A DNA stretch of 64,000 nt from a virus: the IMG/VR virus record IMGVR_UViG_3300022745_000017, positions 62,001 to 126,000 of that record; one strand, given 5' to 3'. Position 1 is the stretch's first letter. Every line of letters starts with the position of its first letter. Made by a program: the position numbers and the translations under genes. Under the pieces are notes generated by a model. That model saw nothing but the letters and a program-made list of their open reading frames with translations, was not told the origin of the DNA and did no database searches. This document shows, piece after piece, positions 1-64,000 of the stretch.

Positions 1-1215
1 GATCGCTTCTTGTTGCTCTTTCTCGCACGTCGCACGCACTTCACCATCCACCAAGATCGCTTCCACGAAGTGCGCGTATTGACGCATTGCCGTGGCTTTG
101 GCTTGATCGAAGAGGTAATCGTTGCGGGTTTGTGTGTCCGCGATCAGCGCTTCCGTGTAAGCCTTTTCCAGCTCACTGACCCAGCGGTAGCCGCTGTCGG
201 CGTAGTCCTGGATGGTGCAGATGCGCAGTTGCAGACCAATGCCTGTGTCCTGACCCAAGCTGATGATGCGGGGTTGGCCACGCAGGAACTCCTTTTGGTA
301 AGACTTCAAGTCTTCTACCGTGACGGAGTTGTAAGTGCGGCGAGCCAGTTGAGCACACTGACGCTTGGTGAGCGCTGTCAGATCGATCTGGTGCATGCGC
401 TGCGGGAACATCTTACCTGTCGAGACGTGTGTGCATTTGTCGGGATCGACTGTACAGGCTCGACTGTATTTCACGCCATTGGGCCAAGTCGCTGCGGCAA
501 TGGCAGTCACCAAGGCATCATGATCAAGCAGCTTGATGTGGCTCATCAGTGTTTCCACCGGGACATTCAAGGTAGACTCCTTGATATGTCGCATGATGAA
601 TCGCATCACTTCTGCACTGAAGTAAGAGCGCACATTGGAGAAGATCGCCCCAAAGGTTTGGCGACCCAGCGTAGCGCGCTCTTCGACGATCAGGCGATGC
701 AGCTCCAGCAGCTCACCTTCAGTGGCTGGCAAGATCGAGACACAAAAGCCCGAATGAGGCAGGGGTGTCCACTTGGGCGTGCCCAGGCCCAGGCGCTTGG
801 TGACGATGTCAGCCAGTTGTACTGAGCCAGTCCCACCTGAGGTGTTGACACTGCGCATCTGGATGAGGTCGCCTTCGTACTCGATCTCTTGCCGCCAGTC
901 GCTGTTTTTGTCTTCAGCCGATTTGACGAATCGGTCGGCGTGGGTGGTGGTGTAGGAGCCGTTGTTAACAGCACTGATCCATTCCCGCCCATCCTGCGTC
1001 CGCCCGAGCTTTTCGAGCAAAGCGGTGTTGCCCAGGAGCACACGGTAGCGCGTTTCAGAGGTCGTGGGAATAAAAAGCGTTTCAAAGCCCTTGACACCCT
1101 TGACATCATCGGAAAACAGTGGCGTCTTCGTGCTCCAGGTGATGTTCTTTCCTTCGGCGATGGGCGGTGTATCGTCGCCAGTGGGCACAGTGTTGGTATC
1201 GGTTTGATTGTTCAT
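1..1215 (-). CDS. Virion protein, possibly baseplate-hub type (3' end missing)
   Basis: 405 codons are open from the ATG at 1215 to the window edge, so the C-terminus is not visible. The start follows AGGAG with good spacing. The middle (about residues 215-265) reads as a helical stretch, then TWPNG, then a DPDKCTH segment and QIDLTAL. This is loosely like the gp26-type baseplate hub proteins of T4-like phages, which carry a Cys/His loop after a WPDG-like turn; here only C and H are seen, not a full zinc knuckle. The last part is helical. It follows the gene at 1232-1738 by 17 bases on the same strand, so the two are probably cotranscribed. The role as a tail or baseplate protein is inference; the reading frame itself is solid. 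Confidence 0.65.
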   Translation of the reverse strand, partial: MNNQTDTNTVPTGDDTPPIAEGKNITWSTKTPLFSDDVKGVKGFETLFIPTTSETRYRVLLGNTALLEKLGRTQDGREWISAVNNGSYTTTHADRFVKSAEDKNSDWRQEIEYEGDLIQMRSVNTSGGTGSVQLADIVTKRLGLGTPKWTPLPHSGFCVSILPATEGELLELHRLIVEERATLGRQTFGAIFSNVRSYFSAEVMRFIMRHIKESTLNVPVETLMSHIKLLDHDALVTAIAAATWPNGVKYSRACTVDPDKCTHVSTGKMFPQRMHQIDLTALTKRQCAQLARRTYNSVTVEDLKSYQKEFLRGQPRIISLGQDTGIGLQLRICTIQDYADSGYRWVSELEKAYTEALIADTQTRNDYLFDQAKATAMRQYAHFVEAILVDGEVRATCEKEQQEAI

Positions 1216-1231
1216 GATGACGTTCTCCTGA

Positions 1232-1738
1232 TCAGAGTTGGCTCAAAAGAGTGGGTTGTTGTTTGGCGCGTTTGGTGGCTGCCACAGTTTTCTCAACGAT
1301 CAGCAGTTGCCGCGTCAGATCCACAGTCAACGGATGCATGACTGAGTTATAAAACATTTGCAGGTCGGCGTATTCTTGGCCTAATGCAAGGGCCTCCATG
1401 TTCTCGTCGGCATTGACAGCTGCTCCCTTGCGGTCAGTGTGTTTGTCACGCAAGGCGTACAGCCTGTCTCGGTATGTTTCATACTGAGCGTCCAGCGCTT
1501 CGACGACTTCACGCAGAGCTTGTGCGTTGGTGATGAGGGGAAGCACTTCCTGATCTTTGATGAAATCACACGCAAGCATCAGGGATTCGGTCACACGCGA
1601 GAAGCACTCCATCTGGATGTCTTTGAGGCCATTGACCTCATCCCAGATTTTCACACGGGTGTAGACTTGTTCTTTGGGAGGGCGTTCTTCCTTGGATTGG
1701 AGGACGCGCTGATGGACTTTGGACATACGAGAAGACAT
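1232..1738 (-). CDS. Small helical protein of unknown function
   Basis: 168 residues from the ATG at 1738, which has GGAG about ten bases upstream. A longer frame reaches 1792, but its extra N-terminus is hydrophobic, lacks a ribosome site and lies in the divergent promoter region. The protein is charged and almost wholly helical (YRDRLYALRDK, MSKVHQRVLQSK), with a possible coiled coil in the middle. It is first in a two-gene minus-strand unit with the virion-type gene to the left. I do not recognise the family; a structural or chaperone role next to a tail gene is a guess. Confidence 0.7.
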   Translation of the reverse strand: MSSRMSKVHQRVLQSKEERPPKEQVYTRVKIWDEVNGLKDIQMECFSRVTESLMLACDFIKDQEVLPLITNAQALREVVEALDAQYETYRDRLYALRDKHTDRKGAAVNADENMEALALGQEYADLQMFYNSVMHPLTVDLTRQLLIVEKTVAATKRAKQQPTLLSQL

Positions 1739-1857
1739 GGTGTGTAAACTCCAAGTTAAAATAAAGAGGTAAAACGCGCAATCCGCGTACACCTAGACCA
1801 AAAGATTGGTGCTTGGTTAATTTTTTATAGTACATCCACTGCGAAGGAACTCTCCAA
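1739..1857. promoter_or_regulatory. Divergent intergenic region
   Basis: 119 bases between minus-strand and plus-strand operons, AT-rich, with a run of T followed by TATAGTAC near 1828-1836. Promoters for both directions should lie here. No clear copy of the CACATAT motif is seen. Confidence 0.35.
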
Positions 1858-2715
1858 ATGTTAGACCGCGAAGAGCTTTTCACTTACCTCTCACACGCCA
1901 CAGATGACACGGACATGGTGCTGACGCGTGCGTCTTTCGATGTGTTTGACAAGTATAACTTACCCGACTACATGGACATGTACGACATGATGGTTGGGGA
2001 GAGTGAGGACAAGTCCAACGAAGATTTCATCGTAGGCTTTCGAGCATTGACGGTCTCTACTCTCAAAGGCCTTTTGCGCATACAGGGCATCACCGTCAGT
2101 GATGAGGCACTATGGAACCAGGTCATCGATCTGTGTAACGCTGTGTTTGATCTGCCTTACTTTGAAGACAAAGAGAGCATCCTGGCGATCACGACGCTCT
2201 CGCTCAATGCCAATGAGACACTCGCCGAGATGCTCAAGGTATCGGCTTCTCTTTCTATCGAAGAAACACTGACAGTGTTAGAGACGGTAGAAGACAGTGT
2301 GATCGAGCGGCTCATCGAATTGCTTAACGGCGATGGGACTGTGCAAGAAGAGATGTCAGAAGAGCGGATCAAGGTGATCGATCAGTGTGTGAAGGTCTAT
2401 AGTCAGTACAAAAACTACTTAGATCAAAAGCCTTGCTATGCGGACATTTATACTGTCAACCCAGATGCAATTGGGCATCCTTTTGATATCTATCTCAAGC
2501 TCTATCTCCAACATGTCGTGGCCAAGATGAATCCGGTTGACACAGGCGTGGTGGCTAGTGATCTGGTGGCGCTGGCTTGTTTGAGTTTAGAAGGCTATAG
2601 CAACCCCATGCAAGTCGCTAAGGACGCTGTTGAGCAAATCACACCTGACATCAATTTGACCACACAGCTGAGTGTGCGCATTGGCGAGATCTGCGGGGAG
2701 GCTTTCCGTGACTAA
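1858..2715 (+). CDS. Acidic helical protein upstream of RNA polymerase subunit
   Basis: 285 residues, ATG preceded by GAAGGA. The composition is acidic and helical throughout, with no membrane segment or catalytic motif that I recognise. Its last eight bases overlap the GTG start of the RNA polymerase beta-prime-type gene, so translation of the two is probably coupled. That tight coupling makes a role in the same enzyme (another subunit or an assembly factor) a reasonable idea, but nothing in the residues proves it. Confidence 0.75.
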   Translation: MLDREELFTYLSHATDDTDMVLTRASFDVFDKYNLPDYMDMYDMMVGESEDKSNEDFIVGFRALTVSTLKGLLRIQGITVSDEALWNQVIDLCNAVFDLPYFEDKESILAITTLSLNANETLAEMLKVSASLSIEETLTVLETVEDSVIERLIELLNGDGTVQEEMSEERIKVIDQCVKVYSQYKNYLDQKPCYADIYTVNPDAIGHPFDIYLKLYLQHVVAKMNPVDTGVVASDLVALACLSLEGYSNPMQVAKDAVEQITPDINLTTQLSVRIGEICGEAFRD

Positions 2716-4015
2716 GCAAGACTTCTATAAGCAAGCCCTAAAGAGTGGCTTGTACATGAATCTGCCATGGCTCATCTCCTGCTTTGCAGTCACGTCAGAA
2801 GAGCCAGAATCCTGGAAGGGCAACCCTTATCCTTACCGCGTTGTGAGGATGCCAACCGGAATGTTCTTTGTACACCCAACGACAGGTGTGCTAGAGCAGA
2901 TTGAGGGAGGTGATCCAACCAAACCACTGATCGATTTGTACGAAGAGCTCCCTGTGAGTCCCGAGGAGTGCATCATCGTCAAACAACCGATCGTGACAGA
3001 TTACGCTTGCTTGTTGTTGAACTACTTGACTCTGGTTTACCCCTTTGGCAATAAGTTAGAATTCATCAACGTGTACTTCGATATCCCTTACATCGAAGAC
3101 TTGATTGCGGGTCGTCTCAAGACAACACCTGATAAAGAGTCTGACCGACTAGAAACTGAGTTTTATGTCGATGAGTTCTTGAAGTTAGGCGAAGCTTGTG
3201 ACTTCATGCGGGGCTTAACGCAGGTGTGCTGCTGGGCTGGCACGGAGAAGTCGCTCTCCACTCACCCCGATGTGCCTAAGCGAAAGGCCGAGCTGTTCAA
3301 ACAATTTGAAGGTCGCTTAGACGATCCGATCGTCATCGCTTTCATCTCAGCTGAGCTCATCAAGCTCGACAAAGAGCACACCAAGGGCGACCCATGTGAG
3401 GACTTCTATCTCAGCAAGAAGTCACGAGAAGTCAACCGCGCTAAACTCTTCTTGATGGGTGGCGCTGAGTCCGGGTTGTCTGACGATGTGACTCGCGTTG
3501 CACTCATCAAGAACAGTCTGATTGAAGGTGTGGATATCAAGGATGTCCCCGTCAAGATCAACTCACTGCGGGCGGCTTCCTTTAACCGTGGTGCGCAAAC
3601 GGTGCTTGGTGGTGTGTCGGTTAAAGAGCTGCTGCGCGCACTGGCTAACTTGCGTGTCAAACAAGGTGACTGCAAAACTGTCGTGGGGTTGGAGTTCTTT
3701 GCTGATGCAAATAACGCTTTCCGTTTGGTCAATCGGTATCTGATCGACGGTAGTGAGACGGTGTTTGTCGAGAACCAGCAACAAGCTGAGTCCTACATCG
3801 GCAAGAAGCTGATGGTGCGTTCTCCGCAGTATTGCTCGTTTGGTGTGACTGACTTCTGTAGTGTCTGTGTGGGTAGTCTCTTGGCTGCTAACCCAATGGC
3901 TCTACCGATTGCTGGTTCTGACATGGGCTCTACGTTCTTGTCGATCTATCTGGCGATGGCTCACGGCAAGTCTACGGTGACAGAGTCTTTTAATTTAAAA
4001 GATATCTTGCACTGA
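2708..4015 (+). CDS. RNA polymerase beta-prime C-terminal-type subunit (phiKZ-like)
   Basis: 435 residues from GTG 2708, which has GGGGAGG at ideal spacing. The last third aligns by eye with the C-terminal half of bacterial RpoC. A bridge-helix-like stretch SGLSDDVTRVALIK begins at about 255. FNRGAQTVLGG at about 292-302 matches RpoC HGARKGLADTA. DCKT (C322) matches RpoC DCGT. VRSPQYC (C376), then FCSVC (C384, C387), matches the RpoC segment that supplies the other three zinc ligands. All four zinc cysteines are therefore kept. The trigger-loop Met/His area is represented only by LAMAHGKSTV. phiKZ-like phages split beta and beta-prime into several polypeptides, in both a virion and a non-virion enzyme. 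The nearby inner-head genes suggest the virion form (phiKZ gp80-like), but that choice is inference. Confidence 0.8.
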   Translation: MTKQDFYKQALKSGLYMNLPWLISCFAVTSEEPESWKGNPYPYRVVRMPTGMFFVHPTTGVLEQIEGGDPTKPLIDLYEELPVSPEECIIVKQPIVTDYACLLLNYLTLVYPFGNKLEFINVYFDIPYIEDLIAGRLKTTPDKESDRLETEFYVDEFLKLGEACDFMRGLTQVCCWAGTEKSLSTHPDVPKRKAELFKQFEGRLDDPIVIAFISAELIKLDKEHTKGDPCEDFYLSKKSREVNRAKLFLMGGAESGLSDDVTRVALIKNSLIEGVDIKDVPVKINSLRAASFNRGAQTVLGGVSVKELLRALANLRVKQGDCKTVVGLEFFADANNAFRLVNRYLIDGSETVFVENQQQAESYIGKKLMVRSPQYCSFGVTDFCSVCVGSLLAANPMALPIAGSDMGSTFLSIYLAMAHGKSTVTESFNLKDILH

Positions 4016-4047
4016 TATTCTATAGACGTTTTACAAGGAGAACGATC

Positions 4048-5031
4048 ATGCCTGAATCCTCTGACGACATCGAACAAATGTCCACCGAAGAGCTTGAAAA
4101 AGCTACAGCACCGGAAGAAACACTGACTCCAAGGGTAGAATTCCCTGTGGTTGGTGAACCAGAGCAAATCAAGCTCCCACAGTCTGTGGTCGACACGATC
4201 AAGTGGTTCTGTGAGAGGCCGCTAGTTGAGCTTGGTTCACAAACCGGTCAGCCAGTGGTTGTACCCGGAACCGTTGACGAGCCGCCTTTCTCGCCCCGTG
4301 GAAACATTGCGCCTGTACTGACTTCGGATGACCCGCAGTTTACCACCGCCGATAAGCCGGCTGAAGACCAAATCGCCTATGCGCGTGGCCTGACTCCGCA
4401 CGTCGTACAGATCGATGAATCCCCTTTTCAACCCTACCCATCTGAAGGAACTACCGTGAACCAACCTGAACAACTCACCCAGCCCGAAGAAGTCGAAGCC
4501 GCCCTGGCCCAAGAAGCCGTGCAAGCCGCTGTAGAAGTCGCTGCCAAAGTCTTCGAGAACAATGAGTTTCCAGCAGCTGTCAACGAGTACCTCGACAGCT
4601 TGCAAGGCAGCGACAAGTTCGAAGTGATCCATCTCTTTGAGCGCTTGCGCGAATACGTCAAGGGCATGGATCTCAAGAACGTCCAAAACGCTCAAACTGG
4701 CGCAGCCCATCAGCACACGCTGTTCAGCGCCATCATGCAGTTGTTTGAGCGTGTCGATTCGCAAGACTTCCGCACCGCCTTCACCTACGTGCGCCAAGTG
4801 TTTGCTCATCACCAAAAGACCATCTTCAGCTCCGACGCTGCGATGCGCTTTGTGGCCAACATGGATCTGGAAGCCAGTGAAAAAGACAGCTTCACGCGCC
4901 TGCTGATGCTGCTGATGCGCACCACCGGCAGCGACTACGCCTTGGCCGTAAAGAGCCTGAACCTGGGCCGCTGTATCGCTGGCCTGAGCGAAGAAGCACA
5001 GATGCGCGTGATCTCGTACTTCAAGAACTGA
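4048..5031 (+). CDS. Unknown protein with Pro/Glu-rich N-terminus
   Basis: 327 residues, start after AAGGAG. Residues 1 to about 150 are rich in Pro, Glu, Thr and Ser and look disordered. An Ala/Glu/Val-rich helix (EEVEAALAQEAVQAAVEVA) follows, and the remaining 150 residues are helical. From about 4450 on, the codons are strongly biased to C/G at position three, as in the inner-head gene at 23758, which suggests high expression. It lies 32 bases after the RNA polymerase gene and closes that operon, with a 15-16 bp hairpin following. I do not recognise it; virion or regulatory roles are both possible. Confidence 0.75.
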   Translation: MPESSDDIEQMSTEELEKATAPEETLTPRVEFPVVGEPEQIKLPQSVVDTIKWFCERPLVELGSQTGQPVVVPGTVDEPPFSPRGNIAPVLTSDDPQFTTADKPAEDQIAYARGLTPHVVQIDESPFQPYPSEGTTVNQPEQLTQPEEVEAALAQEAVQAAVEVAAKVFENNEFPAAVNEYLDSLQGSDKFEVIHLFERLREYVKGMDLKNVQNAQTGAAHQHTLFSAIMQLFERVDSQDFRTAFTYVRQVFAHHQKTIFSSDAAMRFVANMDLEASEKDSFTRLLMLLMRTTGSDYALAVKSLNLGRCIAGLSEEAQMRVISYFKN

Positions 5032-5054
5032 TCCAGCCGATCTGGTAGTGTACT

Positions 5055-5088
5055 GTACAGGCAGAGGCGCTAGCGCCTCTGCCTGTAC
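5055..5088 (+). terminator. Perfect 16-bp inverted repeat, operon end
   Basis: Arms 5055-5070 and 5073-5088 pair perfectly around two unpaired bases, 24 bases after the stop of the 4048 gene. There is no long T run, so it may act as a terminator or as an mRNA 3' end stabiliser. Confidence 0.6.
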
Positions 5089-5109
5089 TTATGCCCATTA
5101 TATTTCAAA

Positions 5110-5119
5110 CACATATCAC
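5110..5119 (+). promoter_or_regulatory. Early-promoter-like motif CACATATCAC
   Basis: Exact CACATATCAC, 61 bases before the ATG at 5171 and just after the upstream hairpin. It is one of about a dozen copies in the window in front of accessory operons. Confidence 0.6.
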
Positions 5120-5123
5120 TCTT

Positions 5124-5149
5124 GTGAGCACATGGGTAACTGTGCTTAC
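5124..5149 (+). promoter_or_regulatory. Leader hairpin
   Basis: Arms 5124-5132 and 5141-5149 form 9 bp with one G-U pair and the loop TGGGTAAC, starting five bases after the promoter-like motif. A second small stem (TTACT/AGTAA) sits immediately before the ribosome site. The leader is structured, but it is not the pseudoknot seen at 5820. Confidence 0.45.
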
Positions 5150-5170
5150 TTACTGTAGTAAAGGAAGAAA

Positions 5171-5731
5171 ATGCGAAATCTAAATTGCACTATTGATGTC
5201 TCATATTTTAGTGATGTTAGTGGTCCCGCGCCCTGGCTGTTACCTCATCTGGACTGCGGCATGGGATCTATTCTGCGACTACCTCTTACCGAAGTTATGT
5301 TTCCAAAGATGAGAAGTGCTGCGATTGACTTTCAGCAGAGTCTCATCAAAGGCAATGCGCTAGACGCCGTGGGGAAAATTCTCTTATGCCTAAATGAATG
5401 GGATGAGATTGAAATCTCTGCTTACGCAACGGTTGGATATAGTTGGTTAGCTAGTTGCTATGCTAAAACACAGAGTGTGGCTGACAAGTTTCTAGTGAGT
5501 GGGCAGTATATTCGCAAGGAGCTATCTGATTATTACAACCATATTTACGCTGTGTGGCGCGATAAACAAACCAATGATGAAACAATAGAGAGTCTGTACA
5601 ACCGTGTTGGGAAGGCGCTTCGAAATATGTTGTTCATGGTCTATACCCTGACCAACAACAATGAAGCGCTGGCGACTACGCTTATGGGGGAGTATGTAGA
5701 TACCCTAGCTGAGCAATTAGCCAAAGCGTAA
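5171..5731 (+). CDS. Hypothetical protein, single-gene early unit
   Basis: 186 residues, start after AAAGGAAG. Mixed helical protein with no signal peptide, membrane segment or recognised catalytic motif; the C-terminal half is helical (SLYNRVGKALRNMLFMVYTL). It stands alone between a CACATATCAC motif with a leader hairpin upstream and a strong hairpin downstream, so it is a monocistronic unit. That layout is typical of early host-takeover genes in this window; the product is unknown. Confidence 0.75.
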   Translation: MRNLNCTIDVSYFSDVSGPAPWLLPHLDCGMGSILRLPLTEVMFPKMRSAAIDFQQSLIKGNALDAVGKILLCLNEWDEIEISAYATVGYSWLASCYAKTQSVADKFLVSGQYIRKELSDYYNHIYAVWRDKQTNDETIESLYNRVGKALRNMLFMVYTLTNNNEALATTLMGEYVDTLAEQLAKA

Positions 5732-5743
5732 TTACTCACGGTG

Positions 5744-5776
5744 CTGATACCTCGGCTAACTTAGCCGAGGTATCAG
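5744..5776 (+). terminator. Perfect 16-bp hairpin with T-rich tail
   Basis: Arms 5744-5759 and 5761-5776 around one base, followed by a T-rich stretch to about 5800. It terminates the 5171 unit just before the next promoter-like motif. Confidence 0.65.
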
Positions 5777-5805
5777 TGACTTATTTGATCCTATTTTTCT
5801 TCAGT

Positions 5806-5815
5806 CACATATATC
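5806..5815 (+). promoter_or_regulatory. Early-promoter-like motif CACATATATC
   Basis: CACATATATC followed directly by the conserved pseudoknot leader of the 5879 gene. The same TCAGTCACATATATCG context is repeated at 59457. Confidence 0.6.
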
Positions 5816-5819
5816 GGTA

Positions 5820-5871
5820 GTGAGTTGGTAATGATGCTACGCTGACTCATATCCTTTAATGCATCAAGGAG
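5820..5871 (+). promoter_or_regulatory. Predicted H-type pseudoknot leader, copy A
   Basis: Stem 1 pairs 5821-5828 with 5842-5849 (with G-U pairs at two inner positions). Its loop holds TGATGC at 5832-5837, which is perfectly complementary to GCATCA at 5861-5866. That second segment abuts and shares one base with the Shine-Dalgarno AAGGAG (5866-5871) of the gene starting at 5879. Two other copies in the window have different stem bases but keep the pairing. Formation of the second helix would be expected to affect ribosome access. Confidence 0.65.
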
Positions 5872-5878
5872 TTCTATC

Positions 5879-6322
5879 ATGGCTACAAAGTTTTCCCTGA
5901 GTGCAGCAGACTTCTGCTTGTCTGAAGAGCAAATCGCTGCTGTCAATCTGACCGTGGAAATGGGAAGCGAGGCTTCGGCCCGCTTCCATCAGAAGTACGC
6001 TGCTTTGCGAGTGGTGCTCTTGCCGGCATTTGTGCCGGCGCGTTTGAAGGCCCTGCGTGATGTCGGTGTCCAAGCCGTCCCCGTGGAAGCAGGCACAATT
6101 GAAGTGCACCTTCCACTCATCGCATGGCTGAAGGCCAGTCCTAGCTGGGATGTGCCGGCAGTGCCAGCCCCATCGAGCCGGGGTTACACTCGGTCTACGA
6201 CCACTTCACTCGGTGAAGTGGTTACAGTCATTGTGGTCGCTGCGGTGTGTTACGCCGCCATCTTCTACATCGCGCGCGGCATCGTCCGCGCGCTCGACGG
6301 TGAGCATGACCGAGCAGCCTGA
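5879..6322 (+). CDS. Small protein with C-terminal membrane anchor
   Basis: 147 residues, start after AAGGAG. The first hundred residues are soluble and unrecognised. A single hydrophobic helix (VVTVIVVAAVCYAAIFYIA) at about residues 112-130 is followed by a short tail with R-D-E residues, so the protein is probably tail-anchored in the host inner membrane. It is the only gene between a CACATATATC motif with the pseudoknot leader and a double terminator. The leader, shared with a Nudix hydrolase and a 32-residue peptide, suggests that the three are regulated together. Function unknown. Confidence 0.75.
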   Translation: MATKFSLSAADFCLSEEQIAAVNLTVEMGSEASARFHQKYAALRVVLLPAFVPARLKALRDVGVQAVPVEAGTIEVHLPLIAWLKASPSWDVPAVPAPSSRGYTRSTTTSLGEVVTVIVVAAVCYAAIFYIARGIVRALDGEHDRAA

Positions 6323-6323
6323 G

Positions 6324-6358
6324 CTCACAGCTACAGGGATTGCCCCTGTAGCTGTGAG
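6324..6358. terminator. 15-bp hairpin after the membrane-protein gene
   Basis: Arms 6324-6338 and 6344-6358, loop ATTGC, beginning two bases after the stop codon at 6322. Confidence 0.6.
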
Positions 6359-6359
6359 G

Positions 6360-6386
6360 AAAACCCTAGCGGGTTTTCTTTTTTTC
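6360..6386. terminator. Intrinsic terminator between convergent genes
   Basis: AAAACCC, loop TAGC, GGGTTTT (6360-6377), then CTTTTTTTC. This is a textbook rho-independent terminator on the plus strand, and with the AAAA on its left it could also serve the minus-strand DNA polymerase gene ending at 6393. Confidence 0.8.
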
Positions 6387-6392
6387 TTCTTC

Positions 6393-8078
6393 TTACATTG
6401 TTGCAATCATTTTGTCATAGGCTTGTACGATTTGCTCAAGGGTCGGGGCTCCGCAGATCAGTGTCACAATCTCAACAGCGTTAGTGCGTCCAGCAGACAG
6501 ATTGATGGTCTGCATGCGCTGCAAATCCTCAGAGATGCCTTCGATACGAATAGGCTCCTTAGAAGTCGTTTGCTTACACATGTTAAACACACACTGCCCA
6601 TTAGGGTAGCTGCCTGAGACATCTAAGTCAAACACAAAGATACGGATGTTAGTCCGCAAGTTTTGGTTTTCTAAGACGCACTTGAGCCCGTTGTCTGCCA
6701 CCATGTGAGACGGTAGCATAACGATCCAACCATCGATGCCAAGTGTCTCATCGTCAAACTCATCAGCCATCTCTTTAGAGGTCGTGGCCATGACGTGGCC
6801 GCGCTTTAAGACAAAGTGGTGTAGAGCGTCAATGGTGCGCTTAGGCTGAGATGGGAACTTCTCAAAGTCCGTACAACCTGCAAACAGTGGGAGCTGAATA
6901 GCCATGTCTTTGGTGACATCGTCGAGCTCCTCCATAATGACTACGTCACCTTGGTTATAGATGATGTACTCAAGTGGGTGGTACTTTTGCATGAATTGGT
7001 GTTTAGCCAACCCTTGGTATTTCTTAGCTGGTTCGAACTCAAGTTTGCTGGCCTTGGTGTTCTTTCTCACCAAGGCATCTAGGCCATAGCTAGGCTCCTC
7101 AGGTGAGCCTTGACGGCACTGATAGTAGCCGCACATCTGGTCGATGATGTAAAACGACGCAGGTGCGATCACTGTGTTCCAGCGATGCACGGGCTTGAAG
7201 TTCATGCGCTTGTTAGCGTTGGTAATGCGGTTAGCTTTACCTTCGATGAACTCGTAGTAGCGATAGCTAGCTGGAATGCTTGGGTCACTAAAGAGGTCTT
7301 CTAGCTTGACGTTAGCGCGAGCACATGCTTCTTGAATACGCCTGATGTCAAAGACCATGTTCCAGATACCTAGGAAGTCTGGTTTGATCTCGTGCGCTTT
7401 ACCAATAGACTTTTGAACGACTTCAATTTCTGTGTCGCAGAAGACGTAGTGCAGCGTAAGGTTGCGCCGCTTGATCAAGTCGCCTAAGTGCTCAGCAGCT
7501 AGGGCGCGTAATCTCTCTTCGACATTGGTGTAGCCTGCTACAAACCGCTTTTGTACATACGTGTAGACATTTGTCTTATGGCTGATAGAAGCCATCAAGA
7601 TGTGATTCTTGGTGTCGTAGTGCACGACATCAGTCTCGGTGTCGTACCCCGCAAAAGTATAAGCCGTGTTAAGGCCGTACTTGTCTAGGTAAGACTGTTT
7701 GAGCAAAGATGTCGAGCTGATGTCTGCGCCGTAGATGTAGGGAGACTTCTGTAAGTCACGCTGTGAGCCTCTAAACCACGGCATCTCCATAGAGGTAGCC
7801 ATCGAGCGCACCAGCCTGGTTTGAGTAGACTCGTAGCGATTGAGTCTCTCAATTTCCTCCCACTCTTTCTTATCCTCGTGATTGCGAAAGCCTTTCTTGG
7901 TAATGTAGTATGGGCGTTTATAGTTTAGAATCTTGCGCAGGTAAGGCACAATGGTGCCATCGTCTAGGTGGATCTGTTCTTTGACGACATGAACATCGTC
8001 GTCTGTTTCCTTATTTTTTACACAAATAGCAAAGCGGCACTCAATGCCGCGAATACGAGATGGGTCGATTTTTGACAT
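6393..8078 (-). CDS. Family B DNA polymerase, exonuclease plus first palm motif only
   Basis: 561 residues. Exonuclease motifs are visible: Exo I YDTETD (D146, E148), Exo II NMVFD (N240, D244) and Exo III YNQGD (Y374, D378). Polymerase motif A reads DLDVSGSYPNG (D484/D486 to Y491-P492), like the DxxSLYPS of family B enzymes. The chain ends about 60 residues later with no KxxxNxxYG motif B and no YxDTD motif C, so the rest of the palm and the thumb must come from a separate gene not in this window. Split family B polymerases (43A/43B) are known in some T4-like Aeromonas phages. The start ATG at 8078 lacks an obvious Shine-Dalgarno. The gene stands alone on the minus strand. Confidence 0.8.
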   Translation of the reverse strand: MSKIDPSRIRGIECRFAICVKNKETDDDVHVVKEQIHLDDGTIVPYLRKILNYKRPYYITKKGFRNHEDKKEWEEIERLNRYESTQTRLVRSMATSMEMPWFRGSQRDLQKSPYIYGADISSTSLLKQSYLDKYGLNTAYTFAGYDTETDVVHYDTKNHILMASISHKTNVYTYVQKRFVAGYTNVEERLRALAAEHLGDLIKRRNLTLHYVFCDTEIEVVQKSIGKAHEIKPDFLGIWNMVFDIRRIQEACARANVKLEDLFSDPSIPASYRYYEFIEGKANRITNANKRMNFKPVHRWNTVIAPASFYIIDQMCGYYQCRQGSPEEPSYGLDALVRKNTKASKLEFEPAKKYQGLAKHQFMQKYHPLEYIIYNQGDVVIMEELDDVTKDMAIQLPLFAGCTDFEKFPSQPKRTIDALHHFVLKRGHVMATTSKEMADEFDDETLGIDGWIVMLPSHMVADNGLKCVLENQNLRTNIRIFVFDLDVSGSYPNGQCVFNMCKQTTSKEPIRIEGISEDLQRMQTINLSAGRTNAVEIVTLICGAPTLEQIVQAYDKMIATM

Positions 8079-8202
8079 GTTTTTAACTTAGAATAGGGTG
8101 GGGATTGGTGATCTATTAGATGTATCCGTTGTTTTAAGTTTTGCACTCAAGCTGGACTTAAAGCATTTTTCATGTTCAGATTTATTTTTCTTTGGTGTCA
8201 AC

Positions 8203-9510
8203 ATGCGCTTAAATTTAGCATCTGAGGGCTATACCTCAGCGATGGAAAGCATTGAGTTTCAGTCGTACACAGTTTTCAATGAGCTGTGCGCAGCGGTGAA
8301 GGCTTGTCGTGAAAAAGGTCGCAATGGGCAAAAGATCAAGGAATACTACGAAAGTGGTGCGCCCCGGTTGATTGCCGAGGTTATCGAGAAAAGCTTTGGC
8401 TTTAAGAAGATCAACTTGTTCGATGGCGCTCCCACCGCGTTCCTCCCTCTCATCAACCGCAACCACATTTTCCTGAGCCCCTTCGCTAAGGAAGCTAGTG
8501 TCGATCCCGACATTGACTTCGATGCAAGCTCAGATATGTCGCGGCTTTTGAACCGTGACAAAAAGGAGATGGCTTACGGCAGTGTTGACATTCGCACAGC
8601 CAAACTCACGGGGGCGTTCCTGGAAATTCCTTGCGTGATGCTGCTGCCTCTCGATGAATTGCTCGGCAAGAAAACGCCGTCAGCTCTGACCGATGAGGAA
8701 TTCACCAGCATCATCTTGCATGAAGTTGGGCACTTGTTTACGACGTTCGAATATGTCGATCGCACGATCAAGACCAACCAAATCTTGCACGCCATGATCG
8801 CGGCTCAAAACAGCAAAGTGCCACCCGATCAACGCAAGGTCGTCTTCACCAAGTTTGGCCAAAAGATCAATATGTCTGAGAAAGACATTGAAGATGCTTT
8901 GGTGATCAAGGACAAGACGGCTCTTGGTGTGGTGGTGGTGAACGCATCGATTGATCACTCTAAGAGTGAGCTCGGTGAGAGTGTTTACGACACCACGAGT
9001 TGTGAAGCGCTGGCCGATCAATTTGCTATGCGCATGGGATGCCGCTCCTACCTGGCTTCTGGCTTGGACAAGATCTTGTCGTACTACGGCATGCGCAGCG
9101 CTGGCTCGGTTGGTCGGTTCTTCGCTAACGCTGTTGCATTCGTTAGCTTGATCTGTGCGACGGTTGTGACTTACGGGATTTTGCTCATCATCTTGATCGC
9201 TTGCACGACGCGTGAAGATGACTATGATCGCCCGCGCTCACGCTTTACACGCATGAAGCTCCAGCTCGTCGAAGCACTCAAGCAAGACGATCTGGATAGT
9301 GAGATGAAGACGGAGTTGACCAAAGAGATTGAAAACGTAGAAGGTATCTTGAAGCTCTACGATGACAACGACGGACTCATTGAAAAGATGGCTCTGTTCT
9401 TTAAGTCCTCTTTGCGCAAAGAAAAGAAAATGGAGTTGTTCCAAAAGGACTTGGAACTCTTGGCTGGCAACGACTTGTTCATCAAGTCTGCTAAACTCTC
9501 CACCATGTAA
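8203..9510 (+). CDS. Membrane-anchored HExxH zinc metalloprotease, likely packaged
   Basis: 435 residues from ATG 8203; an in-frame GTG at 8098 would add 35 residues. HEVGH (H173, E174, H177) and, about 90 residues on, SCEALADQFA (E268, D272) match the M48-type layout HExxH...ExxAD. A membrane helix spans about 309-333 (VAFVSLICATVVTYG and onward), followed by a charged helical tail of about 100 residues. The N-terminus MRLNLASEG matches the short L-x-x-E signature that starts three inner-head-type proteins of this phage, which supports the 8203 start and suggests head targeting. There is no clear ribosome site. It may process host envelope or phage proteins after injection; the substrate is unknown. 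Confidence 0.75.
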   Translation: MRLNLASEGYTSAMESIEFQSYTVFNELCAAVKACREKGRNGQKIKEYYESGAPRLIAEVIEKSFGFKKINLFDGAPTAFLPLINRNHIFLSPFAKEASVDPDIDFDASSDMSRLLNRDKKEMAYGSVDIRTAKLTGAFLEIPCVMLLPLDELLGKKTPSALTDEEFTSIILHEVGHLFTTFEYVDRTIKTNQILHAMIAAQNSKVPPDQRKVVFTKFGQKINMSEKDIEDALVIKDKTALGVVVVNASIDHSKSELGESVYDTTSCEALADQFAMRMGCRSYLASGLDKILSYYGMRSAGSVGRFFANAVAFVSLICATVVTYGILLIILIACTTREDDYDRPRSRFTRMKLQLVEALKQDDLDSEMKTELTKEIENVEGILKLYDDNDGLIEKMALFFKSSLRKEKKMELFQKDLELLAGNDLFIKSAKLSTM

Positions 9511-9532
9511 CTGTTTTTAAAGGAAGATCAAA

Positions 9533-10012
9533 ATGATCAACACGCGCTTTATGAACCTTGAGGAATATATCCGCAGCAAGGTCACCAACCCAGGCAACTT
9601 CCGCAACACAGTAGGCATCTGCGCTGGCATCGCTGTGTCACGCCTGGCTCCTTTGCCGACCAGTGAGATGGACAACATCGAGCAACATTGGCAAGACAGT
9701 GTCGCTTATGAGGCTCGGCGGGTGCTGGGATTGTTCAATGAGCAAATGGCCATTGACATTGACCTGGCTGTTGACACGGCTCGGCAGTTCTACATGGTGC
9801 GCTACACAGCTGCTTACTGCAACATCTGCTTGACACCCTTTGGTGCGCAAGGGGACAAACAGCCGTCTTTCTTGGAGTCTTACCAAGGGGCTTCCCAGTT
9901 TGTGAGCCAAGAGCTACAAGCCAAGCTCAACGCTTACCCTCTGGCTTACGCCAGTATTTGCAACCGCATTGCCATGGTGATGCGTGAAGAGTTCTTCATC
10001 AACAAAGCCTGA
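9533..10012 (+). CDS. Hypothetical protein after the metalloprotease
   Basis: 159 residues, start after AAAGGAAG, 22 bases behind the protease gene and surely in the same operon. Helical, with a lone C-N-I-C pair at about residue 101 and no membrane segment. I do not recognise a family. Its place suggests a partner of the protease or another virion component. Confidence 0.7.
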   Translation: MINTRFMNLEEYIRSKVTNPGNFRNTVGICAGIAVSRLAPLPTSEMDNIEQHWQDSVAYEARRVLGLFNEQMAIDIDLAVDTARQFYMVRYTAAYCNICLTPFGAQGDKQPSFLESYQGASQFVSQELQAKLNAYPLAYASICNRIAMVMREEFFINKA

Positions 10013-10016
10013 TCGC

Positions 10017-10050
10017 TACTCCTCACTACCGTTTCAGGTAGTGAGGAGTA
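10017..10050 (+). terminator. 14-bp hairpin
   Basis: Arms 10017-10030 and 10037-10050, loop GTTTCA, followed by TGCCTCAATTTTTT. It separates the protease operon from the next promoter-like motif. Confidence 0.65.
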
Positions 10051-10069
10051 TGCCTCAATTTTTTACAAA

Positions 10070-10079
10070 CACATATCAC
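10070..10079 (+). promoter_or_regulatory. Early-promoter-like motif CACATATCAC
   Basis: Exact CACATATCAC in the same CAAACACATATCAC context as at 5106; it lies 30 bases before the ATG at 10109. Confidence 0.6.
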
Positions 10080-10108
10080 AACAATACAATGTCTTAAGAA
10101 AGGACACT

Positions 10109-10468
10109 ATGTTAACAGGCATCAATGAGCGATTGATAGTCGTCAAGACTTGTATCTTGACCGATGCGGTTGAGCCAGCGACTATAGACGCTGCCATGGC
10201 ATTTTTAAGTTTAATGGCAATAAGTCAGCCTAGGAGCATTGGGTTCTACAACACTGGTATGTTGGTTGAGTTTATCGTGTCTCGTAAAGATTACCCAACA
10301 GAGACCAGTGCCAAGATCACCTACCCTAAGTGCGTGGTAGGTTTGCCAGACGGACGCCTGTCAATGATGTTTTTAGTGCCCTTCCATTCAAAAACTACCT
10401 TCGACTACGCCAAAAGTAAGTCGGAGTTTATCGGCGACCAACCCTCTAACTTTGGAGAAAAACGATGA
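10109..10468 (+). CDS. Hypothetical protein
   Basis: 119 residues, start after AAAGGACA. No recognised motif. The stop overlaps the next start (ATGA), and it is first in the operon 10109-12961 behind a CACATATCAC motif. Confidence 0.7.
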   Translation: MLTGINERLIVVKTCILTDAVEPATIDAAMAFLSLMAISQPRSIGFYNTGMLVEFIVSRKDYPTETSAKITYPKCVVGLPDGRLSMMFLVPFHSKTTFDYAKSKSEFIGDQPSNFGEKR

Positions 10469-11040
10469 GTTTCTTGGAAAAACTACGGGCCACTGAGCCA
10501 GCGGATATTAAGGCGTACACCTACTCAAGTCTCGATGTCCGCTTCACGACACAGGAAGCTAACTACATCGAAGCCATGAGTGCCGCATGTGCCAATCGTC
10601 ACGCAAAATACGATGCACAGCTAAGGGCTTGGGTGACGCCGGAGTTTATCGTAGAGACACCTGCAAGTGTGCTTAAATCTAGCCCAGAGTGGCCTGAGAA
10701 GGTCAGGTTGGAACCAACCGAGATCAGGGTTCTCGAACCAGATACGCTGATCCAGGGCTATGGCACAGCACTTAATGACTACTTACGTGTGCTATGGTCG
10801 TTGCTGACAGATGATATTCTCGCGCATCTGTCAGGTGCATCTGGTCGTATTAACGTGATGATAGCTTACTGTTTTGTATCGGTGAGCAAGATTGAATTCT
10901 GCTTGATATTGTCCGTTGACCGGGTGCGTTACGCTATTACAATCCGGTCAACGGATGAGCTCTACTGCCACACTGTGCGTAGCAATGTTGAAGTAGGTAA
11001 TTTTTACAGTCACCACAAACCCGTTCCCAATAAGGAATAA
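10465..11040 (+). CDS. Hypothetical protein
   Basis: 191 residues, translationally coupled to the preceding gene by a four-base overlap. Middle of the chain is mixed alpha/beta (INVMIAYCFVSVSKIEFCLI), ending with a basic tail. No family recognised. Confidence 0.7.
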   Translation: MSFLEKLRATEPADIKAYTYSSLDVRFTTQEANYIEAMSAACANRHAKYDAQLRAWVTPEFIVETPASVLKSSPEWPEKVRLEPTEIRVLEPDTLIQGYGTALNDYLRVLWSLLTDDILAHLSGASGRINVMIAYCFVSVSKIEFCLILSVDRVRYAITIRSTDELYCHTVRSNVEVGNFYSHHKPVPNKE

Positions 11041-11050
11041 GGAGTCTACC

Positions 11051-12016
11051 ATGTTCGATATTCGCCACTATCAAGCCTTGCCAGACCATCACCCTCTGTG
11101 TGATTGGTGTGTGCGTGTTTACACCACCTACGCCGCATGTACTGAGGTCGCTGTAGTGCGTAAGAACGACTACAACGGGCTCAACAGTAACGGAGTTCCT
11201 ATCTCGCCTTACCGTGGGGATCAGCACGATCGCAAGATCGTATTGTTGAGTGGTGACTATAGATCCCCGCCTTCTGTCGTAAAGTTCATGGTGAACGCCG
11301 CTAAGGATTTGGCTAACCATCTGAACTTCGCTCGCCGGCAAAAGTACCGCAACAATCCTGAAGCAATGCAAATGCTCGGTGATGATGCGGAAAAGCCCAC
11401 TGTCATTCGACCGCCCAGGGGCGAGTTCCTGGAGTTCCACGCCAACTGGATGTGGGGGCACGATAACAAAATGTTCAAGTTTGTCACGCCGCTGCTTTAT
11501 ATCTGCGCGAACGGCCCCCTGCCCAAAGTACAGCTGTACTTGGCAAGCGACACCATCCAGGAAATCAAGTACATGCGGCGTGTTGGGTCTCTTAATAAAG
11601 ACCCTGAGCTGATCTCGAAGTTTTCGGACTACGTCGACGGTTTCTTGGCGGGGATGGATCGCACTGCGGCATATGCCTTGGCGAGTGACTTGATCTCTAT
11701 ACTGCCTCAAGAGACCCCAGACACCGCACTCTCTTTCAACCTGGCCTCTCTGATCCAATCGAATGGTGAAGAGATGAGCAAGGTCGTCTGGGAGCGCCTG
11801 CACCTGATTCGCACAGGGATCTATACCGTCATGGTGACGGAAGATAATGATGGTCAAGCGATCATGCAAACCATCAGTGCCTCTATGCACTTGTTGCTGC
11901 TGATCGCCATGATTCGTTTCATCTTGCTGACGATCAAGGTCTGCCCGGCAGCTGAGCTTGAGGCTCTGACACCACGCCTCACCGAACAAGTCAAAATCCT
12001 GGCCAACTGTCAGTAA
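11051..12016 (+). CDS. Hypothetical protein with C-terminal membrane segment
   Basis: 321 residues, start after AAGGAG. Mostly soluble, then one hydrophobic helix near residues 278-296 (MHLLLLIAMIRFILLTIKV) and a short helical tail. A 363-codon frame on the other strand overlaps it, but the plus-strand frame has the ribosome site and operon spacing. Probably an inner-membrane protein made early; function unknown. Confidence 0.75.
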   Translation: MFDIRHYQALPDHHPLCDWCVRVYTTYAACTEVAVVRKNDYNGLNSNGVPISPYRGDQHDRKIVLLSGDYRSPPSVVKFMVNAAKDLANHLNFARRQKYRNNPEAMQMLGDDAEKPTVIRPPRGEFLEFHANWMWGHDNKMFKFVTPLLYICANGPLPKVQLYLASDTIQEIKYMRRVGSLNKDPELISKFSDYVDGFLAGMDRTAAYALASDLISILPQETPDTALSFNLASLIQSNGEEMSKVVWERLHLIRTGIYTVMVTEDNDGQAIMQTISASMHLLLLIAMIRFILLTIKVCPAAELEALTPRLTEQVKILANCQ

Positions 12017-12020
12017 CCCC

Positions 12021-12044
12021 AGAGGCACCTCTAGAGGTGCCTCT
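12021..12044 (+). terminator. 24-base perfect palindrome
   Basis: 12021-12044 is fully self-complementary, between the 11051 gene and the ribosome site of the 12061 gene. With no T tail and the next start only 17 bases away, it may mark an RNA processing or attenuation point rather than a full stop. Confidence 0.45.
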
Positions 12045-12060
12045 AACTAAGGAATTCAAA

Positions 12061-12603
12061 ATGGCAAAAGCAGTCAAAAAAGAACCCGTTAAAATCCGCG
12101 AAGCCCTGCTCTTCTTTCGCCGCTACACAGATCAGTCAATCCTGCTCACAACCCACTATGAAGGCAGTCTGCTAGTCTTGGGTCTGCCTAAGGTAAGCTT
12201 ACCTGGCGACAACGATAAGATCGCAAATACAGATGCCTTTATTGCCAAAGAAGTCAGAAAACAGGCCGCTTTGCCGCTGGCCGTACCCATCCGAAAGTTG
12301 TACATGAATACAACTGCCTATGGTCCTAAGGATGATTGGTTTAAGCGAAACACCAAGGATTTTAAACTCAACCCGTTCCAGACGGTGGCATACACACCTG
12401 AGCTGCATTGCTACATAGAGTCTTCTCAGTCTACTTACCCGGCTTTGCCGGGCGGCACATGTTACGCCGAGATGCCAAAAGGTGATATACGACAAGCACT
12501 CGAAGAGTGGCGTGTCATCACAGGGGCAGATATGATCTGCCCCCACACCATCGCTGCGTTTGGAATCATACGCGCCGTCGACTCGTACAATAAGCCAGCG
12601 TGA
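12061..12603 (+). CDS. Hypothetical protein, possible degenerate Nudix fold
   Basis: 180 residues from ATG 12061, after AAGGAATT. The stretch VSLPGDNDK...AKEVRKQAALPL at about residues 42-72 lines up in spacing with the Nudix box of the neighbour at 13044 (LPGGGVEEG...REVQEEVSL), but the catalytic glutamates are missing. If related, it would be an inactive paralog; this is a weak by-eye match. It lies in an operon with 12614. Confidence 0.65.
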   Translation: MAKAVKKEPVKIREALLFFRRYTDQSILLTTHYEGSLLVLGLPKVSLPGDNDKIANTDAFIAKEVRKQAALPLAVPIRKLYMNTTAYGPKDDWFKRNTKDFKLNPFQTVAYTPELHCYIESSQSTYPALPGGTCYAEMPKGDIRQALEEWRVITGADMICPHTIAAFGIIRAVDSYNKPA

Positions 12604-12613
12604 GGATAGGGAC

Positions 12614-12961
12614 ATGATCACCCGTTTTACGATCTTCATACACACCCCCGAGTCAAAGACACTTGTGGAACAGCTCCCTGATGGTATTTCTCTGAGTTAT
12701 CCAGAAGTGCTGATGGACAGCCAGGCTGACTTAGAGACGTTCTTGATCAAAGACTTAGGTATCCCGAAGGCTGCCGAAATTGCTTGGTTCAATGATGCTT
12801 TTTGTATGGTTCACATTCGTGTCGACCCGTCGGTAAACCAGATGCTGGCTTTGCGCAAGTATTGGCCTGACATCGCTGGCTTACCGTGGGATGATGCTAG
12901 GACACGCCGGTTTGTACATCGCCCAATTGACCTCACTAAGAAGAATAGTTCGAACCTATAA
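12614..12961 (+). CDS. Hypothetical protein
   Basis: 115 residues from ATG 12614, after GAGGATAGG; a longer in-frame start at 12560 would overlap the previous gene and has no ribosome site. Small alpha/beta protein ending in a basic tail, no recognised motif. It ends the operon; the stop is ten bases before the next promoter-like motif. Confidence 0.65.
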   Translation: MITRFTIFIHTPESKTLVEQLPDGISLSYPEVLMDSQADLETFLIKDLGIPKAAEIAWFNDAFCMVHIRVDPSVNQMLALRKYWPDIAGLPWDDARTRRFVHRPIDLTKKNSSNL

Positions 12962-12970
12962 AAACACAGT

Positions 12971-12980
12971 CACATATGCC
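12971..12980 (+). promoter_or_regulatory. Early-promoter-like motif CACATATGCC
   Basis: A variant copy (CAGTCACATATGCC) in front of pseudoknot leader B, at the same place relative to the leader as at 5806 and 59461. Confidence 0.5.
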
Positions 12981-12983
12981 GTT

Positions 12984-13037
12984 AGTGACTTGAGTAATGA
13001 TGCTAGCTTGAGTCACTCACTAATGTGCATCACGGAG
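12984..13037 (+). promoter_or_regulatory. Predicted H-type pseudoknot leader, copy B
   Basis: Stem 1 pairs 12984-12994 with 13007-13017 (11 bp including two G-U). The loop TGATGC at 12998-13003 is perfectly complementary to GCATCA at 13027-13032, immediately before GGAGA of the Nudix gene. Relative to copy A, one stem pair is swapped from G-C to C-G with pairing kept. Confidence 0.65.
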
Positions 13038-13043
13038 ATAGAT

Positions 13044-13469
13044 ATGGCTAAGAAAGAGTTGGTTCGTGTGCGAGCTTTCCTTCAAAACGAAGAGGGTAAG
13101 TATCTCGTACTGTACCGCAAGTACAGTGAAAAGAAGGTGATCATGTGCCTGCCGGGTGGTGGCGTGGAAGAGGGTGAAGATCCCCTGCAAGCGTTGCACC
13201 GCGAGGTGCAAGAAGAAGTATCGTTACGGCTGAAAAGCCCGGTACACATCGGTGATCATTGTGTGCCAGGCGCGTATGAAGGGTATGAGAATACCCGATT
13301 TAGCTTCTATAGCGCGGGATGGGATGGGGAAGTCTTCATGCCACCCCAAGAGGTGGCTAAGCACGCCGGCTACGAATGGCTCACTAAATCTGAGATCGAG
13401 TGGGGTGGGGCGCTTAAGGTGGGGCGCTGTACCGAATATGGGCACGGCATTCTGTCGATGTTGGCTTAA
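13044..13469 (+). CDS. Nudix hydrolase
   Basis: 141 residues from ATG 13044, after GGAGAT; longer frames start upstream of the leader and are not credible. The Nudix box is complete: GGVEEGEDPLQALHREVQEE fits G-x5-E-x7-R-E-U-x-E-E, within a typical MutT-size protein (residues about 40-62). Such enzymes cleave nucleoside diphosphates linked to another group: damaged dNTPs, NAD-type compounds, (p)ppGpp or the 5' end of mRNA. The substrate cannot be told from sequence. It is a single-gene unit under the pseudoknot leader, closed by an 18-bp terminator. Confidence 0.85.
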   Translation: MAKKELVRVRAFLQNEEGKYLVLYRKYSEKKVIMCLPGGGVEEGEDPLQALHREVQEEVSLRLKSPVHIGDHCVPGAYEGYENTRFSFYSAGWDGEVFMPPQEVAKHAGYEWLTKSEIEWGGALKVGRCTEYGHGILSMLA

Positions 13470-13475
13470 GACATA

Positions 13476-13515
13476 GGCAGTACAGCGAGTGGCGTAAGCC
13501 ACTCGCTGTACTGCC
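13476..13515. terminator. 18-bp hairpin with GUAA loop, convergent genes
   Basis: Arms 13476-13493 and 13498-13515 with tetraloop GTAA (GNRA class), then TTCTTTTTTATTTC. It lies between the Nudix gene and the converging baseplate gene. Confidence 0.8.
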
Positions 13516-13527
13516 CGTACTTCTTTT

Positions 13528-16443
13528 TTATTTCTTCGACACGATCTTGAAACTAATGTCGATGGCATTCTCGACAGTCAGTCTGCCATCAGTAGATGCG
13601 GCTAAGCGCTTCTTCAGAGACAATCGGTCTGAGTCGCTCACTAGCGTAACGACACTATAAGTATCGTCGATCAGTTTGCTAATCTCCACATCGTGCAACA
13701 GATCACCTAAGACATCTCGGATATCTGCAATGATGGCACTCACACTCACAATGCTCTTATCAAGACCACGCTTGATTGCTTTGATGGTCGCTTCTCGCAG
13801 CGTTGAGCAAAGCACGGTGTTGTTGTAAGTCTTTTCCGTGACATAGAGTTTGACGGTAAATGACTGAGCTGCGCTCACACTTCGCTGGGTAGAACCGTCC
13901 ACCAGCACATTGACTTGACCTTGGTCGACCTTCGGGTGGAAGTAAATAGCTGTGCGGTCAAGCACGCGCTTGTTCATCTCCACCAGGGTGTCTGTGATCC
14001 AATCCACCATCGTGCTGATAGCTGTCTTCAGGTAGTTTGTGGCTGATGCGTCAGTTGCGAAGTAGTAAGCTCCGTCGATCAGTGTAACCCCGATATGGCG
14101 AACCAAGGCAGCTCGGTAATTGGGGTCAGGGATCGGTACACCATTAGCGTCCAAAATCACATCACCCTCTCGGTAAGCGTAAATCGGCTGACCTGAGCCA
14201 TCTAACTGAGCGTCGCCTGCGCTATGGAGCTTTTGATTCCATGTCAACACGCCATCAACTACAGTAAATGGCAAGCCTGTGGTCGGGTCTAGCTGATACA
14301 CATCTTGCTCATATGTCAGCACGATGTCAGCCGTTCTGCGCAGGTAGTTCTGCACAGATACACTGCTGCGGTGCTGAGCCCACAAATTCTTGAGTGCAGT
14401 ACCAAACTTGAGCTGTATAGTTTCGTGTGTGAGGCCGTGAAACCCTTGTGTCAATTGATCGTCGGGTAACAATGCATCAAAGCTACTGGGCAAAGGTGTG
14501 TCGACAGATTTGTGACTATACACCAAGTCAAACGACTGTAGCAAATCACAGTAAGCGGTGGATGCACTACCGCCTTGTGTCACATCGGTCAAGAACAGTC
14601 TATCGTTGGCATCGATGAAGAAGTCTGTACTCAGAATGAACCGGTACTTGCGCTCATCGCTGCTGGAGATGCGCGCTATCAGACTGCCTTCAATATGGTA
14701 GCGAACACCGTCTGCTGGAGAAACAAATGACAACCACACACTCAGGTTGGCGTCATCTTCTGCTTTGAAGAAATCATTGGAAGACGTGTAGACATCTAAG
14801 GTGTAGAACTGCTGGAATCGCTTAAGGATGTAGTTACCTGCCGTAGCGACACTCAAGATGGATTCATCTTGATAATCTACAAAACTCTTGGTCACCGCCA
14901 GAGGGGCTTCCAGGTAGTAAGGCCTGACAGACAAAACATCTGTTTGCGCATCGATCACGTAGTGAAACGGTGAGAATGCATAAGCGTTTGTTTTGAAGTG
15001 CTCTGCTAGTTGCGCAGGAGTTAGTGCTAGCAAGGCATTGACTTCTTGTGCATCGAGCATGGTGTAAACACCATTGTCGTAGCGATAAAGTGTCTTAGGC
15101 GAGAGTGTCACTGCTTTGTCGCTGTGGTCAGTGACGCCGTAGCCGAGCATCGCTTGCTTGAGCGTCATCTCACACATCGCTAGCGACGAGGAGGCAGCGC
15201 CTAACAGCGGGTTGTCTGTTGGTGCCGGTAGGCCAGCCGTAGCCAGGTAAACTCGGCTCGTCACAGTGTCAACATCCTTGACCAAGGTGAAGCCTTGTTC
15301 TTCAAGTGCTGTGCTGAGCTGAGCGTCTGTGATGGGGATGTCTTGCACACCTAGTGAGCGATCAATTACACGCTGGCGAATAGTCTCAAAGCTATCGGGG
15401 TCACTACCACCCGTGACAACGTCAGTGGAGTAAACCATAGCGTTATCGATATTACCAAACGCTGCGGTATAAACGGTCGAATCCGAAGGGTCGATGGCTT
15501 TCCACTCATACTGCCAATCGCTCGGGCTGTACGCTGACAAAGCCATGTTGACAGCGCCCAAGGTCTCGTACACCACGATGCGGATACGCCCCGATGCTAA
15601 GCCGCTGGCAATGTAGTTGACAGGAATTATCACAGTGACTTTCTTATCACTGTACTGAACGATCGCTGTCAATACCAAGGGGTCATACAGGTAGGTCGAA
15701 GAGGTAGTTTGAATCTCTTTCCAAACACCTGAGACCTCCTGCCACACTCGCACAGCGTAGGGCTTGTCAGAGATGGTGATATCTGTCTTGAGTCCAGATG
15801 TCCACGACAAGTCTACCAAACGAGTTGTTGTTTTGAACTGATCGGTAGGGATCTTGAGCTGGAAATACTCTTGTCTATCTGTGGCAGTAAATGCCAGTGT
15901 CTCGATCTCATTGGTACTCAAAGACTTCAATGGGGAAACAACGTCGAGATCCCACTTTACGACAATCGCACCACTAGCAGTTTCCTGGATGACAATCGGG
16001 TATTGCATCGAAAACGTGGTCGAGCCTACCTTGAAGCATGAGTCCCGTGGAATCACTAACTTACGAGAAGCTGTGTTGGGGATGTCTACAAAGTTAGCCA
16101 AAAGATCGCTTTTGCGCAAAATCAAGTAAACCCAAGTGGAAGCCGGCTTGGCCCACAGGCCAATCTGGTCTTGGGTTGACATGTGCGGATAGAGCTCTTC
16201 CATGGTGGTGGCTAAGCGAGGATGTGTCTTGCGCAAGGTGGCTTGCAACTCATCGCACACAGCAGCTGTGCCAGCGGTGAAGGCTTCTAGCAAAAACACC
16301 ACAGGGTTGCTGGGATCGACGATATCGATCTCACCGGCGTTAGCCTTGTCCAGTGCTTTGAACATGACTTCGCGCATACTCAGTGGGTTATACTTGTAAT
16401 TGGCCAAGTCACCGACATAATCGCTAAATTTAGATGCAGCCAT
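13528..16443 (-). CDS. Large baseplate wedge-type protein (gp6/J-like)
   Basis: 971 residues from ATG 16443 (AGGAA upstream), one base after the stop of the 16445 gene; a start at 16509 would overlap that gene. The N-terminus (FSDYVGDLANYKYNPLSMREVMFKALDKANAGEID) and the C-terminal 200 residues (helical, DRTAIYFHPKVDQG, then KLYVTEKTYNNT) have the look of gp6-type baseplate wedge proteins in contractile phages. The middle is beta-rich. With the 16445 gene it forms the only minus-strand pair in the structural block. Function is inferred from size, composition and place; no family motif is decisive. Confidence 0.65.
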   Translation of the reverse strand: MAASKFSDYVGDLANYKYNPLSMREVMFKALDKANAGEIDIVDPSNPVVFLLEAFTAGTAAVCDELQATLRKTHPRLATTMEELYPHMSTQDQIGLWAKPASTWVYLILRKSDLLANFVDIPNTASRKLVIPRDSCFKVGSTTFSMQYPIVIQETASGAIVVKWDLDVVSPLKSLSTNEIETLAFTATDRQEYFQLKIPTDQFKTTTRLVDLSWTSGLKTDITISDKPYAVRVWQEVSGVWKEIQTTSSTYLYDPLVLTAIVQYSDKKVTVIIPVNYIASGLASGRIRIVVYETLGAVNMALSAYSPSDWQYEWKAIDPSDSTVYTAAFGNIDNAMVYSTDVVTGGSDPDSFETIRQRVIDRSLGVQDIPITDAQLSTALEEQGFTLVKDVDTVTSRVYLATAGLPAPTDNPLLGAASSSLAMCEMTLKQAMLGYGVTDHSDKAVTLSPKTLYRYDNGVYTMLDAQEVNALLALTPAQLAEHFKTNAYAFSPFHYVIDAQTDVLSVRPYYLEAPLAVTKSFVDYQDESILSVATAGNYILKRFQQFYTLDVYTSSNDFFKAEDDANLSVWLSFVSPADGVRYHIEGSLIARISSSDERKYRFILSTDFFIDANDRLFLTDVTQGGSASTAYCDLLQSFDLVYSHKSVDTPLPSSFDALLPDDQLTQGFHGLTHETIQLKFGTALKNLWAQHRSSVSVQNYLRRTADIVLTYEQDVYQLDPTTGLPFTVVDGVLTWNQKLHSAGDAQLDGSGQPIYAYREGDVILDANGVPIPDPNYRAALVRHIGVTLIDGAYYFATDASATNYLKTAISTMVDWITDTLVEMNKRVLDRTAIYFHPKVDQGQVNVLVDGSTQRSVSAAQSFTVKLYVTEKTYNNTVLCSTLREATIKAIKRGLDKSIVSVSAIIADIRDVLGDLLHDVEISKLIDDTYSVVTLVSDSDRLSLKKRLAASTDGRLTVENAIDISFKIVSKK

Positions 16444-16444
16444 T

Positions 16445-17521
16445 TTAGTAGTTCCTGTAATCGGGTGGAGAAGTGTTGCCGGTATAGAGCGCTTTATATT
16501 GGCGCTCAAATGCGCGCATTACGTTGTCATACGTGTTCTTATACACGTACCACTCTAAGTCCCAGCTACTCGGATCAATCCGTGGGTAGCCCTGGAAGTT
16601 AAAGAAGTCCAGTACAGAGATATCGATCTTCTGCATGTTGGACTTTCTCGTTGCGTCCTTCATTGACTCGCAGAAGATACCAACTAAGTCATTGAAATCT
16701 TCAACGATGATCGGATCATTGTAGCGCGCCCCAGAGTTGCGAAATGTCACCTCGATGGTATCGTAGGCTTGGTTGTAAACCTTATCTGCTTCGAAGTTAA
16801 AGCTCGACCCAATATTGATAGCAATGGGAACAGACACACCTGTGCAAGCTAGCTTGACCACACGCCTTTTTGTTCGGTCCAATACTAAGCGGTAAATGCG
16901 CGTTTGGTAATCGATCTCATCGAGTGCGATCATGTCCATATAGGGCACCATGATGCCCTTGTAGACATTACTGATGTAGAGTAGCCACGAATAGATCATC
17001 GCGGTGATTGGATCACCAGCCACACTGCGAAAAGTGGCCGTCATGTCGTATGACCAGAAAATATCGATGATTGAGTCAACGATAGAGAACTGCTCATTGT
17101 AGACGCCCTTGGCTGATGTAAAGGTGTCTAAGGAAGCGTCAGGCCATCCAGAGAGACTTTGTATCTGATTGCTCAGCAGTGGGATGAACGCGTTGTCATG
17201 GTCAATGAGACTGCACTCGAAACTACGGTCAACGTAGTTAAGCCGAGGGTCTAACATGCAGCGGATATAGCGCTGATAATGTGCTTGCTCCAGGGTGAGC
17301 ATGGGTATGAGCCGGCGGTCGGCGCGCACATTTTGTGTCGTTAAGTTCAACGCTGGGCGCGTCATGAAAGTCAAACCAAACACCTCCTTATTGGAAGGTG
17401 TCATGTTGGCTACTTGCCGGTGGTTAATCCCGTACAAGGTGTTTGCAATCGAGCGATTGGTACTCCCAATCGGTGAATTGCGGAACACTTCGTCGAGTGT
17501 TAGGTTGATTTTTGTGGTCAT
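16445..17521 (-). CDS. Tail/baseplate structural protein
   Basis: 358 residues from ATG 17521; an in-frame TTG at 17533 is the only longer alternative. A segment LTFMTRPALNL at about residues 38-48 resembles the TRPDLNL phrase that I associate with tail-end proteins of large myophages. The rest is mixed alpha/beta with no membrane helix. It sits directly before the large baseplate gene and is probably cotranscribed with it. Specific role uncertain. Confidence 0.6.
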   Translation of the reverse strand: MTTKINLTLDEVFRNSPIGSTNRSIANTLYGINHRQVANMTPSNKEVFGLTFMTRPALNLTTQNVRADRRLIPMLTLEQAHYQRYIRCMLDPRLNYVDRSFECSLIDHDNAFIPLLSNQIQSLSGWPDASLDTFTSAKGVYNEQFSIVDSIIDIFWSYDMTATFRSVAGDPITAMIYSWLLYISNVYKGIMVPYMDMIALDEIDYQTRIYRLVLDRTKRRVVKLACTGVSVPIAINIGSSFNFEADKVYNQAYDTIEVTFRNSGARYNDPIIVEDFNDLVGIFCESMKDATRKSNMQKIDISVLDFFNFQGYPRIDPSSWDLEWYVYKNTYDNVMRAFERQYKALYTGNTSPPDYRNY

Positions 17522-17557
17522 GATACCGTGCAATAAGGGGTTAAAATGTTAAATGAA

Positions 17558-17567
17558 TCATATATGA
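17558..17567. promoter_or_regulatory. Palindromic TCATATATGA in divergent region
   Basis: Ten-base palindrome in the AT-rich gap between the minus-strand baseplate pair and the plus-strand virion operon. It contains CATATAT, the core of the promoter-like motif, on both strands. It could serve either direction; weak evidence. Confidence 0.3.
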
Positions 17568-17576
17568 CACTGATTT

Positions 17577-17619
17577 CACATCTAGCCTATGAGTGTTCAA
17601 ATCTCATAGGCTAGATGTG
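17577..17619. promoter_or_regulatory. 17-bp perfect hairpin between divergent operons
   Basis: Arms 17577-17593 and 17603-17619 with a nine-base loop. Because both flanking genes are transcribed away from it, it cannot terminate either; it would lie in a 5' leader or act as DNA. CGCATATCTG follows at about 17638. Confidence 0.5.
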
Positions 17620-17677
17620 CAGGGTAAACTTCTTTTTCGCATATCTGTTTTTATTTCTTTACCAGGAGCTTTTCACT

Positions 17678-18844
17678 ATGGACCCCCTCACCATTGGCAC
17701 CTCTACGATGGGTGCTATCCATGTCTTTGACCAAGTCGCCAACGGGCTGCGCAACATCAAGAGTACTGTCTCAACCTACGGCAAGATCGCTCAAGGTGGT
17801 GGTTCTCTGACCAGTGTGAGTGCGGCTACGCGAGTTGAGCCGTTCATGCTGATTGACGCCAGCTTGTCCAACCTGGAATGGCTTGATGTCATCAGCCACT
17901 CGATGCTGGCCAACTTCTCTGCGTTTTGGATGCTGGCTGTGGATGCCATCACCACTGTTTCAGATGTCACAGTGGGTGAAAAGCTAGCGCCTCTTAACCC
18001 TAACCGTGGGTTTGGGATGGAGCGTATCAGTGACGGGGGTAACAAGCGCGTGGCTTGTGCGCCTGAGTTCATGATGAAAGAGCAGTACCGTTACGGCTTG
18101 CCCCAACTAGGTGTGTCGCGCAGCCTAGAAGCCAACGGCGGTGATAAGCCTGAGCCGAGTAACAAGACCGGAACGTCCATCAAGCAAGCGATGGATGCTA
18201 TCAACACCCGCACTGACTTATCGGTGGGTAAGGTCATCGAGGTGACGATCTCTGAAAACAATCAGAAGGCCATGGTGAAGGTAGCCATTCGGCTGCTGAC
18301 TTCGCTGGTTCCCACAGGATTGCTTAAAGACATCACCACATCGGCCAATGTCTTTGACATGGACATCAAAGAGCGTTGGTACTCGACGTGGGCCGGGCGG
18401 CTGAGCTGGAATGAGTTTTTCTTTTTCGGCGACATCCTGAAAAAGCGCAAGCGCATCGCACTCAAAGACAAGAGCGGTGTTTTCCAGGCGATCTTGCAGC
18501 GTGGTAGCAGCAATCTGGTAGCTGGTCTGATCAGTCGTGTGCCTAGCTTGGCCACCATGAGCAACATCTTGGTGATCAACTCCACGACGCTCGATGAGAT
18601 CGAACCTCAGTTGGGTGGATCGATCCACAACCTGAGCATTCGCAATCAGTTGTTTGACTCTACCAACCTGATGATCATCTGTGTCGTGCACACCGACATG
18701 GATCGCTGCGAGATCTACTACCGCGAAATCAGCTCGTCGACGACTGTGAGCTTGAAAGACATGAAGGGCGCTAACAAGTCAGGTGGTGACAACATCGGTG
18801 ACTTGTTCCGAGCTTTCGTGCAAGGCAACGCACCGGCGTTCTGA
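17678..18844 (+). CDS. Virion-type structural protein
   Basis: 388 residues from ATG 17678, after CCAGGAG. Two long semi-hydrophobic helices near residues 55-90 (NLEWLDVISHSMLANFSAFW), then a mixed fold with a beta-rich end (IREISSSTTVSL-like strands). First gene of the plus-strand virion operon 17678-21935 that leads into the inner-head family. No named family recognised; a head- or injection-associated role is inferred from context. Confidence 0.65.
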   Translation: MDPLTIGTSTMGAIHVFDQVANGLRNIKSTVSTYGKIAQGGGSLTSVSAATRVEPFMLIDASLSNLEWLDVISHSMLANFSAFWMLAVDAITTVSDVTVGEKLAPLNPNRGFGMERISDGGNKRVACAPEFMMKEQYRYGLPQLGVSRSLEANGGDKPEPSNKTGTSIKQAMDAINTRTDLSVGKVIEVTISENNQKAMVKVAIRLLTSLVPTGLLKDITTSANVFDMDIKERWYSTWAGRLSWNEFFFFGDILKKRKRIALKDKSGVFQAILQRGSSNLVAGLISRVPSLATMSNILVINSTTLDEIEPQLGGSIHNLSIRNQLFDSTNLMIICVVHTDMDRCEIYYREISSSTTVSLKDMKGANKSGGDNIGDLFRAFVQGNAPAF

Positions 18845-18865
18845 GCGTACTTCAAAAAACCAACA

Positions 18866-18887
18866 AGCAGGGCTTTTTAGTCCTGCT
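18866..18887 (+). terminator. Small intergenic hairpin
   Basis: AGCAGGGC paired with GTCCTGCT (one G-U), loop TTTTTA, between the 17678 and 18913 genes. Weak stem; perhaps partial attenuation. Confidence 0.35.
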
Positions 18888-18912
18888 CCATCACTTACCG
18901 AGAAAGCACATC

Positions 18913-19806
18913 ATGAGTTTGTCTTCTTTTGTCTCTTCGCTGCCCAAAATCTTCGAGCGAGACACCATCAAAGAGCGGGCTGAGAAAGTCAGTGAAAATC
19001 TGCGCAAGTACAGCATTCCGGCCTATGACTTGGCCGTGAACCTGTACGCCAACCGCGATCCCAAGGCGGATGTCTTGAAGAGCTATCTGCCAGCAATCCG
19101 CCAGGTAGATACAGTGACTGCACGCTCGACCGGCTCCTTCGGTGTCATTCGTTCGCGCTTGATGAACTCCGTCAAACAACTCGAACAGATCATCGACAAG
19201 TCTGCAACACTCTTTAACACCAAGGAAACATCAGCAGGCCTGACCTACAGCAAAGCTACGCTGTTGCGTCTGGTAGAGTGCGCGCAGTTTGCTGAGCGAT
19301 ACAGTCGTGAGTTCCTCAACTTTTGCTACGTGGCTGAGTCCATCAAAGACCTCGACGACGACATCAGCAAGCCCACTGAGCGTGAACAGAAAACCGTGGT
19401 CAACGGGTTCAACGACTTCTTGATCTGTCTGAATGCCATGGGCATGGACTACAAGGTCTTGGATGACTACTTGACCAAGTTGCCTGACGCTGTGGTGACG
19501 CGTGTGAGCGAAGACACTTATAGTGCCACCATGGGGGCTTACAAGCTCGACCCGCTCAATGTGCGCAACATCTCGATCAAGTGGAGTCCCTTCTGGTGGG
19601 TGCGCTCTGCTGTCGCCGATTGGGACATCGCTAGTACGCGCAAGGCCCAAGCTGAGCTGGAGCTGTTGCAAGTGCGCGCCGCTTATCTGGAGCGGCTCAA
19701 TGAGCGTGTCAATGACCCAGCCCTAGCCGCAGAAATCGACAGCCTGCAAACACGCTGCTCGAACCTGCGCCTGAAGCTCGACAACGAGGAGCGTCAAAAT
19801 GCTTGA
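18913..19806 (+). CDS. Virion-associated helical protein with C-terminal coiled coil
   Basis: 297 residues. Helical throughout; the last 60 residues (KAQAELELLQVRAAYLERL, then LQTRCSNLRLKLDNEE) form a likely coiled coil, preceded by WSPFWWVRSAVADW. It overlaps the next gene by eight bases. Unknown; grouped with the structural block by position and codon use. Confidence 0.65.
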   Translation: MSLSSFVSSLPKIFERDTIKERAEKVSENLRKYSIPAYDLAVNLYANRDPKADVLKSYLPAIRQVDTVTARSTGSFGVIRSRLMNSVKQLEQIIDKSATLFNTKETSAGLTYSKATLLRLVECAQFAERYSREFLNFCYVAESIKDLDDDISKPTEREQKTVVNGFNDFLICLNAMGMDYKVLDDYLTKLPDAVVTRVSEDTYSATMGAYKLDPLNVRNISIKWSPFWWVRSAVADWDIASTRKAQAELELLQVRAAYLERLNERVNDPALAAEIDSLQTRCSNLRLKLDNEERQNA

Positions 19807-20431
19807 AAACACCGGTGCTTTGAAAATCTACCCCAGTGGTTTCATGGGGAGTGCGACGCAGCCTCAGACTTCTCCTGTCGATCTGATCGCTCTGTCGCGC
19901 CAGTTGGCACAGAGCGGTATGGCCAAAAAGCAAAGTCAGTACACGGCAAACCTGAATGTCGTAGACTTGGACTTGGGCAGCGTCAGCCATACCGAAGAGT
20001 CTCGCAGCTTTGAGTATTGCGAGAAAGTACTCAAGGTGGCGCTGGTGGCTTTTGGCACGAATGCTGTTTTGCCGTGGATTGAAGCTCAGACCCAATCCAC
20101 GGAATACGGAGACAATCACCGCAAGTTCATCGATGAAACTCTGACCTTTGTGTTCACTGGCACGGGGCGGCGCTTGTCCACGCACAGTTGGAAATCCATC
20201 TTGCGCGTGGGTGATAATGTGCTGACCAATCGCAATACGTCCAAGACTGTGGATCACTTCCTAAAAGGGTTGAACAATCCAGGGATGTTGAATGCGGGCT
20301 CACTGCCAGTGATCGGCCCTAAGAACCAGCCTGGTTTGACCTTCAAGGAACTCATCGCCATGTGGGTGACGCAGCCTGGTGGCATTCGTGACTTGCAAGC
20401 CAGTTTGTCAGTCTTGTTCGGTGATCGCTAA
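19799..20431 (+). CDS. Virion-block hypothetical protein
   Basis: 210 residues; start inside the end of the previous gene (eight-base overlap), so translation is coupled. No membrane segment or known motif. Probably a virion or assembly protein. Confidence 0.65.
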   Translation: MLENTGALKIYPSGFMGSATQPQTSPVDLIALSRQLAQSGMAKKQSQYTANLNVVDLDLGSVSHTEESRSFEYCEKVLKVALVAFGTNAVLPWIEAQTQSTEYGDNHRKFIDETLTFVFTGTGRRLSTHSWKSILRVGDNVLTNRNTSKTVDHFLKGLNNPGMLNAGSLPVIGPKNQPGLTFKELIAMWVTQPGGIRDLQASLSVLFGDR

Positions 20432-20450
20432 ACCATGAAAGGGTAACACC

Positions 20451-21935
20451 GTGGACGAGATGGAAGACCAAAGCAATGCGAGGCTGCTAACAGGTGTCGA
20501 TTTAGCGATCGAAGAACTCAGTGAGTCTGCAAGCGGTTTGCGCGAGGTGGGTGACTACCTTCAGCAAACCACGCAAACTGATGCTGATCTACAAGCCGTG
20601 GTGGAGCATCTGCGCAGCACCAAACAGCTATCAGCCGAGGCTGCAAACTGGGCTAACTTCGGGATTGAGAGCTTGCGAGAAAAGCTCAACCTCTTGGAGC
20701 GCCCCATGGTGTTTAGCACGGAAGGTATCAAGAACAAACAAGTCTTTGATACTGGCGTGGCTATTGAGGGTTTGAGCGAAACGCTGAGCGTGGCTCAGGC
20801 GGCTGTTTCTAACAGCTTGGCTGTGACCATGATTCGCATCACTGATTACTTAGACAAGTACAAACGTGCTTTGGCTAAGTTGCGGGAGTTGCAAACCAGT
20901 GTCGAAACCAAAGTAGCAGCAGTCAATCCCTCTGGTACACCAGTGGCAGCTTACATCAAACCAGAGCACTGGTGTGAGATGCTAATGTACACTGACTCAG
21001 GCTTCATCAAGGGGCTCAAAGGTGTGCCTGAAGCTGTGTCAGATTTGCTGAAAGAGCACGCTGACACTGTGATTGCAGCCAATACCAAGTACCGCAAGTG
21101 GGTAGCTGACAACGGCAAGAAGATGATGGAGGGTGATTACAAAGTCATCGATACATTAGGCTTCGATCCGAGTGACTTTGTCGTTGGCGGTGGGAAGGTC
21201 TACACGCAATCCGTTGGATCGAAAGTACCCACCGGTGAGAATGTCTTCTTTCAAGGTCGGGAACTGCCTGGCGGTATGTCACTGTACACAGAAGCTTACC
21301 GGGTTAAAGAGACGGGGCTGCATGCTATCTCCGCGATCAAGGCAGTCAACTACTTCCTTGACATCAAAAACCCGGCGGCTTTCTACCGAGCGCGTGTTGA
21401 GTTGACAGAGCAGATCGCATTGACATTCCTAGTGTGGACATGTCAGACGGTCATAGCCAACGCGATTGACAAAGTGTGGTCTGGTACAGACAGAAAAGTC
21501 CCTCTGTTTGCACCTATCGCTTACGTCGGCGCGAAGGTGATCGGCTATCACTGGGGTAAGGCCACACCACCGGGCAAGACCATCAAAATCACTGACAAGA
21601 TGCTCTTTCACACACTCACGCCGACTGAGATTCGATCCTCTTTGGCTGGTGTGCGAAAAGGCATCGATGAAGTGGAGAACTGGCGAGGCGTTGTTCTCAA
21701 TAGAAACTGGGGTGATCGGGCTAACGGGTTTGACAAGTATGTCGAACTCTTAGGCTTTGATTCTGTTGACGCTTACCGTGGTCGCAGTGTTGAGCAGCTC
21801 AAAGAGATCGTGTTAGGTTTGATCAACCTGACGAAGATGGGCCAGTGTGGACTTGATGTGTACGCATTCAAGGTCTATACTGCGATGCTCAAATACGTCG
21901 AGCAGTCTACACGCCGCTACGTCAAAATTGACTGA
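20451..21935 (+). CDS. Inner-head-like protein (divergent family member)
   Basis: 494 residues from GTG 20451, after AAAGGGTAA. The first 150 residues are acidic and helical. ELPGGMSLYTEAYR at about residues 277-290 resembles matching places in the 22007 (DMPGNFVIGYHT) and 23758 (LAMGDMSIYAIN) proteins. The C-terminus ends with a Y-rich helix like theirs. A hydrophobic helix (ALTFLVWTCQTVIANAI) lies at about 324-340. It is probably an early-diverged member of the inner-head family that follows. By analogy with phiKZ gp93-type proteins it would be packaged with the DNA. Confidence 0.6.
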   Translation: MDEMEDQSNARLLTGVDLAIEELSESASGLREVGDYLQQTTQTDADLQAVVEHLRSTKQLSAEAANWANFGIESLREKLNLLERPMVFSTEGIKNKQVFDTGVAIEGLSETLSVAQAAVSNSLAVTMIRITDYLDKYKRALAKLRELQTSVETKVAAVNPSGTPVAAYIKPEHWCEMLMYTDSGFIKGLKGVPEAVSDLLKEHADTVIAANTKYRKWVADNGKKMMEGDYKVIDTLGFDPSDFVVGGGKVYTQSVGSKVPTGENVFFQGRELPGGMSLYTEAYRVKETGLHAISAIKAVNYFLDIKNPAAFYRARVELTEQIALTFLVWTCQTVIANAIDKVWSGTDRKVPLFAPIAYVGAKVIGYHWGKATPPGKTIKITDKMLFHTLTPTEIRSSLAGVRKGIDEVENWRGVVLNRNWGDRANGFDKYVELLGFDSVDAYRGRSVEQLKEIVLGLINLTKMGQCGLDVYAFKVYTAMLKYVEQSTRRYVKID

Positions 21936-21946
21936 AAACCAAACTT

Positions 21947-21980
21947 AGCAGTGTGAGGTGGCCAAACCCCTCACACTGCT
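21947..21980 (+). terminator. 12-bp hairpin
   Basis: Arms 21947-21958 and 21969-21980. It ends the 17678-21935 operon just before the ribosome site of 22007. Confidence 0.6.
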
Positions 21981-22006
21981 TTACCACTGAAAAAGGAAAC
22001 TGAAAA

Positions 22007-23545
22007 ATGGCACGCTACCGCCTCGCAGTAGAAGACGATCAAACCGACAACGCAAACACCAGCACCGATGATGGTGGGTCTGTTGGGGATGATCCTGTTC
22101 AACAAGATGACAAGATTGTCATCCCCGATCTGAAAGATCTCAACGTCAATGAAGTCGCCAAAGCTGAGCATGAGATCAAGAAGGATCTGGAGACTCAGCA
22201 AAAGGATATGACTGAAGCCAGCATTCCTGAAGAGCAGCGCACAGTCGCTCTGAAGGACGCACAGGTGGACACCCAAGGACTGCTTACCTCGCTGGAGAGC
22301 TTGATCAAAACCATGGGCAATGGTCGGGCGGCAGACTACCACCAAGCTCGCCAAGCTGACGTGTATCTCAAGCAAGTCAAGAAGCAAAACGGCTTGCAGA
22401 CGAAGTATTGGTACACAGTGGAGAACTTCGCTGCACAAGCTCGCAAGGCTCGTGAAACTGAGTACATGTGTGAAGGCTTTGTCGATACGCTCAAAGAGAT
22501 CTGGAACGCTTGTATGCGTCTGGTGGACAAAGCGATCGCTTGGTTCAAGGGATTCATCAGCAAGTACTTCTTCACGGTGAAAAACGACATCGAAGTCTCC
22601 AAAGACACGATGGGTGAGATCAAGGCGCTCGACAAGATCAATGGGGAGAAGATCATCCCTACTGATAAGAAGCACTGGATCAATTCACCTGAGCTGTTCA
22701 TGCAGCTCTCAATTGAGAACACCATCCCGAACTTGAAGACGCACTTCGAGAACGTCTATCAGCTCTCCCGGACTTACTCTGCGATTGAGAAGAACTTTGC
22801 ACCGAAGTTCATGGAGATCTTGGAAGAACATCTGGAAGTGTTGTCCAAAGACGGTGGGTCTCTGGCGGGTTTCAAGAGTCGCTTTTTGCCGGATGCCGAG
22901 GCTTACACGCTGACAGATCAACTCCTGCAACTCAAGCAGTCTGGCGGCAATCCTACGTTTAACAGTGAGTTCAACGGCGAGAAGGCGCTGCCTGGTTACG
23001 GCTGGATGGAAACCATCGACATGCCCGGCAACTTTGTGATCGGCTATCACACTGCAACGGTTTCCCAAAACCCTAGCCTGCGCAATCACCTCGATACGAT
23101 CATGGGCCTGGAGTTCTTGCGTGACTGGAAGATCAAGTGTGTGCGCAACACCTTCGCACAGACGCAAGACGGCTGGTTCCCTTATGGCTCAGCGGCTGAG
23201 CTAGAAGAAGTTACGGCGCTGCAAGTCAAAGCGCTGCGTGAGCTGGAGACCTTTGAGAAAAATCCCGACAGCGTAGAGCGGGTGTTTCAAAAGCTCAAGG
23301 CAATCGCTGAGAAAGCTAAGGTACAAGCGGCTGGCGTTGATCCCAAGAAGCTGGATGCAACAGGTGTTGAGAGTCTGAAGTACGTCAACACGATGGTGGC
23401 TGCAATCAACACAGTGATCAGCAACTTGAACTATGCCATCGCTGAGATCGGCAAGTACATCCGTGGGGTTTGCTTGGCTTGGAACTACTTCCTGAAGCTG
23501 GTCAAGCAAGAATACATCAAGGCAGGTGCTGCTAGCCGGAATTAA
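22007..23545 (+). CDS. Inner-head-type protein 1
   Basis: 512 residues, start after AAAAAGGAAA. N-terminus MARYRLAVED carries the shared L-x-x-E signature, followed by an acidic low-complexity stretch. Around residues 140-190 an aromatic amphipathic segment (LVDKAIAWFKGFISKYFF) parallels those of the next three genes. The C-terminus is a helix ending in aromatic/basic residues. Tandem, divergent copies like this are typical of the gp93-type inner-body proteins of phiKZ-like phages, which are trimmed by the head protease and injected. Cleavage after E9 or at A-x-E sites is predicted, not shown. Confidence 0.65.
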   Translation: MARYRLAVEDDQTDNANTSTDDGGSVGDDPVQQDDKIVIPDLKDLNVNEVAKAEHEIKKDLETQQKDMTEASIPEEQRTVALKDAQVDTQGLLTSLESLIKTMGNGRAADYHQARQADVYLKQVKKQNGLQTKYWYTVENFAAQARKARETEYMCEGFVDTLKEIWNACMRLVDKAIAWFKGFISKYFFTVKNDIEVSKDTMGEIKALDKINGEKIIPTDKKHWINSPELFMQLSIENTIPNLKTHFENVYQLSRTYSAIEKNFAPKFMEILEEHLEVLSKDGGSLAGFKSRFLPDAEAYTLTDQLLQLKQSGGNPTFNSEFNGEKALPGYGWMETIDMPGNFVIGYHTATVSQNPSLRNHLDTIMGLEFLRDWKIKCVRNTFAQTQDGWFPYGSAAELEEVTALQVKALRELETFEKNPDSVERVFQKLKAIAEKAKVQAAGVDPKKLDATGVESLKYVNTMVAAINTVISNLNYAIAEIGKYIRGVCLAWNYFLKLVKQEYIKAGAASRN

Positions 23546-23757
23546 AAATTTACCTATAGTGTGTGTATTGTCCCCGCGAGATAAGCAGAGGGCGACGCCT
23601 CGGCTTCATTTGGCTTTATACCGGGTCTCACCACCTGGTTTTAGCTGACTTCCTGCTGCTTTTCTGCGCTGGGCTTGCATCTCCACGAGAAGGCTACTCG
23701 TGGATTTCCAACAGCGCTGCTGAAAATCCAACTTTTCTTTTTCTGAAAGACACTATC
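23546..23757 (+). promoter_or_regulatory. 212-base leader with hairpin
   Basis: Long gap in an otherwise tight block. It has no CACATAT motif and no tRNA fold that I could draw. An 8-bp hairpin (23682-23689 with 23697-23704) lies about 55 bases before the ATG at 23758. A long frame crosses the region but lacks a credible start. Likely an extended 5' leader and late promoter of a highly expressed gene. Confidence 0.4.
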
Positions 23758-25101
23758 ATGGCTCGAATCAAACTGGTTACCGAAGGCCTGGACGAACCCC
23801 TGGGCGGCGATGGCGCGGTGGAGGATTCCTCACAACTGCCCGAAAACGACATGGCCGAAATGGCCACCGCTCAAGAAGAAATCGACGATCTGGCCGATGG
23901 CGTGAACGAGTCGATCGATTCCGCCCAAGTGCTGACCGATGCCGCTGACGACGTGCAAGCTTCGGTGGACAGCGGCGAAGGCTTGACCGAACCTGCCGCA
24001 CAAGCGCTGGAACGCCTGGCCAACAAGATCTGCGCCGGTGTGGGTGTGTGGAAAGCTCCGCTCAAGATCGCTCGTGAAGGCCACAAGCTGCCGATCACTC
24101 GCGTGCAAGCAACCAAAGAAGCCCTCGACGGTCTGCGTGAGCGCATCAAGAAGATCTGGGAATCGGTCAAGAAGTACTTCTGGAAGGCCGTCGAAGCCGT
24201 CAAGAACTTCTTCAAGGGCCTGTTCAACTCGGCTACCAAGCTGAAGAACCGCGCCGAATCCATCAAGAAGAAGGCTGTGGAGCTCAAGGACAAGAAGTAC
24301 GGTGCTGAAGCCAAGGTCGATGCCGACAGCTTTGGCCAACCCCTGCGCAAAAACAACAAGCTGGCCGAGGTCGCAACCATTTCGCTGTGGGCAAGTGGCT
24401 TTTCCATGGGTGACAAGGGCGCTCTCAAGAAAGCCAGTGTCGAATCCATCGCTGAGTTCTCCACTGCGGTGAAAGACGCCATTGGCAGCGTTGATGTCGA
24501 AGCCGATTTCGACAGCAAGCTCAACAAAGCCTTCTCGCTGTTCAGCACCAAGCTGGCCATGGCCAGCGCCAAGCAAACGAAGTCAGCAGACCACCCCGCG
24601 CCTGCTGGTTGCAACGTCTACGAACAAGAGCTGGCGATGGGCGACATGTCCATTTACGCTATCAATCCGATGGCGTTCACCAAAGCTGCTCTGAAACCAG
24701 TTCTGAACAGCTTGAAGATCACGATCGGCAAGAAGGACGGTTTCAAGGACGATGTGAAGTTCGGTGAAGTGGCCCCGTTGCCGCAAGCGACCATCGAGTC
24801 GTTGGCGGAAAACATCGCCAAAGGATGCGCAGGCATCGAAGGTGAAACCAAGGTCGTTGCTGAAATCGAAAAGATGGGCAAAGATCTGGAAGCAGCCTGC
24901 AACGAAGCGGCCAAGAAGGGAGGGGAGGACAAAGACAAGCAAAAGGTCGTTGCCGAAAACTCGCCTTTGGCCTCCACCGCCGCCAAGGTGGCCCAGAACC
25001 TGCTGGGTCAACTGGCTGCCGGTTTGAAGAGCTGGGAAATCAAGACCGCCAAGGGCGCTCTTGACTACTGCTCGGCTTCGCTGGCCAAGCTGGAAGACTG
25101 A
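23758..25101 (+). CDS. Inner-head-type protein 2, highly biased codons
   Basis: 447 residues from ATG 23758. N-terminus MARIKLVTEG has the L-x-x-E signature, then an acidic region, then a lysine-rich amphipathic stretch at about residues 115-180 (KKYFWKAVEAVKNFFKGLF). The C-terminus GALDYCSASLAKLE closely matches ILDYCEASLLKYE of the 26742 protein. GC is much higher than in neighbours (I count 38 G/C in bases 24001-24060), with a strong third-position bias, so this is probably the most abundant member. By analogy it is packaged in the head. Confidence 0.7.
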   Translation: MARIKLVTEGLDEPLGGDGAVEDSSQLPENDMAEMATAQEEIDDLADGVNESIDSAQVLTDAADDVQASVDSGEGLTEPAAQALERLANKICAGVGVWKAPLKIAREGHKLPITRVQATKEALDGLRERIKKIWESVKKYFWKAVEAVKNFFKGLFNSATKLKNRAESIKKKAVELKDKKYGAEAKVDADSFGQPLRKNNKLAEVATISLWASGFSMGDKGALKKASVESIAEFSTAVKDAIGSVDVEADFDSKLNKAFSLFSTKLAMASAKQTKSADHPAPAGCNVYEQELAMGDMSIYAINPMAFTKAALKPVLNSLKITIGKKDGFKDDVKFGEVAPLPQATIESLAENIAKGCAGIEGETKVVAEIEKMGKDLEAACNEAAKKGGEDKDKQKVVAENSPLASTAAKVAQNLLGQLAAGLKSWEIKTAKGALDYCSASLAKLED

Positions 25102-25129
25102 TGAGCCTGTAGTAACCCTACAGACCTAA

Positions 25130-25161
25130 ATAGAGGCAGGGGATCAAACCCCTGCCTCTAT
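25130..25161 (+). terminator. 13-bp hairpin, preceded by a 6-bp hairpin
   Basis: Arms 25130-25142 and 25149-25161, loop ATCAAA; a smaller CTGTAG/CTACAG stem lies just upstream. Confidence 0.6.
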
Positions 25162-25211
25162 GCCGCATGTTCTTATCTTTTGATTCACCACCTAACTTTG
25201 CGAGAATTATC

Positions 25212-26720
25212 ATGGCCTACAAGCTTGTGCAAGAAACGTCCAATCCTGTTACTGTCACGATGCTGAACATCGTGGAAACGAGCATCTCTTTGAATCGCTC
25301 ATTTGAAGAAGCCGAGGAAATGCTCGATAACATCTGTACTGTCCAAGATCTGAAAGACGATCTCGAACCCATCACCGATGGTAAAGAGATCGCTGCTCTG
25401 GGGGCAGTCATCGAGCACTTTGTCACTAAGTTACATGCTTCTGTTCAAGTACCCACCTATGAGAGCTACATGGGTAATAAGTCTCAACTAGCTTTGAAGT
25501 ACACCAAAGAAGGCGTAGGTAGTGCATTGAAAGCTGGTTGGGATTGGTTGATCGAGCTGATCAAGACCATCGTCGAGAAGATCGGTAACTTCTTCAAGTC
25601 AGTGTGGGCGTGGTTGTTTGGTAAGGATAGTAGCTCTATATCTTCGTCTTCAACTGAGGTCAAGAAGGCTGAAGTGGCAGTGCAACAGGTCATCAAAGAA
25701 AATGTCAGTAAGCCATCGGCTGCTAAACCTGCTGAAGTCATCAAAACTGTCGAACAGATCAGCAAAGCCGGTACAGAACCACCGGTAAATGGAAAGCCAA
25801 AGATAGACATCGCCGAATTGCAAAAACGGCTTGAAGAGACAAAGAAGGGAGAGGAAGACGCTGCCAAGGCCGTAGCTGAAGTTGAAGCTGCTCACAAGCA
25901 AAGCTACTTATCTGGCTTCCAGAAGGCTATTAACAACAACAACGAACTTTTTGCTGACTTTTATAGTAGTAACGCTCCGATAGATGAGAATGGTAATCCC
26001 TTATACAAAAAAATAGGGGTATCACAGCTTTCGGAGATGTATAAGAGTATTGAAGAGCTTATGGATAAAACTAAATTATTTGGTCACAATTACCTAGTAG
26101 AGTTAGGCAAAAACACGACCACCGCTCTAATCGAGTCCGATTTATTTAAGGCGTTTAAATCTGACGTTAATCAAGACGTAACTACTAAAGACGAGTACGA
26201 AAAACTCATCGATCAAATAGCCTCTAAGTTTTTTATGGAGTTAGACATATTCGTAGGTTTCAAAGTAAACAAAAAGATGAAGTCACGGCCACTAGAAAAT
26301 GGTTCGAAAATTCCATCTGTAGAGAGCACTTATGTCGAGCCAAAAATACCTTACGTCGCTGTACTCGACCACGATAGCTTTAGTGCGGATAACTACTCAC
26401 ACGTAGAGACCCAGCGAGAAAAGCTTCGCTCTAAAATCGGCGTGTCTTTAAAAGATTTAAATGGTGTTAGTGATAAAATGCAAGCAGATGCTGATGCAAT
26501 TCTCACTAAGTTTAAAGATGAGCTGCCAAATAGACGATACAAGCAGGTCATCGAATTCTCCACCTATGTGGTTCAGGGGGCAATCCGAAACATCCTTAAA
26601 GTAATGCAAAATATTTTACAGGCGTTCCACAACCTGATGGACTTCGATAAGCGAATCACTGGCCATGGGGTCGCGCTGCGTAACTTACATATTAGTTTAG
26701 AAGAAGCTAAGAAGAGCTAA
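25212..26720 (+). CDS. Inner-head-type protein 3, mosaic
   Basis: 502 residues from ATG 25212. N-terminus MAYKLVQETS has the L-x-x-E signature, and the segment WDWLIELIKTIVEKIGNFFK at about residues 112-131 parallels the amphipathic segments of its paralogs. From about 25905 to 26560 base composition drops sharply (I count 17 G/C in bases 26041-26100) and AT-rich codons appear, while both ends look like the neighbours. This suggests that the C-terminal half came from another phage by recombination, or that the region is less constrained. There is no clear ribosome site beyond GCGAG. Confidence 0.65.
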   Translation: MAYKLVQETSNPVTVTMLNIVETSISLNRSFEEAEEMLDNICTVQDLKDDLEPITDGKEIAALGAVIEHFVTKLHASVQVPTYESYMGNKSQLALKYTKEGVGSALKAGWDWLIELIKTIVEKIGNFFKSVWAWLFGKDSSSISSSSTEVKKAEVAVQQVIKENVSKPSAAKPAEVIKTVEQISKAGTEPPVNGKPKIDIAELQKRLEETKKGEEDAAKAVAEVEAAHKQSYLSGFQKAINNNNELFADFYSSNAPIDENGNPLYKKIGVSQLSEMYKSIEELMDKTKLFGHNYLVELGKNTTTALIESDLFKAFKSDVNQDVTTKDEYEKLIDQIASKFFMELDIFVGFKVNKKMKSRPLENGSKIPSVESTYVEPKIPYVAVLDHDSFSADNYSHVETQREKLRSKIGVSLKDLNGVSDKMQADADAILTKFKDELPNRRYKQVIEFSTYVVQGAIRNILKVMQNILQAFHNLMDFDKRITGHGVALRNLHISLEEAKKS

Positions 26721-26741
26721 TCATTTACAAGGACAAGTGAC

Positions 26742-28046
26742 ATGCCAACACTCATTGAACTAGCCGGAAGCGACTTCGATTCGCCTAACGGTAAAGCCAG
26801 CCTCTACACCGAACCTGAAAATATCGGTGAAGTCCCTATCAACCTGGTAGACCCAGAAGCACAGAGCATCTTCGACTCAGAATCTGAGCGGGTTGAGGAA
26901 GTGGTCGATGCAACTGGGGCTCTAATCGATGCTTCTGGCGACATCCAGAAAATGAACCCAGCTGACACTGGTGCATCAGCTTACAACGCCTTGCGAGCTG
27001 TGACAGAAAAGCTGATGCGCACCATCGATCCGCAGAAAGCTTACTTCCCTGTCATGGAGCAGTATGCAGGACTGGCCAATAAGCGACAAGTCTTACAGCG
27101 GTCGTTTGAAGCCATGTCGGATCTGATCATCGCCGGTGTTCGCCACATCGTTGAGTGGATCAAGAAGGTGGGTATCTGGGTGCGTAACCTTTTCCAAAAG
27201 GCTCGCACCTCTTCCGAGGGCATCGCCACGCGTGCTAAGCGCATTCAAGACGATGCCAAGGATGCCATCATCAAGAAGCTCCCCAAAGACGCTGCGGTGA
27301 CTTCAGATACCCTGCTGCGCTACTTCTCCGCTGACGGCACAGCCATCAAGAGCGATCACATCGCTGTGGAGTATAAGCGCTACACCTCAGAGATCGGCGG
27401 TACGTTTGGTGTGGATCTCGTCAAGCGTGCTGGTGACCAGGTCTTGGCTGTGATCCCAGAAGTCACCAAAGACACGGACAAAGCAGCAGTCCTTGGCAAG
27501 ATCGATCCCATCATCACAGATCTGCGCAATCAGTTGCTCAAGCACTTCAAAGAAGGTTTTGGTGACCAAAAGAGCGACGCCAACAATCACATCATCAGCT
27601 ACAAGCTGCCGTTTAACAATGAGTCGCTTGTTTGCACGATACAGATTGAAGACGGCAAACAAACCAGCATGAAAATGCTGGGGCAAGATGTCAAGACCAA
27701 AGGCCAAGTCAAAGACAAGAGTCTGGATGTGCTCTCTGCCAATGAGGTCGGTATGCTCGCTAAGCTAGTCGAGGAGCAAGCTACCTACGGCATCTATAAG
27801 CAGCATGACACCATCGTCGGTGAAGTCAACAAGATCGAGAATGCGATCAACAAGGCCACTAACGACTTGGTCAAGATGATCGAGGCTAAGCCGCAAGAAG
27901 CCAAGAAAGACATGTACAGCTTGGAGTTCTTGCGCTCGATCTTCACAGCCATGGCCAAGTATGTGGACTTGTTCTACAACTACGACGTGCGGGCTGCTGG
28001 GCGTATCCTAGACTACTGTGAAGCCAGTTTGTTGAAGTACGAATGA
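26742..28046 (+). CDS. Inner-head-type protein 4
   Basis: 434 residues, start after ACAAGGAC. It lacks the exact N-terminal signature (MPTLIELAGSD) but has the acidic N-terminal region, the amphipathic segment VEWIKKVGIWVRNLFQKA at about residues 138-155 and the C-terminal ILDYCEASLLKYE motif shared with the 23758 protein. It ends the inner-head cluster, followed by a 16-bp hairpin. Confidence 0.65.
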   Translation: MPTLIELAGSDFDSPNGKASLYTEPENIGEVPINLVDPEAQSIFDSESERVEEVVDATGALIDASGDIQKMNPADTGASAYNALRAVTEKLMRTIDPQKAYFPVMEQYAGLANKRQVLQRSFEAMSDLIIAGVRHIVEWIKKVGIWVRNLFQKARTSSEGIATRAKRIQDDAKDAIIKKLPKDAAVTSDTLLRYFSADGTAIKSDHIAVEYKRYTSEIGGTFGVDLVKRAGDQVLAVIPEVTKDTDKAAVLGKIDPIITDLRNQLLKHFKEGFGDQKSDANNHIISYKLPFNNESLVCTIQIEDGKQTSMKMLGQDVKTKGQVKDKSLDVLSANEVGMLAKLVEEQATYGIYKQHDTIVGEVNKIENAINKATNDLVKMIEAKPQEAKKDMYSLEFLRSIFTAMAKYVDLFYNYDVRAAGRILDYCEASLLKYE

Positions 28047-28050
28047 GCTG

Positions 28051-28088
28051 AGTAGGTAGGGATGGGGTAATTCCCATCCCTACCTACT
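28051..28088 (+). terminator. Perfect 16-bp hairpin
   Basis: Arms 28051-28066 and 28073-28088, loop GTAATT, five bases after the stop at 28046. It separates the inner-head cluster from the tail block. Confidence 0.65.
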
Positions 28089-28132
28089 GTTAGTAATTCA
28101 TCATGTGTTTAAGCCACTGCCTCGGTGCCATC

Positions 28133-29743
28133 ATGCCATCTGCTGTACTCCCTATTTCCAACATTCAAGACTCTATTGATCGCCCTGTCACTTTTGATGT
28201 GGTCAGGCAAGTCATGGATGTGACCCATATCTCTAGCAAGACTCCAATTCGTTTTCTAGGCGATGAAGCCAAGGCCGCTCAAATGGGTAGTCTCATTACC
28301 AAAGACTACATGAAAGAAAACATTTGGCCCAGTGATGAGTTTGTAACGATCGAGATTGAAGCTGAGCTCGATAAAGACTACGCTGGTCGTATCAGTGGGC
28401 TCTACGTGAATAGTGCGCTCACGTTCTGTGACGATCAAATTGGACTCGTTGTCAAACCGATCTACGCTATGGAGAGTATCACGATCAACTTCAAATACTC
28501 TGCCAAAGACAGGGCTAGTGCCAAGGCTTGGCATCAGCGCATGGCTTCGATGGTAGGCAATCAAGCGCTGGTGCGCTACCACGATATCACCTACCATTAC
28601 GAGTTTCCTGAACAAATCCTCCAACTCGTTCACCACTGCTGGGAGTTGAGGGAAAACCAAGGTGGCTGGGGCGATACGTTTGAAGATTACGTGAAAGCTC
28701 ACTTGTCTCGCTCTGCTACATGTATTACAGATAGCTCGGGCAAGAACGCAACCATGGTGATTGCTGAACGCCAGACACGGGTACAAGGCTGGTTTGAGTT
28801 TGATGTGTTTCCAGATAAGCCTTCTAAGGCTGGAGATACAGAAGTATTTGACACGTCATTTACTTACAAGTTCATGTTTGAAAAGCCCATCGATTACCAG
28901 GTCTTTTATCCGAACGTCGTACACAACCAACTCGTCAACCCCGAGTACCGGTACACGCCGATTCGCGCTCCAGAAGTCAGGCATAAAGCCAGCGGATTTG
29001 AAACGCAAGCACTCATGTACTTTGAAAACGATCAACGTGCAAAGTCCATGCAAATATCTCCAAGTGTGACGATCCCGTGGTTTGATGAGTTTAGTCCTAT
29101 CTACGTGCTACCGTCGAGTGTCAAGGTATTTTCAATGTTAGTTGGGATTACACCCACTGACCTGCGCAGCTTGGTCAACATCAAAACAGACATTGTAGAC
29201 TGGGAGCTACGTCCAGAGGTACTGGATTATCTCTTGGGGGCTGAGCGCAATCACGTTTGCTCACCGTTTCAATCTATCTTCAATCTGAGTCTGTATGAAG
29301 GCAATGACTTCAAACCAGGCCAAGCTCTGGAGTTACTGCCCAATGGACAAATCAGGAGCTTAACTGATTTGAATATTCGCAAGACTTATCACATTCGCTT
29401 GAGCCTCATCACTAACTTACAACTGGTCGCTACAGCTGCCTTTAGTCGCATCAAGAGTCAACCCGTCGTTCGTGATCAATTGATAGCAGCCATTAGTCAC
29501 GCGCTTGCGAACTGCTCCGGTGATGCCGATATCGTTAAGAGTAAGCTCGACTACAGGGATTTGATTCGCTTAGGTGTTGATCCTACTACTGCTTACAGCT
29601 TGGTAACAGGTGGGAAAACCCGCACCGAAGGGCGATGGAGAGATGTCTCTGATGAAGCTATCGATCCGGTGTTTGCTGCGACTTACTGCAACTGGTTGCC
29701 ATCCTTGACTGCAACCCTCATGACCCAAATTCATAAAGGATAA
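28133..29743 (+). CDS. Tail/baseplate structural protein
   Basis: 536 residues from ATG 28133 (an in-frame ATG at 28103 is an alternative; neither has a strong ribosome site). Mixed alpha/beta with beta-rich central part and repeated aromatic turns, typical of a virion protein. First of four closely spaced genes (28133-33069) with gaps of six bases or overlaps, ending in a hub-like protein. I cannot name the component. Confidence 0.65.
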   Translation: MPSAVLPISNIQDSIDRPVTFDVVRQVMDVTHISSKTPIRFLGDEAKAAQMGSLITKDYMKENIWPSDEFVTIEIEAELDKDYAGRISGLYVNSALTFCDDQIGLVVKPIYAMESITINFKYSAKDRASAKAWHQRMASMVGNQALVRYHDITYHYEFPEQILQLVHHCWELRENQGGWGDTFEDYVKAHLSRSATCITDSSGKNATMVIAERQTRVQGWFEFDVFPDKPSKAGDTEVFDTSFTYKFMFEKPIDYQVFYPNVVHNQLVNPEYRYTPIRAPEVRHKASGFETQALMYFENDQRAKSMQISPSVTIPWFDEFSPIYVLPSSVKVFSMLVGITPTDLRSLVNIKTDIVDWELRPEVLDYLLGAERNHVCSPFQSIFNLSLYEGNDFKPGQALELLPNGQIRSLTDLNIRKTYHIRLSLITNLQLVATAAFSRIKSQPVVRDQLIAAISHALANCSGDADIVKSKLDYRDLIRLGVDPTTAYSLVTGGKTRTEGRWRDVSDEAIDPVFAATYCNWLPSLTATLMTQIHKG

Positions 29744-29748
29744 TCATC

Positions 29749-31137
29749 ATGCCATTACTCGACGGAAGAACACCTCCTACCTCCTTGCTGACGCCCAGTA
29801 GTGCTTCTCAGGTGGCGTTAGATGTCAACCCAATCGCTGTCGAATCTTCTCTAGCTAAATCGACTTATGTCGACACTCGCTGGATCAGCCGGTCTGACTT
29901 AGGGAGTTTCTCCGAGGGCGCTACATGGGTCGTTGACAAGTACTTCTCCCAAGTACTCAATACCGACTCTCAGCTCTCAGGTCAACAGCTCGGGCGTGAC
30001 GCGGCTTATCAGTCGTATCGCTGTATCGAGAAACTGCCGTTTAAGGTGACATCCGCACTATCGGAGAGTCAAGACGAGCAAACCAAAGCCATGCAAGTCG
30101 GTGGCACCTCAGTCATCCCGCAAGGTGTCGTTCCTAATGAGGGGGACATGTTTGTCTCCGATATCGGTGAAGGCCGGCTGGGTGTATTCAAAGTCACCTC
30201 GACGGTGCGTAAGTCACACTTTAAATCCAGTGTGTATGAAGTCAACTATGTCTTGATCACTGACAATGCTGTCAACCTGGAAGACTTGCTGCAAAAGACA
30301 ATCGCCACATTTGTCTACCAAGCTGATTTGCAAAAGTACGGACTTGATCCACTGATCTTGCCTAGTACAGCTGCCAACAAGGAGAAGGTGGAAAAGCTGT
30401 TTCCAGTGATCATGGCCAGCTATCTGCGTCAGTTCTTGAGTGAAGAGCGGCGCTGCTTTCTCGTACCAGGACAGCCTTACCAGACTTACGAGATTTTCCT
30501 CACGCACTACTTCCTGCAAACCTTTAACCAGATGGATCACCGCGCTATCAGTGAGATCATCTACCTAAGGCCAGGTCACCGACAGGAGTACGACACGCCC
30601 TCTGTTTGGGATGCTATCCTTAAGCGCGATGCGGTCATTTTAGGTGAGTGCTTTACCAAAATATCTGCTATCGCTGTAGACTATTTCAGTAAAGACCCTC
30701 TACAGTCTTCGATTCGCTACTGTGGTGTAGGCAGATGTGTATACCCTCAAGACGCTGCTTCACGCACTGACACCGTGCTAGAGCACTGGGATGGCCAAAC
30801 ACTGAGCATGCTCATGACACACCCAGAGTTGGTGACAGGTGAAGTCAATGACGTGATCCCTCCAGCTAACCTACAAGTTCTTGCTGGGTCAAGTCGCGTG
30901 CCTCTTAACCGAGCTTGTTTGGAAGACTACTACGTCTTGTCCAGTGAGTTCTACAGCGGTGAGCCTACGACAGCGTTTGAGCAAATGGTCAAAGACTATA
31001 TTGACAACGAGCCTGTAGACATCGCACAGATTTTAGACGCTGGGCAGTCGTTTAAGAAGTGGGGGATTTTCGAGCGGTTTTACTACGGCCCTATCATCCT
31101 AACACTGATGAAGTCAGCTATTTACGGAGCACTGTAA
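29749..31137 (+). CDS. Tail/baseplate structural protein
   Basis: 462 residues, start after AAGGATAATC, five bases behind the previous stop. Contains a beta-rich part near residues 120-165 (GDMFVSDIGEGRLGVFKVTS) and a helical C-terminus. Its TAA overlaps the next ATG. Part of the same tail operon; specific role unknown. Confidence 0.65.
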   Translation: MPLLDGRTPPTSLLTPSSASQVALDVNPIAVESSLAKSTYVDTRWISRSDLGSFSEGATWVVDKYFSQVLNTDSQLSGQQLGRDAAYQSYRCIEKLPFKVTSALSESQDEQTKAMQVGGTSVIPQGVVPNEGDMFVSDIGEGRLGVFKVTSTVRKSHFKSSVYEVNYVLITDNAVNLEDLLQKTIATFVYQADLQKYGLDPLILPSTAANKEKVEKLFPVIMASYLRQFLSEERRCFLVPGQPYQTYEIFLTHYFLQTFNQMDHRAISEIIYLRPGHRQEYDTPSVWDAILKRDAVILGECFTKISAIAVDYFSKDPLQSSIRYCGVGRCVYPQDAASRTDTVLEHWDGQTLSMLMTHPELVTGEVNDVIPPANLQVLAGSSRVPLNRACLEDYYVLSSEFYSGEPTTAFEQMVKDYIDNEPVDIAQILDAGQSFKKWGIFERFYYGPIILTLMKSAIYGAL

Positions 31138-31733
31138 TGAAGCCAATGCGAGCAGATGATGACCCAATCGAGTATTGGGGCCGTAAAGTTTTTCATGCAA
31201 TCTTCCGGGTGAAGCTGCATCAGCGAGACATGTACAGCCGCGAAGAGATCTCTACCATGGGGCTGCCTACTCGCGGGGACCGGGAACTCGATGAAGATAC
31301 CATGGCAGCTCTCGTACATGTGCAAATCACCATCAATGAAATGCTCATGCGCTTTAACGAGGGTCAGCGGGTCTACATTGTCAACCCTGCGGATACGGAG
31401 TTGATTTACAAGATCTGCATCAACTACATCAGTGCGTGGCTCGATCATGAGCGAACGGAGCTAAACCGCAGGCCTGTGCCTGCGGAAGACCTGATGAGCT
31501 TAGACAGGTTTGCGGCTTCGCTATACCCTCACGCCAAGCCCTACATGGAAGTCAAGACGGGTAGTAACTTGGCAGACCGACTGCGTGGGCAGAGCATCGA
31601 AGCGTACCGAGTAGGACCTAAGAAGAAGCTAGCACGCCGCGAGCTCCCCGACGATCACACCAGTCAAGCTGAAGAGTTGGCTAAGACCTTAATGCGCGCA
31701 GGAACGATTGGAAGGTTTGATCATGGAGTTTAA
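31137..31733 (+). CDS. Small tail-block protein
   Basis: 198 residues from ATG 31137, overlapping the TAA of the previous gene by one base; longer in-frame starts lie inside that gene. Mostly helical, basic C-terminus. It overlaps the next gene by eleven bases. Size and position recall small baseplate adaptor proteins, but this is inference. Confidence 0.65.
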   Translation: MKPMRADDDPIEYWGRKVFHAIFRVKLHQRDMYSREEISTMGLPTRGDRELDEDTMAALVHVQITINEMLMRFNEGQRVYIVNPADTELIYKICINYISAWLDHERTELNRRPVPAEDLMSLDRFAASLYPHAKPYMEVKTGSNLADRLRGQSIEAYRVGPKKKLARRELPDDHTSQAEELAKTLMRAGTIGRFDHGV

Positions 31734-33069
31734 CGAAACGACGCTTTACTTGGATGCCATGCGTGTGATCTCTAACACCGCTACGGCACCCAACGTCAAG
31801 GTAGACTACATTCTTGTCACACCGATTGAAGAGATTGAGCCGCTCTACCAAACGAATAAAATCGTCAGACGTGACTATGTCGATGGCTACGCCGATGAAA
31901 CCAGTGTAACGCTGGCGTTTGGGGCAGGTACTTACGCTAAACGCATTTTAGCCAATCGCACCAACCTGAGAATGCGTGTGAAGAAAGTGTTTACCAAAAC
32001 ACTAACTCGCACCACGGATGATACTGCCGATACACAGGCCATGGAGTTTACAGCCATTCTAGCAGATGAGGGACAAAACCCTACCGTAGGGCAGGGCCGA
32101 GAATCTGACGACGAAGACGCTTTGAACAACACACAAATCGTTGAGGTTATGTTTCAGTTGATCGACCCTGCGATTGAGCGGCTGAAAGCTACCTATGTCG
32201 GAGGCGTGCCTAGGCAAAGCACACCTGAGCAAATCCTACAGATGTACGTGGTCAAAACAGTGGAGTCTCTAAAGGCCGATGATAAGATTCTCATTGACAG
32301 GGTGCAAACCGATACACCCAACAACAAGTCTAAAATCGAGCAGCTCACCATCCCGCAGAAACTACCAGTCTACGAGATCCCTCGGTTTTTACAGTCTCGC
32401 TGCGGCGTCTATAGTGCTGGGCTTGGTACATTCATTCAAAACCAAGTCTGGTACACCTATCCACTTTTTGATACCACCAGGTTCAATGAGCGGGCACAGA
32501 GACTAACCGTATTGGTCTTGCCTAAGAACAAGTTCTCCAGTATCGAGGTCACGTATGAAATCCCTTCTGAGAATAGTCTGACAATTGTCACCACCAGTGA
32601 AACAGCATTCAGAGATGATGCTGGTACACAGGCACTCAATCACGGTAACGGAGTGCGGTTTGCTGACTTAGAAGCTCAAGATGACTTGATTGTCACTAAG
32701 GGCAATAAGACAACGATTGACAAGTCTAAAGTCAGTAATGCGTTCGTAGCGACAAAGCGGGAGAATGGCGTTAACTACGCTCCGGCTGCGGCAGTCAGTG
32801 CGACAGCTAATCCTTACCAGATTTACTCCCAGCTCTCGGCTCGCACAGGTGCTTTGTTTAAGTTCATTTGGGAAAACTCCCAAGGTGATCTGCTTTTACC
32901 TGGCATGGCTGCAAAGGTGATTTACTTTGATGAGAAAGACATTCAGACGCTAGATGGTGTGGTGGTAGGTGTAACTCACGTTAGCACAAACCTAGGGGGT
33001 GTGAATAGCAGTGGTACATCTGTCAATAGTTTTGTGAACTTGTTTGTTAGGCCCTCTGAGGCGGCATAG
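31723..33069 (+). CDS. Baseplate hub-like protein
   Basis: 448 residues from ATG 31723, after GGAAGG. The C-terminal part (LLLPGMAAKVIYF, DGVVVGVTHVST, about residues 390-425) looks like the PGM...G.V..V.H phrase found near the end of gpD/gp27-type tail hub proteins. The N-terminal half is beta-rich (DETSVTLAFGAGTYAKRIL). It is last in the tail operon, with an 18-bp terminator following. Assignment as hub is a moderate by-eye inference. Confidence 0.6.
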   Translation: MEFNETTLYLDAMRVISNTATAPNVKVDYILVTPIEEIEPLYQTNKIVRRDYVDGYADETSVTLAFGAGTYAKRILANRTNLRMRVKKVFTKTLTRTTDDTADTQAMEFTAILADEGQNPTVGQGRESDDEDALNNTQIVEVMFQLIDPAIERLKATYVGGVPRQSTPEQILQMYVVKTVESLKADDKILIDRVQTDTPNNKSKIEQLTIPQKLPVYEIPRFLQSRCGVYSAGLGTFIQNQVWYTYPLFDTTRFNERAQRLTVLVLPKNKFSSIEVTYEIPSENSLTIVTTSETAFRDDAGTQALNHGNGVRFADLEAQDDLIVTKGNKTTIDKSKVSNAFVATKRENGVNYAPAAAVSATANPYQIYSQLSARTGALFKFIWENSQGDLLLPGMAAKVIYFDEKDIQTLDGVVVGVTHVSTNLGGVNSSGTSVNSFVNLFVRPSEAA

Positions 33070-33109
33070 CTCTCACTGGTACATGGCGTAAGCCATGTAC
33101 CAGTGAGAG
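33070..33109. terminator. 18-bp hairpin with GUAA loop, convergent genes
   Basis: Arms 33070-33087 and 33092-33109 with tetraloop GTAA closed by GGC/GCC, exactly as at 13476. It lies between the tail operon and the converging 33131 gene. Confidence 0.75.
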
Positions 33110-33130
33110 TGCGTTGTGCCTGCTATTCGG

Positions 33131-34057
33131 TCACAGGGCTGTATTGAACCCGAACTTCAGCAGTATGGACTCTACAGCAATAGCTGCTTGAAACATTTGT
33201 TGCTTCTCCACATCAAGATCACGATCAGGTAGAGGTGATAGCTGATCGATGCGTCCACGCACTTCAATCAGAGTTTTGGTGAGAAACACATTCAGCTCTC
33301 TCAGGAGCATGACTTTTTCTCGTCCCTTTACTGCCTGAGTGATAACGTCTTGGGCTTGCTCGGGGGAGGTGGCTTCGGCCACGACGACAGTGCGCTCTTT
33401 GTTTTGACGCGGGCAGTCGTGGCAGCCTTGCTCTGGCTGAATCCGCTGGATTTGGATCGTCTTGGTGTCGGGGTCTTGTGAAACTGTAGCGGTAAAGCCA
33501 GCTGAAATGACTTTCGGACCACGATCCGCGTTGGTCTCAGAATTGACGAGGAAGTCCATCGGATGCGGTTGTCCTTCTCCACGCTCAACCAGACTCTCGA
33601 CATAGTAACCAGTGCGGCGCTCACCATTGCCGTAATTACTGGCGGCGTTGTGTTCACCTTGTGCCTCCATGATGGAATCCATCAACAACCGTGCTCGTGC
33701 CCAGATCGACTTGTTTTGCAGAGAGTCAGGACAAATCCCTAAGATGTTCAGAATCTCACTAGCTCGGTCAGCTAGCGTATTGAGTTTTTCTGGGCTGAGC
33801 ACCTGTCGGACTTCGGTAGCTGGCATCTCCACCATCTTGGCCTTTTGCTTGTCGAAATCGCTCAGTCGTTGGCCCAAAACCGAGCTGAGCTTTTGCATGG
33901 CTTCCAGTTGAGCTTTCATCAGTAGCAGCTGGGTGGCTGAAACCACATTGTTTTTGTTTTCCAAGAACGATGTCAGGCGAGCGATGTTCTTGTCGATGTA
34001 GTCTTTTTCATCTTGAACGCGTTTGGTGACATCTTGCAAAGAAGAAACTGAGCTCAT
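33131..34057 (-). CDS. Coiled-coil protein of unknown function
   Basis: 308 residues from ATG 34057, with AAGGAAG at good spacing; a longer frame to 34093 has no ribosome site. The first 100 residues are a likely coiled coil (VTKRVQDEKDYIDKNIARL, LEAMQKLSSVLGQRL). The middle has GCHDCPRQ, a lone Cys pair. The C-terminus is helical. It stands alone on the minus strand at the end of the structural block; virion or scaffold role possible. Confidence 0.7.
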   Translation of the reverse strand: MSSVSSLQDVTKRVQDEKDYIDKNIARLTSFLENKNNVVSATQLLLMKAQLEAMQKLSSVLGQRLSDFDKQKAKMVEMPATEVRQVLSPEKLNTLADRASEILNILGICPDSLQNKSIWARARLLMDSIMEAQGEHNAASNYGNGERRTGYYVESLVERGEGQPHPMDFLVNSETNADRGPKVISAGFTATVSQDPDTKTIQIQRIQPEQGCHDCPRQNKERTVVVAEATSPEQAQDVITQAVKGREKVMLLRELNVFLTKTLIEVRGRIDQLSPLPDRDLDVEKQQMFQAAIAVESILLKFGFNTAL

Positions 34058-34140
34058 GATAACTTCCTTTAAGGTAAGTGTGGTGGTAGACAAACTATAC
34101 TCAAGGTAGTTACTTTTTGATGAATCTAAAAATCTGTGTC

Positions 34141-34150
34141 CACATATTAC
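34141..34150 (+). promoter_or_regulatory. Early-promoter-like motif CACATATTAC
   Basis: CACATATTAC, the copy closest to the phiKZ early consensus TATATTAC (seven of eight bases), 40 bases before the thymidylate kinase ATG. Confidence 0.6.
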
Positions 34151-34189
34151 CTAACTGGTACAGTGGGTACTTTTATGAGGTAAATTCAA

Positions 34190-34939
34190 ATGGATGATCT
34201 GAAACAAGTCAACTCGTTGCGTGCTCCCTTTGTCGTCGTCGAAGGGCCTGATGGATGTGGCAAGTCCACAATCGTTAAGCAGCTCAAAGAGATGCTCTCA
34301 GAGATGTCTCTCGTGCGCGTGGATGGTACGTTACAGGCGTGTGATGTTTATACCACCCGGCAACCAGAAGGCGTCTACCGAGAGATTTTGCTCAAATCGT
34401 TTGCGCCGGACAGCACGGAGTCACCTGTGGATCAAGCGATGCTAGCGATCCTGTCTCGTCGCAAGAGCTACTTCGGTGATATTTTGCCTCGATTGGGGAA
34501 CAAACAAGTCGTTATCAGCGACCGCTGGGACATCTCGACGTTTGCGACCCAAGGGATCTACGGTGATCACGCACTTGATGTGGCCAAACTGGAAGCTGTC
34601 AGTGGTAAGCTGGTTCCTGATTACTACATCCATGTACGCGCGAAGTTTGAGACTTGCATGGAGCGTACACGCGGGCGTAGCGATAACAACGAATTCGAAG
34701 TGCATCACACCGATGAAGCCAAACTCAGAAAGCTCCACGAGGCTTATGACACACTGAGTACAGGCTACTACCAGTTTGCAGTGGACTGGATGCCCACGTA
34801 TATGTTTGGTAATGAAAACACAAGGCATCTGCTCGTGCGAAATGATCCATTGGTGGAGGGCAGGCCGCTAGATCGTGACTTGAAAACCATTGCTCGCTTG
34901 ATTTATAACAAGTGGCGCAATGCTGTTCAGGGTGGTTAA
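34190..34939 (+). CDS. tmk: Thymidylate kinase
   Basis: 249 residues; GAGG precedes the start. P-loop EGPDGCGKST (about residues 18-27), DR motif SDRWDISTFATQG near residue 107 (tryptophan instead of the usual tyrosine) and VPDYYIHVRA before the lid RTRGR fit TMPK: dTMP to dTDP with ATP, feeding phage DNA synthesis in the cytoplasm. It is somewhat longer than typical bacterial enzymes (about 210). phiKZ-like phages commonly carry one. It stands under a CACATATTAC motif and is followed by a hairpin and two degenerate relatives. Confidence 0.88.
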   Translation: MDDLKQVNSLRAPFVVVEGPDGCGKSTIVKQLKEMLSEMSLVRVDGTLQACDVYTTRQPEGVYREILLKSFAPDSTESPVDQAMLAILSRRKSYFGDILPRLGNKQVVISDRWDISTFATQGIYGDHALDVAKLEAVSGKLVPDYYIHVRAKFETCMERTRGRSDNNEFEVHHTDEAKLRKLHEAYDTLSTGYYQFAVDWMPTYMFGNENTRHLLVRNDPLVEGRPLDRDLKTIARLIYNKWRNAVQGG

Positions 34940-34957
34940 TCCACTCACTCGGCAAAC

Positions 34958-34990
34958 ATTCTGGATGTAGGGGATAAACCCATCCAGAAT
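34958..34990 (+). terminator. 10-bp hairpin
   Basis: Arms 34958-34967 and 34981-34990; the loop can add GGG/CCC pairing. ACCTTTT follows. Confidence 0.55.
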
Positions 34991-35024
34991 ACCTTTTAAA
35001 CGCGTTTATAGGACGATACAGACC

Positions 35025-35606
35025 ATGTCTGAAGAAATCAATACCAGCACCTCTAAAGGCTTGAAAATCCTCGTATGTGGACATAATACAAGTCTGGTAG
35101 CTGAAATGGCCAAGTCCCTGGCTACGACCTTAGGCAGCTTTGATCTTGCGTGTCGGTGTGCAACTCCTTACTCTGAGCCCAGGGTCGTGCCCACTGCATG
35201 GACAGATGGCACAGGCATGGATGCTTTCATACGAGCTGTCTTGAATCTGCGCCTTGACATTGGTTGCACATCTACTGACCGTGACAGTGGCAAGACAATC
35301 TTTTACATTCAGGTGCTCGACAACTACCTTGAGACTTACCGTGATCTGAAGTTGCCTGATTACCGCTGTATGCAAAAGGCCGATATGCTTCAGTTTTTGT
35401 CGCGTGCAGGGGTCGATATACCTGGCTTTGACTGGATATTTCACTATGGCAATCCTGGCAGTGATAACGCTTTTGAGGACTACATTGCTGAGACCGGCAC
35501 CAAAGTGTTTTGCTACGACCCAGAGGCTGAGAGCTTTAACAAAGCTAAAAGTCGTTTCATCACCCAACTTTTGAATGAGTTATCCCATGAATCAAAATCA
35601 AACTAA
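35025..35606 (+). CDS. Degenerate thymidylate-kinase-like protein
   Basis: 193 residues, start after AGGACG. It lines up by eye with the kinase at 34190: KILVCGHNTSLVAEMAKSL in place of the P-loop strand and helix, VLDNYLETYRDL in place of the DR motif, and PGFDWIFHYGN in place of VPDYYIHVRA. The P-loop GK[ST] and the arginine are lost, so catalysis by the usual mechanism is not expected. It may be a decoy, a regulator or an oligomer partner of the active kinase. Alignment is weak but ordered; an unrelated small alpha/beta protein remains possible. Confidence 0.6.
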   Translation: MSEEINTSTSKGLKILVCGHNTSLVAEMAKSLATTLGSFDLACRCATPYSEPRVVPTAWTDGTGMDAFIRAVLNLRLDIGCTSTDRDSGKTIFYIQVLDNYLETYRDLKLPDYRCMQKADMLQFLSRAGVDIPGFDWIFHYGNPGSDNAFEDYIAETGTKVFCYDPEAESFNKAKSRFITQLLNELSHESKSN

Positions 35607-35709
35607 AGTCGTGGCCCATCAAAAGAAAGCTCCATAAATCCCCTATCCCCTGCTGCTACCATCAAACAGCGGTAGTGGCAAGGGAGTTCTTTTCTCAAGA
35701 AAGCAAATC

Positions 35710-36414
35710 ATGAAAAAGACCATTCTCTTTATCGAAAGTCCCAGCCAAGCACTCGCCATTCAGACAGCCATGACGCTGCGTGATGAGATCATTAGTGACC
35801 CCGAGGCGAGAGGTATCCCTAAACTCAGCCTTGATTCTTATGACTTTATGGAGGAAGACGCGACACCCGTCTTACAAAAAGGGCCTAGCAAAGAGCTGGT
35901 TATGTTTCTCAACATGCTCGCCAATATCACAGTAAGGCTAGAAATGTTGTCCAATGAATCGCATCGGCGTACCGATTTGTTCGTCTGCATTAACTACTTG
36001 TCACGGTGCTGGTTTCAACTACTGATGTGCGATGAGGATCGTCACGACTCCTTGATTGATCTGATGCAAACTATGCTACCAGTCGCTGATCATGTTCTCA
36101 TCATTGGCCAGCACCTGTCAAAAGACGAAAACATGCTGAAGTCCCGTGGGACTTTGTTCAATGATCTCTACATCCGAACAACAAAGCGTGCCTCTAGCAG
36201 TATTGTCCGTAATAGTGATGCGGCGCAGGAGTTTTGTGCACCTGAGCTAACAATTGGTCACTGTGGTCAGCCCTTCACTAAGGCACCTTTCATGGTCGCT
36301 AATACGGTACATGTCAAAGACGATCCATATGGCGGCTACTCACCTACCGAAGATGCGATGAAGCCCTATGCTGAGGTCGTCAGGGCAATCGTTCGCAACC
36401 GTAAAATCGCCTAA
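35710..36414 (+). CDS. Second degenerate kinase-like protein
   Basis: 234 residues. KTILFIESPSQALAIQTAM takes the P-loop place without GK[ST]. DLFVCINYLSRCWFQLL and then VADHVLIIGQHLSKDENMLK follow in the order and spacing of the DR and lid parts of the 34190 kinase. Like 35025 it appears to have lost the catalytic residues. It lies 103 bases behind 35025; the gap holds an imperfect stem. Function unknown. Confidence 0.6.
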   Translation: MKKTILFIESPSQALAIQTAMTLRDEIISDPEARGIPKLSLDSYDFMEEDATPVLQKGPSKELVMFLNMLANITVRLEMLSNESHRRTDLFVCINYLSRCWFQLLMCDEDRHDSLIDLMQTMLPVADHVLIIGQHLSKDENMLKSRGTLFNDLYIRTTKRASSSIVRNSDAAQEFCAPELTIGHCGQPFTKAPFMVANTVHVKDDPYGGYSPTEDAMKPYAEVVRAIVRNRKIA

Positions 36415-36430
36415 CTAAGGAGGACGTGTC

Positions 36431-37345
36431 ATGGAAACCCCCACCACATTCAACTTCTCATTTACATCTGATCGTGTCAGTGTTAAAGAGAAGTTGACAC
36501 CTGTTAGCCAAGGCCTAAATCCGCATGAAGTGTGTAATAAAGTTTTGGACGATGTCTACGATATCCATAAAGCTTACGGGATATTCCAATCCTTGGCTCA
36601 AATGGATATCGTTCGAGTCCTTAAAATGCACTTGACCAAAAATCAAGTCAGGCACACCCAAGTCCCTTACTTATTCATCTCCCACTTTAAAACCGATTCT
36701 TTAATCACTATCAACCTAGGATTGCAAGACTATATGGACATCGTCGGCGTACACCTCAAACATAACTCCAAGCCAGCAATGGTCTTTGGAGAGATTCTTT
36801 TTAACTCCAAGCTCGCCAGAGCCAATCAGCAACTCCCCAAAGAAGACAGGCACTACCTATGTATGACTAAAGATCGTAGTGTCGGGGCCTATATCCATTA
36901 CGATGCTGCCAATGTAGAAAACATAGTGTCGTACTACGACATCACGGGTATCCTAGCTCCCGATCAAGGACTTCTCGACACCGATCATAGTTTGATCCCG
37001 GCACTTATCGACAATGCCATTTTGTCAAACTTCTTTCACAAACCCATCAACCCAGCTAACGACATTGAAGCCAGCGCTTTCGATACCGTGTTTCAAACCA
37101 CGCCTGAAACCATCTGCCAGATCATTGCGCGCAGCGTGTTTGCTAACAAGGACAATAAACCCGTGTGCGACTTCGTCATGGATACCTTCGTGCTAGTCCA
37201 CGCGCGTATAGAAAAAGCCACCATTGGTGAGCGACGGTTTGAAGAGAGCAATGCTTGTAGTGCGGGGCTCACGAAATCAGTGGTCAACCGTATCTTCGGT
37301 CTGGACAACTGCGCAAACATCCATCAGCGCCACTTCGTTGCCTAA
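36431..37345 (+). CDS. Hypothetical protein
   Basis: 304 residues, start after AAGGAGG. Mixed alpha/beta, no membrane segment, no recognised motif; a Cys/Asp/Glu-bearing C-terminus (NACSAGLTKSVVNRIFGL). In an operon with 35710 and 37370. Confidence 0.7.
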   Translation: METPTTFNFSFTSDRVSVKEKLTPVSQGLNPHEVCNKVLDDVYDIHKAYGIFQSLAQMDIVRVLKMHLTKNQVRHTQVPYLFISHFKTDSLITINLGLQDYMDIVGVHLKHNSKPAMVFGEILFNSKLARANQQLPKEDRHYLCMTKDRSVGAYIHYDAANVENIVSYYDITGILAPDQGLLDTDHSLIPALIDNAILSNFFHKPINPANDIEASAFDTVFQTTPETICQIIARSVFANKDNKPVCDFVMDTFVLVHARIEKATIGERRFEESNACSAGLTKSVVNRIFGLDNCANIHQRHFVA

Positions 37346-37369
37346 CCCCTTAAGAAAGCAGACACTACC

Positions 37370-38191
37370 ATGGCCAACACCATCACTCTCCAACACGACT
37401 GGGCTAAGCTCACCATCGACAACTATGAAAACACACCCCTACACACCACCAAGTGTTTTCTGACTGCGCTAGAGTACTTCAACGCTCTTGATCGCTACCA
37501 TATCTTTGGACGCATCTTGCGTGCTACTCATCACTTCTACGAACACGCCACTGCGCTACCTGGCACCGCCGTTAGTGACTATGGTAATCGACTCGGTGCC
37601 TTGGTCTTAGACTTCCAACACTTCGATTATAATCGCTTGACAAGTGATTACGTGGAGATGATCAAGCAAATACCAGCCATCGCATGCCAACCTCTGAAAC
37701 TAATAGATGATCCTAGTATCCTAACTGAGAGTGATACTCACCGGTTTTACTTCTCATCGTGTAAGACGACAGCCCTGTACGTCTTCTATGACGAGAGTAT
37801 GCAAATCTCTCGTGCTATGCTATTACAATGGCCTAATACTCCCATTGTGCAAACCCTTGAAGATCGGACACAGAACCCTATCATCCACCCCATCACCACT
37901 CAAAAAGAAATCAACGAGGCACTAGCTCTGGATTGGAGTCCTTTAGCTTATGAGATGGATAATCGCTACGCCGTCTCCTTGCTTTATCAGGCAATCTACC
38001 GCACCAGTGCTCACACCACGGATACAGCAGTGTGTGCAGCCTATCTCGATACCATCCTAGCGAGTGTATTCACCCGCATGGACATCACTCTGGCTGGTAT
38101 CAATCACCAGATGAAACTACCTCCTAAGTTCTCTTCTATTGTCCCTGATCCAGGTGGTTTTGGTGTACAACTGATCAGAACGAAGGTGTAA
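37370..38191 (+). CDS. Hypothetical protein
   Basis: 273 residues, start after AAGAAAG. Soluble mixed fold, with an HHFYEHAT segment but no complete metal motif. Last gene of the kinase operon; strong hairpin follows. Confidence 0.7.
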   Translation: MANTITLQHDWAKLTIDNYENTPLHTTKCFLTALEYFNALDRYHIFGRILRATHHFYEHATALPGTAVSDYGNRLGALVLDFQHFDYNRLTSDYVEMIKQIPAIACQPLKLIDDPSILTESDTHRFYFSSCKTTALYVFYDESMQISRAMLLQWPNTPIVQTLEDRTQNPIIHPITTQKEINEALALDWSPLAYEMDNRYAVSLLYQAIYRTSAHTTDTAVCAAYLDTILASVFTRMDITLAGINHQMKLPPKFSSIVPDPGGFGVQLIRTKV

Positions 38192-38210
38192 GGGTCGTGT
38201 GAATGGCTGT

Positions 38211-38250
38211 GTGTACCTACTACTATCCAACTGGGGTAGGGTAGGTACAC
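38211..38250 (+). terminator. 10-bp hairpin with interrupted extension
   Basis: Arms 38211-38220 and 38241-38250, with further imperfect pairing inside; 20 bases after the 37370 gene. Confidence 0.55.
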
Positions 38251-38313
38251 TCCTTACCACTTACTTATTTCTTTGTCTATCAAAGAGTGACTTCCAGTAG
38301 AGACTAAGAAGTG

Positions 38314-38337
38314 AGGAGGGGATGGAGATCCCCTCCT
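38314..38337 (+). terminator. 10-bp hairpin, GGAG loop
   Basis: Arms 38314-38323 and 38328-38337 around GGAG. Second hairpin in the same gap. Confidence 0.5.
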
Positions 38338-38447
38338 ATAAATAAGAGTTTATCCACACACATAACCCCTACCCCACCTACCAACCACTCCTACAAATGA
38401 GAAGAGAGTTAACAAGACATAACAATGCACGTATCCATATCTTTTTA

Positions 38448-38457
38448 AACATATATC
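38448..38457 (+). promoter_or_regulatory. Early-promoter-like motif AACATATATC
   Basis: AACATATATC five bases before a leader hairpin (38463-38471 with 38478-38486, loop AAACAG), upstream of the 48-residue gene. Confidence 0.5.
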
Positions 38458-38520
38458 ATGCTGTAGTACACAAACAGGTGTACTACCTATCCATCCCTTA
38501 CTCAAAAGGAAAAGACTATC

Positions 38521-38667
38521 ATGGTCAGTATCTTCAACCCTTATGTCTTTATGAATGTCATGCTCACTCCCTGGCTGTGGCCAGCACTGAGTGTGATGGT
38601 CGCCGTAGAGGCAGCAGAGCGACTGAGCGATGAGCTCTCTGGCAAACCCAAGATGCCTATTCTTTAA
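38521..38667 (+). CDS. Small hydrophobic peptide
   Basis: 48 residues, AAAAGGA upstream. The first 30 residues are hydrophobic and rich in W, M and V (VMLTPWLWPALSVMVAVEAA), a probable membrane helix, followed by a charged tail. It stands alone between a promoter-like motif with leader hairpin and a 14-bp terminator. Possibly a small membrane-active early protein. Confidence 0.6.
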   Translation: MVSIFNPYVFMNVMLTPWLWPALSVMVAVEAAERLSDELSGKPKMPIL

Positions 38668-38675
38668 TCAACTCC

Positions 38676-38711
38676 CTCTCTACCCTGACGCGTTATTGTC
38701 AGGGTAGAGAG
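38676..38711 (+). terminator. 14-bp hairpin
   Basis: Arms 38676-38689 and 38698-38711, nine bases after the 48-residue gene. Confidence 0.6.
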
Positions 38712-38745
38712 CTATGCCCTTTTTCACCTCTATAGGAAAACCACC

Positions 38746-39234
38746 ATGAACCGTACCGCTAACATTCGCCTGACTCAAGAAGACGGGATCACTGTTGTGA
38801 TGAAAACTCCTGTGGTGCATTACCCTAACGATCCCAACCGAGCCCCTATCATGCCACAGCTCATACCCATCCCTGATGCCGGCTTGACGGAAGAAGAGAA
38901 CATCATTCTCTTGATTGTCAGTGGGTATGACGCCCTCTTGACGACATTGTTGTCTTCTACACTCGTGACAGCTGTGGAAGTACCACTGCCCTCTATTGGG
39001 GAAAAGCTCAATGCTTTGCGTGATCACCAAGACACCATCGTGGATATTTTTCAACAGAGTTCAGAACTGAGTCAACCAGCTGAGCGCTTTGAAGCTGTGG
39101 TGGCTAACATGACCAAGTTTTTCGAAGGTTACCCCGGCTACGATCAGGCTGATCCTGGCCCAGCATGTCAGTACCTCGCCGACACGCTCCGGGGGTATGA
39201 ACACGAGTGCTTCCGCAAGATCATCTTCTGCTAA
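38746..39234 (+). CDS. Hypothetical protein
   Basis: 162 residues, start after TAGGAAAA. Beta-rich N-terminus, helical rest, no recognised motif. Flanked by hairpins on both sides, so possibly a separate transcript or a processed segment. Confidence 0.7.
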   Translation: MNRTANIRLTQEDGITVVMKTPVVHYPNDPNRAPIMPQLIPIPDAGLTEEENIILLIVSGYDALLTTLLSSTLVTAVEVPLPSIGEKLNALRDHQDTIVDIFQQSSELSQPAERFEAVVANMTKFFEGYPGYDQADPGPACQYLADTLRGYEHECFRKIIFC

Positions 39235-39256
39235 TCGACAACCACTGACAACCCTA

Positions 39257-39289
39257 GCACATGCGTAAGACTTTAACCTACGCATGTGC
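39257..39289 (+). terminator. 11-bp hairpin
   Basis: Arms 39257-39267 and 39279-39289, between the 38746 and 39309 genes and only 20 bases before the next start. Confidence 0.55.
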
Positions 39290-39308
39290 CATCTATAGGA
39301 GATCTCAA

Positions 39309-40136
39309 ATGACTTTATCTGCCACCGTGACTGCTAAATCCGGCATCATCTTCTCCAGCGAAGATATCCGCCCCGACGGCATTGACTCTATCACGCGAGT
39401 GAGTCAAGTCATCTCCATGGCTGACAAGATCGGTTATAAGGAGCTGGCCGAACACATTTACCAAGCCGTGATTGATCGACAAGACAAAGTGCTGAGCGTT
39501 CCTCAGGACATCTCCATAAGAGATCTGGATATCACCATCGATGCGCTTCAGTTGTGCGTGGAGGTGATTCGAAAGCCTCTGGACAGCGATCCTTTTGCTA
39601 ATGCTGAGCGCGTAGCTGGTAAAGGTCAAAATCTGCTGAACCTCCTGCGCGACCCCACGTATGCTGGGTGTAGCTTCTTTACCTACTCTCTGAGAGACAA
39701 GAATAAAATCGACTTCTCTGTCATTATCGTTGATCTGGAAGGAGTGCCGCTAGACAATGACCCCAAGAGCCTCTATAAGAGCGGGTTTTCAGTGGGGTTG
39801 TACAAGGATGTTTATAGAGATCTGCGTGAAGATGTGTTTTCTGGGATTGAAGACATCTCTTACCGAGACTTGGAGGAAGCCCTCACCGATTCGAATATGC
39901 TGGCTAGCAAACTTTGTATTGGCCGTGACGAATGGTTGTACGGCGAATTCCTGGACAGACCGGCAACCATCTTTGTTCTCAGACCTCACCTGAAGTGTCG
40001 CATCGCGTATCAGATACTGCGTAACGTGGCTCTCGGCGGTCGCGTTGGCGCTACGGAGAAACTGCTCGAAGTTCTGCAAGAAAAGCGCAAGGATAAGCCG
40101 CAAGACATTCTGCACTACCTCACGGTAGCAAACTAA
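39309..40136 (+). CDS. Hypothetical protein
   Basis: 275 residues from ATG 39309, after AGGAGA; an earlier in-frame start at 39261 lies in the hairpin. Contains regular IRDLDITID and ISYRDLEEALTDSNM helices; no catalytic motif. Begins a run of five plus-strand genes to 42706. Confidence 0.7.
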   Translation: MTLSATVTAKSGIIFSSEDIRPDGIDSITRVSQVISMADKIGYKELAEHIYQAVIDRQDKVLSVPQDISIRDLDITIDALQLCVEVIRKPLDSDPFANAERVAGKGQNLLNLLRDPTYAGCSFFTYSLRDKNKIDFSVIIVDLEGVPLDNDPKSLYKSGFSVGLYKDVYRDLREDVFSGIEDISYRDLEEALTDSNMLASKLCIGRDEWLYGEFLDRPATIFVLRPHLKCRIAYQILRNVALGGRVGATEKLLEVLQEKRKDKPQDILHYLTVAN

Positions 40137-40147
40137 ACCACAACAGA

Positions 40148-40163
40148 GGGCTTAGGCCCTCCA
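40148..40163 (+). terminator. Small hairpin GAGGGC-TTAG-GCCCTC
   Basis: 6-bp stem with TTAG loop between 39309 and 40181. A near-identical design (GGGGGC-TTAG-GCCCCC) occurs at 61751. Confidence 0.4.
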
Positions 40164-40180
40164 TTACCGAAAGGCGTACC

Positions 40181-40684
40181 ATGTTTTCAGCAATCATTGC
40201 ACTCTACGATAAGCTAGATAAACAGATCGATTTATCTACACAGTTACATGAACAAACAACCAGGTTAAGCAATCTGTTTGCGCAATACACTAAACACGCT
40301 CCTTTTACCGGTTTGGGTATAAGCGATCCCAGACATCTGTGGTGGGTCGAGAGTATTCTTTGGAATATCTCTTTGATGAATGGGTTTGCTCAGCGCGTAT
40401 TGGGCTTGGTAAGGAGTGAAGATCCGCGAAAGACTTTACGAGAGCTAACAGAGACATTTCATAAGAGCTGGATCAACACCAACAGCGTGTGTCCGGATCA
40501 GCTTCAATCGCAAGTGCTGGCGCAAGCCTATGGGATTACAAAAGAGATTGACCGGCTGCTCTTGCTGCGCCCGACATTCTCACGGTTTGAAATCACCGTA
40601 GGAAAACTGATTATGATTGTAACGCTAGATTACCGAGCTGTCATGAAAAACATGTACGCTTTTCGCACCACCCAACAACTGTGA
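40181..40684 (+). CDS. Hypothetical protein
   Basis: 167 residues, start after GAAAGG. Helical, no motif recognised. Seven bases before the next gene. Confidence 0.65.
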   Translation: MFSAIIALYDKLDKQIDLSTQLHEQTTRLSNLFAQYTKHAPFTGLGISDPRHLWWVESILWNISLMNGFAQRVLGLVRSEDPRKTLRELTETFHKSWINTNSVCPDQLQSQVLAQAYGITKEIDRLLLLRPTFSRFEITVGKLIMIVTLDYRAVMKNMYAFRTTQQL

Positions 40685-40691
40685 GGCTATT

Positions 40692-41957
40692 ATGCACACC
40701 ATCAGAGAAATCCCCTTCGTCATTGACGACCATGACCGCTCTACAGTGATCGAAGCCACCTTGGTGATCACTACTACGGGCACTTCTTTTTCTATGGAAA
40801 CGACCTACATCGATGACAAGAGTCGTGAAGTCGTCAAAGAAGTGTTGGCTAAGCGGACTGGAGTCTTTACCAGACTCGTCGCTATCAGGGACGAGTCTGG
40901 TAGCATCCAAGCATTCGCTGACGATCTGTCCTTCGAGCGACTGAGCAAAAAATCCGCCGATGCTATCTGGGGCTCTCGCAGTGTCGAAATGCCTGAAATC
41001 TTGCAGTACCTCTTTGAAATCTCTTTACAAGGCGCAGAACGCTTGACTGGGTTTGACTTGCAGGAGTGCTATGACTTTATTGCCAAGATCATCTTTTACC
41101 ATACCAACGGCAGCATCCGTCCGAATCTGTACGTTGGTGAAGTCGGCCATCCGGAAGAGATGCGCGCCTTTAGCGTCCACAGAAAGCAGTTGCCTATCAG
41201 TCACCAACAGCTTGAGCAAGCTTTACGCAATATCCCTTGGGCCCCCATGATTGAGTCTGGTTCTTTTACTCCGGATATCGAGCCAGACTACTTTAACATA
41301 TGGACGGCTACTGATTCACAAAAACCCCTACCACCGGCTCTGACTATCCATCCCAAACCACCGATGGCGTGCATTAAACCATCGTTTACTGAAAGCTTAC
41401 TGACTAAATCATCGGGACTATATTACCGTGGACGTGATTACCACCGCCGTAAACAGTTGGCAGAAAATACCTACGATTTCCTTTGGGAAGATTTGCGCAA
41501 GCCTTTACCTGACTCTAAACTGGACTTCAAGCTTGTTGCGAATAAGCAGCGAAAACCAGTCGGTGATCTAGGTACTTCTTTCCACATGAAGGACGTAGGT
41601 GACGCTTTTGCCTTAACACTGTTTCCTAAAGCTCAAGGCAGTGTTGGTGGCTACAAATACGGTACACCCTGCCCCTATGTACCATATCACGATGATTTGC
41701 CACTGTGGGCGGAGTATCCCGAAGAGCTCACTGCGACGATCCCGATGGAGCGCCGTAGCGCGCAGTCAGGAATGCCATTTACCCTCAATCACTTAGCCCA
41801 AAAAATCGCCGGAGCCTATGGCTATGACGCAGACGCAAGACAAAGCCCATCGTTTCAATTTATTCCATCAGATCACGGAGAACCGCTGTTGAAGTTTTTC
41901 AAATTTTGGCCGGACTATATCGAAGCAACAGGCCCCTCTAAAGGAGATAAAGCATGA
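40692..41957 (+). CDS. Hypothetical protein
   Basis: 421 residues, GAGG upstream. Mixed fold; the second half has several Pro-rich turns (PLPPALTIHPKPPMACIKP). No known domain. Overlaps the next gene by four bases (ATGA). Confidence 0.7.
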   Translation: MHTIREIPFVIDDHDRSTVIEATLVITTTGTSFSMETTYIDDKSREVVKEVLAKRTGVFTRLVAIRDESGSIQAFADDLSFERLSKKSADAIWGSRSVEMPEILQYLFEISLQGAERLTGFDLQECYDFIAKIIFYHTNGSIRPNLYVGEVGHPEEMRAFSVHRKQLPISHQQLEQALRNIPWAPMIESGSFTPDIEPDYFNIWTATDSQKPLPPALTIHPKPPMACIKPSFTESLLTKSSGLYYRGRDYHRRKQLAENTYDFLWEDLRKPLPDSKLDFKLVANKQRKPVGDLGTSFHMKDVGDAFALTLFPKAQGSVGGYKYGTPCPYVPYHDDLPLWAEYPEELTATIPMERRSAQSGMPFTLNHLAQKIAGAYGYDADARQSPSFQFIPSDHGEPLLKFFKFWPDYIEATGPSKGDKA

Positions 41958-42706
41958 TCCACACTTTCCGCTCCCTCATTCCTTTTCACCTGTCTTTCAA
42001 AGAAACAGATAGTGTTGAATACGAACACAACCGCGATCAAAAGATCGCATACATTGCACATGCACTCGATGACATCTTCACTGATGTCGTCAAGGCCCCA
42101 CCTGCCAAAGTGCAGTACGTCACCCCTGTGTTTGAAACCGTTCTTGCGGTAAAAGAAGGCGGTGACCAAGGTGTTGTGTGCACCGGCATTCAAACGACTG
42201 CGCCACGTCTGCTATCCAAGACAAATTGGGGTAGCTTGGTGCTGAGCTCCATCGAAGTGTATCCACCCATGGGTGCGAGGCACGGTGTACGCAATTACGC
42301 ACGCACGCCTTGGAAGGACATGCATGCACCTTTGTGCGAGCTCATGACTGAGAGCCCTGCGCTGATGAGTGCCATTGATGCGATCCAGCCTCGCTATAAC
42401 ACCAAAGAGATCTTGCTCCACGCTCCGCAAGGACTTTATGGTCGTATGAGCTTGATCAACAATGGTTTTCCGTCAGAAGACCTCACGATTGTTATCAACC
42501 TGCACTTTCTCCAACGCTACATGAATAGTGAAAGTGTCAGTGTAGCAGGGTTGCAAAACCTGGTGACTACCAACGGTATCGATAACTTGCGGAAATACTT
42601 CGATGATCGCAACGTGTATGGGATCTATAGCGACCCCGACGGTGGCGTCTTGTTGCCAAGCGGCCTGCACCACACCGATCCCGATAAGTGGTTCTTGCGC
42701 CGGTAA
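41954..42706 (+). CDS. Hypothetical protein
   Basis: 250 residues, start after AAAGGAG, coupled to the preceding gene. Mixed fold with no catalytic motif recognised. It ends the operon, followed by a 40-base perfect palindrome shared with the converging lipase gene. Confidence 0.7.
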   Translation: MIHTFRSLIPFHLSFKETDSVEYEHNRDQKIAYIAHALDDIFTDVVKAPPAKVQYVTPVFETVLAVKEGGDQGVVCTGIQTTAPRLLSKTNWGSLVLSSIEVYPPMGARHGVRNYARTPWKDMHAPLCELMTESPALMSAIDAIQPRYNTKEILLHAPQGLYGRMSLINNGFPSEDLTIVINLHFLQRYMNSESVSVAGLQNLVTTNGIDNLRKYFDDRNVYGIYSDPDGGVLLPSGLHHTDPDKWFLRR

Positions 42707-42717
42707 ATAGCCGACAT

Positions 42718-42757
42718 AGTCCTGTACTGCTGTGCCTAGGCACAGCAGTACAGGACT
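42718..42757. terminator. 40-base perfect palindrome between convergent genes
   Basis: Bases 42718-42737 are the exact reverse complement of 42738-42757, with no loop. It ends at the first base of the lipase stop codon and can serve both directions. Confidence 0.65.
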
Positions 42758-43497
42758 TACGCCAGGGCTTGTATTCTCTGGACATAGGTGCAGACACTGT
42801 GTTGGTCTCTGCGCCAAGGATTAGTGTCGATTGCCATCTCTAGCAGTAGTATAGCCTTGGCTGTACGTGACAGTGTTATCGGTTGGGCACTGCCGTCCAG
42901 ACAGTATGTAGGGGTTTTACGAGGATGATGGTAGCTACCCAAGTAAGGGATAAGGTCTCCCTTGTTCTGATAGCGATGGTACTTATCTCCTAAGATGCTT
43001 TCAACGTGCTGGGCATGTATCTTGTCACCAAACGCCGGTTGTCCAAACGTCGTCACTCTCGTGACCTGAAAGGCCAAAGGATGTGAGGGGTGAGAGTGTG
43101 CACACATCGCAAAGAATAAAGCCAGTGCGCCACCTGTTGAATGGCCTGTCACGTACAGTGGTAGGTCCCGGTTTCCTTGACGCAGCGTTAAGCAAATCGC
43201 GGTGTAGATTTGCATGAGTGCTGTATAGACAGGATCACAGACTTGACAGCTCGGCAAAGAGGTGCCGTACTTGACGAAGTGATCGTTAAGGCTAAAGTCA
43301 CAGATATCACTGTACTCATCTTTGTAAGCCCCAAAGGCTACGACATTTTCTTTGCCGTTTGTGGCGACGAGGCAGTCAGATTGTGAGGATTCAATCACAC
43401 TGGCTTGCCAGCCTTTTTGCTTAGCACGGCTCAGCATTCCGGTTTCATCGTAGCGGGTAAGGGCAGCGAATTCAACGAGGTCTTTATCGGTCAACAT
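42757..43497 (-). CDS. Class 3 lipase-like alpha/beta hydrolase
   Basis: 246 residues. Nucleophile elbow VTGHSTGGALA (S120), TFGQPAFGD (150-158), then DLIPYLG (D181) and YHHPRKTPTY (H190 or H191) give the Ser-Asp-His order and spacing of fungal-type class 3 lipases. The usual F-R-G-T oxyanion phrase is altered to VVAFGAYKD near residue 52. No signal peptide is seen, so it acts in the cytoplasm or is released at lysis. A lipid or phospholipid ester substrate is likely from the family; a role in membrane remodelling or lysis is inference. It is the only minus-strand gene from 34.1 kb to the right edge, with its own CACATATC motif. Confidence 0.8.
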   Translation of the reverse strand: MLTDKDLVEFAALTRYDETGMLSRAKQKGWQASVIESSQSDCLVATNGKENVVAFGAYKDEYSDICDFSLNDHFVKYGTSLPSCQVCDPVYTALMQIYTAICLTLRQGNRDLPLYVTGHSTGGALALFFAMCAHSHPSHPLAFQVTRVTTFGQPAFGDKIHAQHVESILGDKYHRYQNKGDLIPYLGSYHHPRKTPTYCLDGSAQPITLSRTAKAILLLEMAIDTNPWRRDQHSVCTYVQRIQALA

Positions 43498-43527
43498 TTT
43501 AAACTCCAGCTATTGAGAGGAAGGGAA

Positions 43528-43537
43528 ACGATATGTG
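43528..43537 (-). promoter_or_regulatory. Early-promoter-like motif CACATATCGT (minus strand)
   Basis: On the minus strand AAACACATATCGTTTCC, 30 bases before the lipase ATG, which has GGAG at good spacing. Confidence 0.55.
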
Positions 43538-43608
43538 TTTTTAATCAAGGAACCAGTAAATTGAGTGGTGAGCTAAAAACGTATTTGTAAAAAGGAAAAA
43601 AGACAATC

Positions 43609-44091
43609 ATGTCAGCATTTAAATGTACTACCAATGCTTTTAGTCCTATGACGATCGCACTCAATGAAGCCAAAGGGCCGATTGATTTAGTGCGCTTACA
43701 CAGTCTTCACCGACTACATCGTCGCCACGATGTGAGTGAAGTCACAGTGATTAAAGATCCGCACGGCAAAATTCTTAACCTGCGGAGCATCGAAAACCAA
43801 CTGCAAGGCTTACGGGTTTGGGTACAGATCATACGTGTGCGCCGAGACATCGGCCTGCGCACCAGGATAGCACTTCAGGTAAATGGTAGTGCTGGTGGAA
43901 GTTATTACGACCACGAATTAAGAAGACACGTCAAACCGCCCATGGATTTAAACAGTTCAGTGTATTTGCTGCACTACGGTGGTATCGGGGCAGTAAGTCC
44001 TAAATTCAAAACTCTCGATGAGCTCAGACAATACGCGCTAGATAAGAGAGTACCTGGCATATCTGAGTATTTAACTGATAAAGGATGGTAA
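43609..44091 (+). CDS. Hypothetical protein
   Basis: 160 residues, start after AAAAAGG. Basic (LHSLHRLHRRHD, RVRRDIGLRTRIAL), which could allow nucleic-acid binding; no domain recognised. First of the operon leading to RNA ligase. Confidence 0.65.
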   Translation: MSAFKCTTNAFSPMTIALNEAKGPIDLVRLHSLHRLHRRHDVSEVTVIKDPHGKILNLRSIENQLQGLRVWVQIIRVRRDIGLRTRIALQVNGSAGGSYYDHELRRHVKPPMDLNSSVYLLHYGGIGAVSPKFKTLDELRQYALDKRVPGISEYLTDKGW

Positions 44092-44093
44092 TC

Positions 44094-44303
44094 ATGGCCG
44101 CACTACTGCACGACGTTTGTTACTTTACCGGTGATATCACCGGCATTGACTCCGATTTACAGGTTATCAATAGCGACGAAGTTAAATTGATCTTGTTAGG
44201 CAGGAGTGGCCTAGGGTTTCAGGGTTGTTTTAAGGAGTCCGTGGCCCACCCAATACTCTTTGAATCCGAACGATTTATTGAACGAAGAGCTGTACCCGAT
44301 TGA
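44094..44303 (+). CDS. Small hypothetical protein, possibly disrupted
   Basis: 69 residues from ATG 44094, after AAAGGATGG. The first 35 residues look genuine; the end (about 44205-44303) reads poorly and overlaps the next gene in a different frame. Either a real short protein or the front of a gene frameshifted near 44205-44260. Confidence 0.45.
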   Translation: MAALLHDVCYFTGDITGIDSDLQVINSDEVKLILLGRSGLGFQGCFKESVAHPILFESERFIERRAVPD

Positions 44304-44592
44304 AAAGCCGAATGGAGATAACGCCCCATCGACTTATGTGGAGATAGGTGGTTATGCGCGACACCGCCACATCTACCTAGGTCCCATTCCGCTGTTCCGA
44401 GTGACAGATGAGTATCCTGCGCAGAGCTGTGTTAGCGCACAAGCTGAGGAAATTGATCACCTGCGCGAAGCTCTGCGCATCACTCGTGAGCAAATCAAAG
44501 GTGGCATTAAAGTAGATCCAGAAATGGTCTGGAGTCTGATAAGGGCCATTCTCATCCTCAACAACTTTGAAGGAATTCATTATGGGTGTTGA
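44260..44592 (+). CDS. Hypothetical protein with uncertain start
   Basis: 110 residues if translation starts at TTG 44260. No ATG or GTG exists upstream in this frame before a stop, and an AAGGAG at 44232-44237 is too far from TTG and points to an out-of-frame GTG at 44241. The residues (DLLNEELYPIEKPNGDNAPS and on) look like a true protein. A frameshift or sequencing slip joining it to the upstream frame is possible. It overlaps the next gene by eleven bases. Confidence 0.5.
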   Translation: MNPNDLLNEELYPIEKPNGDNAPSTYVEIGGYARHRHIYLGPIPLFRVTDEYPAQSCVSAQAEEIDHLREALRITREQIKGGIKVDPEMVWSLIRAILILNNFEGIHYGC

Positions 44593-45031
44593 TATTCACT
44601 CCATCGGCTACAGAGTAGATGGCACCAAGGTCGATGCGATGACATCTTTGGTGTTGTTGCGCGGGCCTTTCTATGAATGCTGGCGGCGCACCTTTGCTTT
44701 TCTAGGCAATGAGGTTCAAAACAGAGATGACATTGTGAACTGCGGGTTCTTTCATGAAGGCCTACCTAAAGAAATGCCTCTGGAGCACCGAGAGGGTTTC
44801 CTAGAGCGAGCGGGTCAGGGTGTTGGATATGTATTGGCAAGTGATTTGTTGGCATTCGATTACGACAAGCCACTAGCCCACATCCCGAGCGATGACTCCA
44901 GTGAAGGCCCTCCGCTCCCACCCATGACCTACCGAGAATACTTGACTCCGGACTTGTTTTTCGACAGCTTACAAAAGCTGAAAGATAGTGGGATAACTCA
45001 CATCGTCATTGGTTACGACAACAACCGCTAG
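44582..45031 (+). CDS. Hypothetical protein with PPxTYREYL-type C-terminus
   Basis: 149 residues from ATG 44582, after GAAGGAA. N-terminus MGVDIHSIGY. The C-terminus PPMTYREYLTPDLFFDSLQK and then THIVIGYD matches a separate 46-residue gene at 49479 (TLRQYLDERYFERLEALK, then RIIYGFD). A looser match exists to the 56232 protein (PPMSCETYRAYEYM). Family function unknown. Confidence 0.7.
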   Translation: MGVDIHSIGYRVDGTKVDAMTSLVLLRGPFYECWRRTFAFLGNEVQNRDDIVNCGFFHEGLPKEMPLEHREGFLERAGQGVGYVLASDLLAFDYDKPLAHIPSDDSSEGPPLPPMTYREYLTPDLFFDSLQKLKDSGITHIVIGYDNNR

Positions 45032-45042
45032 GAGTTAATAAA

Positions 45043-46632
45043 ATGGAATCTCTTTTATTGCCAACAGAGGTCACCTTTTCCTCACTCAGAGGACTGTCGA
45101 CTAACAAAGATCGACAGATTACAGATGGGGTTCTGCGAGTGATTCTCGCAGGCGACTACGCTGGGGCACTGATTTCAAGCGGAGTGAAGTATTACTCTTT
45201 TAACCCCAACAAACTCATTGATGAGTCTAGTGAGCGAGACTTTCCAATAAAGCCACAGCCCTTTAACCTCAGTGATCCGAGACTCTTTATTAAAGATGGC
45301 TGGATCTGGTTGAAGTGGTTGGAACCCCAGTGTTATCACGAGATCAAACTCTGTCAAAGTGAAGGAGTCATTAGCGATCCAACTACTACGTCACACGGCA
45401 GACCATTGATAGGGTATCTGGCTGAGGGCTTGCGACTATCCAGACAACAACTCCAAAAGGACAAACATTCTGAGGAGTGGTTCCATCAGCTACAAGTGCT
45501 CATCGGGTACATCCTGGCAGTAAACAGCTTTAATCAAATGCACTTTTCGGGCTACAAAGAAAAGCCCAATCTGGAGTTCTCTATGTCTGAACAAAAACAC
45601 TTCCATTTCCCCAAGATCCCCGACTTCTACAAAGCTCAGCGTGATATGCGCAAGTATTGTGAGTACAAGAAGATCCCTCTGCCCGTTCAGCGGTTTCGTG
45701 GCACCCCTAAGCTGCATGGAACCAATGCGGGGGTGTTGATGAGCTTGCGAACCAAAGAGATCTATGCGGTCTCTCGTGAGCAAATCCTCAGTGACCAACT
45801 CCCCTTGGGTGGCTTTTACGCTCACTTCAAGGAAAACGAAAACTTCTATCGCATCTATCTCGAAGCCATGGTGGATAGTTTGCCACACAGTGAGAATGCG
45901 ACACATGTCGGTGTGTGGGGTGAGTGGGTTGGTGCTGGTGTTCAAGCGCTGTTTAACAAGGCCGCCATCTCCAAGATCCCCAAGACACACATTCTCTTGC
46001 GCGGTGCGTTCATCACTGACCGAGGTGAAAAGGAATCACTGAAAGAGTGGTTCCACCGCATCAACCACGATTTCTGGATCAACGCGGTGGACGACTTGCT
46101 GCCGTGTGCAAGGCACATCTTCGAGTTCCCTTGCCTGGAAGTCGAGGTGGACTTCACAAAGCCCGATGCGATCCAAAACGAACTGGTAGTCTATACCCAG
46201 GCTTACGAGAAAGAGTGTCCTGTGGCAGCTACCTACGGGATCAACGGCGTGGGTGAAGGCATCGTTTGGCACAATGTGCCTGATGGTGGGGATTGGCCTG
46301 ACATCACTTTCAAGGTCAAGGGCCAAGAGCACAGCAAGTCGCATGTACGACCCCTGGATGCGAAGAACCAAGATAAGGTGGAAGCCATCAATCGGTTCGT
46401 AACCGAAGCTGCTTCACCGATGCGCATGTCTGAGATCGCGCAGAAGATGAAAGACAATGGCTACGAGCTGATTTACGAATACCGAAATGTCTTCGTGGGT
46501 CGTGTGTGTAAAGACATCCACGATGAAGAGGCGTGGAAGCTGGAAAACACGGACATTGGTTGGGGCAACTGTACACCGGGGATTGTGCGTATCGCGCACA
46601 ACTGGTGGGCTGAGCTAACCAAGATGGCTTAA
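45043..46632 (+). CDS. RNA ligase (nucleotidyltransferase) with long N-terminal extension
   Basis: 529 residues, start after AGGAG. Ligase motifs in order: I KLHGTNAG (lysine K223, the adenylation site), SREQIL near 244, III VWGEWVG (E294 area), IIIa HILLRGAFI, IV VGEGIVWH (E404) and V FKVKGQ (K423, K425). This fits Rnl2-type RNA ligases, which seal nicks in RNA using ATP. The catalytic domain starts only at about residue 200; the first 200 residues match nothing that I know, and the last 90 form another small domain. It is far longer than T4 Rnl2 (334). Likely used for repair of host-cut tRNA or mRNA. Confidence 0.82.
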   Translation: MESLLLPTEVTFSSLRGLSTNKDRQITDGVLRVILAGDYAGALISSGVKYYSFNPNKLIDESSERDFPIKPQPFNLSDPRLFIKDGWIWLKWLEPQCYHEIKLCQSEGVISDPTTTSHGRPLIGYLAEGLRLSRQQLQKDKHSEEWFHQLQVLIGYILAVNSFNQMHFSGYKEKPNLEFSMSEQKHFHFPKIPDFYKAQRDMRKYCEYKKIPLPVQRFRGTPKLHGTNAGVLMSLRTKEIYAVSREQILSDQLPLGGFYAHFKENENFYRIYLEAMVDSLPHSENATHVGVWGEWVGAGVQALFNKAAISKIPKTHILLRGAFITDRGEKESLKEWFHRINHDFWINAVDDLLPCARHIFEFPCLEVEVDFTKPDAIQNELVVYTQAYEKECPVAATYGINGVGEGIVWHNVPDGGDWPDITFKVKGQEHSKSHVRPLDAKNQDKVEAINRFVTEAASPMRMSEIAQKMKDNGYELIYEYRNVFVGRVCKDIHDEEAWKLENTDIGWGNCTPGIVRIAHNWWAELTKMA

Positions 46633-46634
46633 AG

Positions 46635-46644
46635 CACATATCAC
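46635..46644 (+). promoter_or_regulatory. Early-promoter-like motif CACATATCAC
   Basis: Exact CACATATCAC starting two bases after the RNA ligase stop codon and one base before a 12-bp hairpin. Confidence 0.6.
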
Positions 46645-46645
46645 C

Positions 46646-46675
46646 ACAGTGGTGAGGAGAAACCCTCACCACTGT
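46646..46675 (+). promoter_or_regulatory. 12-bp hairpin directly after the promoter-like motif
   Basis: Arms 46646-46657 and 46664-46675, loop AGAAAC. It could both end the ligase transcript and form the 5' end of the next one. Confidence 0.5.
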
Positions 46676-46701
46676 TTCAAACTACATTGAGGTACATGAA
46701 A

Positions 46702-47505
46702 ATGACTGAAGAACACTTATATCAACAACGTGTTGATTACGAAGCACGGCGTCACGAAATGATAAGAAAACTAAAACGGTATCGGTTAGTTGCCGAAAAA
46801 ATGCCCCGGCAACTACTAGAGAAAGACTTCGTTAAAGAAGACGCTGCCTTTTGCCGAATTGCTGACTACTGTCAGAGAACAGCTGATAGTTTTGGCTTTA
46901 CTGAAAATAAGCACGCCAGAGAAGAGGTGTTGGCTTACCTCAATCGTTTCTATCTGCGCAAGATAAAGGCGCGGGCTTGTCCAGAAATAGCCAAACACAA
47001 TCGGCGCTTGCTCGATAACATCTTGGCAAAGCAGTCCGGTATGTCTATTTTTGCCAAATGTGACGATGAAGAAGAGCTGGTGATACGCAACATCATTGGT
47101 GAGTCGATTGACTGGCATTTGCGACCTAAGCATTGGTTCGACTATGGTGGTGGTCATATTTACTACAAATTGGGTTGGCTAGACTACCTGAGACTACATC
47201 CGTTAGAGCAGTACGAAGATAGCCAACGGATAGAATATGAAATGGAGGGGGGTACGACAAAAACTGTCAAAGAACTCAAAGGCTTAGATCCAAGTACGGC
47301 ACACCGCTGGTTCAAGTATTGCTTGGCCAAGTTAGAAGAGTACACCAAAGGAACCAGCCAAGAACAAAAGGTTTGGTTCCGTAAAGAAAATGTGCTCACC
47401 AAGTTCGAAGCTCTAGAGTATGTGTATTTCGTACTCGATCTGAAAACCATTCGGATCGTAGTGCAACTAGACTGCTTTGCAGCCGAGGTACTAGACTCGG
47501 TGTAA
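46702..47505 (+). CDS. Hypothetical basic protein
   Basis: 267 residues from ATG 46702 (GAGG nine bases upstream; TTG 46687 and ATG 46696 are in frame but badly spaced). Helical, rich in Lys/Arg/Glu in the first 140 residues, aromatic WHLRPKHWFDYGGGHIYYKL in the middle. No domain recognised; nucleic-acid binding is possible. Confidence 0.7.
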   Translation: MTEEHLYQQRVDYEARRHEMIRKLKRYRLVAEKMPRQLLEKDFVKEDAAFCRIADYCQRTADSFGFTENKHAREEVLAYLNRFYLRKIKARACPEIAKHNRRLLDNILAKQSGMSIFAKCDDEEELVIRNIIGESIDWHLRPKHWFDYGGGHIYYKLGWLDYLRLHPLEQYEDSQRIEYEMEGGTTKTVKELKGLDPSTAHRWFKYCLAKLEEYTKGTSQEQKVWFRKENVLTKFEALEYVYFVLDLKTIRIVVQLDCFAAEVLDSV

Positions 47506-47561
47506 TGTAGTTTAAGTAGCTTTTATCAACCTCCAACCAACACTCACTAGGAGTCTTTACC

Positions 47562-47969
47562 ATGAAAACCTTCTCCCTGGAAAACAGACCCAGCAACACC
47601 ACTACCTTTCGCAAGAAAGCTCTGGCGCATGCCGTGTTCATCACCGAGCCCTTTATTGCCCAGACGCAAGAAGGACCCATCGAGTACAGCCCGGCGACAT
47701 GTGAAAACTGGGAGGGTGGCTACTGGTTGGTTTACCCGGATGACGGCAGCAAGCCTTACGGCTGGAGCCCCAAGTTCTGCCGGGAAAACATGGTCGCTGT
47801 CACTATTGGTGATGTGAAACCATCGCTGCTTGATCGCATCAAGTGTGCACTTGGCTGGCACAAGTGGAGCTGGAAGCTGTTCGCCGAAGACGACGTTGAT
47901 CGCAAGCATGCGCGACTGGACTGCCCGCCTGATACCCGGTGCAGCTCTTGCAAGCAGCGTCACGGCTAA
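47562..47969 (+). CDS. Small protein with C-terminal Cys pair
   Basis: 135 residues, start after TAGGAG. The C-terminal part ALGWHKWSWKLF... ends in RCSSCKQRHG, a CxxC that may bind zinc with an earlier Cys/His. A similar short W-rich, Cys-ended domain occurs in many phage proteins of unknown use. It is last in its transcript, before the motif at 47988. Confidence 0.7.
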   Translation: MKTFSLENRPSNTTTFRKKALAHAVFITEPFIAQTQEGPIEYSPATCENWEGGYWLVYPDDGSKPYGWSPKFCRENMVAVTIGDVKPSLLDRIKCALGWHKWSWKLFAEDDVDRKHARLDCPPDTRCSSCKQRHG

Positions 47970-47987
47970 CACCCAAAAAGTTTAAGC

Positions 47988-47997
47988 CACATATCAC
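47988..47997 (+). promoter_or_regulatory. Early-promoter-like motif CACATATCAC
   Basis: Exact copy; its last three bases are the start of a 14-bp hairpin. Confidence 0.6.
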
Positions 47998-48036
47998 TCA
48001 CTTGGTGCGGTCGCGCAGACATGCACCAAGTGAGTG
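47995..48036 (+). promoter_or_regulatory. 14-bp hairpin overlapping the promoter-like motif
   Basis: Arms 47995-48008 and 48023-48036 with a 14-base loop. If transcription starts at the end of the motif, the RNA begins with this stem. Confidence 0.5.
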
Positions 48037-48077
48037 TTTAGCTCATTTATTTTCTACCCCTGTAAGAAGGATTAACA

Positions 48078-49385
48078 ATGTTCGAATTGATCAAAGAATA
48101 CCCCACCCTCTCTGCTGCGATTGGTATGGCCAGTGTCACCGTCATCGGGATGGGTCGGCAGTTTCTAACCATGGCGGTCAGTAAGTTGTCGGGCTTGTAT
48201 AAACACGAGTTTAGCATCGACAGCGACAATGTGCTGTTTTCAAGCCTGCTTCAATATATCAAGGAAAATGTGCGCGGCGTTCGCAGCTTTAAGGTGACTA
48301 ACTTTTTCGCTGGAGATATGGTAGCCCACGGCAACTGGATTACAAATGATTTTGAATATCGTGAATTGGTCGTTAACTTAATACCTGAGAATATAGCCGG
48401 TATTTTGCGATTAGGCGGTGTTTTATACATCATTCGTGTTAGTGCTACTGAGTCTCGGATTGCCGGCACAGGAACAAATTCTTTAACCACGCAGAAAACA
48501 CGTATTACAATTACCGCTTTCACCAGTGACCTGGAAAAAGCTAAACTCATATTTGAACAGGTAAATAATCGTAATCGGGCGCGTGAATCAAAAGCATTGA
48601 AATACTGTAACTCAAAAGGTGCAATTTATATCCTAAGGGATCAAAACGTGAGAGAGCGCAAGAATCTCCGCCACTTTGAAAATTTAGCAGTAAAGGCATG
48701 CATCACGGAGGAGCTCATCGCTGACATTCGCAAGTTCATGGATGCACAAGATACCTATCATCGCACTGGCTGTACATGGAAGCGTATTTATCTGCTGCAC
48801 GGTCCTAGCGGCACTGGCAAGACTTCTTTGGCGATGGCAGCAGCAAACCATTTCAGAAGTGATATTTACTATATCCAGATGGGCTTGATCAGAAGTGGTA
48901 GCTTCAGTGAAACACTCAACCAGTGTGGGAAATTTAAGTTCATCCTGATTGATGACATCACTTCATCTGGGCTTGACTTGTCTGACAGCGAAGAGTCGGT
49001 TAAAGCGAGCGAAAGCTTACTGCTAAGACAACCAACCTTGGCTGAGATCTTGACAGGTCTGGACGGCCCCGATAGCCCTGAAGCACAAATCATCTTCATC
49101 ACCACTAACCACATCAATCGCTTGTCGGATAACTTTGTTCGCACAGGTCGCATCGACAAAGCGTTCTTGATTGGCAATGCTGGTCAAGAAGAGCAACGCA
49201 AGATCGCTGCGATGTACTACGATACGGTAGTTCCAGGGGTAGATGCATATATCAAGCCTTCTCGCGTGGTAGAGATCGTTCGAAGCGCAGAGAGTGCTGA
49301 GCAGGCTCAAGCTGCACTGGAGGTGGAGGTCGTCAATAACCCAGGGATCGGGTACGAGCAAGAATACACGGTCAAGCTGGACTAA
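48078..49385 (+). CDS. BCS1-like membrane AAA ATPase, copy 1
   Basis: 435 residues, start after AGAAGGATT. One membrane helix at about residues 12-34, then a beta-rich middle domain of about 150 residues, then the AAA module. Walker A is HGPSGTGKTS (241-250), Walker B FILIDD (288-293), sensor N344 in TTN, and arginine fingers lie in VRTGRID (R355, R358). The order (helix, middle domain, AAA, W-R-R/K before Walker A) is that of mitochondrial BCS1, which moves folded proteins across a membrane. The P of the usual RPGR is changed to T. A close paralog is at 52660. The phage role is unknown; handling of a folded protein at the inner membrane is inferred. Confidence 0.8.
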   Translation: MFELIKEYPTLSAAIGMASVTVIGMGRQFLTMAVSKLSGLYKHEFSIDSDNVLFSSLLQYIKENVRGVRSFKVTNFFAGDMVAHGNWITNDFEYRELVVNLIPENIAGILRLGGVLYIIRVSATESRIAGTGTNSLTTQKTRITITAFTSDLEKAKLIFEQVNNRNRARESKALKYCNSKGAIYILRDQNVRERKNLRHFENLAVKACITEELIADIRKFMDAQDTYHRTGCTWKRIYLLHGPSGTGKTSLAMAAANHFRSDIYYIQMGLIRSGSFSETLNQCGKFKFILIDDITSSGLDLSDSEESVKASESLLLRQPTLAEILTGLDGPDSPEAQIIFITTNHINRLSDNFVRTGRIDKAFLIGNAGQEEQRKIAAMYYDTVVPGVDAYIKPSRVVEIVRSAESAEQAQAALEVEVVNNPGIGYEQEYTVKLD

Positions 49386-49397
49386 TCGGAAAAACAA

Positions 49398-49419
49398 CTG
49401 GGGATTGCTCAATCCCCAG
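49398..49419 (+). terminator. 9-bp hairpin
   Basis: Arms 49398-49406 and 49411-49419, loop GCTC, then CTTAACTTTTA. It follows the AAA gene. Confidence 0.55.
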
Positions 49420-49441
49420 CTTAACTTTTAAAGGAGTGCAT

Positions 49442-49549
49442 ATGAGTACCTACAAGTATAGTGTCTTGCAAAGGCGAGATGAGAGGTGGTGTTTTGGAGT
49501 TCGATGCTGTCGTTGGGCGAAAAGAAACCTTACGGCAGTATTTGGATGA
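49442..49549 (+). CDS. 35-codon open frame with strong ribosome site
   Basis: AAGGAG sits seven bases before this ATG, yet the frame encodes only 35 residues with no motif and overlaps the 49479 frame. It may be a decayed N-terminus of the gene whose end is 49479-49619, or a leader peptide that loads ribosomes. Confidence 0.35.
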   Translation: MSTYKYSVLQRRDERWCFGVRCCRWAKRNLTAVFG

Positions 49550-49619
49550 GCGCTACTTTGAGCGACTCGAAGCTCTCAAAGCGCTCGGTGTAGAGCGCAT
49601 TATCTACGGATTTGACTGA
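49479..49619 (+). CDS. 46-residue relative of the 44582 C-terminus
   Basis: TLRQYLDERYFERLEALK followed by VERIIYGFD matches TYREYLTPDLFFDSLQK and THIVIGYD of the 44582 protein, so it is a stand-alone C-terminal domain or a remnant of a longer gene. Its TGA overlaps the ATG of the next gene, which has no ribosome site of its own, so it is probably still translated. Confidence 0.5.
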   Translation: MRGGVLEFDAVVGRKETLRQYLDERYFERLEALKALGVERIIYGFD

Positions 49620-50137
49620 TGAAAAACAAACTCATTGCTCGGCGTAAATCGATCGCTAACAAGATCATTTTCAACAACGGGTACTTGGATTGCAATACGC
49701 TCTTAAACCCGGACTACACGATCCCCAAAATCATCGCCCGTTTTTCAACAAACGCTGCGACACTGTTTGGTTTTGCCAGGCGATATATCTCGGTCTATGA
49801 CCAAGACGAGAGGATGTCCAAAGGCTGGCTTAGTGGCAGTTTCATGTCTTACTTTGCACAGGCTTATCTCCTCCAACGGTTTGCTAAAGCGCTTGACCAT
49901 AACCCAGGCGACAATATCGCTGAACAGTTACGAGAGCTGTTTTATGATTACGCCTGGGAGGGATCATGTAAAATCGACTTAGCTTCGCTTAAGAAGGTCA
50001 TATTGTTGCACAAAAAGTTAACCCGTCTTCACAGCAAACGTAAAATACATCTGTCGAAAGCGGTCTTATATGACAACGAGATAATCATCAGCGTAAAAGG
50101 ATATAGTTGTACTGTAGAAATAATCAGGCCCATATAA
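49619..50137 (+). CDS. Hypothetical protein
   Basis: 172 residues; starts within the stop of the previous frame (TGATG) and has no ribosome site of its own, so it depends on coupling. Basic (pI high by eye), helical, with AT-rich 3' end. Unknown. Confidence 0.65.
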   Translation: MKNKLIARRKSIANKIIFNNGYLDCNTLLNPDYTIPKIIARFSTNAATLFGFARRYISVYDQDERMSKGWLSGSFMSYFAQAYLLQRFAKALDHNPGDNIAEQLRELFYDYAWEGSCKIDLASLKKVILLHKKLTRLHSKRKIHLSKAVLYDNEIIISVKGYSCTVEIIRPI

Positions 50138-50186
50138 CTAACCCGGACTCTCTTGTCCTTTCACAACCTTTCATGATTGGAATGCC

Positions 50187-50855
50187 ATGAAATCACTCTT
50201 CGAAATGCACACCGACATCCTGGCCCACCATATCCAGCACGACCCAGCTCAAGCGGCTAAGGTCAAGCTGCTGGATGCCATCGGCAAATGCCTGGGGAAT
50301 ATTTACAAAAGGCCCGTGGCTACCACGATCTGTACTGACCTCAAGAGCGCCGCTAACTCACTCTTCGACGAGATCGAAGACGCTCCTGACGGCATTTACA
50401 GCAACATCGCTGTACAGCAAGGCGTTGGTGAAGCTAGCGACTTGTTTGAGCGCAGCGCTGTTGTCATCTATACGGCTGAGCCCCATTTGGTGGGTAATGT
50501 AGGCGATGCCTATTTGCCCAGCACCGGCATCTGGAAGCACAAGCTCTTGCAGTTTGGTGCTGCTTGGGTTGAGCGCTTGCAGCAGCTTGGCTTCAGTATC
50601 GATGATGCTGTGGTTTTGTCGCCCCAGGACTACGGGATCAATGAAAGCTGTATATTGTTTCACAAGGACGATGTGTGGCTTGAGTTGCGTGTGAGTTACT
50701 GGCGCAAGCTCGACCCGGCAGAAATGTCTGATTGGCCACATGGAGCTTACGAGCAAAGCCCGAAGTATCGTCTGGCACCGGCTGGCCGCACGAACTTGGT
50801 AGACAATCAGTCGTGCTTCGTGCGGGTTCGTGCTAAGGACACTGCTGGCGAGTAA
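50187..50855 (+). CDS. Hypothetical protein
   Basis: 222 residues. No domain recognised. LELRVSYWRKLDPAEMSDW near residue 170 resembles VRLRMGLWRKI in the 51488 protein and AWLRKHF...LSWADI in 53955; the three may be distant relatives. Followed by an intrinsic terminator. Confidence 0.65.
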   Translation: MKSLFEMHTDILAHHIQHDPAQAAKVKLLDAIGKCLGNIYKRPVATTICTDLKSAANSLFDEIEDAPDGIYSNIAVQQGVGEASDLFERSAVVIYTAEPHLVGNVGDAYLPSTGIWKHKLLQFGAAWVERLQQLGFSIDDAVVLSPQDYGINESCILFHKDDVWLELRVSYWRKLDPAEMSDWPHGAYEQSPKYRLAPAGRTNLVDNQSCFVRVRAKDTAGE

Positions 50856-50864
50856 GTCTTTTCA

Positions 50865-50891
50865 GGGTGGTGCTATAATCTAGCACCACCC
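50865..50891 (+). terminator. 11-bp hairpin with T-rich tail
   Basis: Arms 50865-50875 and 50881-50891, loop TAATC, then CACTCATTTTCTTTTT. Confidence 0.7.
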
Positions 50892-50915
50892 CACTCATTT
50901 TCTTTTTGAGGACAC

Positions 50916-51482
50916 ATGGAAAACCCAACAAACGTGCAAAACAGCCTTGAATACCTGCAAACACTGCGTGATGCAGGCGTTGATAAGACTGATATTTTAG
51001 GACGACTTACTGAGCAAGAAATGCTTTTGCTCAGTAAGCTATTGCTTACACCGGTTGACAAGTCATTCGTGCTTTGGCAAAACATCGATGTGTCACGTTT
51101 TTATCCAAACAGTGCGCCAGAAACTGACGCACTGCCTGTTGCAAAATTGTCGTTTGACTTGGCGGCACTTGTAGATGGTTACAAGGGTGAGGTTATTGTC
51201 AGCAGTCGTGACGAGTCCATCAGCGACATTCGTCAGCAGGCGATGTTCGCTCATCACTACAACCATGCCGACTACTACAGCATCACAAATTGGCCTAAAA
51301 ACCAATACAGCGATGATTTAAAGAAAGGACTTGGGCCATGCTCTGGGTTTCTGGATAAGATATCAGACACTATCTTGGATGAGTACTATTTTGCAACAAA
51401 GCAAGTCGAGGAGGCTATCCTCTTAGTGATCTTATGCACTACTATCGCCATTGACATTTGCTTCAAACCAGTGAAAGGTTAA
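50916..51482 (+). CDS. Hypothetical protein
   Basis: 188 residues, start after TTGAGGAC. Acidic and helical at the start; no membrane segment other than a hydrophobic C-terminal stretch (EEAILLVILCTTIAIDICF) that could insert. Begins the 50916-52586 operon. Confidence 0.65.
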   Translation: MENPTNVQNSLEYLQTLRDAGVDKTDILGRLTEQEMLLLSKLLLTPVDKSFVLWQNIDVSRFYPNSAPETDALPVAKLSFDLAALVDGYKGEVIVSSRDESISDIRQQAMFAHHYNHADYYSITNWPKNQYSDDLKKGLGPCSGFLDKISDTILDEYYFATKQVEEAILLVILCTTIAIDICFKPVKG

Positions 51483-51487
51483 ACATC

Positions 51488-52171
51488 ATGAAACAGTATA
51501 TCCTGCCATCGTTTAATAACCTGGCCACCTTCTGCGAATTATATTTCAAAGATAACCCTGAAGCGTTCGGTAAGTTCCGGCAGATGTGTGGAAGAATCGA
51601 CTCCATGGTAAATGGAGCTCCGGCCCAACTACTCTACAACAACCGGATGGTAGTAGGGTTAGAGTTGGCTTCCGCTGCGCCGTTCTTTTGTGAGCCGCGT
51701 GAAGGCTACCGGATGATGCTGCGCATCGAGGAGCTCAAAATCCTCATGGGCGGTTCGCCATATTCGGATGGCTCTGAGACGATAGATGTGCTCACTACCG
51801 CTCCATCGGTGGTCATTGAGCATTTCTTTAAAGATGCTTTCGATCACTTGTTAGGTATGAACATCTATAGCCACAACACCGACCATACCGGCTTTCACTA
51901 CATCAACGCCCCAGTTGGCAAAGGTGCGTACTTAGCTGTCACAAAGAAGTATCTTCCAGACTTCTTTGTGAGATTGAGAATGGGTCTATGGCGCAAAATT
52001 CACCACCATGACAAATTGACAATGGGTGAGTTGCTGGATAGCGACTTTGTTGAAAATCTAACAGCAGCGTTTGGGGTGCATCAAAAATCTACAGTACTTA
52101 TGCCGCTGACAGATAAACAAGTCGGTGAGTTTGCTGAGCAAGCTCGTAAAGAAAAACAACCCAAGTCATGA
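51488..52171 (+). CDS. Hypothetical protein
   Basis: 227 residues from ATG 51488, after AAAGG. Possible distant relative of 50187 and 53955 through FVRLRMGLWRKIHHHDKL. No catalytic motif recognised. Confidence 0.65.
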   Translation: MKQYILPSFNNLATFCELYFKDNPEAFGKFRQMCGRIDSMVNGAPAQLLYNNRMVVGLELASAAPFFCEPREGYRMMLRIEELKILMGGSPYSDGSETIDVLTTAPSVVIEHFFKDAFDHLLGMNIYSHNTDHTGFHYINAPVGKGAYLAVTKKYLPDFFVRLRMGLWRKIHHHDKLTMGELLDSDFVENLTAAFGVHQKSTVLMPLTDKQVGEFAEQARKEKQPKS

Positions 52172-52181
52172 AAGGTTAGTC

Positions 52182-52586
52182 ATGGATAAGCAAATCATCG
52201 AGATGATGGACCGGGAACTCACCCTGCTCCAAGATGCCTTGAAATACGGGCTGGATAGCGTTGCCTTTTGTACATGTCCTACTAATACACCGCTATTCTT
52301 GCAGCTATATGCCAAAGTCTCCACACAGCGAAATTCGTGTCAATTCGAACTACCTGCTTCAAGCATCGAAACTCTGTTCTTTACAGCGTGTGAAGAATCA
52401 GAGCCCACCATCTTGAGGCTGTTTAGTCCGAGATCAGAAATAACTGACGAGGGCCAGCGCAGACATCTGGCGCGCCTGTCATTTGTTTTGGTCAATGCGA
52501 TGTCCTTCAACCAGTGTAAGGACATCGCCCGGTATGTTGGGCGAGAAGATGAGTTCGTGCACAGCTGGATGTACTGGGCTGGTTAA
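52182..52586 (+). CDS. Hypothetical protein
   Basis: 134 residues from ATG 52182, after GAAAGG (same leader as the gene before); a frame start at 52125 lies inside that gene. Small helical protein, unknown. Confidence 0.65.
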   Translation: MDKQIIEMMDRELTLLQDALKYGLDSVAFCTCPTNTPLFLQLYAKVSTQRNSCQFELPASSIETLFFTACEESEPTILRLFSPRSEITDEGQRRHLARLSFVLVNAMSFNQCKDIARYVGREDEFVHSWMYWAG

Positions 52587-52592
52587 GGAATA

Positions 52593-52632
52593 GTAGTAGC
52601 AGGGAGAGGTCTTGACCTCTCCCTGCTACTAC
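52593..52632 (+). terminator. 19-bp hairpin
   Basis: Arms 52593-52611 and 52614-52632 around TT; GCTTATTTTTG follows. Confidence 0.7.
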
Positions 52633-52659
52633 GCTTATTTTTGTTAAGAAGGATTAGAA

Positions 52660-53880
52660 ATGATAGAATCGTTAAGCAGTCTGCCTACTGTGTCTTTGTT
52701 AGCTGGTGGGCTTGTCATGTCCCTTGCGACACTTGGCCGGTCTTATATCAACAAAGCGTTTATAAGCATATCTGAACGGTTTCTTCAGCGCTTTACTATC
52801 TGTCTAGGTGAAGATGGGCACAGCCAGCTTGTCTGGTATATCTCTACCCATCCTAGTATTGTCAATGCTTACAACACAAAAATCATTCGAACGGTTAAAG
52901 GGTCTTATCCGACCTGGAACCGGGATGGTGATGACAATAGTCGTTTTCATCAACATGTACAGCCTATTCCAGCTAAGGTATCAGGCTACATGCGTGTGCT
53001 CTCGACTCTTGTGTTCATCAAGTCCGATATTCAAAAAGATCGCTCGGACTCGATGGGGGATATTAGCATTACGGTGTTTACACTCGATGAGCAACGTGCT
53101 AAGAGTGTGATAGAGCATATGCTTAATAGAGGAGCTGCTCACCGCATCCATACTAATCGACAAAACAGTGAGTCTAGGATTAAAGTACCGGGCACAAATT
53201 CCAACTGGACAACATTTCCGAATACGCGTGACTTGAGTAAGTTGTATTTGAAGAAAGGTCTTAAAGAAGAGATCATTCGAGATTTGACGGAGTTCATGAA
53301 CTCTCCTGATCTGTACTACAAACGCGGTACGCCGTGGCGTAGAAACTACATGTTCCACGGCCCAAGCGGAACGGGTAAAACTTCTTTGGTATTGGCGCTT
53401 GCCAACCACTTTAAGACAGATGTCAGCATAGTTCAGTTGTCTACCGTTGTACGCGGAAAGTTAGCGTATACCTTGACGAGCATTGGTACATTCTCCTTCG
53501 TACTCATAGAAGACGCCGACCGTGATCAGCTCCGCCCAACAAAAACCGGTATGCTTGAAGAAGTGTTAGGGCCTAGCTTGAGTGAGTTGTTTCAAGCGTT
53601 TGACGGGCCAGCGAGCACAGAGGCGCAGATCATCTTTATCAATACGAACAACCCTGACGCGTTTGATAAAGACCTCTTGCGCCCAGGTCGCATTGACCGT
53701 GAGTTCTACATCGGACTGATGGAGCAAGAGCAACAAGTGAGCCTGAGCGAGCTCTACTACGACACACCTGTAACTGGAGTGGTAACGCCTATCAAACCCG
53801 CAGCGGTGCAACAAGTCTACCAGATGTGTAAAACACCACAGCAAGCGCAAGCAAGACTCGAAGAGTTAGCTAACATGTAA
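52660..53880 (+). CDS. BCS1-like membrane AAA ATPase, copy 2
   Basis: 406 residues; the ribosome site GAAGGATTA is nearly the same as for copy 1. N-terminal hydrophobic helix at about 9-28, middle domain, then PWRRNYMFHGPSGTGKTS (Walker A at 233-242), Walker B VLIEDAD (281-287), sensor N329 and the canonical LLRPGRIDREFYIG (R341, R344). It is more canonical in the finger motif than copy 1. The middle domain is diverged between the copies, so they may form one mixed ring or recognise different substrates. A hairpin terminator follows. Confidence 0.8.
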   Translation: MIESLSSLPTVSLLAGGLVMSLATLGRSYINKAFISISERFLQRFTICLGEDGHSQLVWYISTHPSIVNAYNTKIIRTVKGSYPTWNRDGDDNSRFHQHVQPIPAKVSGYMRVLSTLVFIKSDIQKDRSDSMGDISITVFTLDEQRAKSVIEHMLNRGAAHRIHTNRQNSESRIKVPGTNSNWTTFPNTRDLSKLYLKKGLKEEIIRDLTEFMNSPDLYYKRGTPWRRNYMFHGPSGTGKTSLVLALANHFKTDVSIVQLSTVVRGKLAYTLTSIGTFSFVLIEDADRDQLRPTKTGMLEEVLGPSLSELFQAFDGPASTEAQIIFINTNNPDAFDKDLLRPGRIDREFYIGLMEQEQQVSLSELYYDTPVTGVVTPIKPAAVQQVYQMCKTPQQAQARLEELANM

Positions 53881-53887
53881 GCATTAT

Positions 53888-53923
53888 TTTCACACCACAG
53901 CGCTAAATTGCTGTGGTGTGAAA
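53888..53923 (+). terminator. 14-bp hairpin with T-rich tail
   Basis: Arms 53888-53901 and 53910-53923, then CCTTTTCGTTCTTTTT. Confidence 0.75.
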
Positions 53924-53954
53924 CCTTTTCGTTCTTTTTATTTGGAGTAAGACT

Positions 53955-54623
53955 ATGCTTGAAATCTGTAAGCCCTCTTTTAAAAGTCTCTCAGGTGCTA
54001 TCGCCCATGAGCTTTGTCGCAATAACGTGTCTCCAGACTTGGCTAAATTGACCGATGTCTGTAAGAGCCTAGACAGTACTAACACATTCGGACACTACTG
54101 CAACTACACAACCATTTATTCAGAGGGTAAGAGGTATGTCGATCGATTCTTTGTTGATGGGGCTAATCGAACAGCTCACACTGAAGATGGTTACTATGTC
54201 GAGTACTGGGTAAAACTGGTGCTCGATAAGAGATGTCATTTCTTGACAAAAGGTGATACGTTGGGTGAGCGCTGTATTTCGCCCTTGTTTTCAAAAACCA
54301 TTGAGGGCACACGTCTGGAATCGGCCCTGAGTAAACTCGGTTTTGTATGTCCAGACACCGGGGGATTTCGAGGCAAGATTACTAACAAAGGAGCTACTCT
54401 AGAGTTTATCTCCGAAATAAGCAATAGGTTTCCGGTCGTAATGATTGATGCTTGGTTGCGCAAGCACTTTGATGCTGACTCACAGCTAAGCTGGGCTGAC
54501 ATTGAGCTAGGTAAGAAAGCCGGTTTCACCGATATGAGTGACTGGTTGCGTAAAGACCCGAGCCGTGTCGTAGACATCGATGTGCCTGTATTACCTGAGA
54601 CAAGCGTCTTGCTAGAGAGATGA
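53955..54623 (+). CDS. Hypothetical protein
   Basis: 222 residues, start after TTGGAG. Several Cys but no clear zinc site. C-terminal WLRKHFDADSQLSWADIELG suggests a distant link to 50187 and 51488. Single-gene unit. Confidence 0.65.
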   Translation: MLEICKPSFKSLSGAIAHELCRNNVSPDLAKLTDVCKSLDSTNTFGHYCNYTTIYSEGKRYVDRFFVDGANRTAHTEDGYYVEYWVKLVLDKRCHFLTKGDTLGERCISPLFSKTIEGTRLESALSKLGFVCPDTGGFRGKITNKGATLEFISEISNRFPVVMIDAWLRKHFDADSQLSWADIELGKKAGFTDMSDWLRKDPSRVVDIDVPVLPETSVLLER

Positions 54624-54647
54624 CCCCTCAAACAAGATAATATCAAC

Positions 54648-54657
54648 CCCATATTAC
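54648..54657 (+). promoter_or_regulatory. Early-promoter-like motif CCCATATTAC with leader hairpin
   Basis: CCCATATTAC (ATATTAC as in phiKZ); from its TTAC starts a 13-position stem (54654-54666 with 54683-54695, one mismatch). The GTG start at 54717 follows. Confidence 0.5.
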
Positions 54658-54716
54658 AGCTGAGCATATGGATCTAAGCCAGTGCTCTGTTGTAACTCCT
54701 TTAAAAGGAAATCGTT

Positions 54717-55163
54717 GTGAAAATCACTCCCACCCCCATGCATGAAGTCAATTTGAAGTTCTTTATCGAAATGCTTGGCTTGACAGATACTGAGGCCAAA
54801 ATGCTCACCGAGGCGGCTACACCTGGTCGCCATTGGGCTACTGCTCCGGGCTATGGTTCAAGTATTTATCTGTGCACAGACAAAGAAAACAGACTCACCT
54901 ATGGTGATTGGGCTGTGGTGTGTAATACATACCCTCTGTTTGTGCGTTACTTTTACGGTGAGCAAAATACAGCAGCTGAGAAAGAAGATGAGTCTGATCA
55001 AGCGCTCACTATAGTCAAGCGATTACTACCTAGTCTTTTCCCCAAAGACACCATTGTGACTAGCAGCCATCTCCCTGGTGACAATATCTATAAGTTTTCA
55101 ATGGAGTCTATGCATCTGAACTTTGATGTGTTTGTTTGCAAAAACCCCGACGCACTTAACTGA
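54717..55163 (+). CDS. Hypothetical protein, pair member 1
   Basis: 148 residues from GTG 54717, after AAAAGGAAA. TPGRHWATAP, LCTDKENRLTYGDWAVVC and FDVFVCK are shared in order with the next gene (RPGRWWGTS, LMTDKGNCLEYGSWSVAC, FDVFVVK), so the two are tandem duplicates. Unknown function. Confidence 0.65.
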   Translation: MKITPTPMHEVNLKFFIEMLGLTDTEAKMLTEAATPGRHWATAPGYGSSIYLCTDKENRLTYGDWAVVCNTYPLFVRYFYGEQNTAAEKEDESDQALTIVKRLLPSLFPKDTIVTSSHLPGDNIYKFSMESMHLNFDVFVCKNPDALN

Positions 55164-55193
55164 TTACCGAGCGTAGTCCAAAAGGAGTTGATG

Positions 55194-55688
55194 ATGAGAT
55201 TCCCAAATACAGACACTGTACATGAATGTGACATGGCTCTTCTTGAGAAGTTACGCGTGATTGGCCCAGACACACAGGTGTACAAAGATACCGCTAGACC
55301 AGGCAGGTGGTGGGGTACAAGCGCACTGATGAATCGCATGCACCTCATGACTGATAAAGGCAATTGTCTTGAATATGGTAGTTGGAGCGTAGCCTGTATT
55401 TCTCACTACGGTTGGGTTGAGTATTTGCCAGCCGCTATTACGAGCAAAGCAATCCCCACGCCGGAGTTAAGCTCCGATTATCGGAAAGCTCTAGATATAG
55501 CGAGTCGGTTACTACCGAAGATATTGCCTAAAGGCTGTCAAGTCGTAACTAACACTTATCTCAATTGCGAAGATGAGTTAGTTTACCGATTCTCAAGAAG
55601 AGTTGGTACATCTAGCTTCGACGTGTTTGTTGTTAAGGCTAAATGCATGGGTGAGCCTATTCTCAGTCATTTGACGAAAGGAAACTGA
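55194..55688 (+). CDS. Hypothetical protein, pair member 2
   Basis: 164 residues; ATG 55194 is best spaced from AAGGAG, ATG 55191 is the alternative. Paralog of 54717 by the PGRxWxT, TDKxNxLxYGxW and FDVFV phrases. Confidence 0.65.
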   Translation: MRFPNTDTVHECDMALLEKLRVIGPDTQVYKDTARPGRWWGTSALMNRMHLMTDKGNCLEYGSWSVACISHYGWVEYLPAAITSKAIPTPELSSDYRKALDIASRLLPKILPKGCQVVTNTYLNCEDELVYRFSRRVGTSSFDVFVVKAKCMGEPILSHLTKGN

Positions 55689-55748
55689 AGTAAAGATATC
55701 AATACCCACCTCACACCCCAGAGATTAACTCTTATCTAGGTAAACATC

Positions 55749-56213
55749 ATGCCACACTTATCCGACATAATTCTCACTGATAACCCGGTAAAATATAGTC
55801 ACAATACAGAACTTACTCAAGAGGAGTACGACATTCTCCTAGGCCTGGTTACTGATGGCCTGGAATGGCGAGATTACAGTTTGCAAAAGAGTAAGGCGCT
55901 CGTACCGTCCGAGTGCCAGGAATTCGTAATTTTGCCAAGAACTTATTTAACTGTTGTCACTCCGTACAAAGTTATTGGCTATGTCTTCCGTGATTCACCA
56001 GAAATACCTGCTGAGCGCACAGAAAAGGTAAAAGCGGCTTTTTCTAAAGCACACCCCAACATCCCGACCCATCAGTTCAAGGTGTATGAGTTTATAAGCT
56101 GTCAACCGCCGCACTTACTCAGCCTGGCCTCAGTTAGCCTGACCATTGTGGTTGGGCTGACCAATGTCAACCTGGTTTTCAAATCCAGGCCCGGTGACCA
56201 GCTGTTCTTTTAA
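55749..56213 (+). CDS. Hypothetical protein, possible third relative
   Basis: 154 residues. The layout (LTQEEYDILLGLVTDG, then a YLTVVTPYKVIGYV strand pair) loosely follows 54717, but the PGRxW and TDK phrases are absent. The C-terminus is beta-rich. Low-confidence kinship; the frame itself is credible. Confidence 0.6.
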   Translation: MPHLSDIILTDNPVKYSHNTELTQEEYDILLGLVTDGLEWRDYSLQKSKALVPSECQEFVILPRTYLTVVTPYKVIGYVFRDSPEIPAERTEKVKAAFSKAHPNIPTHQFKVYEFISCQPPHLLSLASVSLTIVVGLTNVNLVFKSRPGDQLFF

Positions 56214-56231
56214 CCCAATAGAATACCCCAA

Positions 56232-56666
56232 ATGAACAAACCCGACCAACCATGGCTCAACGAGCCTAACTACGCCCACTGGGTCAATGAGCAAACAGGC
56301 TTACAATGCATCTTGTCCCGGCATCCTGACGCCCTGTTTTGGGCAGGGTATGTGGGAGTGGATGCAAATAACCCCCTGTACCAGAAGGACTATTGCACAG
56401 TTGAAATTGGTAGTATGTGGGTACATAAAGGGTTGACGAACAGCTCCTTTGGTTTGCCTCACATGTGGGACTGTCAAGACGTGCAAATGCTCGAAGACAA
56501 GGGTCTGTGGTACTTTGGCTTTGACGCTGGTCACCTCTATGATTACCAACCATATAGGGCAGATAGCAGACCACCTATGTCTTGCGAGACCTATCGCGCC
56601 TACGAATACATGCGTGAAAACTGCAATGCCTTGGCTTTGAAAATCTTCGAGGAGTCTAAGAAATGA
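56232..56666 (+). CDS. Hypothetical protein
   Basis: 144 residues, Trp/Tyr-rich. The end (GHLYDYQPYRADSRPPMSCE and on) loosely recalls the C-terminal domain of 44582. No good ribosome site (AATAGAATACCCC). Overlaps the next gene by four bases. Confidence 0.65.
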   Translation: MNKPDQPWLNEPNYAHWVNEQTGLQCILSRHPDALFWAGYVGVDANNPLYQKDYCTVEIGSMWVHKGLTNSSFGLPHMWDCQDVQMLEDKGLWYFGFDAGHLYDYQPYRADSRPPMSCETYRAYEYMRENCNALALKIFEESKK

Positions 56667-57289
56667 AATACGATGGGTTCACGACTCTACCCTGGGCAAG
56701 CATTCCACCGGTGCTAAAAGAGTACCGGTTTGACGAGCACATATGTGTTTTACCAGCGGGTGTTACTGTGTCAGGCAGGGCGTCTCGCAACACGCCTCGC
56801 TTCATGGTCAGCAAATCATCGACAGTGTATGACTACGTCGGTGTAAAAAGCTTAGGTGTTCGAAAAGACCAGACGGTCCGGGAAGTCTACTACACGTTAG
56901 TAGGCCTGTGCCGAAAAAGTCAAACTTACCTGAGCGCAAATCACCTGAAGATTGCACATACAAAATCGAGGGCGTCTAGCATAGCCGCAATGCTGTCAGT
57001 CGACCTGGGCCTGAATATCCCTGACAGTGCTATCTTGGTTTATCTTGGTCGCAAGGCAGGCTGGCTCACGGTGCGCTATGCGCCGCCTGTGCGGTTGTTG
57101 CCGTATCTGAGTCCCTTGCAAAGACTTGCTTATACCTTCAAACTCGGGGCTGATGTCGGCCCACTTGCCCAGGCAGCAGTTGACAAGTTCGTTGCTGTTC
57201 AAAATGCCGCATGCGAAGCGCTGCTCAAGGACTTCAAACGCCGGCAAGCCGATGTAGAGCGTTATCGGTTCTTTGGAATGATTCAGTAA
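56663..57289 (+). CDS. SIPP-family paralog 1
   Basis: 208 residues, start after GAGGAG. N-terminus MKYDGFTTLPWASIPPVL, then VLPAG, YLSANHLKI near residue 95, PPVRLLPY near 138 and a C-terminal LLKDFKRRQ. The same five landmarks occur in order in the genes at 57309, 58146 and 58809. A tandem family of unknown function; no membrane segment. Confidence 0.7.
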   Translation: MKYDGFTTLPWASIPPVLKEYRFDEHICVLPAGVTVSGRASRNTPRFMVSKSSTVYDYVGVKSLGVRKDQTVREVYYTLVGLCRKSQTYLSANHLKIAHTKSRASSIAAMLSVDLGLNIPDSAILVYLGRKAGWLTVRYAPPVRLLPYLSPLQRLAYTFKLGADVGPLAQAAVDKFVAVQNAACEALLKDFKRRQADVERYRFFGMIQ

Positions 57290-57308
57290 GTTAGAAAGGG
57301 TATCTGGT

Positions 57309-57899
57309 ATGCATTACGACGAATACACTCACCTGAAGTGGGGCAGTGTCCCACCAGCACTGGAAGTGCGTCAATACGAAGGCAACGATTATGTCATGCC
57401 AGTAGGAATGTTTTTCGTCAATGCCACTTACGCAGCTAACGCGCGTTTGGGCTTGACGCCGTCTAGCATCTTCAATAAAGTGCTAGGCAAGACAAGCATT
57501 GGCTATAAGAAACACGGTAGCATGACACAGCTGTATCGCAGCTGTGCTTGGCAGCTAGATGTGCCTGAAGTTCTCAACCACAACCACCTACTGCAAGCGG
57601 GCTATAAATTCCCCGAAGCAGATTCTGCGGTGTCACGTATCTTTACTGATCTGGGTATTAACCGCATCAAAGAGATGCCCACTCTGATCAAAAAGAACGG
57701 CGAACACTACGACATCATCTACCGTGTGCCGGTGCGACTGTTGCAGTACTGTGATGGTCAGAAGAACTTTTGCAGGCGCTGTGATTGTTCTGATGGTGCC
57801 GTTGGCGTACAAAACGCGCTAGCTCATCTGGAGAAGATTCACAACGACCTGTGCACGCGGTTGATTGAAGACTTTAACGCTAAGCGTGCTAAGAAGTAA
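57309..57899 (+). CDS. SIPP-family paralog 2
   Basis: 196 residues, start after GAAAGGG. MHYDEYTHLKWGSVPPAL, VMPVG, NHNHLLQ, VPVRLLQYCDGQK and LIEDFNAKR match the family landmarks. It adds a Cys cluster FCRRCDCSDG near residue 157, at the place where the 58809 protein has ECLICYHW. Confidence 0.7.
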   Translation: MHYDEYTHLKWGSVPPALEVRQYEGNDYVMPVGMFFVNATYAANARLGLTPSSIFNKVLGKTSIGYKKHGSMTQLYRSCAWQLDVPEVLNHNHLLQAGYKFPEADSAVSRIFTDLGINRIKEMPTLIKKNGEHYDIIYRVPVRLLQYCDGQKNFCRRCDCSDGAVGVQNALAHLEKIHNDLCTRLIEDFNAKRAKK

Positions 57900-57943
57900 T
57901 CCATCTGTACTGACTGACTAACTCAGAAAGGTAGTGTAGACAA

Positions 57944-58051
57944 ATGTCTAAAGACGAAACCATCTGTAAAGACGTGATTAAGTGGCCTGTGGGAAGCGAG
58001 ATCTTGCGGGTTCACACCGGTGAAATGGTGGAGTTTCTCAGACACCCTTGA
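57944..58051 (+). CDS. 35-residue hypothetical peptide
   Basis: ATG 57944 after GAAAGGTAG; residues MSKDETICKDVIKWPVGSEI and 15 more. Possibly a small early protein; no relatives in the window. It lies inside the SIPP array. Confidence 0.45.
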   Translation: MSKDETICKDVIKWPVGSEILRVHTGEMVEFLRHP

Positions 58052-58096
58052 GTGCATGTGGTGCGAAATGGAAAAAGCCGGAATCGTCTAATCAAT

Positions 58097-58129
58097 GCTA
58101 GTACGGTGGGACAATCCCACCGTACTAGC
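58097..58129 (+). terminator. 15-bp hairpin, CAA loop
   Basis: Arms 58097-58111 and 58115-58129, splitting the SIPP array into two pairs. Confidence 0.55.
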
Positions 58130-58145
58130 CAACTAGGAAACTGCC

Positions 58146-58769
58146 ATGAAATATGATCTCTTTAGCCTTATGGACTGGACTTCTATTCCTCCCCAAATGA
58201 CTGAATACGTTGCTGGGGATGATGTCTTTGTTTTGCCAACTGGTTTGAGCTTGTACCGTATACACCGTGGCATCTACTGCATCGATGCTACTAATAACGT
58301 AAAGCTAAGAAACATACTCGAAAAGGATCGATTTTACGATAGTCGGTTTGAATCCGTCGCGCAGTTGTACCGGTATGTGGCAAACAAAATCCGGCATAAC
58401 CAAGATTACTTGAGCGCTAACCACTTGCGCATCAAGGGCGGTCCTAAGGTTGCTTTTAATAAGAGCGATGAGATTTTTGCTTCGTTCGGTGTTGTAAAGC
58501 CTGAAGGGATTGGCATTATAGCTTCTCGGTCACATAAAGGGCATGTGGCGCTTCGTTACTATGTACCTGTACGTCTTCGAAAGTATAACGGAGGAGATAT
58601 AGATGTCAAAAAGACCCTGGTGCATGAACCCCAAGCACAAGCTGCACACATGCAAGAAATCCTAGACTTGTTTGCAGAACTTAACAAGACGTTCATCGAA
58701 ATGCTTTTGGCTGACTTCAAACAAAGCCAGGAGCAGCTCAGAAACGATCCCACAGTCATCACCAGATAA
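58146..58769 (+). CDS. SIPP-family paralog 3
   Basis: 207 residues, start after TAGGAAA. MKYDLFSLMDWTSIPPQM, VLPTG, YLSANHLRIK, VPVRLRKYNGG and LLADFKQSQ are the shared landmarks. It lacks the Cys cluster of paralogs 2 and 4. Confidence 0.7.
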   Translation: MKYDLFSLMDWTSIPPQMTEYVAGDDVFVLPTGLSLYRIHRGIYCIDATNNVKLRNILEKDRFYDSRFESVAQLYRYVANKIRHNQDYLSANHLRIKGGPKVAFNKSDEIFASFGVVKPEGIGIIASRSHKGHVALRYYVPVRLRKYNGGDIDVKKTLVHEPQAQAAHMQEILDLFAELNKTFIEMLLADFKQSQEQLRNDPTVITR

Positions 58770-58808
58770 ACACCATAGGGTTAAACCCCATGACGATAGG
58801 AGAGATGC

Positions 58809-59444
58809 ATGAACTATGACCTCTTTACATTGATGCCTTGGCGTTCAATTCCGCCTACTCTCATCAACCGGTTTATCGGTGATGACAGCTATGTCTTGCC
58901 AATGGGTATTAGCTTGAGCGTGAGCTCAGATCGAAAGAGGGCTTACATTCACATCAGTACAGCAAACGCTGCTTATGACACTCTGAAGGTCAAACAAATC
59001 GGTGTGCGACGAGAAGATCTCGCTGATGCATACACCGATATGGCTGCTAAGCTAGCAGTCGATGAAGCCTATCTGCAAGCAAATCAGCTCACACCTAACC
59101 GAGTGTTTGCTAAAACAGATACGTTTACCAAGCAGATGCTTGACAAAGTCGGTGTGCAAGTCAGTGGCTACCGTGTAACGATCTCTGAGCAAAATAACCC
59201 CCGGCTAAAAGCACAGCTCATACGGGTGTCACGCCACATCCCTAAGCGCTTGCAAGCTTATTCAGACGGTAAGGAGTGTCTGATCTGTTACCACTGGCCT
59301 GTGGACTTTACAACCAAAGACTTACGGCGCACACTGAGCTACTTTGAGTGGAAATTCAAGGAGTATGAAGACAAACTGATGAAGGATTTCGAGCTGCTGC
59401 GTGAGCGAGTTCGTGCGAGAAAACAAAGTGGCGCGGTGTTGTAA
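58809..59444 (+). CDS. SIPP-family paralog 4
   Basis: 211 residues, start after TAGGAGAG. MNYDLFTLMPWRSIPPTL, VLPMG, YLQANQLTPNR, IPKRLQAYSDGKE and LMKDFELLRERV. Has ECLICYHW near residue 157 where paralog 2 has its Cys cluster. Last of the array. Confidence 0.7.
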   Translation: MNYDLFTLMPWRSIPPTLINRFIGDDSYVLPMGISLSVSSDRKRAYIHISTANAAYDTLKVKQIGVRREDLADAYTDMAAKLAVDEAYLQANQLTPNRVFAKTDTFTKQMLDKVGVQVSGYRVTISEQNNPRLKAQLIRVSRHIPKRLQAYSDGKECLICYHWPVDFTTKDLRRTLSYFEWKFKEYEDKLMKDFELLRERVRARKQSGAVL

Positions 59445-59460
59445 TACAGTTTTCTTCAGT

Positions 59461-59470
59461 CACATATATC
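59461..59470 (+). promoter_or_regulatory. Early-promoter-like motif CACATATATC
   Basis: TTCAGTCACATATATCG, the same 17 bases as at 5800, in front of pseudoknot leader C. Confidence 0.6.
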
Positions 59471-59473
59471 GTC

Positions 59474-59526
59474 AGTGTGTTAGTGATGATGCTAATCTGA
59501 CACACTCCTTTATCTGCATCGTGGAG
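59474..59526 (+). promoter_or_regulatory. Predicted H-type pseudoknot leader, copy C
   Basis: Stem 1 pairs 59474-59483 with 59497-59506 (10 bp, one G-U). Loop GATGC at 59488-59492 pairs with GCATC at 59516-59520, directly before GTGGAG. Compared with copies A and B, an A-T stem pair has become T-A and a G-U has become A-T, with pairing kept. Confidence 0.65.
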
Positions 59527-59532
59527 ATTGAA

Positions 59533-59631
59533 ATGAAAAACGTACTGATTACCGCAAGCCTGGTCAACGTGCTGACCAAGTTGACGGGTTGGTGGCTGGA
59601 GCTAGGCTGGGACGGTGAGTGGTGTACGTGA
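59533..59631 (+). CDS. 32-residue Trp-rich peptide
   Basis: MKNVLITASLVNVLTKLTGW then WLELGWDGEWCT, after GTGGAG. An amphipathic N-terminal helix and four Trp. It has a full private transcription unit (promoter-like motif, pseudoknot leader, intrinsic terminator), which argues that this very small product is real. Possibly membrane-active or a small inhibitor; unknown. Confidence 0.6.
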   Translation: MKNVLITASLVNVLTKLTGWWLELGWDGEWCT

Positions 59632-59638
59632 AGCGTTG

Positions 59639-59674
59639 AGTACAGACAGGGGCTAGCTAGCCCCTGTCTGTACT
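59639..59674 (+). terminator. 36-base palindrome with T tail
   Basis: Arms 59639-59656 and 59657-59674 are perfect reverse complements, followed by ATCTTTTTTTC. Confidence 0.8.
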
Positions 59675-59705
59675 ATCTTTTTTTCTTGATCAAAATAATA
59701 TCACC

Positions 59706-59715
59706 CGCATATCAT
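59706..59715 (+). promoter_or_regulatory. Early-promoter-like motif CGCATATCAT
   Basis: CGCATATCAT, then a small TGAGC/GCTCA stem, 37 bases before ATG 59753. A weaker copy of the motif. Confidence 0.4.
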
Positions 59716-59752
59716 CCCTTTGAGCACTGTCGCTCACAACGGAAAGAAACAA

Positions 59753-61744
59753 ATGTCTGTTACCGAATCTGAAAAGCTCCCATATCAAGAATTCTTGCAA
59801 AAGGCCGTGGGGATTATTGGCACACTCCCTTTGATACCACTCAACGATTTCACCAACGGTGACGAGCATTTCTATATCGATCTGAGTCCCGTGTCCCGCC
59901 TCTGTAATGCTGTTTTGGCCACAGCAGACCGTGTCACGGATGCCATCAAAAATCACGGGGTGAAAAAGATCTATGTCGGGATAGAAAACGTGCCGGTGAA
60001 CGAACCTGTTCGCCACGTCGTACTGGCTGATAATACCGTCGACTTGAACATGAGAGCGCCACTACTGCTCGAAGCTATTGATCACATTTTGAAAAACCGT
60101 CACCAAGGTCTGGTCATCCTGCACAACCCCGGCTTCAACACCACCATTTACCTGATTGAAAAAGCCATGACACCTGATACCCAAGTCGAAGAAAACAGCG
60201 TGCAACCCCTCTCCCATTTTACGATCACGCCGCAGCGATACATCTACATTTCCCCGAAAGCTACGGTGGAAAACTTGACATGCTTTATGGCTGACGCCAT
60301 GAGTCAGCATCTGAAGATAGATGGAAAAGCCTGTGTAGTACTCGGGCACACCACCTTCAGCGACCAAACCCTCGTCAAGCCTGTATACAGCGTAACCGTC
60401 TCCGGTACTTTGAATCAATTGGAGGAAGTTGTTGGGTCTTTGGTTAAGCGAGTCCGAAATGATAAAGACTGCTTTTTGGTCGTCACCAATATGGGCGGCT
60501 CCCCTACCGGCGACACCTTCCTTTTACTAAAGCGAGTCGAAATGCCTGAAAATACCCTGGCTAATACCATGAATCAACCAGCGGCACCCAAACGATTAGT
60601 GCGGCTGTTTGCAAACCCCGAGATAGTCAACAGCGTTATTATCAACGCGGTGCTCGAAGCCTTTACAGACATGCGTAACGGGGGCGTTGACTCGATTACT
60701 GTGGACACTACAGTCAATCCACATGAAGGACAAGAACTTTGCAAGGTGCACACTCTGGACCGCGCAAACCTGAATGGCACTGATATCGAACGCTACGTCA
60801 TGTGGGTGTGGACTCAGCATTTCCACCGTGTGATCTTCAGCATTGATGACGGTAGCGGCCAATATAGCGTTGAGGCCTATCGGTATAACCCGACGTACAC
60901 CACTGGATCGAACGTGGTGGAGCAAGCACCGCCCACCCAGACATATCCTGCCAAGCTGGATTTGGTCGCCGACCAACAGTTGGGGTTCACTGCTTTGGAA
61001 AGCCAGATCAAAGAGGCGTTCCCTGGCATCTATTTGGGTCAAACACAAATTAGCTGTGTGGCCAAGTCCAATGATTGCCCAGCAGGATGGATGGAAGAAA
61101 CCACCCACGCCATCGATACGAAAGAGCTAACCATCGAGCTAATTCTTGGTGAGGCCAAGAAGATTTACATGAAGCAGTTCGACAAACTCACCGTCACGCA
61201 CAGTGGTAGTTGGTGTATGCTGCGGCAATGGAAATATGTCGCAGTAACTACTGCTGCTGAGGAAAAAGCAGAACCGGTGCCGGAACCCGCAGCTGCGACC
61301 GATACACAGCCCACACCGGCGGAGCCTGCGTTCAAACGCCGGCGTGCTGATGTCTTGGTGAAAAAGATGCTCATGTGCACACGGGTGCTGTACAAGGACA
61401 GTGAGTTCATCACCATTCGTGTCTTAAGCGCGGAGCATAAAGAAACCATCACACTCCCGAATGGGTTGGTTGTGCGTCTCGGCAACTGCTTTGATACACG
61501 GGTGATGGCGCTGACGGGTCGTCACAATACCACGGACAAACCTGCTGCTAATTTCGAAACCTTCATCGATGCCAATAAGCTGGAGCCTGTCCAGCTTTAT
61601 TGGGTGCGCAGCATCAACAACAAAGAGCGCTGGCAAGACATCGAAGGCATGAAGTTTTCAACGGAGGACCTCTCGCAGCTTCTACAACAATACAGCAGTT
61701 TGGTGAGCGTTGCTCTCGATGGGCGTGTGTCTTACCTCGCTTGA
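59753..61744 (+). CDS. Large repeat-containing protein of unknown function
   Basis: 663 residues from ATG 59753, after GGAAAG. The chain seems to be built of at least three repeats of about 100 residues (about 38-145, 160-265 and 280-385). Each runs strand-helix-strand and ends with a helix pair and a strand before a charged turn. Examples are HFYIDLSPVSRL, RYIYISPKATVE and RLVRLFANPEIV at the repeat starts. A Pro/Glu/Ala linker follows at about 505-535, then a beta-rich C-terminal domain. It begins the last operon of the window. No known domain; possibly a scaffold or binding protein. Confidence 0.7.
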   Translation: MSVTESEKLPYQEFLQKAVGIIGTLPLIPLNDFTNGDEHFYIDLSPVSRLCNAVLATADRVTDAIKNHGVKKIYVGIENVPVNEPVRHVVLADNTVDLNMRAPLLLEAIDHILKNRHQGLVILHNPGFNTTIYLIEKAMTPDTQVEENSVQPLSHFTITPQRYIYISPKATVENLTCFMADAMSQHLKIDGKACVVLGHTTFSDQTLVKPVYSVTVSGTLNQLEEVVGSLVKRVRNDKDCFLVVTNMGGSPTGDTFLLLKRVEMPENTLANTMNQPAAPKRLVRLFANPEIVNSVIINAVLEAFTDMRNGGVDSITVDTTVNPHEGQELCKVHTLDRANLNGTDIERYVMWVWTQHFHRVIFSIDDGSGQYSVEAYRYNPTYTTGSNVVEQAPPTQTYPAKLDLVADQQLGFTALESQIKEAFPGIYLGQTQISCVAKSNDCPAGWMEETTHAIDTKELTIELILGEAKKIYMKQFDKLTVTHSGSWCMLRQWKYVAVTTAAEEKAEPVPEPAAATDTQPTPAEPAFKRRRADVLVKKMLMCTRVLYKDSEFITIRVLSAEHKETITLPNGLVVRLGNCFDTRVMALTGRHNTTDKPAANFETFIDANKLEPVQLYWVRSINNKERWQDIEGMKFSTEDLSQLLQQYSSLVSVALDGRVSYLA

Positions 61745-61750
61745 TCAACC

Positions 61751-61766
61751 GGGGGCTTAGGCCCCC
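61751..61766 (+). terminator. Hairpin GGGGGC-TTAG-GCCCCC
   Basis: 6-bp GC stem, same loop as at 40148, between 59753 and 61792. Short and without T run beyond ATTTC; perhaps attenuation or stabilisation. Confidence 0.4.
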
Positions 61767-61791
61767 ATTTCTTTACTCTGGAGCGTTTGAA

Positions 61792-62643
61792 ATGGAAAAA
61801 CCAGTCATTGGTACTGAAATCGGCCAATACCTGTTTGGTGTGTATCACAACGGCGATGATGTGCGTGTCAAGCTGTTTGTGCAAATCCCTCCCAATGGGG
61901 CCGATGAAAACAAAGAAGGTGTTTGGCTGGATGAGCATACAGAGCTGCTGTACAAACTCACTCTTAAAGACATCGGTGGTCCTGCTGTTTTCCGCCGTGT
62001 TAATCAAGATGGTGAAGATTACTACACACCGCTCTTGTCCGATTTTGAGCGTGATGATGTCAAGGCTGCCATCATTGCACTAGCCACTTCTGCTCAGGTT
62101 TCTTACTCGCAAAAGTCACTAGCAGAAGCACTGACTGCTTGCTATAGCCACTACGCTGATTACGTCTACATGCTCTCGCAGTCTCGTCAAAGTACACCTG
62201 AAAAACAGGATGATGATGTCTGTTTGCCCATTGATTACCCACGTCTTGTCGACGTGTATGGAATTGGCAAGGAGCTGGTGCTGGTGGACGCCTCTGGCAA
62301 GACAATCCCAGAAAAGACAAGTCAGCGGTTTGTAGGCGTGATTACATCGGCACAGATCTTTACCAGTGTCAAGCAAAATGGTACGCTAATGATGCTAGAC
62401 GCACCATATGTGCGTTTTACGGCATCAAAAAAGGTCGGCCACGAACCGAGCTTTGTCGCACTGGTTCGACTTAACACCACAGCACACCCTGGGGCCGATC
62501 AGGTTTGCTGGGAAGACGCCAATGTCGAGGAAGACTACTGGGCCGATGCTCGCCAGTACCTTTGGCTAATGGGCAATAAAAATCCAGTTCTCAAGAACAT
62601 CAGGACAGAAAATCCCGGTGTTGACTGGAGTGTCTGGCAATGA
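61792..62643 (+). CDS. Hypothetical protein, IGxxxGQ family member 1
   Basis: 283 residues from ATG 61792, after TGGAGCG. N-terminus VIGTEIGQYLFGVYH then VKLFVQIP is echoed by the partial gene at 63900 (VIGEQVGQCLL, IFLFQRLP). The middle is mixed; no known domain. It overlaps the next gene by four bases. Confidence 0.65.
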   Translation: MEKPVIGTEIGQYLFGVYHNGDDVRVKLFVQIPPNGADENKEGVWLDEHTELLYKLTLKDIGGPAVFRRVNQDGEDYYTPLLSDFERDDVKAAIIALATSAQVSYSQKSLAEALTACYSHYADYVYMLSQSRQSTPEKQDDDVCLPIDYPRLVDVYGIGKELVLVDASGKTIPEKTSQRFVGVITSAQIFTSVKQNGTLMMLDAPYVRFTASKKVGHEPSFVALVRLNTTAHPGADQVCWEDANVEEDYWADARQYLWLMGNKNPVLKNIRTENPGVDWSVWQ

Positions 62644-62948
62644 GCTTTGCACAAACGATCGCTGCGTTCTACATCTCCCAGTACCACCAGATCCAAGCCG
62701 GTGGCTGGGCCGTGGCCATTACCATCATCATGCCTTACGTGCTGAGCGTCAACACCATGTTCAGCATGCACTACGTCGGCAAGCTGCGCACCATTGGCTG
62801 GGCACTCCAGTTGGGTGGACAGTTTGGCTGGCTGCTGTGGATGGTGGTGTCTCAGAACTTCGGGTTCTTGTTGCTCAACGCCTTCATGTGGTATGTGATC
62901 ATCAAGAACCTCTTGGCCTGGCGTAAGAACCCGCCGTCACAAGGCTAA
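62640..62948 (+). CDS. Small integral membrane protein
   Basis: 102 residues, coupled to 61792 by ATGA overlap. Three hydrophobic helices: about 20-38 (GWAVAITIIMPYVLSV), 55-74 (LGGQFGWLLWMVVSQ) and 76-92 (LLLNAFMWYVIIKNLL), ending NLLAWRK. Probably in the host inner membrane; function unknown. Confidence 0.7.
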   Translation: MSFAQTIAAFYISQYHQIQAGGWAVAITIIMPYVLSVNTMFSMHYVGKLRTIGWALQLGGQFGWLLWMVVSQNFGFLLLNAFMWYVIIKNLLAWRKNPPSQG

Positions 62949-62960
62949 ACAACAACCACT

Positions 62961-62999
62961 GCGCTGTACTGCTTGGCTAAATACCAAGCAGTACAGCGC
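62961..62999 (+). terminator. 16-bp hairpin with T run
   Basis: Arms 62961-62976 and 62984-62999, then TCTTTTTTG. Strong intrinsic terminator. Confidence 0.8.
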
Positions 63000-63020
63000 T
63001 CTTTTTTGAGGATGATAAAC

Positions 63021-63440
63021 ATGTCTGGTTTTAAAGCATTTCTGGAATTGGCTCAGATGGAACAAGAGGAGTTAATCCAGCCAGCTGATGGTAGTGGCGC
63101 TATCGCTGTGACTTATTATGTTGACTTTCATGGCACACGCTACCGTGTAAAATGCGAGTATGTTAATAACGCAGTTGGAGCTACTAACGAGATCTCTTTC
63201 ACGCATAGTGACGAAGGGTTTAACTTACAGGAAGCTCTCACGACCCGCAAGGATGAGTTAATCTTTCAATACCTCATCAGGATGCCTAAGCGCAATACAC
63301 GGATTTATCTGGCCTTCGACGATGCAAACAACGAGGCTAGCTGTATTTGCAAACACCCCCGTTGGTGCATCAAGATCACCACCACTAAAATAACCAAACA
63401 GCTCGCAGAGGTTAACAATGAAAAAGTTCAACCCGAGTGA
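63021..63440 (+). CDS. Hypothetical protein
   Basis: 139 residues; ATG 63021 is best spaced from TGAGG (ATG 63012 is too close). Beta-rich middle (VTYYVDFHGTRYRVKCEYV). Overlaps the next gene by 23 bases. Starts just after the terminator, so a promoter must lie in or after it, but none is obvious. Confidence 0.65.
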   Translation: MSGFKAFLELAQMEQEELIQPADGSGAIAVTYYVDFHGTRYRVKCEYVNNAVGATNEISFTHSDEGFNLQEALTTRKDELIFQYLIRMPKRNTRIYLAFDDANNEASCICKHPRWCIKITTTKITKQLAEVNNEKVQPE

Positions 63441-63903
63441 GTTAGCACAGGTGCGCCAGCGGGTAGAAGAGTTGATGGCTAAGCCCATTGATGAAAATGT
63501 CGAACCTGAGCTACTGGCTTGTGAGTTGAGTAGCTTATACTGGGCTGGCAGCTTTTACAACGCGCTCATGCGCTCTGTGCACATGGCGTGGCGAGGTAGA
63601 ATCACTGTAGATGAGCGCCCGGTCATCTCTGGCGTTTTTGTGTGCTCAAAGTACCTACACCTCGATGTCTTGATCGCTGAGGGTAGTCTGGTTAGACAAC
63701 TATTCAATGAAACCAATACCGAGCCTGCTACCGACCCTACAAAGGCTATCCGGGCCATACTACCTGACTGCCACATCTTCGGTCAGTACTTTGAAAACAA
63801 CGGCAAGACGTACCGCGCAGTCTACACATTTCGTGTGAGTGGCTTCAAAGAGCCACCTATCTTACTTATCTCAACCACCTCTTGCAAGAAAGAACTGTTA
63901 TGA
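63418..63903 (+). CDS. Hypothetical protein
   Basis: 161 residues, GCAGAGG upstream. Mixed alpha/beta; no motif recognised. Overlaps the next gene by four bases. Confidence 0.65.
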   Translation: MKKFNPSELAQVRQRVEELMAKPIDENVEPELLACELSSLYWAGSFYNALMRSVHMAWRGRITVDERPVISGVFVCSKYLHLDVLIAEGSLVRQLFNETNTEPATDPTKAIRAILPDCHIFGQYFENNGKTYRAVYTFRVSGFKEPPILLISTTSCKKELL

Positions 63904-64000
63904 GCCAACAAGAATATGTGATCGGTGAACAAGTCGGTCAATGCTTACTAGCGACGGAGCGCGCTGACATCTTTCTTTTTCAGCGACTACCCGATGACAA
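63900..64000 (+). CDS. IGxxxGQ family member 2 (5' end only)
   Basis: 33 codons to the right edge. VIGEQVGQCLL and IFLFQRLP repeat the N-terminal pattern of the 61792 protein, so it is probably a paralog. The rest is outside the window. Confidence 0.6.
   Translation, partial: MSQQEYVIGEQVGQCLLATERADIFLFQRLPDD

Follow-up and report, generated by a model that had tools for sequence, protein, structure and literature searches.

At least 13 genes of a jumbo phage carry a common leader that almost certainly folds into an H-type pseudoknot kept by selection, as judged from paired changes in both of its stems. The knot follows a probable early promoter and ends against the Shine-Dalgarno (SD) sequence. 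Three of the leaders are located in the window, i.e., the whole stretch of DNA analysed (64,000 nucleotides, bases 62001-126000 of the 217,973-bp, or 218 kb, virus record), and at least ten are found elsewhere in the genome (Table 1). The element can be regarded as a cis-acting leader of an early regulon, which would act on translation start and/or on 5' stability through a proposed mechanism and a putative trans factor.

Judged by gene content, the phage is a nucleus-forming phiKZ-like jumbo phage (Chimalliviridae, defined here by chimallin together with phage multisubunit RNA polymerases), since its genome encodes a 646-aa chimallin (PF25677, E 1.6e-11; phrog_4795, E 1.6e-27), a phiKZ-type DNA polymerase and RNA polymerase subunits, RNA polymerase beta homologues among them, and homologues of phiKZ PicA and of the non-virion RNA polymerase subunits in phiKZ order. 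At the level of protein identity, the genome is distant from every GenBank phage searched. Among these phages, the best match of the DNA polymerase is Burkholderia phage FLC9 (46% identity), which is also the sole match of the chimallin (25%).

Copies of the Leader

Gapped alignment of the window's three leaders gives the common order CAGTCACATAT, stem, (T)GATGC loop, GCATC, SD and ATG, and together with the sequence itself bears out the three places and the shared order of elements proposed in a sequence-only reading of this DNA. That reading listed three copies, and the genome holds at least 13. The pattern GATGCTA-N8-30-GCATC is found four times in the window, where 0.24 would be expected; the leaders account for three of these places, and the fourth (62391) is not associated with the leader architecture.

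A search of the rest of the genome yielded a fourth copy at 137492 with a plan nearly identical to that of the window's three. The covariance model seeded on these four copies returned nine further places at E <= 4.4e-5 (one duplicate from overlapping loci not counted), eight of which have the pseudoknot. The ninth (156959; L012:11359-11439), which belongs to the promoter match at 156970 (21 bits), is a 10-bp hairpin TAGTGTACCA/TGGTACACTA that lacks a partner for the second stem. With the four-copy model, 12 of the 13 copies reach E <= 7e-7; the copy at 127068 reaches only E = 5.7 and was counted by inspection, the full arrangement being present despite this value. Many of the copies lie at 126-146 kb.

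The geometry of the element was also searched for blind to sequence on both strands of the genome, requiring a first stem of at least 8 bp, set loop lengths, a second stem of 5 bp and an SD within 4 nt. Eight of the ten hits were leaders, and two Markov randomisations of the sequence gave 2 and 0 hits. When ten other phage records were scanned in the same way, each had 0-6 hits, and no hit was a listed promoter-linked leader.

Table 1. Features of the three pseudoknot leaders of the window (S1 and S2, first and second stem) and of their genes. Positions are those of the window; the last row gives genome coordinates.
Feature	Position	Strand	Basis
Copy 1, early promoter: upstream CTATTTTTCTTCAG, core TCACATATAT (5805-5814)	5791-5819	+	Matrix score 46.4; motif also in other jumbo phages
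Copy 1, S1 5' strand GTGAGTTGGT	5820-5829	+	Fold, S1 covariation
Copy 1, S2 5' strand GATGC, within hairpin loop	5833-5837	+	S2 covariation, 13 copies
Copy 1, S1 3' strand GCTGACTCAT	5841-5850	+	Fold, S1 covariation
Copy 1, S2 3' strand GCATC	5861-5865	+	S2 covariation, fold
Copy 1, SD AAGGAG; GG starts 2 nt past S2	5866-5871	+	Sequence, spacing
Gene 1: 147-aa protein, C-terminal hydrophobic segment (tail-anchor-like), no family match	5879-6322	+	Tail anchor: sequence reading only
Copy 2, early promoter, core TCACATATGC (12970-12979)	12956-12983	+	Matrix score 29.6
Copy 2, S1 5' strand AGTGACTTGAGT	12984-12995	+	Fold, S1 covariation
Copy 2, S2 5' strand GATGC	12999-13003	+	Pattern scan, S2 covariation
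Copy 2, S1 3' strand GCTTGAGTCACT	13006-13017	+	Fold, S1 covariation
Copy 2, S2 3' strand GCATC	13027-13031	+	Pattern scan, S2 covariation
Copy 2, SD GGAG	13034-13037	+	Sequence
Gene 2: 141-aa Nudix hydrolase	13044-13469	+	PF00293 E 1.4e-15; phrog_1198
Copy 3, early promoter, core TCACATATAT (59460-59469)	59446-59473	+	Matrix score 41.1
Copy 3, S1 5' strand AGTGTGTTAG	59474-59483	+	Fold, S1 covariation
Copy 3, S2 5' strand GATGC	59488-59492	+	Pattern scan, S2 covariation
Copy 3, S1 3' strand CTGACACACT	59497-59506	+	Fold, S1 covariation
Copy 3, S2 3' strand GCATC	59516-59520	+	Pattern scan, S2 covariation
Copy 3, SD GGAG	59523-59526	+	Sequence
Gene 3: 32-aa peptide, no family match	59533-59631	+	Sequence, family search
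The 13 copies in the genome	20111, 27233, 67796, 74961, 121451, 126548, 127068, 129996, 136897, 137492, 138410, 139195, 145734		

Pseudoknot Architecture and Covariation

All 13 copies have the arrangement of an H-type pseudoknot, in which S1 closes a loop and S2 is formed by this loop and a downstream segment, followed by the SD and the start codon. S1 was folded with the S2 residues held unpaired and the rest of the leader free to fold; the lengths and spacings given here vary with the fold adopted for a copy. S1 has about 8-12 bp in most copies (8-9 bp in two, and 10-12 bp in most others and in the window's three, where 7 bp had been proposed before) and is shorter or interrupted in four (145734 and, with interruptions, 20111, 27233 and 139195). 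S2 has 5 bp, or 4 bp in 145734 only, and those 5-bp versions that are all Watson-Crick have a strength of -7.8 to -9.9 kcal/mol. Loop L1 is 3 nt long in 9 of the 13 copies, L2 has 2-4 nt in most copies and L3 mostly 6-10 nt. Both L1 and L2 have conserved unpaired residues.

The knot had been thought to cover the ribosome site. In the fold model, the SD is unpaired and outside any helix, and S2 ends exactly 2 nt ahead of the SD GG in 8 of the 13 copies, so that the knot abuts the site. Repression is therefore not implied by the fold. In copies 1 and 3, the SD could form a hairpin with a pyrimidine stretch in L3; since this pairing is not conserved, an anti-SD switch was dropped.

Genome-wide, S2 occurs as GATGC/GCATC, GATGT/ACATC, GGTGT/ACACC, AGTGC/GCACT and GGTGC/GCACT. 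Standard pairs occupy 64 of its 65 cells (98.5%) against 88.4% after shuffling, a value matched in none of 500 shuffles. Ten cells are changed on both sides against 3.5 in the shuffles (0 of 500), which keep the relatedness of the copies, these being paralogues in one genome. Independent events are therefore fewer than the cell count; yet three of the five S2 pairs (1, 2 and 5) covary with both sides changed. Pair 1 is G-C in 10 copies and A-U, G-U or unpaired in one copy each, pair 2 is A-U in 8 and G-C in 5, and pair 5 is C-G in 9 and U-A in 4. The covariation score of S2 lies above all 500 shuffles, and the signal is gone when the partner is slid by 1-3 columns.

The outer seven pairs of S1 in nine copies are 100% standard against 76% with the 3' strands swapped between copies (0 of 5000 swaps), the strands having been taken from folds and hence biased toward pairing. 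In the paralogous gene pair 136897/138410, the sequences of both stems differ while the pairing is kept. The covariation reported earlier for the window's copies concerned S1, with its paired changes. S2 is invariant in these three copies, which therefore give no evidence of its covariation; it covaries only across the genome. The central claim, that an H-type pseudoknot adjoining the ribosome site is conserved, is upheld at sequence level by 13 copies in which both stems covary. Compensatory changes had been expected in further copies from relatives. They were found in further copies of the same genome, whereas no relative examined clearly has the knot, so that the support is drawn from paralogues within a single genome.

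A Probable Early Promoter

The CACATAT motif, previously taken as part of the leader structure, is the -10-like core of a probable early promoter and lies outside the folded RNA. The promoter matrix was trained on the 13 copies from 22 bases upstream through the core. In the genome, these 13 score 28-46 bits, followed by 156970 at 21 and the next site at 15, whereas in shuffled genomes 0-2 sites exceed 9 and no site exceeds 11. The knot is present behind all 13 promoter matches above 28 bits, the matrix having been built from those 13.

The promoter motif is conserved upstream of the 13 genes and in relatives. TTCAGTCACATATA is found upstream of genes in several jumbo-size IMG/VR contigs as well, and motifs related to TTTCAG....ATATA stand ahead of genes in SURPRISE13 and SNUABM_54, commonly with TGA downstream at matching spacing. 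Early promoters of jumbo phages are AT-rich motifs centred near -10 (review, PMC7598289), which puts the predicted start of transcription roughly at the first S1 base; the knot would then form the 5' end of the mRNA. The early timing of these messages is likewise a prediction.

Weaker promoter variants in the genome, the one of chimallin included, precede other leaders, usually hairpins. The second variant ACATATCA (chimallin's included) is followed by hairpins or other leaders and never by the knot. The knot is therefore not needed for early expression as such.

Individual sites of this kind are as follows. The chimallin gene (L009:2607-2682) has the promoter variant CCCACATATCACCCTTATGA and no pseudoknot leader. 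The gene just upstream of copy 1 (5104-5171) has the variant ACATATCACTCTTGTGAG and a hairpin GTGAGCACA/TGTGCTTAC, also with no pseudoknot. At 47989-48080, a ACATATCA promoter-like site is followed by the strong hairpin TCACTTGGTG/CACCAAGTGA (MFE -26 kcal/mol), an SD and ATG.

Downstream Genes

The Nudix hydrolase read earlier behind copy 2 is confirmed by family searches (Table 1). Protein searches with three of the downstream genes found no relatives in phages. Elsewhere in the genome, two neighbouring HExxH paralogues (HEAVH and HELCH; L011:11180-11638 and L011:12687-13205) have a pseudoknot leader each. This pair, with leaders at 136897 and 138410, is the only paralogous one among the downstream genes (blastp E 1e-7, phmmer about 1e-8). 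One target has two H-x-T-like motifs and, on a reading of its sequence only, resembles 2H phosphoesterases. The remaining targets have about 115-290 aa and no family match above the cut-off. No pathway shared by the targets is visible. A second Nudix-type ORF of 66 aa, apparently truncated or frameshifted, is located in the 136-kb region (L005:375-575).

Leaders in Related Phages

Model R1 found no convincing copy in FLC9, Noxifer, SNUABM_54, SURPRISE13, LucasX, phiKZ or the record of L036; its weak matches in jumbo phages pointed to the common promoter. In the 209-kb IMG/VR phage G004, a hairpin of the TAGAAGC/GTTTCTA type stands five times behind the same promoter (L232, L235, L237, L239 and L240), with G-U, G-C and A-U variants. 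The G004 hairpins are a second lineage-specific family of early leaders. Other hairpins follow the same promoter in G009, G010 and G014. The mean folding z of the leaders is -2.0 in G004, -3.1 in G009 and -0.3 in SURPRISE13, which has little structure. A candidate GGTTG/CAACT knot lies ahead of an SD at 62545 in G009 (p = 0.04, uncorrected).

Exact-pattern scans of IMG/VR for GATGC/GCATC-SD and GGTGT/ACACC-SD gave only matches lacking the promoter or the full architecture, and a stricter promoter-plus-stem pattern gave zero matches there. A looser version of this pattern matched G004 only, which was ruled out, its leaders being plain hairpins. A match in a bacterial assembly (L288) has no knot and reads as coding sequence. 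With the leader as blastn query, GenBank phages yielded no more than weak partial matches, and no pseudoknot leader of jumbo phages was found in the literature (open-licence papers). Since relatives carry other leaders behind the same promoter, the knot can, on present evidence, be read as this lineage's elaboration of a plan of promoter plus 5' structure.

Possible Function

The first messages of nucleus-forming phages are made in a membrane vesicle and have to get to the ribosomes of the host at a stage when the phage nucleus has not yet formed. One structured leader on at least 13 predicted early messages is a concrete handle on this step, and the same knot at the ribosome site of many early messages suggests a shared RNA switch or tag.

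An even chance is given to the reading that the element is the standard leader of early genes, bound by a factor, which acts in cis as a gate on translation start and adds protection of the 5' end. The CACATAT promoter would probably be read by the injected virion RNA polymerase, and with a start at about the first S1 base the early mRNA would open with a 5'-terminal H-type pseudoknot. The S2 helix against the SD may gate 30S loading. A factor that is encoded by the phage or associated with the ribosome probably acts at the knot; through this factor, host-takeover genes could be tuned or shut off as a group. The knot could also close the 5' end of the mRNA against decay. More tentatively, control might be regulon-wide: one phage or host factor would recognise the 5'-terminal knot and switch translation of the early host-takeover messages together, related phages having their own diverging leaders behind the common early promoter. 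The likelihoods given here and below are judgements, and the readings overlap somewhat.

It is rather unlikely that the leader is a constitutive 5' stabiliser, in which the stem-knot only blocks 5'-end-dependent decay and keeps the SD single-stranded, with neither regulation nor a partner. The start predicted at the first S1 base agrees with such a role, and so do the plain hairpins behind several other promoters of this genome and of relatives, as if any 5' structure sufficed. A plain hairpin would then do, however, yet a second crossing helix of similar strength is kept, mostly at the same SD spacing, and folding is weak in some relatives such as SURPRISE13.

ChmC and gp014-type factors occur in this virus family (PMC12908238, PMC11849849), which would favour a tag on phage messages: a phage protein, e.g., a ChmC-type RNA-binding or ribosome-associated early protein, would recognise the knot for export or preferential translation. 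Chimallin and the other early promoter variants lack this tag, and neither a binder nor a ChmC homologue was identified in this analysis. A tag of this kind is therefore improbable, although the knot is used regulon-wide on unrelated genes and this promoter precedes leader types in related phages that are peculiar to them, as expected of a co-evolving recogniser.

A riboswitch had been among the options named before. A new class responding to a metabolite is very unlikely, as the genes behind the leaders are not related to one another and no match to an Rfam family was obtained, either at gathering score in the window or at a relaxed threshold over the leaders of four copies. The lack of a common pathway among the thirteen genes argues against it and for a class-wide element, and the tie of the leader to one promoter type also speaks against a riboswitch. 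H-type knots adjoining the SD are a known riboswitch form, and the conserved unpaired residues of L1 and L2 and the Nudix hydrolase among the targets would be in keeping with it.

Slighter still is the chance that ribosomes entering at the S2 5' strand open the knot. This strand reads [A/G]UG plus a Leu codon in 12 of the 13 copies, 11 copies have a stop in this frame within the leader, and the S2 change from C to T is silent (CTA/TTA). Yet there is no good SD, the start lies enclosed in the knot close to the 5' end, the lengths are inconsistent, with two copies staying open, and transitions through G-U in S2 would give an identical pattern, possibly as a by-product. N4 uses promoter hairpins, in which a repeat upstream of the start is read as DNA. 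An element of double-stranded or extruded DNA, recognised either by the virion RNA polymerase or by a repressor, is equally hard to credit here: in each copy, dyads do directly follow the promoter core, and the promoters of relatives also commonly have the (G)TGA with which S1 starts, but the repeats stand downstream and not upstream of the core, the SD spacing would be meaningless, and two crossing complementarities kept by pairing rather than by sequence are expected of single-stranded RNA and not of a protein operator.

Comparison with Known Systems

The promoter of the leader shares an AT-rich core, here upstream of predicted early genes, with the phiKZ-type early promoters of the virion RNA polymerase. 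TTCAG....ATATA is common to this genome and other jumbo phages, and a (G)TGA commonly follows it at a similar distance. In the jumbo-phage relatives examined, only the promoter is present and the knot is not, one uncertain case apart. A pseudoknot also forms the translational operator of E. coli rpsO (S15) (PMC3014915); unlike the present leader, it serves a single cellular gene, is autogenous and has an unrelated sequence. In the timP mRNA, a pseudoknot is essential for translation initiation (PMC11228461). This is, however, an enterobacterial type I toxin mRNA controlled by an antisense RNA, with the knot placed between two stem-loops.

The nearest precedent is the leader pseudoknot of T4 gene 32. 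It had been overlooked in the sequence-only claim that no phage element of this form is described; a regulon-wide, promoter-tied version, however, did not turn up in the open-licence papers searched. As in the present case, the gene 32 leaders of T4, T2 and RB69 have an H-type knot with coaxial stems upstream of the ribosome binding site in the 5' leader of a phage mRNA, and the T2 structure is known by NMR (PMC3014915). A 2010 review regarded this leader as possibly the sole viral pseudoknot used for translational autoregulation (PMC3014915). The gene 32 operator controls a single gene, its knot lies 67 nt upstream of the start codon, and the product of the gene itself binds, with a separate A+U-rich binding stretch. 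In contrast, the leader described here precedes at least 13 genes, unrelated except for one pair, with the knot directly against the SD and linked to an early promoter. An autogenous operator of the gene 32 type does not fit these targets, which are Nudix, HExxH-containing and small proteins, none of the downstream proteins matching the single-strand-binding-protein family. If the proposed role is true, the translational pseudoknot of phages would be extended from one gene to a regulon.
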